Positions 1 to 33,800 of a DNA stretch of 33,800 nucleotides are shown one piece after another. Made by a program: the position numbers and the translations under genes. Under the pieces are notes generated by a model, which made no database searches, was not told where the DNA came from, and worked only from the letters and a program-made list of their open reading frames with translations. The DNA comes from Thermoleophilia bacterium. GTDB taxonomy: Bacteria > Actinomycetota > Thermoleophilia > Gaiellales > Gaiellaceae. The stretch's first letter is position 1. The number at the start of each line of letters is the position of its first letter. The DNA is taken from NCBI GenBank assembly GCA_014534415.1, contig JACVRM010000003.1, positions 1 to 33,800 on the forward strand. The letters are read 5' to 3'.

Positions 1-1
1 A

Positions 2-686
2 AACGCCGTCGACCGCGTCTCGTTCGACGTCGAGGCGGGCGAGATCGCCGGCCTGATCGGCCCGAACGGCGCCGGCAAGACGACCGTCTTCAACGTCGTC
101 ACGCGCGTTTACGACGCCGACGGCGGCGACGTCGTCTTCGACGGACAGAGCCTGCTGCGGACGCGGCCGCACCGCGTCGTCCGCGCCGGCGTGGCCCGCA
201 CCTTCCAGACGCTCCAGCTCTTCTCGCGCATGTCGGTGCTCGAAAACGTGCTGGTGGGCACGCACACACGGGCCGGCGTCCTGGCGGAGCGGGCCGCGCG
301 CCGCCGCGCGGCCGCGGCGCTCGACGACGTCGGCCTCGCTCATGTCGAGCGCCGGCCCGCCGAGGCGCTGCCCTACGGGGTGCTCAAGCGCGTCGAGCTG
401 GCCCGGGCGCTCGCCGCCGAGCCGCGCTTGCTGCTCCTCGACGAGCCGGCCGGCGGGCTCAGCCACGAGGAGGTCGACGAGCTCTCCGGCTTGATCCGCC
501 GCCTGCGAGACGAGCGGGGCCTGACGATCCTGCTCGTCGAGCACCACATGAATCTGGTCATGCGCGTCTCCGATAGCGTCCGGGTACTCGATTTCGGCCG
601 TCTGATCGCGCACGGTACGCCCGACGAGGTGCAGCGCGACCCGGCCGTGATCGACGCGTACCTCGGCGTGACGGAGGAGCGAGGCG

Positions 687-703
<17 letters not shown>
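2..703 (+). CDS. livG: Branched-chain amino-acid ABC transporter ATP-binding protein (LivG-like), 5' truncated by window edge
   Basis: Open frame from base 2: NAVDRVSFDVEAGEIAGLIGPNGAGKTTVFNVV (Walker A), LLLLDEPAGGL (Walker B); followed by livF/H/M-like genes. Confidence 0.9.
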
Positions 704-1390
<687 letters not shown>

Positions 1391-1391
<1 letters not shown>

Positions 1392-2272
1392 TGCAGGAGC
1401 TGGCTCAGGCGGTCGTCGGCGGGCTCGCCTCCGGTGGCATCTACGCGAGCCTGGCGCTGGCGATCGTCCTGATCTACCGCTCCACCGGCGTCGTCAACTT
1501 CGCGCAGGGCGAGATGGCGACGTTCACGACGTTCGTCTGCTGGTCGCTCCTCCACCACGACGTCTCGAAGTGGCTGGCGTTCGGGCTGACGCTCGCGATC
1601 GCGTTCGCCGGCGGCGTCGCGCTCGAGCGCACGATCGTGCGCCCTGTCGAGCAAGCCTCGCCCGCCGTGGTGGTGATCCTCACCATCGGCCTGCTGGTCG
1701 GCCTCAACGGCCTGACGACCGCGATCTGGTCGGCCGAGGTCAAGGAGTTCCCGAGCGCGTTCCCGGAGCGGAGCGTCGAGGTGGCCGGCGTGCCGGTCAG
1801 CTGGCAGGACATCGGCATCGTCGGCGTGACGCTCGTCGCCGTCGCGGCGCTCGCGGTCTTCTTCCGCTACACGAAGCTCGGGCTCGGACTGCGCGCGGCG
1901 GCCGTCAACCCGGAAGCGAGCCGCCTCGTGGGAGTACGAGTCGGCTGGATGCTCGCGCTCGGGTGGGGGCTCGCCGCCACGCTCGGCGCGCTCTCCGGCA
2001 TCCTCATCGCGCCGATCGTCTCGCTCGAGCCGACGATGATGCAGGGCGTCCTGCTCTACGCGCTCGCGGCGGCCGTTCTGGGCGGGCTCGACAGCCCCGT
2101 CGGCGCCGTCGTCGGCGGGCTCGCGCTCGGCGTGGGCATCAACCTGCTCGGCACGTACGTGGATGCGGTCGACGCGAACCTCGAGCTCGCCGTCGCGCTG
2201 CTCGTGATTCTCGCCGTGCTGCTGGTCAGGCCCTCCGGCCTCCTCGGCCGCCCGGCGGTGAGCCGCGTATGA
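1391..2272 (+). CDS. livH: Branched-chain amino-acid ABC transporter permease (LivH-like)
   Basis: Multi-TM protein with GGIYASLALAIVLIYRSTGVVNFAQGEMA typical of LivH; operon context. Confidence 0.9.
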
Positions 2273-3366
2273 GGCGCTACGTCTTCGCCGTCGCGTGGCG
2301 CGTCGCCGCGCTCGCCGCGCTCGCGATCGCGATCCTCGTCCTGCCTCGCTACGTAGGCGTCTTCCGCGCGAACCAGTTCGCACTCGTCGGCATCTTCTTC
2401 ATCGCGCTACTCGGCCTCAACATCGTGACCGGTCACGCGGGGCAGATCTCGCTCGCGCACGGTGCGTTCATGGCGATCGGCGGGTACACGACCGCGATCC
2501 TGGTCTCGGGCGGACCGACGCTCGGCGAGCCGTTGAACCTCTGGCCGAACGCGCTCGAAGGCGGCGTGCGCGACCTCTGGACGATCCCGCTGGCGGGCCT
2601 GGCCGCCGCGCTCGCCGGATTCCTGTTCGCCTTACCGGCGCTTCGCCTCACCGGCCTGTATCTCGCGCTCGCGACGTTCGCCATCGCCGTCGCGACGCCG
2701 GCCGTGCTCGCCAAGCCGGCAGAGATCACCGGCGGCAGCCGCGGCATCCAGCTTTTCGGCCTGCCCGAGCTCAGCGGCAAGGGCTTCGAGCAGGTCGGCT
2801 TCCTCGGACACGACGTTCCGTTCGAGGACTTCGTCTACTACGTGACCTGGCTGATCGCCGCAGCGCTGTTCGCGGCGGCGTGGCTGATGCTGAACGGCCG
2901 GATCGGACGCGCCTTCCGGGCCGTCCGCGACAGCGAGGTCGCGGCCGCCGCGTCCGGCGTCAACCCGGCCGCCTACAAGACGCTCGCCTTCGCTGTGTCC
3001 GCGTTCTACGCAGGCGTGGCCGGCTCGCTCTACGTCATCCTGAACTGGGGCGCTGCGCCGCGCAGCTTCCCGGTGCTGCTGTCGATCCAGCTCCTGATCG
3101 GGCTCGTCGTCGCAGGCCTTGGCTCACTCGGCACACTCGTGCTCGGCGCGCTGTTCATCCAGTTCCTGCCCGAGGCGATCCGCCGGTCGGGCGACCTGGG
3201 GCTGCTTCCTGACGCCCTCCAGCGCTGGGGCGACGAGCCGGGTGCGCCCAACGTCGTCTTCGGCGCGGTGCTGGTGACGCTGGTGTTGCTTCTACCCACG
3301 GGCGCGGCCGGCCTGCCTCGCCGCGCCGCGGCCGCTCTAACAAGTCGGCGGTACTCTCAGTCCTAG
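2269..3366 (+). CDS. livM: Branched-chain amino-acid ABC transporter permease (LivM-like)
   Basis: Starts at ATGA overlap with livH; LNIVTGHAGQISLAHGAFMAIGGYTTA and GRAFRAVRDSEVAAAASGVN typical of LivM. Confidence 0.9.
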   Translation: MRRYVFAVAWRVAALAALAIAILVLPRYVGVFRANQFALVGIFFIALLGLNIVTGHAGQISLAHGAFMAIGGYTTAILVSGGPTLGEPLNLWPNALEGGVRDLWTIPLAGLAAALAGFLFALPALRLTGLYLALATFAIAVATPAVLAKPAEITGGSRGIQLFGLPELSGKGFEQVGFLGHDVPFEDFVYYVTWLIAAALFAAAWLMLNGRIGRAFRAVRDSEVAAAASGVNPAAYKTLAFAVSAFYAGVAGSLYVILNWGAAPRSFPVLLSIQLLIGLVVAGLGSLGTLVLGALFIQFLPEAIRRSGDLGLLPDALQRWGDEPGAPNVVFGAVLVTLVLLLPTGAAGLPRRAAAALTSRRYSQS

Positions 3367-3371
3367 TCAGC

Positions 3372-3393
3372 GACGGCACCCCGGGGTGCCGTC
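3372..3393. repeat. 22-nt perfect palindrome in the livM-livK gap
   Basis: GACGGCACCCCGGGGTGCCGTC equals its own reverse complement; no T-tract follows. Confidence 0.85.
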
Positions 3394-3416
3394 AGAACGA
3401 GGAGCTGCCGCACACC

Positions 3417-4670
3417 GTGGACCGGAAGCCGCTCGCTTTGCTTCTCCTCGCCGTCGGCGCGCTCGCTCTTGCGGCGGCCGCGGCCCACGCGCGGCCCGCG
3501 GCCGACCCGGGTGTCACGGACACGACGATTACGATCGGCGGCACCGTGCCGCTGACCGGCAGCTTCTCGAGTGTCGCGGGTGTCGCTCGCGGCGCCGAGG
3601 CGTACTTCAAGTGGCTGAATGCGCAGGGCGGCGTCAACAAGCGCAAGATCCTCTACAAGTACTACGACGACCAGTACAACCCGTCGCTGACCGTCCAGCA
3701 AACGCGGCAGCTGGTTCAGCAGGACAAGGTCTTCGCGATCTTCAACACGGTCGGTACGGAGCACAACCTCGCCATCCGCGGCTTTCTGAACGAGCTGGAT
3801 GTGCCCCACCTCTTCCTGGCCACCGGCCTGACCGCCTGGGGACGGCAGTACAAGGAGTACCCGTGGACGATGGGCTACCTGCCGAGCTACGTCGCCGAGG
3901 GGACCATCTACGGCAAGTACCTGCTCGGCGCCAAGCCGACGGCCAGGGTCGCCATCCTGCACCAGGACGACGACTACGGGAAGGATCTCGTCGCCGGCCT
4001 GCGCAAGGGGCTGGGCCGCAGGGCCGGCCGTATGATCGTCGCGACCGAGACGTACTCGCCCGAGCAGGCCGACGTGCGGAGCGAGATCATCCGCCTCAAG
4101 GCCTCCGGCGCGAACACGCTGATGATCTTCGCCTTCGGCAAGTTCGCCATCCAGTCGTTCGCGTTCGTGCGCGAGACCGGCTGGCGGCCGCTGATCTTCG
4201 TCAACCAGGTTGCGTCGTCGGCCAACGTGATGCTCGTCTCGGGCAGCGCGGGGGAGAACAAGCGCGTCCACGGCGCGCTCACGATCGGCTTCGTCAAGGA
4301 CCCGGCCGACGTACGCTGGAGCTCGGATCGTGGCATGAAGCTGTACTTCCGGATCATGAAGCGCTATCTCCCCCGCGCGAACGCCCGCGACGGCTACCAC
4401 GCCTACGGCATGGCGTCCGCGTTCACGATGGCGGACGCGCTCCGGAGGGCGGGCCGCAACCCGACCCGCGCGTCGCTGATTCGCGCCGCGACGAACCTCA
4501 CGGAGCGCAACAACCCGTTCCTCATGCCCGGCATCGTCGTGCGGACGCGCTCGAACGACCGCTTCCCGATCGCGCAGGCGCAGCTCCAGCGCTTCAGGTA
4601 CTACAAGGCCGGCCGCGACTGGGCGGGGCGCTGGATCCCCTTCGGCAAGCTCGTCACGGCGCGGGGGTAG
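3417..4670 (+). CDS. ABC transporter substrate-binding protein, Leu/Ile/Val-binding family
   Basis: Signal peptide then DTTITIGGTVPLTGSFSSVAGVARGAEAYFKWLNAQGGVNKRKI; downstream of livM. Confidence 0.88.
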   Translation: MDRKPLALLLLAVGALALAAAAAHARPAADPGVTDTTITIGGTVPLTGSFSSVAGVARGAEAYFKWLNAQGGVNKRKILYKYYDDQYNPSLTVQQTRQLVQQDKVFAIFNTVGTEHNLAIRGFLNELDVPHLFLATGLTAWGRQYKEYPWTMGYLPSYVAEGTIYGKYLLGAKPTARVAILHQDDDYGKDLVAGLRKGLGRRAGRMIVATETYSPEQADVRSEIIRLKASGANTLMIFAFGKFAIQSFAFVRETGWRPLIFVNQVASSANVMLVSGSAGENKRVHGALTIGFVKDPADVRWSSDRGMKLYFRIMKRYLPRANARDGYHAYGMASAFTMADALRRAGRNPTRASLIRAATNLTERNNPFLMPGIVVRTRSNDRFPIAQAQLQRFRYYKAGRDWAGRWIPFGKLVTARG

Positions 4671-4719
4671 CGGTGCTGCCGTCGGCTCTAGCCAGGCGAT
4701 TAGTGGAAGGCGGGCTCGC

Positions 4720-5754
4720 GTGACGGCGACGGGGTCGGAGCTCGAGCGAAACCGCGCTTTCGAGGAGGCGGCCTCCACGGCGCAGTGCTTGCTGGCGAAC
4801 ATCGAGACCGTGGTGCACGGCAAGAGCCAGGAGATCCGACTCGTCCTGGCCGCGCTGGCCTGTGAGGGGCACGTGCTGTTCGAGGACGTGCCCGGGACAG
4901 CCAAGACGGTGCTCGCGCGTGCCATCGCGCAGTCGATCGAGGACGCGACGACGACACGTATCCAGTGCACCCCCGATCTCCAGCCGACCGACGTCATGGG
5001 GCTCTCGATCTACAACCAGAAGGAGCGAGACTTCGAGTTCCGGCCCGGGCCGATCTTCGCCAACGTCGTGCTCGTGGACGAGATCAACCGTGCCATGCCG
5101 AAGACGCAGTCCGCGCTGCTAGAGGCGATGGCCGAGCAGCAGGTGACCGTCGACGGGGTCACCCGCGAGCTGCGCAAGCCGTTCCTCCTGCTCGCGACCG
5201 AGAATCCGATCGAGCACGAGGGCACCTTTCCGCTGCCCGAGGCGCAACTCGACCGGTTCTTCCTCAAGACGGGGCTCGGCTACCCGGACGGCGACGACGA
5301 GCTGCGGATCATCCGCGACCAGCGGGACGGGCACCCGCTCGGACGCCTCGCGTCCGTCGTGTCGATGCAGGAGATCGAGCTGCTCCAGCAGGCCGTGCGC
5401 CGCGTCTACATCGACGACATCATCCAGCGGTGGATCGTCGACCTCGTGCGGGCGACGCGCGAGCTCGATTCGGTCGCGATCGGTGCCTCGGTGCGCGGCA
5501 GCCTGGCGCTGGAGCGTGCGGTTCGTGCGTGGGCGCTCGTCGACGGGCGGGACTACGTGGTTCCCGAGGACGTGCACGAGCTGTTCCTGCCCGTCGTCGC
5601 GCACCGCGTCGTCTTCACGCCGGCGTTTCTCGTCGAGGTGCGCAAGGTCGGCTGGGCGCAAACGATGGAGGAGCTTCGCGGCCGCTGCATGGAGCGGGCG
5701 CCACGGCCGGAAGCCGACGTGCGCGCCGAGGTCGTCCCGATCAGCAGCTCGTAG
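4720..5754 (+). CDS. MoxR-family AAA+ ATPase
   Basis: GHVLFEDVPGTAKTVLARAIA (Walker A region), VLVDEINRAMPKTQSALLEAMAEQQVTVDG, ATENPIEHEGTFPLPEAQLDRF. Confidence 0.93.
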   Translation: MTATGSELERNRAFEEAASTAQCLLANIETVVHGKSQEIRLVLAALACEGHVLFEDVPGTAKTVLARAIAQSIEDATTTRIQCTPDLQPTDVMGLSIYNQKERDFEFRPGPIFANVVLVDEINRAMPKTQSALLEAMAEQQVTVDGVTRELRKPFLLLATENPIEHEGTFPLPEAQLDRFFLKTGLGYPDGDDELRIIRDQRDGHPLGRLASVVSMQEIELLQQAVRRVYIDDIIQRWIVDLVRATRELDSVAIGASVRGSLALERAVRAWALVDGRDYVVPEDVHELFLPVVAHRVVFTPAFLVEVRKVGWAQTMEELRGRCMERAPRPEADVRAEVVPISSS

Positions 5755-5762
5755 GGAGCGTC

Positions 5763-6713
5763 GTGGCGCAGTACGCGCTGACGTTCCCGCTCGTGCCGCG
5801 GCGCCGGCTGGTCGGCCTCGCGTTCGGCGCTATGCGGAGCGTCCGGCGCGGCCGCGGCTTCGACGTCGCCGGGTCGCGGCCGTACCGCCCGGGCGACGAC
5901 ATGCGCGCCATCGACTGGGGAGCGTCGGCGCGCCTCTCGGCGGCGCGCGGCGCCGACGAGTTCCTCGTACGGGAGCGGTTCGCCGAGGAGGCACCGCGCG
6001 TCGTGATCGTCTGCGACCGACGGCCGGAGATGGCGCTCTTCCCGCCCGGCTTCCCGTGGCTCTCGAAGCCGGCGGCGATGCGCGAGATCGGGACGCTGAT
6101 CGCCGACTCGGCGCTCAAGGCGCGCGGCCTGGTCGGCTACCTGGACTACGCGTGCGTCGAGCATCCGGATCCCGCGCTGCGCACCGAGGCACCGTTCTGG
6201 CGGCCGCCGGCCAGCCAGCACGAGCACTGGCGGCTCAAGGAGAGCCACCTGCTCTTCCCGTACTTCCACGCGCCGCGCGACAACCTGACGCGCGCGTTCC
6301 GTTACCTGACCGAGCTGAAGCGCCACCTGCCGGCGGGCAGCTTCGTGTTCGTCCTGTCCGACTTCATCGAGATGCCGGCGATCGAGGTGTGGACGGAGAC
6401 GCTGGAGCTGCCGTGGGACATCGTCCCGGTCGTCGTCCAGGATCGCATCTGGGAGCAGAGCTTCCCGAGCGTCGCCGGGGTCGTCTTGCCGCTCGCCGAT
6501 CCGGCGACCGGCCGCATCGTGTCGGTGCGTCTCACGCGGCGCGAAGGCGAGTCGCGGCGCCGCGCGCACGAGGCGCGGCTCGAGCGGCTGCTCGACGACT
6601 TCGAGAGCCTCGATCTCCAGCCTGTCGTCGTGTCGACGACGGAGCCGGACGACATCCTGCGCTCGTTCCTCGCGTGGGCGGAAGAGCGCACAGCGGTGCT
6701 GGCGCGAGTATGA
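5763..6713 (+). CDS. DUF58 domain-containing protein
   Basis: RPYRPGDDMRAIDWGASAR is the hallmark DUF58 motif; directly after MoxR. Confidence 0.88.
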   Translation: MAQYALTFPLVPRRRLVGLAFGAMRSVRRGRGFDVAGSRPYRPGDDMRAIDWGASARLSAARGADEFLVRERFAEEAPRVVIVCDRRPEMALFPPGFPWLSKPAAMREIGTLIADSALKARGLVGYLDYACVEHPDPALRTEAPFWRPPASQHEHWRLKESHLLFPYFHAPRDNLTRAFRYLTELKRHLPAGSFVFVLSDFIEMPAIEVWTETLELPWDIVPVVVQDRIWEQSFPSVAGVVLPLADPATGRIVSVRLTRREGESRRRAHEARLERLLDDFESLDLQPVVVSTTEPDDILRSFLAWAEERTAVLARV

Positions 6714-7630
6714 CGCTCGCGCCGCGCCGGCCGCTCTTGGCGCTGGGCGTGACCGCGGCCGTCGCGCTCGTCGTGCTCATGGTCGCCGTGCGGCAGGGCT
6801 GGTGGGACGAAGAGCCGATCGTCGCGACCGACGAACGGATCTCCGTGAGCGCGGTCGTTACGCCTCGGTCCCACATGTTCGGCGATCCGCTAACCGCCCG
6901 GCTCGAGCTCGTCTTCAGCCGGACGTTCATCGCGCCGGCGACCGTTCGCGTACGCGCGCGCTTCCGGCCGTTCCGCGTCGAGCAGCTCGCCCGCTCGCGT
7001 TCGGATCACGGCGACTCGACGCGGCTCTCGTTCGTCTACAGGCTCTCGTGCCTGACCGCCGAGTGCCTGGCGGCCGGCGCCCAGCGGACGTTCGAGTTTC
7101 CCGCCGCCGTGGTCGCGTACGCGCTGCCCGGCTTCGGCGGGCCGACGAGCGAGGAAGTGCAATGGCCGACGGTAACGGCTGCGTCCCGCATGAGCGAGGC
7201 GGACACCGAGCAGCCGAGCCTGCGGGCCACGCTGCGTCCCCTCCCCGAGGCGACGTACCGCGTCGATCCGGGCGTCGTCGGGGCGCTCGCGCTCGCGGGC
7301 GCCCTCCTGCTCGTGCTCGTCGCGACGGCGCTCGTCGTGCCGCAACTGCCGCGCGCGCTCGGCATACGGCGGCCGGCGTGGCTACGCCGCCAGGCACGCC
7401 CGCTCACGCCGCTCGCGCACGCGCTCGTCCGCCTGCGGGCTGCGTCGGCGAACGGCGGCGGCGACGAGCGACGCGCGCTCGAGAACCTGGCGCTGGAGCT
7501 GTCGCGCACGGGTCGTGACGACCTGGCGCGAAGCGCCCGGCGGCTCGCGTGGTCGCCCGGCCGGCCGGGCGGCGCAGCGCTGGGCGACCTGTCGGTGGCG
7601 GTCGAGCGCGTCGTGGAGGAGACGCGGTGA
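6710..7630 (+). CDS. Membrane-anchored BatD-like protein
   Basis: ATGA overlap with the DUF58 gene; N-terminal TM, beta-rich extracellular region, C-terminal TM (VVGALALAGALLLVLVATALVV); position in a MoxR/DUF58/VWA operon. Confidence 0.6.
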   Translation: MTLAPRRPLLALGVTAAVALVVLMVAVRQGWWDEEPIVATDERISVSAVVTPRSHMFGDPLTARLELVFSRTFIAPATVRVRARFRPFRVEQLARSRSDHGDSTRLSFVYRLSCLTAECLAAGAQRTFEFPAAVVAYALPGFGGPTSEEVQWPTVTAASRMSEADTEQPSLRATLRPLPEATYRVDPGVVGALALAGALLLVLVATALVVPQLPRALGIRRPAWLRRQARPLTPLAHALVRLRAASANGGGDERRALENLALELSRTGRDDLARSARRLAWSPGRPGGAALGDLSVAVERVVEETR

Positions 7631-8508
7631 GACTGCGGCCGATCCGGGGCAGAGGTCGGCGGGCGATCCCTCTCGCCGACGCGGTCGAGCTGCGCGCGCA
7701 GGTTCGCCGCACGCTTGCGGTCCGCATCGTGCTGGGCATGCTGGCGGCTGCGGCGCTCGCCGGCGCACTCGTCGTGTCGCGCCAGGCGCGTCCCGAGCAG
7801 ACGCATCTCTTCGGCGGCCATCAGAGCGGCGTGCTCGTCGTCGACCTATCGGCAAGCGTCGGCATCACGCCGCACGCGCGCATCGGCCGCGCGTTTCGGC
7901 AGCTCGTCGGCGCGCGGAGCTCGTTCGGACTCGTCTTCTTCTCGGACGTCGCGTACGAGGCGCTGCCGCCCGGGACGCGGTGGACGGAATTGCAGCCGCT
8001 GCTGCGGTTCTTCACCGCGCGGCCCTCGCGGCCGCGCGACGAGCGCCGCGTGCCGAGACGGCCCCGGCGCCTCGGGAACAACCCGTGGAGCGGCCTGCGC
8101 GGCGGTACGCGGATCTCGACGGGGCTCGCGCTTGCCCGGGAGATTCTCCGCCGCGACGGCGTCACGGAGGCCGGCGTACTGCTCGTGAGCGACCTCGACA
8201 ACTCGCCGTTCGACAGGTCCGCCCTGGCCCGCACGCTCGCCGATTACGAGCGTGAGAGCGTTCCGCTGCGCGTCCTCGGGCTGAGTCCCTCCCGTGACGA
8301 CGTGGAGTTCTTCGAGCGCGTCGTCGGCGAGCACGCCCTCGTGTCGACGCCCGAGCTCGCGCCGCGCTCCAACGGCCGCGAGGCCGCCGTCAGGACGTCG
8401 GCCGCGTTCCCGGCCGCTCTCGTGACGGCGGCCGTCGTACTGCTGCTCGCGCTCGCGGCCAACGAGCACTGGTCGGCGCGGCTGCGCTGGAAGGGCGGGC
8501 CCGCGTGA
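7627..8508 (+). CDS. VWA-domain membrane protein (BatA/BatB-like)
   Basis: GTGA overlap with the previous gene; MIDAS motif VVDLSASVG (DXSXS), later GTRIST and LVSDLDN; TM segments at both ends. Confidence 0.8.
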   Translation: MRLRPIRGRGRRAIPLADAVELRAQVRRTLAVRIVLGMLAAAALAGALVVSRQARPEQTHLFGGHQSGVLVVDLSASVGITPHARIGRAFRQLVGARSSFGLVFFSDVAYEALPPGTRWTELQPLLRFFTARPSRPRDERRVPRRPRRLGNNPWSGLRGGTRISTGLALAREILRRDGVTEAGVLLVSDLDNSPFDRSALARTLADYERESVPLRVLGLSPSRDDVEFFERVVGEHALVSTPELAPRSNGREAAVRTSAAFPAALVTAAVVLLLALAANEHWSARLRWKGGPA

Positions 8509-9140
8509 GCCGGGCGTCGCGCGCCGCCATGCTCGCCGGCGCGGTGGCCGCGCTCGCTGGCGCTGCCGTGCTCGCGCTCGTCGAGCTGGATGCGCGCGCC
8601 TGGAGCCGAGCGATGCGCCACGACGACGTCCGCTTCCAGGTTGCGCCGCGCGCTGCCACGTGGCAGGCGCGCGAGCGCGTCCCGCTCGGGCTGGCGCGCA
8701 AGGCGTTGGCGATCGAGGACGATGTCGCGATCCGCCGCGCTCTCCGGCTCTTCCAGCTCGCCCGTACTCGCGTGACGGGCTTCCAGCGAACGCAGGAGCA
8801 GGGCGCGACGCGCATCCGCGCGCACATCACGCTGTCGCAGCTCGTGCGCGAGGAGCGCGACCCGGCGCGGCGCGGCATGGCCGCGAACCTCCTCGCGCTG
8901 CTCACGTTCGACGAAGCTGTGGACGACCAGCGCAGCGCGACCTCCCTGCTGCGCCGCAGCGTCGGGGAGCTGCGGCGCGCGATCGCGCTCGACCCCGGCA
9001 ACGAGGAGGCGAAGTTCAACCTCGAGCTGATGCTCCGGCTGTCGCAGCGGGGAGCACGGCGCGAGCGCGAGCGGCTGGGCGTGTTCGGCGGGGGCGAGGG
9101 CGCCGGCGCGGGGGTCAGCGCTCCGGGGCGCGGCTACTGA
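8505..9140 (+). CDS. Membrane-anchored TPR-like protein of the MoxR/VWA operon
   Basis: N-terminal TM; C-terminal LRRAIALDPGNEEAKFNLELMLRL resembles the TPR/BatC-type partner. Confidence 0.55.
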   Translation: MSRASRAAMLAGAVAALAGAAVLALVELDARAWSRAMRHDDVRFQVAPRAATWQARERVPLGLARKALAIEDDVAIRRALRLFQLARTRVTGFQRTQEQGATRIRAHITLSQLVREERDPARRGMAANLLALLTFDEAVDDQRSATSLLRRSVGELRRAIALDPGNEEAKFNLELMLRLSQRGARRERERLGVFGGGEGAGAGVSAPGRGY

Positions 9141-10105
9141 TGCTCGGTCTCTCGTTTCTGACACCGTACGCGGCGGTCGTCGGGCTCGTCGCCGCTGTCC
9201 CGGTCGTCGTGCTGGCGATCGGGGCGCGCCGGGCGTCACGGGCTGCGGCCGCCGTCGGCCTCCAGCCTGCTCCGGCGCGGTGGCTGCCTGCCGCCGCGGC
9301 GATCGCCGTGCTCGGCATCCTCGTCGCCGTCGCGGCCGCCCAGCCCGTCACGGAGTCCGAGTCGGCGCGCTACGTCCGTGAGGACGCGGAGGCGTACTTC
9401 GTGCTCGACACGTCGCGGTCGATGCTCGCAGCCTCTTCGCCGACCGCCGAGACTCGCTTCCAGCGCGCTCGGCGCGCGGTGCGTCGGCTGCGTGAGAGGC
9501 TCGGCGAGGTGCCGGCCGGCGTCGCCTCGCTGACGGACCGCGCCCTGCCGCACCTGTTCCCGACCCCCGAGCGGGCCGCGTTCGCAGCGACGATCGAGCG
9601 CGCACTCGCCGTCGACCGGCCGCCTCCGGTCGACTGGTCGGCGACGCGCTCGACGTCGCTCGGCGCGGTCGCGATGCTGCCGCGGCAGGGTTTCTTCGCC
9701 CCTGCGGCCAAGCGGCGGCTCGTGATCGTCGTCTCGGATGCCGAATCGCGCGATTTCCCGGTGGAGCAGGCGGCACAGGCGTTCGCCGGTGACCGCTACC
9801 TGCTCCTCCTGGTACGGGTCTGGGGCGGCGACGAGCGCGTCTGGACCGACGACGGGCCGGAGCCGTACGTGCCTGACGCAACCGCGGCGGCGGTCACCGA
9901 GCGGTTCATCGGCCTCACAGGCGGCCGCGTGTTCGAGGAGGGTGACCTCGAGGGTGCGGCCATGGCTGCGCGCCGCTTCCTCGGTAAGGGCCCGAGGGTC
10001 GTCCAGGGCAGAGAGCGGCGACCGGTCTCGCTCGCGCCGTGGGTGCTCGCGGCCGGCGTGCTTCCGCTGGGCCTGCTCCTCTGGCGCCGCCCCCTCGAGC
10101 ACTAA
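9140..10105 (+). CDS. VWA-domain membrane protein (BatA-like)
   Basis: ATGA overlap; FVLDTSRSMLAA (DXSXS), TSLGAVAM, VVSDAESRD MIDAS residues; TM at both ends. Confidence 0.82.
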   Translation: MLGLSFLTPYAAVVGLVAAVPVVVLAIGARRASRAAAAVGLQPAPARWLPAAAAIAVLGILVAVAAAQPVTESESARYVREDAEAYFVLDTSRSMLAASSPTAETRFQRARRAVRRLRERLGEVPAGVASLTDRALPHLFPTPERAAFAATIERALAVDRPPPVDWSATRSTSLGAVAMLPRQGFFAPAAKRRLVIVVSDAESRDFPVEQAAQAFAGDRYLLLLVRVWGGDERVWTDDGPEPYVPDATAAAVTERFIGLTGGRVFEEGDLEGAAMAARRFLGKGPRVVQGRERRPVSLAPWVLAAGVLPLGLLLWRRPLEH

Positions 10106-10115
10106 GCTCCGCGCC

Positions 10116-12680
10116 GTGGCGGAGTGGCGGGAGGCGGTCTCCGCGGCGCTCGCGGGCGAGACGCTCGCGGCGCCGCAAGCGCTGGCGCTCGTGCACGCCC
10201 CGGTCGCGGATCTCTGCGCCGCTGCGTGCGAGCTACGCGAGCGTCGAGAGCGCCGGCTCGTCACGTACTCGCCGAAGGCGTTCATCCCCCTTACGAAGCT
10301 GTGTCGGGACGTCTGCCACTACTGCACGTTCGCCCGGCCGCCGCGTCACGGCGAGCGGGCGTACATGTCCGAGGAGGAGGTGCTCGCGGTTGCGCGCGAG
10401 GCGGCCGCGGCCGGGTGCCACGAGGCGCTGTTCACGCTCGGCGACAAGCCGGAGCTTCGCTACCGGGCGGCGCGCGCCGAGCTCGCCGCACTCGGCTGCG
10501 CCACCACGCTCGAGTACCTGGCGCACTGCGCGCGTCTCGTGATCGACGAGACCGGCCTGCTCCCGCACGTCAACGCCGGCGTCATGAGCGCACGCGAGCT
10601 GCGCGCACTGCGTGCGGTGAGCGTCTCCCAAGGGCTCATGCTCGAGACGGCGGCTGCGCGGCTGTCGGAGCGCGGCGGGCCGCACTTCGGCTCCCCGGAC
10701 AAGCTGCCTGCGCGGCGGCTCACAACGATCGCGGCGGCGGGGCGGACGCGCGTGCCGTTCACGAGCGGGATCCTCGTCGGGATCGGCGAGTCCCGCGCCG
10801 AGCGGCTGGAGTCGCTGCTCGCGATTCGCGCGGCGGGCGAGCGATTCGGTCACGTCCAGGAGGTGATCGTCCAGAACTTTCGCGCCAAGCCGGGGACACG
10901 GATGGCCGGCTGTGCGGAGCCGTCGCTCGACGAGGTGCTGTGGAGTGCGGCGGCGGCGCGCCTCGTGCTCGGCGCGGGCGCCAACGTGCAGGTGCCGCCG
11001 AACCTCAGCTTCGCCGAGTTCGGCCGCCTGCTCGAGGCGGGGATCAACGACTGGGGCGGCATCTCGCCCGTGACGATCGACCACGTCAACCCGGAGGCGC
11101 CCTGGCCGGCCGTAGAGGCGCTCGACTATGCGACCCGGGCGCACGGCCTCGAGTTGGCGCCGCGCCTGCCGCTCTACCCGGAGTACGTGGTCGAGCCGGA
11201 ACGATGGGTCGATCCGGCGCTTGTGCCGGCGCTCCTGCGCCGCTCCGACGCGAGCGGGCTCGCCCGCGAGGACGGCTGGGCCGCCGGTGCCCCAGACCCG
11301 CGTCCGGCGCAGGCGATGCGCACAGCCCTGTCGGTTCGGGACCTGGCCGCTCTGCCGGGCCCAGGCGCCCGAAGCCTCCTCCCCGACTCGATCGTATCCG
11401 GGTCGGTCGCGCGCGTTGGTGACGGGACTGCGCCGAAATCGTCACGACGAAGACGCTCGCCGGTCACCGTCGCGCTCGCGAAGGTGGCGCGCGGGGCGCC
11501 GCTCGACGAGCGCGACGTCGTCGCCCTGCTCGAGGCACGTGGCGGGGAGCACGCCGCCGTCTGTCGCGCCGCCGACGAGCTTCGCAGGGAAACGTGCGGC
11601 GAGGTGGTCACCTACGTGGTGACACGCAACGTGAACTACACGAACGTGTGCTACTTCCGGTGCGGCTTCTGCGCGTTCTCGAAGGGGAAGCTGGCAGCCA
11701 ATCTGCGCGGCAAGCCGTACCTCGTTCCGACTACCGAGATCGTCCGCCGTGCCGCAGAGGCGTGGGAGCGCGGCGCCGTCGAGGTCTGCCTGCAGGGCGG
11801 GATCCACCCGGCCTTCACCGGCCGCTACTATCTCGACGTCTGCCGGGCGATCAAACGCGCGCTGCCCGAGCTCCATATCCATGCCTTCTCTGCGCTCGAG
11901 ATCTGGCAGGGAGCCGCGACGCTCGGTCTTCCGCTCGAGCCGTATCTCGGCGCGCTGCGCGAGGCGGGCCTCGCCTCCCTGCCCGGGACAGCCGCGGAGA
12001 TCCTCGACGACGAGGTGCGGCGCGTGATCTGTCCCGACAAGGTGACGACGGAACAGTGGCTGGGCGTGCACGACGCGGCACACCGCGCCGGCCTCCGTTC
12101 GACGGCGACGGTGATGTTCGGGCACGTCGAGCGCCCGCAGCACCTGGCCCGCCACCTGCTCCGCATCCGCGACCAGCAGCGTCGCAGCGGCGGCTTCACC
12201 GAGCTCGTCCCGCTGCCGTTCGTGCACATGGAGGCGCCGATCTACCTGCGCGGGCGTGCGCGGCCGGGGCCGACGCTCCGTGAAGCGATCGTCGTGCACG
12301 CCGTCGCGCGGCTGGCGCTGCACCCCTGGATCACGAACGTCCAGGCCTCGTGGGTGAAGCTCGGCATCACCGGCGCGCAAGCGGCGCTATGCGCCGGCTG
12401 CAACGACCTCGGCGGCACCCTGATGAACGAGTCGATCTCGCGCGCGGCGGGCGCGCAGCACGGCCAGGAGATGCCGCCCGAGCGCATGGAGGACGCGATC
12501 CGTGAGCTCGGTCGCCGACCGCGTCAGCGGACGACGCTCTACGGCAGGCCGGCGAGCGAGCGCGTCGGGGCGTCGTTTGGCGCGCCGCCGCTCAGCGAGC
12601 CCCGGAGCGCGCCCGCCCACGAGGCGCGGCTCGTCGCTCCGCCGCGCCTGGTGCGCCCGGGCTTCGTCGAGGCCCGTTAG
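10116..12680 (+). CDS. fbiC: 7,8-didemethyl-8-hydroxy-5-deazariboflavin (FO) synthase, CofG-CofH fusion
   Basis: Two radical-SAM CX3CX2C motifs: CRDVCHYC (CofG half) and CYFRCGFC (CofH half); NDWGGISPVTIDHVNPEAPWP and CLQGGIHPAFTGRYYLD are characteristic. Confidence 0.95.
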   Translation: MAEWREAVSAALAGETLAAPQALALVHAPVADLCAAACELRERRERRLVTYSPKAFIPLTKLCRDVCHYCTFARPPRHGERAYMSEEEVLAVAREAAAAGCHEALFTLGDKPELRYRAARAELAALGCATTLEYLAHCARLVIDETGLLPHVNAGVMSARELRALRAVSVSQGLMLETAAARLSERGGPHFGSPDKLPARRLTTIAAAGRTRVPFTSGILVGIGESRAERLESLLAIRAAGERFGHVQEVIVQNFRAKPGTRMAGCAEPSLDEVLWSAAAARLVLGAGANVQVPPNLSFAEFGRLLEAGINDWGGISPVTIDHVNPEAPWPAVEALDYATRAHGLELAPRLPLYPEYVVEPERWVDPALVPALLRRSDASGLAREDGWAAGAPDPRPAQAMRTALSVRDLAALPGPGARSLLPDSIVSGSVARVGDGTAPKSSRRRRSPVTVALAKVARGAPLDERDVVALLEARGGEHAAVCRAADELRRETCGEVVTYVVTRNVNYTNVCYFRCGFCAFSKGKLAANLRGKPYLVPTTEIVRRAAEAWERGAVEVCLQGGIHPAFTGRYYLDVCRAIKRALPELHIHAFSALEIWQGAATLGLPLEPYLGALREAGLASLPGTAAEILDDEVRRVICPDKVTTEQWLGVHDAAHRAGLRSTATVMFGHVERPQHLARHLLRIRDQQRRSGGFTELVPLPFVHMEAPIYLRGRARPGPTLREAIVVHAVARLALHPWITNVQASWVKLGITGAQAALCAGCNDLGGTLMNESISRAAGAQHGQEMPPERMEDAIRELGRRPRQRTTLYGRPASERVGASFGAPPLSEPRSAPAHEARLVAPPRLVRPGFVEAR

Positions 12681-13957
12681 CCGTTCGTCTCCAGTGCGAG
12701 CAGGTCGTCGACGGTCTCGCGTCGCCGGATGACGCGCGCCTCGCCGCGCGAGACGAGCACGACGCCCGGCCGCGGCACACCGTTGTAGTTCGAGCCCATG
12801 CCGAGGGTGTACGCGCCCGTCGCCGGGACGGCCAGCAGGTCGCCGCGGCGCGGCGCCGGCAGACCGATCCGCTCGATCAACACGTCTCCCGACTCGCAGT
12901 GCTTGCCGCAGACCGTGTACTGCCCGTCCGCCTCGGCGCCGACGCGGCTCGTCACCACGGCTGCATGGCGCACGCCGTAGAGCTGCGGGCGGGGATTGTC
13001 CGACATGCCTCCGTCGACCGCCACGTACGTCGTCGACTCGCTGGCGCGCTTGACGACGCCGACCCGGTAGAGCGTGACGGCCGCGCGTCCGACGAGCGAG
13101 CGACCCGGCTCGAACAGCACGCGCGGCGGTGGCAGATCGTGGAGCCGCCAGGCGTGCTGGAGGCGAGCGAGCAGCGCGCCGACGAAGTCGCCGATCGCGG
13201 GCGCCCGCTCGCCGTCGACGTGCGCGATCCCGAGCCCGCCGCCGACGTCCACGACGGCCGGCGTCCACTCGAGGGCGGCCCGGCATTCTGCGGCGAACCC
13301 GGCCAGCCAGTCGACGCCCATGCGCGGCGCCTGAGCATCGAGGAGCTGCGAGCCGAGGTGGAGGTGCAGCCCTCGCGCCTCGAGGCCCACCTCCCGAGCC
13401 CGGCGGATCGCCTCGATCGCGTCGTCGGGCGGCAGTCCGAACTTCGAGCCGGTGTAGCCCGTGCCGATGGCCGGGTGCGTGTCGACGTCGATGCCGGGCG
13501 TGACGCGGACCAGCACAGAGCGCACGCCCGCGGCTGCGGCCCGCGGCACGTCGTCGGCCGCGTCGATCACGAGCAGGCCGACGTCCGCCTCGGCCGCGGC
13601 GCGGAGCTCGTCGTCGCTCTTGTTGTTGCCGTGCACGACGATGCGGTCGGCGGTCATACCGCCACGCAGTGCGTATGCGAGCTCGCCGAGCGTCGAGACG
13701 TCCGCGCCGAGACCGAGACCCGCAAAGAGGCGGATCAAGGCGACGTTCGGAAAGGCCTTGACGCTGTAGGCGACGAGCGCGTCGGCCGGCGCCGCGTCGA
13801 CGTACGCCCGTGCGTCGGAGCGCAGCGTCTGCTCGCAGTAGACGACCAGCGGCGTTCCGAAGCGGTCGGCGAGCTCGTTGGCCGCCAGTCCGCCGACGGC
13901 CAGCGCTCCGTCGCGCACCTCCGCGCTTTCCGGCAACACGTCCAGCATGCGGCGCAT
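12677..13957 (-). CDS. lysA: Diaminopimelate decarboxylase
   Basis: YSVKAFPN (PLP-Lys region), HLHLGSQL, VDVGGGLGI, FEPGRSLVG, CGKHCESGDVL. Alternative start at 13948. Confidence 0.93.
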   Translation of the reverse strand: MRRMLDVLPESAEVRDGALAVGGLAANELADRFGTPLVVYCEQTLRSDARAYVDAAPADALVAYSVKAFPNVALIRLFAGLGLGADVSTLGELAYALRGGMTADRIVVHGNNKSDDELRAAAEADVGLLVIDAADDVPRAAAAGVRSVLVRVTPGIDVDTHPAIGTGYTGSKFGLPPDDAIEAIRRAREVGLEARGLHLHLGSQLLDAQAPRMGVDWLAGFAAECRAALEWTPAVVDVGGGLGIAHVDGERAPAIGDFVGALLARLQHAWRLHDLPPPRVLFEPGRSLVGRAAVTLYRVGVVKRASESTTYVAVDGGMSDNPRPQLYGVRHAAVVTSRVGAEADGQYTVCGKHCESGDVLIERIGLPAPRRGDLLAVPATGAYTLGMGSNYNGVPRPGVVLVSRGEARVIRRRETVDDLLALETNG

Positions 13958-13983
13958 TGTGCTGGCTGTGCGACCATCGAGTC

Positions 13984-14853
13984 GTGGCCGACGCCGACCA
14001 GCGCCGACGCAACCGCTACTACGCCTCGTACCCGGAGCGCGCTCTGCGGGCCGGCGTGGCCGTCGTCGCCGGCACGATCTTCGAGGCGTTTCAGCTCCTG
14101 CTGCCGCGCTTCGTTCGCCGCTCGAGGCTCTACGAGGCAACCGCCAAGAATCTCCTGCGTGTCGCGATCGAGGTCGTCGGCCAGGTCGAGGCCGCACCGA
14201 GTCTCGAGCGGGATGCGCCGAGCGCACGACAGCTGGGCGCTCGCAAGGGTGCCGGGAACGTCGTCGAGGTCGGCTCGATTGCGGCCTTCGGCTTCTCGCC
14301 GCTCTGGCTGCTCGCCGGCGCAAGCGACATCCTGCGCGGCTCGCGAACGTACCTGAACGTCCTCGTCGAGGAGCTCAAACGTGAAGGTGTGATCGCCGGC
14401 GAGGCGGAATTCTCGTCCGTCGCCGACCTGCTTGGAGCGCTCGAAGGCGGCACCGGCACGACGGCGCGCCTGATCGACATCCCGCCGCTCGAGCTCCAGG
14501 GCCTTCGCGCGTCGCTCGAGGAGTTGCGCACGCACGCCGGCTCGCTCCCGTCGCACGAGGAGCTCGCGGCGCTGTACCGCGGCTTGCGCGCGACCGCCGA
14601 GCGCGAGCGCCGACCGCTCCTGGAAGTGTCGACCGGCGTCGGCCTCGCGTTCCTCACGTCCGCGCGGAAGGTGTCGCACCAGCACATCGTCCTCCCGTAC
14701 CGCGAGGACTGGCAGCCGCTGCGCCGCGAGGGTTTCGGGGCCTACGCGCGACGCGTCGCGCGACCCTACGGCCGCGCCGCGTCGGCGCACTGGGACCCGC
14801 AACGGCAGAGCTGGACGGAGCGGCTGCTCCAGCGGATCTCGCGGGACGTGTGA
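13984..14853 (+). CDS. Conserved hypothetical protein
   Basis: 290-codon ORF filling the lysA-leuS gap; codon bias consistent with coding; no family recognised. Confidence 0.7.
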   Translation: MADADQRRRNRYYASYPERALRAGVAVVAGTIFEAFQLLLPRFVRRSRLYEATAKNLLRVAIEVVGQVEAAPSLERDAPSARQLGARKGAGNVVEVGSIAAFGFSPLWLLAGASDILRGSRTYLNVLVEELKREGVIAGEAEFSSVADLLGALEGGTGTTARLIDIPPLELQGLRASLEELRTHAGSLPSHEELAALYRGLRATAERERRPLLEVSTGVGLAFLTSARKVSHQHIVLPYREDWQPLRREGFGAYARRVARPYGRAASAHWDPQRQSWTERLLQRISRDV

Positions 14854-14878
14854 CAAGCCGCCTCGCCCTTGCTACGAT
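14850..14878 (+). promoter_or_regulatory. Predicted sigma-70-type promoter of the leuS leader transcript
   Basis: -35 GTGACA (14850-14855), 17-nt spacer, -10 TACGAT (14873-14878). Confidence 0.65.
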
Positions 14879-14885
14879 CGGCGCG

Positions 14886-14909
14886 ATGAAGCAGGAGCTT
14901 CTCGCGTAG
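14886..14909 (+). CDS. Putative 7-aa leader peptide MKQELLA with tandem Leu codons (CTT CTC)
   Basis: ATG AAG CAG GAG CTT CTC GCG TAG beginning 7 nt after the -10; upstream of an intrinsic terminator and leuS. Confidence 0.5.
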   Translation: MKQELLA

Positions 14910-14950
14910 CGCAGGGAGTGACGCGGCGGCCGCCGCGGTAGCTTCCCCAG

Positions 14951-14974
14951 GCCTCTCCGTCGAGAGGCTTTTTT
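14951..14974 (+). terminator. Intrinsic terminator/attenuator in the leuS leader
   Basis: GCCTCTC-CGTC-GAGAGGC followed by TTTTTT; ends 7 nt before the GGAGG of leuS. Confidence 0.85.
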
Positions 14975-14990
14975 GTTGCCGGAGGTCGAA

Positions 14991-17422
<2,432 letters not shown>

Positions 17423-17426
<4 letters not shown>

Positions 17427-18559
17427 ATGCGCTCGAGCAGGCGCTCGTCCGCCCGCCGGCGTGCGACCCGCGTCGCGAAGAACGCGGCCGCCGCCAGGAC
17501 GAGAAACGGCGCCGCCACGATCAGGGCGTAGAGGCCGAACGCGACCTCCTTCGCGAGCACCGAGCCGGCATCCTCGAGCGCACGTTCGACCCGGCCTTCG
17601 CTGTCGGTTGCGACGGCTGCCTGGCGGGTCGTGAGCGTCAGCGACACGGTCGCGAAGCTCGCGCGGCGTGCGAGGGCTGCCCGCTCCGCCGAGCGCTCGG
17701 CAAGCGCGCGGCGAGCGCGTGCGAGCCGCAGCTCGAGGTGGGCCCGCTCTCGCTCAGAGAGTCCGGGCTCGCGAAGGTCGGCGCGCAGCTTCGCGATCCG
17801 CTCGCGCAGGGCGAGCAGGTCGCGCGTGTAGCGATCGAGCTGTCCCTGCACGTCGCGAATCGCGATGTCCTCTGCGAGGATCGTCCCTAGCTCGGAAAAC
17901 CGCTGGACCGCCGCCTGCACGTGCTGAACCGGGACGCGCAGCTCCAGTCGCGCGTCTCCTTGCCTGCCGGGGATGTCGTAGTCGACCGAGACGACGTAGC
18001 CGCCCCAGCCCCGCGTCATGCGAATTGCGTCCTTCGTCCGACGCGACAGGTTGTCCAGCCCGTCGACGCGCAGGCGGAGCGAAGCGCGGTAGTCCTGCGC
18101 GCGGCGGCGCGCCGGGGGCAGACCAGCGCTCGGCGCGCGGCGTCTGGCGACCTCGGCGGTTTCGCCCGTGGCGCGCGCCTTCCAGACTGTACTCGGCGCT
18201 GGGCCCGACCCGTCGGACCCCGCGGCCGGTCCGCTCTGGTTGCGCGCCGGGTCACGTGGCGTCGGCGCCGAGCTCTCGGCGTCGCGACCCACGGCAGCCT
18301 CCTCGATTTCGTCGGTGCGACCCGCTCCCGAGATGCCGCCGATCACCGCCGCGCCGAGCCCGATCACGACCACTGCCGGCGCCAGGACGAGCAGCGCGCC
18401 CCGCAGGGAGATCCGCTCGCGGAACGTATGGCGACCGGCGGGCTCGGCGGCGGCCAGCTGGTCGATCCGGGCGCGAAGATGCTCCGGCGCCGGAGGCGCG
18501 CTCGCGCGCAGCTCCTCCAGGACTTCGTGCAGCCGAGCTCCGTTCTCAGGCGAGGGCAT
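17423..18559 (-). CDS. DUF4349 domain protein with single N-proximal TM, likely the anti-sigma/partner of the adjacent ECF sigma factor
   Basis: DYRASLRLRVDGLDNLSRRTKDAIRMTRGWGGYVVSVDYDIPGRQGDARLELRVPVQHVQAAVQRFSELGTILAEDIAIRDVQGQLDRY and C-terminal TM are typical of DUF4349; overlaps the sigma gene by 14 nt. Confidence 0.8.
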
Positions 18560-19169
18560 CGGCGCTCACTTTCTGCTCGAGCCGCTGGAGCGCTCGGCCA
18601 AGCCGCGTCGAGCATGCCGTGCGGCTAATGCCGAGCACATTCGCCGCCGCGTCGCCGTCGAGCTCCAGCACGATGCGAAGCACGATCACTTCTCGCTCCG
18701 CGGCCGACAGCTCCGCAAGCGCCCGCTCGAGCGCGGGCGAGAGCCCGGGAAGTGCGGACTCGCCGTCGGCCGGGGTCGTCTCGCGCGCGTACCGGTCCTC
18801 GCGGCGGCGACGGCGTTCCTCGGCGCGGAAGTGGTCGAGCGCCGTCGAGCGGGCGAGCTGGCAGAGCCAGGTGCGCGCGCCCGCACGGCGCGCGTCGAAC
18901 CGGTGCCAGTTCCGCAGCGCTCGCTCGAAGGTGTCGGCTGTGAGGTCCTCTGCCACGTTTCCATCCCTCGTCATGTAGACCAGATACCGGTAGACGTCGT
19001 CCAGGTGCGCCGCCGCGACCGCGGCGAAGCTCGGGCGCTCCGCGCATGTTTTGTGCCTTCCGGCCGGCAAGGACTCCACTGCGCTCACGCTCTCTCTATA
19101 CGTCGCCGACCTGTCGGCCGTCACAACTGTCGCTGTTTCTTCGAGGCGGGTGTCGAAAGTCCGGCACAC
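18546..19169 (-). CDS. ECF-type RNA polymerase sigma factor
   Basis: VYRYLVYMTRDGNVAEDLTADTFERALRNWHRFD (sigma2) and ELSAAEREVIVLRIVLELDGDAAANVLGISRTACSTRLGRALQRLE (sigma4). Start uncertain; GTG at 19088 is an alternative. Confidence 0.88.
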   Translation of the reverse strand: MCRTFDTRLEETATVVTADRSATYRESVSAVESLPAGRHKTCAERPSFAAVAAAHLDDVYRYLVYMTRDGNVAEDLTADTFERALRNWHRFDARRAGARTWLCQLARSTALDHFRAEERRRRREDRYARETTPADGESALPGLSPALERALAELSAAEREVIVLRIVLELDGDAAANVLGISRTACSTRLGRALQRLEQKVSADALA

Positions 19170-19173
19170 ATTC

Positions 19174-19200
19174 GTGACAGTCTCGTGACGGAGACGTCAC
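19174..19200. repeat. Bulged inverted repeat in the sigma-comEA intergenic region
   Basis: GTGAC(a)GTCTC - gtgacg - GAGACGTCAC; 10-bp arms with one bulged base. Confidence 0.7.
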
Positions 19201-19806
19201 ATGCCGGTTGCCATCATAGGCAACATGGTTGGGCAGGTCCTGAGCGTGCGCGGCCGGCGCCTCGTGGCGCTGGCCGCCTGTCTCGCAATTGCGTTCGTGG
19301 TCGGCGCACGGCATTTCGCCGGGGCGCGCGCTCCGGCGGCGGCCCCGGTCGCGCCGGCAATCGCCGTCGCCGAAGAGCCGCGCGCGCGTCTCACGGTGCA
19401 CGTCGTCGGCGCTGTCCGTCGCCCCGGCCTGTATCGCTTCCGCGACGGCGGCCGCGTGGCAGACGCGGTCCGGCGCGCCGGCGGCGCGACCCGGAAGGCC
19501 GACCTCTCGCTGATCAACCTCGCAGCGCCGCTCGCGGATGGGCTCCAGGTCGTCGTACCACGGCGCACGCCGGTGGCTGCCGGCGGGGCGGCAGCGGCGG
19601 CCGCTGTTCCCGGCGGTCCGGTGCACCTGAACACCGCGACGGCGGAGCAGCTGGACGAGCTGCCGGGCGTTGGCCCCGTCACGGCCGAGCGGATCATCGA
19701 CTACCGCGAACAGAACGGCGGCTTCACGTCGGTCGACGAGCTGGACGCGGTGCCCGGCATCGGGCCCGCACGGCTCGAGACGCTGCGCGAGCTCGTTGCG
19801 CCGTGA
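19201..19806 (+). CDS. comEA: ComEA-like helix-hairpin-helix DNA-binding protein (SLBB + HhH)
   Basis: TVHVVGAVRRPGLYRF (SLBB) and HLNTATAEQLDELPGVGPVTAERIIDYREQNGGFTSVDELDAVPGIGPARLE (HhH). ATG 19225 is an alternative start. Confidence 0.92.
   Translation: MPVAIIGNMVGQVLSVRGRRLVALAACLAIAFVVGARHFAGARAPAAAPVAPAIAVAEEPRARLTVHVVGAVRRPGLYRFRDGGRVADAVRRAGGATRKADLSLINLAAPLADGLQVVVPRRTPVAAGGAAAAAAVPGGPVHLNTATAEQLDELPGVGPVTAERIIDYREQNGGFTSVDELDAVPGIGPARLETLRELVAP
19207..19224. repeat. Perfect inverted repeat GTTGCC-N6-GGCAAC
   Basis: GTTGCCatcataGGCAAC abuts ATG 19225; spacer reads TATGAT on the minus strand. Confidence 0.65.
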
Positions 19807-22085
19807 CAGCGTTGCTGGCACGCGCCGGTCCGCATACCGCGCTCGCGGCGTTGTGTGCCGGACTCGCATCGGCGAACGTCGTCCGCGCACCCGACAGGCT
19901 GGTTACAGCGGCCCTCGCGGCGATGCTGATCGCCGCCACCTCGAATGTCTCCGCGAGGCGACGAATTCCCCTGCTCGCGGCGGGCCTTGCGCTCGCCGGG
20001 GCCGTCTGGGGAGGCGCGCGCCTCGACGCGCTCGACAGCAGCCCGCTGAGCAGCGAGGTCGGCCACGCCGGCCGCGCGCGGGTCGTCGTGACCGGGCCGG
20101 CGCGCCGCTCGCTGTTCGCGCTGCGCATTCCGGGTGAGGTGCGGCAGTTCGGGCGTCGGGCGCTGCGCGAGCCCGTGCTTCTGCAGCTTCCGCTCGGGCG
20201 GGCGCCGCCGCAGGGGACGATCGTCGAGGTCATCGGCGAACTGCGCGCACCGCGCGGGCCGGTCGGCGGCTTCGACGAGCGGGCGTACCTGAAGCGGCGA
20301 GGCATGCACGTGGTGCTGCGGGCGTCGGCTTGGCGGGCCGTCGGCCGCCGAGGCGGCCTCGCCGGCGCGGCCGACCGGCTGCGCCTGCGCGTCGCGCGCA
20401 CGATCGCGCCCGGACTCGGCGGCGAGCGCCGGGCGGTGGTCGCCGGCGTCGTGCTGGGGGAGGACGAAGGGCTTTCCCGCGATCTCGCCGACGCGTTTCG
20501 CGCCTCGGGTCTCTACCACCTCCTCGCAGTCTCCGGACAGAACATCGTGCTCCTCGGTGGAGGAGTGCTCGCGCTCGTCTGGCTGCTCGGGCTCCCGAGG
20601 TGGCTGGGGCACCTGGCTGCGATCGCGGCGATTCTCGGGTATGTCGCCGCGGTCGGCTGGCAGCCGTCGGTGGTTCGTGCCGGCATTGCCGGCGTGCTCG
20701 CCTCGCTTGCCTGGCTCGCCGCTCGGCCACGCGACCGCTGGTACTTCTTCCTCGCCGGCGGCGCCGTGCTGCTGGCCTGGAATCCCTACGCGCTGCTCGA
20801 GCCCGGCTTCCAGCTCTCGTTCGGCGCCGTCGCGGCGATATTCGTCGCGGTCCCGCGTCTTCAGCGGCGGCTCGAGGGCTACCCGCTGCCGCGGGGTGTG
20901 CGCGAGGCACTCGCCGTGTCGACCGCCTGTGGAGCGGCGACGGCGCCGATCCTGCTCTGGCACTTCGACGCCGTGCCGATCTACGCCGTCGTCAGCAACC
21001 TGCTCGCCTTCCCAGCCGTCGGGCCGCTTCTGGGTCTCGCGCTCGCTGCGGCAGCCGTCCACCCGCTTTCGCCGTCGCTCGCCTCCGTCCTGGCCGCGCT
21101 CGCAGGCTGGCTGGCCGCGTACGTCGCCGGCGTCGCCCACGTGATCGCGGCCCTGCCGCACGCTCAGGTCGGGACGGGAAGCGCGCTCGTGATCGCTGCC
21201 TGCGCGGGTGGCCTCGCGCTTGCCGTGCACCGCCGTCGCGAGCGCCCGCTGCTGCTCGCCGCCGCGATCCTGATCGCCGCCGTCGGGATCGCCTGGCGAA
21301 CGTGGCCGGACGAGCCGTGGCCGCCGCCGCCGCGAAACGGCCTACGCGTCACGGCGCTGGACGTGGGCCAAGGCGACGCCACGCTGCTCGAGGTGCCGGA
21401 GGGCGCGGTGCTCGTCGACGAGGGCCCGCCCGAAGCCCGCGTCGCCGAGCAGCTTCGCCGCCTCGGCATTCGCCGTCTGGCGCTCGTCGTGCTGACGCAC
21501 CCATCGCGCGACAACATCGGCGGGGCCGTCGACGTGGTTCGCGACCTGGACGTTGGCATCGTCGTCCAGCCGGATCTGCCGTTTCCGAACCCGTTCGGCC
21601 GCCCGGCGCTCGCCGCCGCGCGGGAGCGCGGCATTCCCGTCGCCGTCGCACGGGCCGGGCGCGTCTTTCGGGTCGGCCGCCTGCGCCTGAGCGTGCTCTG
21701 GCCCGACGGCACGGCGACCCCCGGCGCCAACCCCAACGACCACGCCACTGTGCTGCTGGCGTCGTACGGCTCTGTAGACGCGCTCCTGCCGGCCGACGCA
21801 GAGTCGAACGTGACGCTCCGCCTTCGCCCGCCGCCCGTCGAGATCCTCAAGGTTGCCCACCACGGTTCGGCCGACGACAACCTCGGCGAGCTGCTCGCCG
21901 CGACGCGACCGCGCGTGGCGATCATCTCGGTCGGCGCGCGCAACGACTATGGGCATCCGGCCGCGTCGACGCTCGCGGCACTCGACGCCGCGCACGGGCT
22001 CGCGGTGTACCGCACGGACCGCCACGGACGTGTCTCGGTGGACGGGAACGGCCAGCGCCTCTGGGTGAGAACCGAACGGGAGTAG
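19803..22085 (+). CDS. comEC: ComEC/Rec2 family competence protein with C-terminal metallo-beta-lactamase-like domain
   Basis: GTGA overlap with comEA; FRASGLYHLLAVSGQNIVLLG competence-domain motif; LDVGQGDATLLEVPEG and KVAHHGSADDN of the MBL domain. Confidence 0.92.
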   Translation: MTALLARAGPHTALAALCAGLASANVVRAPDRLVTAALAAMLIAATSNVSARRRIPLLAAGLALAGAVWGGARLDALDSSPLSSEVGHAGRARVVVTGPARRSLFALRIPGEVRQFGRRALREPVLLQLPLGRAPPQGTIVEVIGELRAPRGPVGGFDERAYLKRRGMHVVLRASAWRAVGRRGGLAGAADRLRLRVARTIAPGLGGERRAVVAGVVLGEDEGLSRDLADAFRASGLYHLLAVSGQNIVLLGGGVLALVWLLGLPRWLGHLAAIAAILGYVAAVGWQPSVVRAGIAGVLASLAWLAARPRDRWYFFLAGGAVLLAWNPYALLEPGFQLSFGAVAAIFVAVPRLQRRLEGYPLPRGVREALAVSTACGAATAPILLWHFDAVPIYAVVSNLLAFPAVGPLLGLALAAAAVHPLSPSLASVLAALAGWLAAYVAGVAHVIAALPHAQVGTGSALVIAACAGGLALAVHRRRERPLLLAAAILIAAVGIAWRTWPDEPWPPPPRNGLRVTALDVGQGDATLLEVPEGAVLVDEGPPEARVAEQLRRLGIRRLALVVLTHPSRDNIGGAVDVVRDLDVGIVVQPDLPFPNPFGRPALAAARERGIPVAVARAGRVFRVGRLRLSVLWPDGTATPGANPNDHATVLLASYGSVDALLPADAESNVTLRLRPPPVEILKVAHHGSADDNLGELLAATRPRVAIISVGARNDYGHPAASTLAALDAAHGLAVYRTDRHGRVSVDGNGQRLWVRTERE

Positions 22086-22094
22086 GCTCTCGAG

Positions 22095-23048
22095 GTGGCT
22101 GCCGAGCCGCTCGCCCCTGTCTACTTGCTGACCGGGAGCGACCGCCCGAAGATCGCGCGGGCGCTCCAGCGCCTCCGTGCCCGGTTCAGCGGCGCGAGCA
22201 TCGAGCACCTCTTTGCCGAAGGCACGAACGGGCCGGATGCCGTCGCGGCGTGCAACGCTCTCGGGCTGTTCGGAGGAGGCGGACGGCTCGTCATCGTCGA
22301 AGGCGTCGACCGCTGGAAGGCCGCCGACGCCGCGGCCGTTGCCGAGTACCTTGCCGACCCGACGCCCGAGACGGTTCTCGCGCTGGTGGCCGAGGCGGTC
22401 ATCCCCTCGCTCGCCAAGGCGGTCGCGCACGGCGGCGAGGTGCTCGCGTGGGACGTTCCGAAGCGGCGGCTGCCCGCGTGGGTCGCCGAGCAGTTTGCGC
22501 GGGCGGGTGCCGACGCCGACCGGGACGCGTGCGAGGCGCTCGTCGCGATCGTCGGCGAGAACCTCGATGCGCTCACGGCCGAGATCGACAAACTCGTGAC
22601 GTGGTCGGGCGGCGAGCCGGTCCGCGCCCGCGACGTAGAGCTGCTCGCCGTCCACGCTCGCGAAGCGCCGTCGTGGGCGCTCTCCGACGCGTGGGGTGAG
22701 CGTGACACGGCCGCCGCACTTGCGGCGTACGACGCGGAACTCCACCGGACGGAGCCGTTCCTCGTCGGCGCGCGGCTCGCCTCGCACGTCGCGATGGTTC
22801 GCTCGGCGCAGCGGCTCGCCGCGGCCGGCCGGTCGAGCCGCGATATCGCGAAGGCTCTCGGCGTCCACGAGTTTCGCGTCCGCAAGGGGCTGGCCCACGC
22901 TGACCGCTATACGCCGGGCGAGCTGGAGGCGGCGGTCGTCCGCCTGGCCGAGCTCGACGCCGCGCTGAAGGGCGGCAGCCGCCGGCCGGCGGAACTCGAG
23001 CTCGAGCTGGCGCTCGTCGACGTGACGCGCGAGCGCGTGCCCGCGTAA
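22095..23048 (+). CDS. holA: DNA polymerase III subunit delta
   Basis: PVYLLTGSDRPKIARALQRLRARF N-terminus, PKRRLPAWVAEQFARAG, LVAIVGENLDALTAEIDKL; usually next to comEC/rpsT. Confidence 0.88.
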   Translation: MAAEPLAPVYLLTGSDRPKIARALQRLRARFSGASIEHLFAEGTNGPDAVAACNALGLFGGGGRLVIVEGVDRWKAADAAAVAEYLADPTPETVLALVAEAVIPSLAKAVAHGGEVLAWDVPKRRLPAWVAEQFARAGADADRDACEALVAIVGENLDALTAEIDKLVTWSGGEPVRARDVELLAVHAREAPSWALSDAWGERDTAAALAAYDAELHRTEPFLVGARLASHVAMVRSAQRLAAAGRSSRDIAKALGVHEFRVRKGLAHADRYTPGELEAAVVRLAELDAALKGGSRRPAELELELALVDVTRERVPA

Positions 23049-23128
23049 CTGCTCGCACGCTGCCTCGGCCGCGATCGAGTGCCCGACCTGCTGCCGGTTT
23101 CGTCGTGCGGTAGACGCTGGCTGCTCGG

Positions 23129-23392
23129 CTAGGAGCGGGGCCCGACGAGCCGCGCTGCCTGCGCCTTCTTGCGTGCCGCGAGATTACGGTGGATCGCGCC
23201 GCGCGCTGCGGCGCGGTCGATCCACTGCTGAAGCCGGCGGTGCTCGGTCGCGATCTTCGGCGCGTCGCCCTCCTCGACGGCAGCCGCCAGACGCCTGGTC
23301 AGCGTCTTGACCGTCGAGCGGTAACGGAGGTTCTCGAGCCGCTCGCGCGCGGTCGTCCGAACACGCTTCTTCTGCTGCTTGATGTTCGCCAT
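23129..23392 (-). CDS. rpsT: 30S ribosomal protein S20
   Basis: MANIKQQKKRVRTTARERLENLRYRSTVKTLTRRLAAAVE...IDRAAARGAIHRNLAARKKAQ. Confidence 0.96.
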   Translation of the reverse strand: MANIKQQKKRVRTTARERLENLRYRSTVKTLTRRLAAAVEEGDAPKIATEHRRLQQWIDRAAARGAIHRNLAARKKAQAARLVGPRS

Positions 23393-23402
23393 GGCGTGAA
23401 AA

Positions 23403-23420
23403 CGCCCGCTCAGGCGGGCG
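23403..23420 (-). promoter_or_regulatory. Hairpin in the rpsT 5' UTR
   Basis: Minus strand CGCCCGC-CTGA-GCGGGCG followed by TTTT; minus-strand -10 TACGAT at 23427-23432 would place the TSS near the hairpin base. Confidence 0.6.
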
Positions 23421-23636
23421 CCGACGATCGTAGCAGAGCGTCCTGGGCGAAACGCCGCCCCGCCTCGCTGCCTCGCGTCCGGTCGGTTCCGGCGCGACGC
23501 ACGCACGCGTCACGTCGGCCGCGACGTCCGAGGCGGGAAGGCGAGGCGCGGGCGGCGGGCTGCCAGCTCGCTGCCGTGCCGCGCACGGCCAATCGGGGCG
23601 CGGGAGGCCGCGGGTGCCCTCCCTATACTCGCGCGC

Positions 23637-25205
23637 GTGGAGACGCGGGCCAGCGCGCGCCGGCTCGCCTGGTCGACGGCGGTCTTCTCGCTCGCCACCG
23701 GGCTCTCGCGGATCCTCGGTCTCGGGCGCGAGATCGTCGCGGCGAACTACTTCGGGGCTCGCGGCCCGATCAACGCGTTCACGGTCGCGTTCCAGATTCC
23801 GAACCTGGTACGCGCGCTCGTGGCCGACGCGGCGCTCTCCGCCGCATTCGTGCCCGTCTTCAGCGAGCTGCTCGAGAAGGGCGAGCGGGCACGCGCGTGG
23901 CGGGTCGCCTCGACCGTGTTCTGGCTGCTGCTGCTGGGACTGACCGGCATCACCGCTGCCTTCGTGCTCGCTGCGCCCCTCCTCGTGCCGCCGATGACCG
24001 ACGCCTACGACGGGCTCGCCGTCCGACTCGCACAGCTGCTCTTCCCGATCGTCGTCCTGCTCGGCGTCTCGGGCGTGATCGTCGGCATCCTCAACAGCTA
24101 CGAGCACTTCACGATCCCGGCCCTGACGCCGGTCTTCTGGAATCTCGCCATCATCGCCGGGCTGGTGATCGGCGTTCCACAGGCCGAGTCGGAGAGCGCG
24201 CGCCTGTACGTCTACGCCGGGTCGATCCTCGCCGGAACGGTGCTCCAGGTGGCGTTGCCCGTGCCCTGGCTCCGCGGCCGCGACGGGTCGCTGCGGCTCG
24301 CGCTGGACCTGCGCGATCCGGCGGTCAAGCAGGTGTTCCGGCTGATGGGGCCCGTCACGTTGAGCCTCGGGCTGATCAACGTCAACGCGGTGATCGGCAC
24401 GATCTTCGCGGCGCGGCTGATCGACGCCACCATCGCGCCGAACGCGATCGACAAGGCGTTCCGCGTGTACATGCTTCCCCAGGGCATGTTCTCGGTGGCC
24501 GTCGCGACCGTGCTCTTTCCGGCGCTGTCGCGCCTCGCGGCGCGCCGCGACCTCGACGGCTTCCGCGCGACCGTCTCGCTCGGACTGCGGCAGATCAACT
24601 TCCTGCTCGTGCCGGCCGCCGCCGCGTCGGCGATCCTCGCGGAGCCGATCGTGCGGCTCCTCTATGAGCGCGGGCGGTTCGACCCGGATCAGACGACGGT
24701 GGTCGCCGGCGCACTGGCCGCGTTCTCGCTCGGGCTCGCCTTCAACGGGATGATGCTGATGCTGAACCGTGGCTTCTTCAGCCTCCAGCAGCCGTGGCTG
24801 CCGACCTGGGTGGCGCTCGGAAACGTCGTGCTCAACGTCGCCCTCTACGCGGCGCTCTACCGCGTCGGCGTCTGGGGGATTCCGCTCGCCGTGTCGCTGG
24901 CGAACGTCGCCGGCGCTGCGATGCTCCTCGTCCTGATGCGACGGCGACTCGGCCGGATCGACTTCCGGTCGATCGTGGCGTCGCTCGCCCGCGTCCTCGT
25001 CGCGGCGGCGGCGCTCGCCGGCGCGGCGTACGGCGTCTGGTGGGCACTCGACGACGCGCTCGGAAGATCGTTCGGCGCGCAGTTGGCCTCTGTCTCGGCC
25101 GCGCTCGCCGCCGGCTCCATCGTCTACCTCGTGATGTGCCGCGCACTCGGGGTGCGCGAGATCCAGGCGCTACTCTCTCTGCGGGCCCGCTTCCGACGGG
25201 CCTGA
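23637..25205 (+). CDS. murJ: Lipid II flippase MurJ/MviN
   Basis: [58 protein letters not shown]; polytopic. Confidence 0.94.
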
Positions 25206-25212
25206 TCTCTCC

Positions 25213-27007
<1,795 letters not shown>

Positions 27008-27015
<8 letters not shown>

Positions 27016-28135
27016 CGTCCGCCACCTGTACGTGCACCTGCCGTTCTGTGCGCACCGCTGCGGCTACTGCGACTTCGTCACCGTGGTGGGACGACGTGGC
27101 CAGCATGCCGCCTACGTGGACGCGCTGCTCGCCGAACTGACGCTGGAGCGGGATCTGCTCGCGCCGGCCCTGGAGACGCTCTTCCTCGGCGGCGGGACAC
27201 CGACGTTCACGGAGCCGGCCGTTCTGGCGCGGCTCCTCGCGGCGCTGCCCGACGCGCGGGAGGTGACGGTCGAGGCCAACCCGGAGACCGTGACGCCCGC
27301 GCTTGCCGCGCTGCTGCGAGAGCACGGCGTCAGTCGCGTGTCGCTCGGGGCCCAGAGTTTCGAGCCGCGCCTGCTGGCGACGCTCGATCGCGCGGCCGGC
27401 CCCGACGACGTCCGGCGCGCCGTCTACGCTCTGCGCGATGCCTGTTTTGACAACATCTCGCTGGACCTGGTCTACGGGATTCCCGGTCAGAGCGCCCCCG
27501 ACCTGGATTCCGATCTGGCGGCGGCGCTCGCGCTCGAGCCGGAGCACCTGTCGTGCTACGAGCTCGAGGCGAAGCCTGGCACGCGTTTCACGCACGCCCA
27601 CGCGGAGGAGCTCGCCCGCCAGGCCGCCGCGATGGAGGGCTACTTCGAGCGGGTCGTGGAGACGCTGATCGGGGCCGGCTACCGCTGGTACGAGACGGCC
27701 AACTTCTGCGTGCCGGCCGGGCATGCCGGGGGTCGCGACCTGCGCGCGCAGCACAACCTCGGCTACTGGCGTGGCCGCGACTACCTCGGGCTCGGCATCG
27801 GCGCCGTTTCCACGGTCGCCGGGCGCCGGTGGCGCAACGCACCGAGCCTCGGCTCGTACGTCGGCATGCTCCGCTCGGGCTCGCGTCCACGGCGCGAGGT
27901 CGAGGTGCTGCCGCCGGCGACTCGACGGGCCGAGCAGGTACTGCTCGGGCTGAGGCTCGACGAGCCACTTCGGCTGGCGCCTGTTGCGGAGGCGGTCGAC
28001 GCGGCCGGTTGGGAGCGCGTCGAGCGGCTCGGGCTCGCGGAACGTCGACGCGACGAGCGCGGCGAGGAGGCGATCGCACTGACGCAGCGCGGGCGGTTCC
28101 TCGGCGGCGCGGTGACGGCCGAAGTGCTCGCGTGA
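27008..28135 (+). CDS. hemW: Radical SAM family heme chaperone HemW
   Basis: [17 protein letters not shown] (CX3CX2C), [34 protein letters not shown]; overlaps the lepA stop. Confidence 0.92.
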
Positions 28136-28174
28136 CCCATATTTTGCCTGCTCAGCACCCATAAAATGGGCGAG

Positions 28175-29206
28175 ATGGGCACCTTCCCGATCGAGTTGAC
28201 CGAGCGGCAGCGCGCCGTGCTGCGCCGCGTCGTCGAGGATTACGTAGCGACGGGGCAGCCGGTCGGCTCCAAGCACCTCGTCGAGAGCGCCAGCCTGAAG
28301 GTCTCAGCCTCCACGGTGCGCGCCGAGCTCGCCGAGCTGGAGGCGTTCGGGCTCCTCACGCACCCGCATACGTCGGCGGGGCGCGTCCCCACGGAGCGCG
28401 GCTACCGGCTGTACGTGGACGATCTGCTCGTTCGGCTGGGGCGCCCGGCCGGCTTCCCGCTCGACCTGACCGACGCGCGGGGCGAGGTCGAGACGACGCT
28501 CCAGGCGACGACCGAGGCGCTCTCCGAGCTGACCCGACTGCTCGCACTCGTCTCCGCGCCGCCGCTCGACGCCGCGACAGTCCGCCACGTCGAGGTGCTC
28601 CTGCTCCAGCCGCACGTGCCGATGGTGGTCGTGATCACGTCGACGGGTGGCGTCAGCAAGCGCGTCTGGACGGTTGAAGATGTGGTTGACACAGGGCTCG
28701 CGAAATGGGCCGCTGAATACCTCAACGAACAGGTCGCCGGCGTCAAGCTGGGCACGCACGCGCTCCGGCAGCGGTTCGAGGACCCGACGCTGTCGCCGCG
28801 CGAGCGGACGTTCCTGCAGCTGCTCTGGCCGGCGTTCACCGACCTCGCCGACGACGAGCGGCGCCTCTACGTCGGCGGCACCGCCACGCTGCTCGACGAG
28901 TTGCGCCTCGAGGACCTGGCGGGCTACCGCGACCTGGTCGACGTGCTCGAGAAACGGGCGGCGCTGCTCGAGATCCTGGCCGGCGTGCTCGACCGCGAGC
29001 GGCCGATCGTGAGGGTCGGAGACGAGCTCGCCCATCCCGGACTGCGCGACGTCGCTCTCGTCGGCGCCGGCTACGGCGTGCTCAACCAGACGCTCGGCGC
29101 CGTCAGCCTGCTCGGCCCGCTGCGGATGGACTACGAGAAGGCGATTCAGTCGGTACGAGCGGCGGCGACTGAGCTGTCGCGCTTCGCCGAGGCGTACTAC
29201 AACTAG
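28175..29206 (+). CDS. hrcA: Heat-inducible transcription repressor HrcA
   Basis: LTERQRAVLRRVVEDYVATGQPVGSKHLVE...SASTVRAELAELEAFGLLTHPHTSAGRVPTERGYR. ORF track gives 28166; ATG 28175 preferred because TAAAAT lies 7 nt upstream. Confidence 0.95.
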   Translation: MGTFPIELTERQRAVLRRVVEDYVATGQPVGSKHLVESASLKVSASTVRAELAELEAFGLLTHPHTSAGRVPTERGYRLYVDDLLVRLGRPAGFPLDLTDARGEVETTLQATTEALSELTRLLALVSAPPLDAATVRHVEVLLLQPHVPMVVVITSTGGVSKRVWTVEDVVDTGLAKWAAEYLNEQVAGVKLGTHALRQRFEDPTLSPRERTFLQLLWPAFTDLADDERRLYVGGTATLLDELRLEDLAGYRDLVDVLEKRAALLEILAGVLDRERPIVRVGDELAHPGLRDVALVGAGYGVLNQTLGAVSLLGPLRMDYEKAIQSVRAAATELSRFAEAYYN

Positions 29207-29259
29207 CGGAGCGGTCACGCGGCGCGCAGAGAGCAGCCTGACGGCGGAGCTACGCTTCG

Positions 29260-30384
29260 ATGGTGGCGACGACGGAACGCGATTACTACGAGCTGCTCGG
29301 CATCTCGCGCGGCGCAGACGACGCCGACATCAAGCGCGCGTTTCGACGGCTCGCGCGTCAGCTGCACCCGGACGTCTCCGAAGAGCCCGACGCCGAGGAG
29401 CGCTTCCGCGAGGTCGCGGAGGCGTACCAGGTCCTCTCGAACCGCGAGACGCGCGAGCTCTACGACCGCTACGGCCACGCGGGGCTGCGGAGCGGCGGCT
29501 TTCGCCCCACGCAGTTCGACTTCGGCAGCCTCGCGGACGTCCTGTCGGCCTTCTTCGGCGACGACCTCTTCGGGGTCGGCGGCTCGCGGCGCGGGCGCGC
29601 GCGCGGAGCGGACGTCGCCGCTCGCGTCGAGATCGACCTGCGCGAGGCGGCGACGGGCGTCACCAAGCAGGTGCCGTTCCCAGTAGCAGCGACCTGTGCG
29701 CGCTGCGGTGGCGACGGCGCCGAGCCCGGCTCGAGCGTCTCGCGCTGCCCGACGTGCGGCGGCGCAGGCCGCGTCAGCCACGTGTCGCGCAGCGCATTCG
29801 GCGAATTCGTCCGGACGGGCGCGTGCCCGAACTGCGGTGGCGCGGGTCGCGTCGTGGAGGATCCCTGCAGCGAGTGCCGCGGCCAGGGCCGCGTCGTCGA
29901 GGAGCGCACGCTCGACGTCGAGATCCCACCGGGCATCCACGACGGGCAGCGCATCCGGCTGTCCGGCGAAGGGCACGCGGGCGCGCTGGGCGGCCGCGCA
30001 GGTGACGTCTACGTGGACGTCCGCGTGCGCCCGGATCCACGGTTCGTCCGCCAGGGCGACGACCTCTTCTCGACTGTCTCGCTGACGATGACGCAGGCCG
30101 CGCTCGGCGCGACGGTGACGGTGCCGACGCTCGACGGCGAGGTCGAGCTGCGCTTCGAGCCCGGCACGCAACCAGGCGAGATCCGCGTGCTGCGCGGGCG
30201 CGGCATGCCCGTCCTCCAGGCGTTCGGGCGCGGCGACTTCCGCGTGCTCGTGAACGTCGCCATCCCGCGACACCTGACCCGCGAGCAGCGCGAGCTCCTC
30301 GAGCGGTTCGAGGGCGTCACGGGCGCCGAGACCTACGAGGAAGACGAGGGCTTCTTCGACAAGCTGAAGAGCGCGTTCCGCTGA
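29260..30384 (+). CDS. dnaJ: Molecular chaperone DnaJ
   Basis: J domain with HPD ([17 protein letters not shown]), four CXXCXGXG-type zinc repeats ([32 protein letters not shown]). GTG 29263 is an alternative start. Confidence 0.96.
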
Positions 30385-30434
30385 CCGGGCTCGTCCGCGC
30401 CTCGCTCGTCGTCCCGCGTGAGGCGGAGGAAATC

Positions 30435-31142
30435 GTGGCCGCTCAGCTGCTCGAGCTCGTCCCGGACGGTCATGAAGTCGTCCGGCGAGCGGAGGGCGTC
30501 GAGCTCACCGTCTACGTCGACGAAACCGCGCTCGGGCTCCTGCGAGACCGGCTGGCCGGGCTTCGCGTCGTCCGGGTAGCAGTCGGCTGGGAGGACGACT
30601 GGAAGCGCTTCCACCCCCCGGCCGCTGTCGGCCCGCTCTGGGTGGGGCCGCCCTGGCAGCGGGCACCCGGGAACTCGATACCCGTCGTGATCGACCCGGG
30701 ACGCGCCTTTGGCACGGGTGCACACGCGACCACGCGACTGTGCCTCGAATTGCTGCTCGAGCTCGAGCGCGGCAGCGTGCTCGACGTGGGCTGCGGCTCG
30801 GGCGTGCTCGCCGTTGCCGCCGCCAAGCTCGGCCACTCGCCGGTGACGGCAATGGACGCCGACGAGGCGGCAGTGGCGGCGACGCTCCAGAACGCGGACG
30901 CAAACGCGGTTCGGCTCCGGGCGCTGCGCGCCGACGCGCTGACGGCCGGGCTGCCGGCGGCAGACATCGCCCTCGCGAACGTCGACCTGGCAGTGGTCGA
31001 GGCGCTGGCCTCGCGTGTCGACTGCCGGTGGCTCGTCACGTCGGGGTACTTCGGCTCCGAGCGGCCGTCGCTGCCGGGTTTCGCCCGCGTCGAGCGCCGC
31101 ACGCGCGAGCGGTGGGCGGCCGATCTGCACGTCCGGGAGTAG
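30435..31142 (+). CDS. prmA: Ribosomal protein L11 methyltransferase (PrmA-like); start may be upstream at CTG 30381
   Basis: DPGRAFGTGAHATTRLCLELL, VLDVGCGSGVLAVAAAKLG SAM-binding motif; frame open upstream to the dnaJ stop with PrmA-like LVRASLVVPREAEEIVAAQLLEL. Confidence 0.85.
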   Translation: MAAQLLELVPDGHEVVRRAEGVELTVYVDETALGLLRDRLAGLRVVRVAVGWEDDWKRFHPPAAVGPLWVGPPWQRAPGNSIPVVIDPGRAFGTGAHATTRLCLELLLELERGSVLDVGCGSGVLAVAAAKLGHSPVTAMDADEAAVAATLQNADANAVRLRALRADALTAGLPAADIALANVDLAVVEALASRVDCRWLVTSGYFGSERPSLPGFARVERRTRERWAADLHVRE

Positions 31143-31153
31143 CATCCCGCACG

Positions 31154-32347
31154 GTGGCGGGCTTCTCGGTGAAGTTCCTGGGCTGCAAGGTGTCGCAGAC
31201 GGACGCGCAGGCGGTCCGCGAACGGCTGCTCGCCGACGGGCACAGCGAGCGCCTGGATGCCGAGGTGGCGGTCGTCAACACGTGCTGCGTCACGCGCGAG
31301 GCCGTCCGCAAGTCGCGCCGGGCAGCTGCACGCGCCGCCCGCACGCATGCCCGCGTCTACGTGACCGGCTGTGGCGCAAACCTCGCGGAGGACGCGTTCG
31401 CCGACCTCGCGGACAACGTCGTCGTCGTGGCGCGCCGAAGCGAGGAGACGCCCGCCTTCGTGGCGGGCGACGTGGGACCGATCGGCTGTGTCACGGCCGA
31501 CGCGCGCCTCGACCGCGTCCGCGCGTTCGTCAAGGTTCAGGATGGCTGCAGCTTCTCGTGCAACTTCTGCGTCGTGCCGCTCGTTCGCGGCGCGTCGCGG
31601 AGCAGGTCCGCAGCGGCGGTGCTCGCAGAGGTTCGCCGGCGCGTCGCCCAGGGGCACAAGGAGGTCGTGCTGACCGGCATCAACCTGGGCTGCTACCGCG
31701 ATCGCGAGGCCGGCTACCGCCTGCCGCGCCTGGTCAGCGCCGTCGCCGAGACGCCCGGGCTCGCGCGTCTGCGGCTGTCCTCCATCGAGGTGAATCACGT
31801 CGACGCCGAGCTGGTGCGCGTACTGCGCGAGACGGCGACGGTGTCGCGTCACCTGCATGTGCCGCTCCAGTCCGGCGACGATGCCGTGCTCGGCGCGATG
31901 GCGCGCCGCTACGGCGCGACGACCTTCCTGCGGCGTCTCGAGCCGCTCGGCGACTTCAACCTGACCACCGACGTGATCGTCGGCTTTCCGGGCGAAGACG
32001 AAGCGGCCTTCCGGCGGACGCTTCGCGTGGTCGAGGCGGCGGGGGTCACGAAGATCCACGTGTTTCCGTACTCGCCGCGTCCCGGGACGCCGACCGCCGA
32101 GCGGGACACGGTGCCCGCGGAGGTCAAGAAGGAGCGGGGCGGGCGCCTGCGCGAAGCGTCGCGGGTGGCCTGCCTGGCGCGGTGGCGGTCGAAGCTCGGT
32201 GCGGAGGACGTGGTGCTCGTCGACCGGCCCGGGCGCGGGTACGGCGACGACTACTCGCCGTGGCTCGTGAGCGAGAGCGCGCCGGTCGGCGAGCTCGTGC
32301 GCGTACGCGCCGGTGGTGTGACGGAGGAGGGGATTCTCGCTGCCTGA
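31154..32347 (+). CDS. mtaB: MiaB-family tRNA methylthiotransferase (MtaB-like)
   Basis: LGCKVSQTDAQ, VVNTCCVT, VQDGCSFSCNFCVVPLVRG (radical SAM CX3CX2C), LQSGDDAVLGAMARRY, TDVIVGFPGEDE. Confidence 0.9.
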   Translation: MAGFSVKFLGCKVSQTDAQAVRERLLADGHSERLDAEVAVVNTCCVTREAVRKSRRAAARAARTHARVYVTGCGANLAEDAFADLADNVVVVARRSEETPAFVAGDVGPIGCVTADARLDRVRAFVKVQDGCSFSCNFCVVPLVRGASRSRSAAAVLAEVRRRVAQGHKEVVLTGINLGCYRDREAGYRLPRLVSAVAETPGLARLRLSSIEVNHVDAELVRVLRETATVSRHLHVPLQSGDDAVLGAMARRYGATTFLRRLEPLGDFNLTTDVIVGFPGEDEAAFRRTLRVVEAAGVTKIHVFPYSPRPGTPTAERDTVPAEVKKERGGRLREASRVACLARWRSKLGAEDVVLVDRPGRGYGDDYSPWLVSESAPVGELVRVRAGGVTEEGILAA

Positions 32348-32669
32348 GGACTGCCTCTTCTGCCGGTTGGTGCGCGAGGGAGAGCACGTCCGAGCCGGCG
32401 AGGGCTTCGTGGCGGTTCACGACATCAGCCCGAAGGCCGACGTGCACCTGCTCGTGCTGCCCGAGCGGCACGTCGCCAGCTTCCACGACGTCGCCGAGTT
32501 CCCGGCAGAAGAGGCGAAGCGGATGCTCGAGTTCATCGCCGCGACGGCGCGCGAAGTCGGTCTCGACGACTACCGCATCGTCCTCAACGTCGGCGAGCGC
32601 GCCGGACAGACGATCTTCCACCTGCACTGGCACGTGCTCGGCGGGCGGATGAGCGGCGTGCCGGCGTGA
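32340..32669 (+). CDS. HIT-family (HINT-like) histidine triad protein; CTG start proposed
   Basis: PEDCLFCRLVREGEHVRAGEGFVAVHDISPKADVHLLVLPERH...NVGERAGQTIFHLHWHVLGG (HxHxH triad). Conserved CxxC N-terminus lies upstream of every canonical start; GGAGGAGG at 32323-32330. Confidence 0.85.
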   Translation: MPEDCLFCRLVREGEHVRAGEGFVAVHDISPKADVHLLVLPERHVASFHDVAEFPAEEAKRMLEFIAATAREVGLDDYRIVLNVGERAGQTIFHLHWHVLGGRMSGVPA

Positions 32670-33109
32670 GTCTCATCGCGCACATCGAGCAGGAGCTGAC
32701 GGCTGCCATACGCGCGCGGGACACGGCGCGGCGCGACGCGCTACGCCTGATCCTGGCCAGCTTGCGCTCGCCGGAGAAGGAGCTCCAGCGGCCGCTCTCG
32801 CCCGGCGAGGAGCTCCAGGTGCTCCAGCGGGAGCGCAAGCGGAGGCAGGAGGCGGCCGAGGCATACCGCGCCGCCGGCCGTACCGACCAGGCGGACGCGG
32901 AGGAGCATGAGCTGGCCGTCCTCCAGGAGTTCATGCCCGCGCCGCTCTCCGACGACGAGCTCGAGGCGATCATCGACGACGCGATCGCCGAGAACGGCGC
33001 GACGAGCATTCGCGATCTGGGACGCGTGATGGCCGACGTGATGCCGCAGGTGGCTGGGCGGGCGGACGGCTCGACCGTCACGCAGCTCGTGCGCGAGAAG
33101 CTGGCGTAG
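32666..33109 (+). CDS. yqeY: GatB/YqeY domain-containing protein
   Basis: LIAHIEQELTAAIRARDTARRDALRLILASLRSPEKE...FMPAPLSDDELEAIIDDAIAENGATSIRDLGRVMADVMPQVAGRADG; GTGA overlap with the HIT gene. Confidence 0.92.
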   Translation: MSLIAHIEQELTAAIRARDTARRDALRLILASLRSPEKELQRPLSPGEELQVLQRERKRRQEAAEAYRAAGRTDQADAEEHELAVLQEFMPAPLSDDELEAIIDDAIAENGATSIRDLGRVMADVMPQVAGRADGSTVTQLVREKLA

Positions 33110-33150
33110 CCTCCTCGCGACGATCGTATCGGTGCCGATCGCACGCATCC

Positions 33151-33177
33151 GTCACGGCTTCGTGCCCGAAGCGTGAC
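33151..33177. repeat. Bulged inverted repeat upstream of phoH
   Basis: GTCAC(g)GCTTCG - tgcc - CGAAGCGTGAC; 11-bp stem with one bulged G. Confidence 0.7.
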
Positions 33178-33206
33178 GACCGCCGAGCGCGCCTACACTG
33201 GTGCGC

Positions 33207-33800
33207 GTGCAGGAAGTGCTCTCCGTCTCGAACGACGTCGCCGCCGAGCTCGCGAGCGTGAGCGACGGTGTGCTCGAGACGCTCCGCGAGCGGCTGCGGT
33301 GCACGATTCTGCTGCGCGGTAACCGGCTGACGCTGGAGGGCGACGACCTGCACGTATCCGAAGCGCGCGCGGTCATCGACGAGCTCGTCGAGCTGGTCGA
33401 GGGCGGCAACCAGATCGGTCCGGGCACGGTCGACGCGGTGCTCGGCGTGCTCGAGCAGGGTGCTGACGTTCGCGACGTCTTCGAGGACGTGGTCTGGCGT
33501 CACCGCGGCGCGAAGATCGCGCCGAAGACCGTCATGCAGAAGCGCTACGTCGACGCGATCCGCACGTCCACCGTCACGTTCGGGATCGGGCCGGCCGGCA
33601 CCGGCAAGACGTACCTCGCAATGGCGCTGGCCGTCGCGGCGCTCTCGGACCGGCAGGTCGGCCGCATCATCCTCACCCGCCCGGCGGTCGAGGCCGGCGA
33701 GCGCCTCGGCTTCCTGCCGGGCGACGTCCTCGCGAAGGTCGACCCCTACATGCGGCCGCTCTTCGACGCGCTCTACGACACGATGGATCCCGAGAAGCTG
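33207..33800 (+). CDS. phoH: PhoH family protein (predicted ATPase), 3' truncated by window edge
   Basis: FGIGPAGTGKTYLAMALAVAAL and IILTRPAVEAGERLGFLPGDVLAKVDPYMRPLFDALYD; frame open from GTG 33207 to the last base. Confidence 0.93.
   Translation, partial: MQEVLSVSNDVAAELASVSDGVLETLRERLRCTILLRGNRLTLEGDDLHVSEARAVIDELVELVEGGNQIGPGTVDAVLGVLEQGADVRDVFEDVVWRHRGAKIAPKTVMQKRYVDAIRTSTVTFGIGPAGTGKTYLAMALAVAALSDRQVGRIILTRPAVEAGERLGFLPGDVLAKVDPYMRPLFDALYDTMDPEKL

Follow-up and report, generated by a model that had tools for sequence, protein, structure and literature searches.

How could a tiny reading frame with two Leu codons influence transcription of leuS through an intrinsic terminator that lies between the two? 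The question arises in a window (the whole stretch of 33,800 nucleotides that was analyzed) from a metagenome-assembled Gaiellales (Thermoleophilia) genome. A sequence-only reading of this locus had recognized a Leu-codon leader with a terminator ahead of leuS and had suspected a departure from trp-type base-pair logic. Both views hold after comparison of 69 curated leaders: the terminator is present and leuS lies directly downstream in all 69, and we find no mutually exclusive antiterminator, a hairpin termed H2 and the terminator being disjoint. The parts of the leader in the window are as follows.

A Leu-codon leader precedes leuS in Gaiellales

14873..14878, + strand: -10 box TACGAT, followed after 7 nt by the start codon
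14886..14909, + strand: leader ORF ATG AAG CAG GAG CTT CTC GCG TAG (MKQELLA, stop), read from the sequence
14898..14903, + strand: Leu codons CTT CTC, the second being the critical codon, 10 nt ahead of H2
14904..14913, + strand: 10-nt spacer holding the stop codon, conserved in length and variable in sequence
14914..14946, + strand: hairpin H2, from folding of homologues and covariation
14914-14919 with 14941-14946, + strand: lower stem of H2
14922-14927 with 14932-14937, + strand: upper stem of H2
14947..14950, + strand: linker between H2 and terminator, 4 nt in the window
14951..14974, + strand: intrinsic terminator GCCTCTC-CGTC-GAGAGGC-TTTTTT
14981..14985, + strand: Shine-Dalgarno-like GGAGG of leuS, read from the sequence
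14991..17426, + strand: leuS, leucyl-tRNA synthetase, from its translation

The closest relatives of this leuS are found in Thermoleophilia and Gaiella metagenome-assembled genomes (up to 76% identity), and Rfam scans of the leader gave no match. A TANNNT motif occurs 7 to 11 nt upstream of the start codon in all 69 homologues and in none of them (0/69) at a control position 60 nt upstream. Because the -10 box lies so near the start codon, the leader transcript is probably leaderless or nearly so, its 5' end falling on the ATG at 14886 or close by.

A covariance model built from 16 relatives and searched against 129 Gaiellales genomes found the leader in 74 of them, nearly always in single copy. 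Few matches were obtained elsewhere in the class Thermoleophilia, and the extra ones that we inspected are not leuS leaders. The 69 leaders were curated after fetching and inspection, and some counts below are taken over 70 homologues; most come from metagenome assemblies, and the tree is based on approximately 340 nt of leuS. A second model, made from the 69 leaders, detected nothing convincing outside Gaiellales in 397 actinobacterial genomes, its single extra match having no leuS beside it. The element was not seen ahead of ilvB or leuA in the 4 to 7 genomes examined.

A covarying hairpin lies at a fixed distance from a rare Leu codon

In its general layout the leader ORF has 6 to 8 codons with Leu-Leu; across the 70 homologues the ORFs are 5 to 13 codons long and contain at least one Leu codon, nearly always at least two, before the stop. 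We defined the critical codon as the last CTY codon, which is CTT in 53 of 69 leaders and CTC in 16. CTT accounts for 4.1% of the Leu codons in leuS genes, and its excess at the critical codon is pronounced (binomial P ~3e-59); the absence of CTG at this position is partly a product of the definition, whereas the excess of CTT is not.

Between the critical codon and H2 lies a gap of 10 nt in 60 homologues out of 70, and of 9 to 11 nt in 69; the search for H2 began 8 nt past the codon, and gaps below 8 nt would have gone unrecorded for the Gaiellales family. Four leaders have their stop codon at +9 to +18 rather than +3 with the gap unchanged, which indicates that the conserved distance runs from the Leu codon, and not from the stop codon, to the hairpin. 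A ribosome shields about 10 nt beyond the codon in its A site. Thus, a ribosome stalled on the critical Leu codon would sit flush against H2. Allowing for the approximate nature of this footprint, we infer that such a ribosome would touch H2 without opening it, and that one positioned on the stop codon would unwind the lower stem.

H2 itself, which the sequence-only reading had missed, folds in all 69 curated leaders. Compensatory changes are found in five of the six pairs of its lower stem, and an independent tally from the model alignment gives the same picture. Measured against a tree-based null, three lower-stem pairs covary best among the non-neighboring pairs in the leader (E 0.008 to 0.09); this ranking sets aside neighboring columns that also score in the middle of H2, where the alignment is poor. 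H2 is joined to the terminator by a linker of variable sequence that measures 3 nt in 16 leaders, 4 nt in 31, 5 nt in 18 and 6 nt in 4 (n = 69), and the two hairpins have no bases in common.

A conserved hairpin might also be the target of a protein, for example LeuS, with the ORF playing a secondary part. The upper stem, CGCGGC/GCCGCG, is fairly conserved in the main clade, which speaks for such binding. However, it is replaced in a divergent clade (L147, L149-L151, and L154), and the Leu codons and their spacing are better conserved than the upper stem, and we consider protein recognition of H2 highly improbable.

The terminator stem is near-invariant

The terminator stem GCCTCTC/GAGAGGC (14951-14968 in the window) requires only 0 to 2 parsimony steps at 12 of its 14 columns, compared with 23 to 26 steps at the loop columns. 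An exact copy is present in 62 of the 129 Gaiellales genomes and never more than once per genome, which rules out a generic Gaiellales terminator. A role for the palindrome as a DNA operator is unlikely given that the loop varies in length. The stem is retained even in leaders that have lost the ORF and H2. From the alignment, this near-invariance is the best remaining argument that one arm may have a second partner, and no such partner shows in the alignment of the 69 leaders.

Several related leaders are reduced or partly replaced. In L176 (from G026), L158 (from G021), and L163/L190 (from G105), other DNA takes the place of the leader ORF or of everything upstream, and the terminator stem is almost or fully unchanged; in G105 a short H2 is kept as well. 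In three related species (L185, L187, and L188, from G096, G097, and G087), H2 is absent, the Leu triplets stop 4 nt short of the terminator 5' arm, and the reading frame is open through the terminator, such that a stalled ribosome would directly cover the 5' arm. In a further genome (L186, from G098), a GTG placed directly after the promoter is in the reading frame of leuS, with the same terminator in between; this leuS may be leaderless, its first codons including the terminator. The last two arrangements suggest that a ribosome near the terminator 5' arm is the shared element.

Pairings between the leader and the terminator are not maintained

The sequence-only reading had proposed a switch through two possible pairings: one between GGAGCTTCTCG (14894-14904), which spans the Leu codons, and the terminator 3' arm CGAGAGGCTTT (14961-14971), here Leu:T3, and another between GGGAG (14914-14918) and CTCTC (14953-14957) of the terminator 5' arm, here GGGAG:T5. 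These segments are present at the stated positions, as is the proposed leader-ORF hairpin GAAGC-AGGA-GCTTC (14888-14901). The 11-pair run of Leu:T3 is real and reaches 12 pairs when G-U pairs are counted. Since 3.5% of dinucleotide-shuffled leaders reach at least 11 pairs, the run is modestly above chance. Its duplex is strong, at -15.4 kcal/mol by RNAduplex versus -13.9 kcal/mol for the terminator's own duplex. Equilibrium folding of the ribosome-free window gave probabilities of ~0.15 for Leu:T3, 0.85 for the terminator, and ~0 for GGGAG:T5. In ribosome-free homologues the probability of Leu:T3 averages 0.07 and rises to 0.99 in one leader (L104). The leader-ORF hairpin forms in part in the window and dominates in just 4 of 69 homologues.

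These strengths, together with a terminator stem conserved as though one arm had a second partner, speak for a base-pair switch in which the Leu segment, GGGAG, or both act as antiterminators. Leu:T3 duplexes also exceed a genome-codon-usage null based on average leuS codon usage, but this is because CTT is preferred, and since Streptomyces, with a different terminator, prefers CTT just as much, codon rarity explains CTT. Covariation, named beforehand by the sequence-only reading as a test that could refute it, shows that neither pairing is maintained. Across the 69 homologues, the six Leu-codon pairs of Leu:T3 contain no compensatory change, and the sole one counted falls in weak outer pairs. 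The third base of the first Leu codon, the position free to vary, pairs in 35 of 69 leaders and is unpaired in 34, and the longest in-register run is just 3 to 4 pairs in 24 of 69. GGGAG:T5 fares no better, as 18 of 69 leaders have lost its third pair and 22 of 69 its fifth, with no repairing change; GGGAG instead covaries with the 3' arm of H2. Moreover, any ribosome on the ORF abolishes Leu:T3 in predicted folds. We therefore regard a base-pair switch as very unlikely, and the two pairings would amount to no more than side reactions in RNA free of ribosomes. On this comparative evidence, the conserved part of the putative switch is H2.

Two other pairings were considered and rejected. Pairing of the Leu codons with GGGAGC (a 1:2 arrangement) has no covariation and a probability of 0.01 to 0.04. 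Sequestration of the terminator 5' arm before the 3' arm is transcribed has no consistent partner among the homologues.

Predicted folds show no conflict between H2 and the terminator

We mimicked the ribosome in equilibrium folding by masking segments of the leader with an approximate footprint. In the stalled state, with the ORF and spacer masked, the mean probability is 0.997 for the terminator and 0.93 for the H2 lower stem. Masking to the position of a ribosome at the stop codon reduces the lower stem to 0.00 and leaves the terminator at 0.99. On average, the terminator has a probability of at least 0.9 in all states, and no antiterminator was found in any ribosome state by equilibrium folding of the homologues. 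No folding state sets H2 against the terminator, so secondary structure alone does not predict how H2 would affect termination.

The peak in terminator probability when a ribosome occupies the Leu codons would also suit a regulation of reversed sign, in which stalling preserves H2 and the terminator as a tandem that favors termination, with leuS expression falling when Leu-tRNA is scarce. Clusters of adjacent hairpins have indeed been proposed to act jointly as terminators (PMC8355165). Such a response, however, is contrary to the usual feedback of synthetase leaders, including T-boxes and classical attenuators, and we give it little weight.

A candidate attenuator acting through H2

A short Leu-codon ORF is present in the 70 homologues, and an intrinsic terminator separates ORF and gene in all 69 curated leaders, as expected of an attenuator in the broad sense; an antiterminator sharing bases with the terminator, the mark of the classical trp type, was not found. 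Based on these observations, we propose, with a probability of roughly one-half, that the leuS leader is a ribosome-mediated, leucine-sensing transcription attenuator that acts through H2. Transcription would begin on the ATG at 14886 or close to it, giving a leaderless mRNA whose tiny ORF a ribosome would translate. When charged tRNA-Leu is scarce, the ribosome would wait on the rare CTT/CTC codons; once the second Leu codon occupies the A site, the ribosome would reach as far as ~14913, flush with H2, and H2 could form fully. When Leu-tRNA is plentiful, the ribosome would move on to the stop codon and open the H2 lower stem. The state of H2 would then decide termination, even though H2 shares no bases with the terminator 3 to 6 nt away. 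We hypothesize that an intact H2, pressed against a stalled ribosome, impedes the closing of the terminator base within the exit channel region of the polymerase, resulting in read-through and expression of leuS, whereas an opened lower stem would provide the slack for termination and turn leuS off. The sign of this response, in which stalling turns leuS on, is drawn from physiology and not from these data.

The main rival to the steric last step is one of timing. H2 could be a pause hairpin that detains the polymerase pending the arrival of the ribosome and lets it go once melted by a ribosome that has passed the Leu codons, with antitermination depending on timing and not on a steric clash. 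The attenuators of trp and his have a 1:2 pause hairpin, to which H2 would be analogous, and both the exact ribosome-flush spacing and the predicted opening of the lower stem by a ribosome at the stop codon agree with this role. But pausing leaves unexplained how stalling blocks the terminator, and overall we think it unlikely.

A control acting through H2 has difficulties of its own, as the short linkers could simply reflect compactness, the near-invariance of the terminator stem is left unexplained, and the proposal that neighboring hairpins terminate jointly (PMC8355165) also speaks against it. We are more tentative about its wider form, namely, that an attenuator can dispense with a base-paired antiterminator, a stalled ribosome flush with a hairpin controlling a non-overlapping terminator by geometry alone, and that this layout is used in two actinobacterial classes; it is possible, if on the improbable side. 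We found no precedent for a non-overlapping antiterminating hairpin in the literature searched.

Comparison with known leucine leaders

The second class is represented by Streptomyces. A leaderless leader encoding a LeuL2 peptide has been described in the reannotation of S. lividans TK24 (PMC8079986), and Seliverstov et al. (2005; PMC1262725) class the Streptomyces leuS leaders (leuL2) as classical attenuators with antiterminator hairpins. DNA for the published LeuL2 peptide is present in eight sampled genomes of this one genus. There, the leader runs CTT CTG CTT, 5 nt, an H2 with 11 bp, a linker of 0 to 1 nt, terminator, and leuS, and CTT is absent from the 228 Leu codons of Streptomyces leuS stretches (0/228). 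The two leaders have in common a Leu ORF on a reported (Streptomyces) or probable (Gaiellales) leaderless transcript, the rare CTT, a hairpin close after the Leu codons, a short linker, and a terminator directly before leuS, and in Streptomyces, too, H2 and the terminator coexist in predicted folds with and without a ribosome. The Streptomyces leader differs in having three Leu codons, an 11-bp lower stem, a distance to H2 of 5 nt and not 10, and another terminator sequence (UCCCCUC/GAGGGGA), and the model from the 69 leaders detected no sequence homology between the two. The 5-nt gap in Streptomyces counts against the proposed control through H2.

With the classical attenuators of Enterobacteria (trp, his, leu, and pheST), the Gaiellales leader shares a leader peptide with regulatory codons, hairpins, and a Rho-independent terminator; unlike them, its H2 and terminator are disjoint. 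The T-box (RF00230) leuS leaders of Firmicutes control the same gene and also end in a terminator, and the 5' strand of H2 (14913-14926 in the window; consensus AGGGAGCGAACGCGG) resembles the T-box sequence AGGGUGGNACCGCGG. Unlike a T-box, however, the Gaiellales leader has neither the tRNA-binding UGG, which is missing from the bulge in the alignment, nor a stem I/specifier or Rfam match, and T-box matches are rare in the order (3 of 101 genomes). We therefore reject a T-box origin and treat the resemblance as likeness only. The LEU element of actinobacterial leuA likewise places a Leu-rich leader peptide before a leucine gene; as described in PMC1262725, it acts by a pseudoknot and Shine-Dalgarno sequestration, in which the Leu codons pair with the Shine-Dalgarno sequence, and has no terminator, and the intrinsic terminator between ORF and leuS argues against membership of the Gaiellales leader in that family. 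A separate leader ORF lies upstream of leuA in Gaiellales leuA operons (L201-L204). Just ahead of its TAG it encodes a hydrophobic stretch of Ile, Leu, and Pro, an inverted repeat (CTCCCCCTCTAGGGGGAG) spans the stop codon, and a T-run is absent; by its sequence, this leader looks like the LEU-element type.

With fixed distances from ribosome to hairpin and from hairpin to terminator in 69 natural variants, together with natural deletions, the idea is directly testable. If H2 does control a terminator lying wholly outside it, competing base pairs are no prerequisite for attenuation, and many leaders dismissed for want of an antiterminator would deserve re-examination. The family would also carry leucine control of leuS beyond Streptomyces to Gaiellales.
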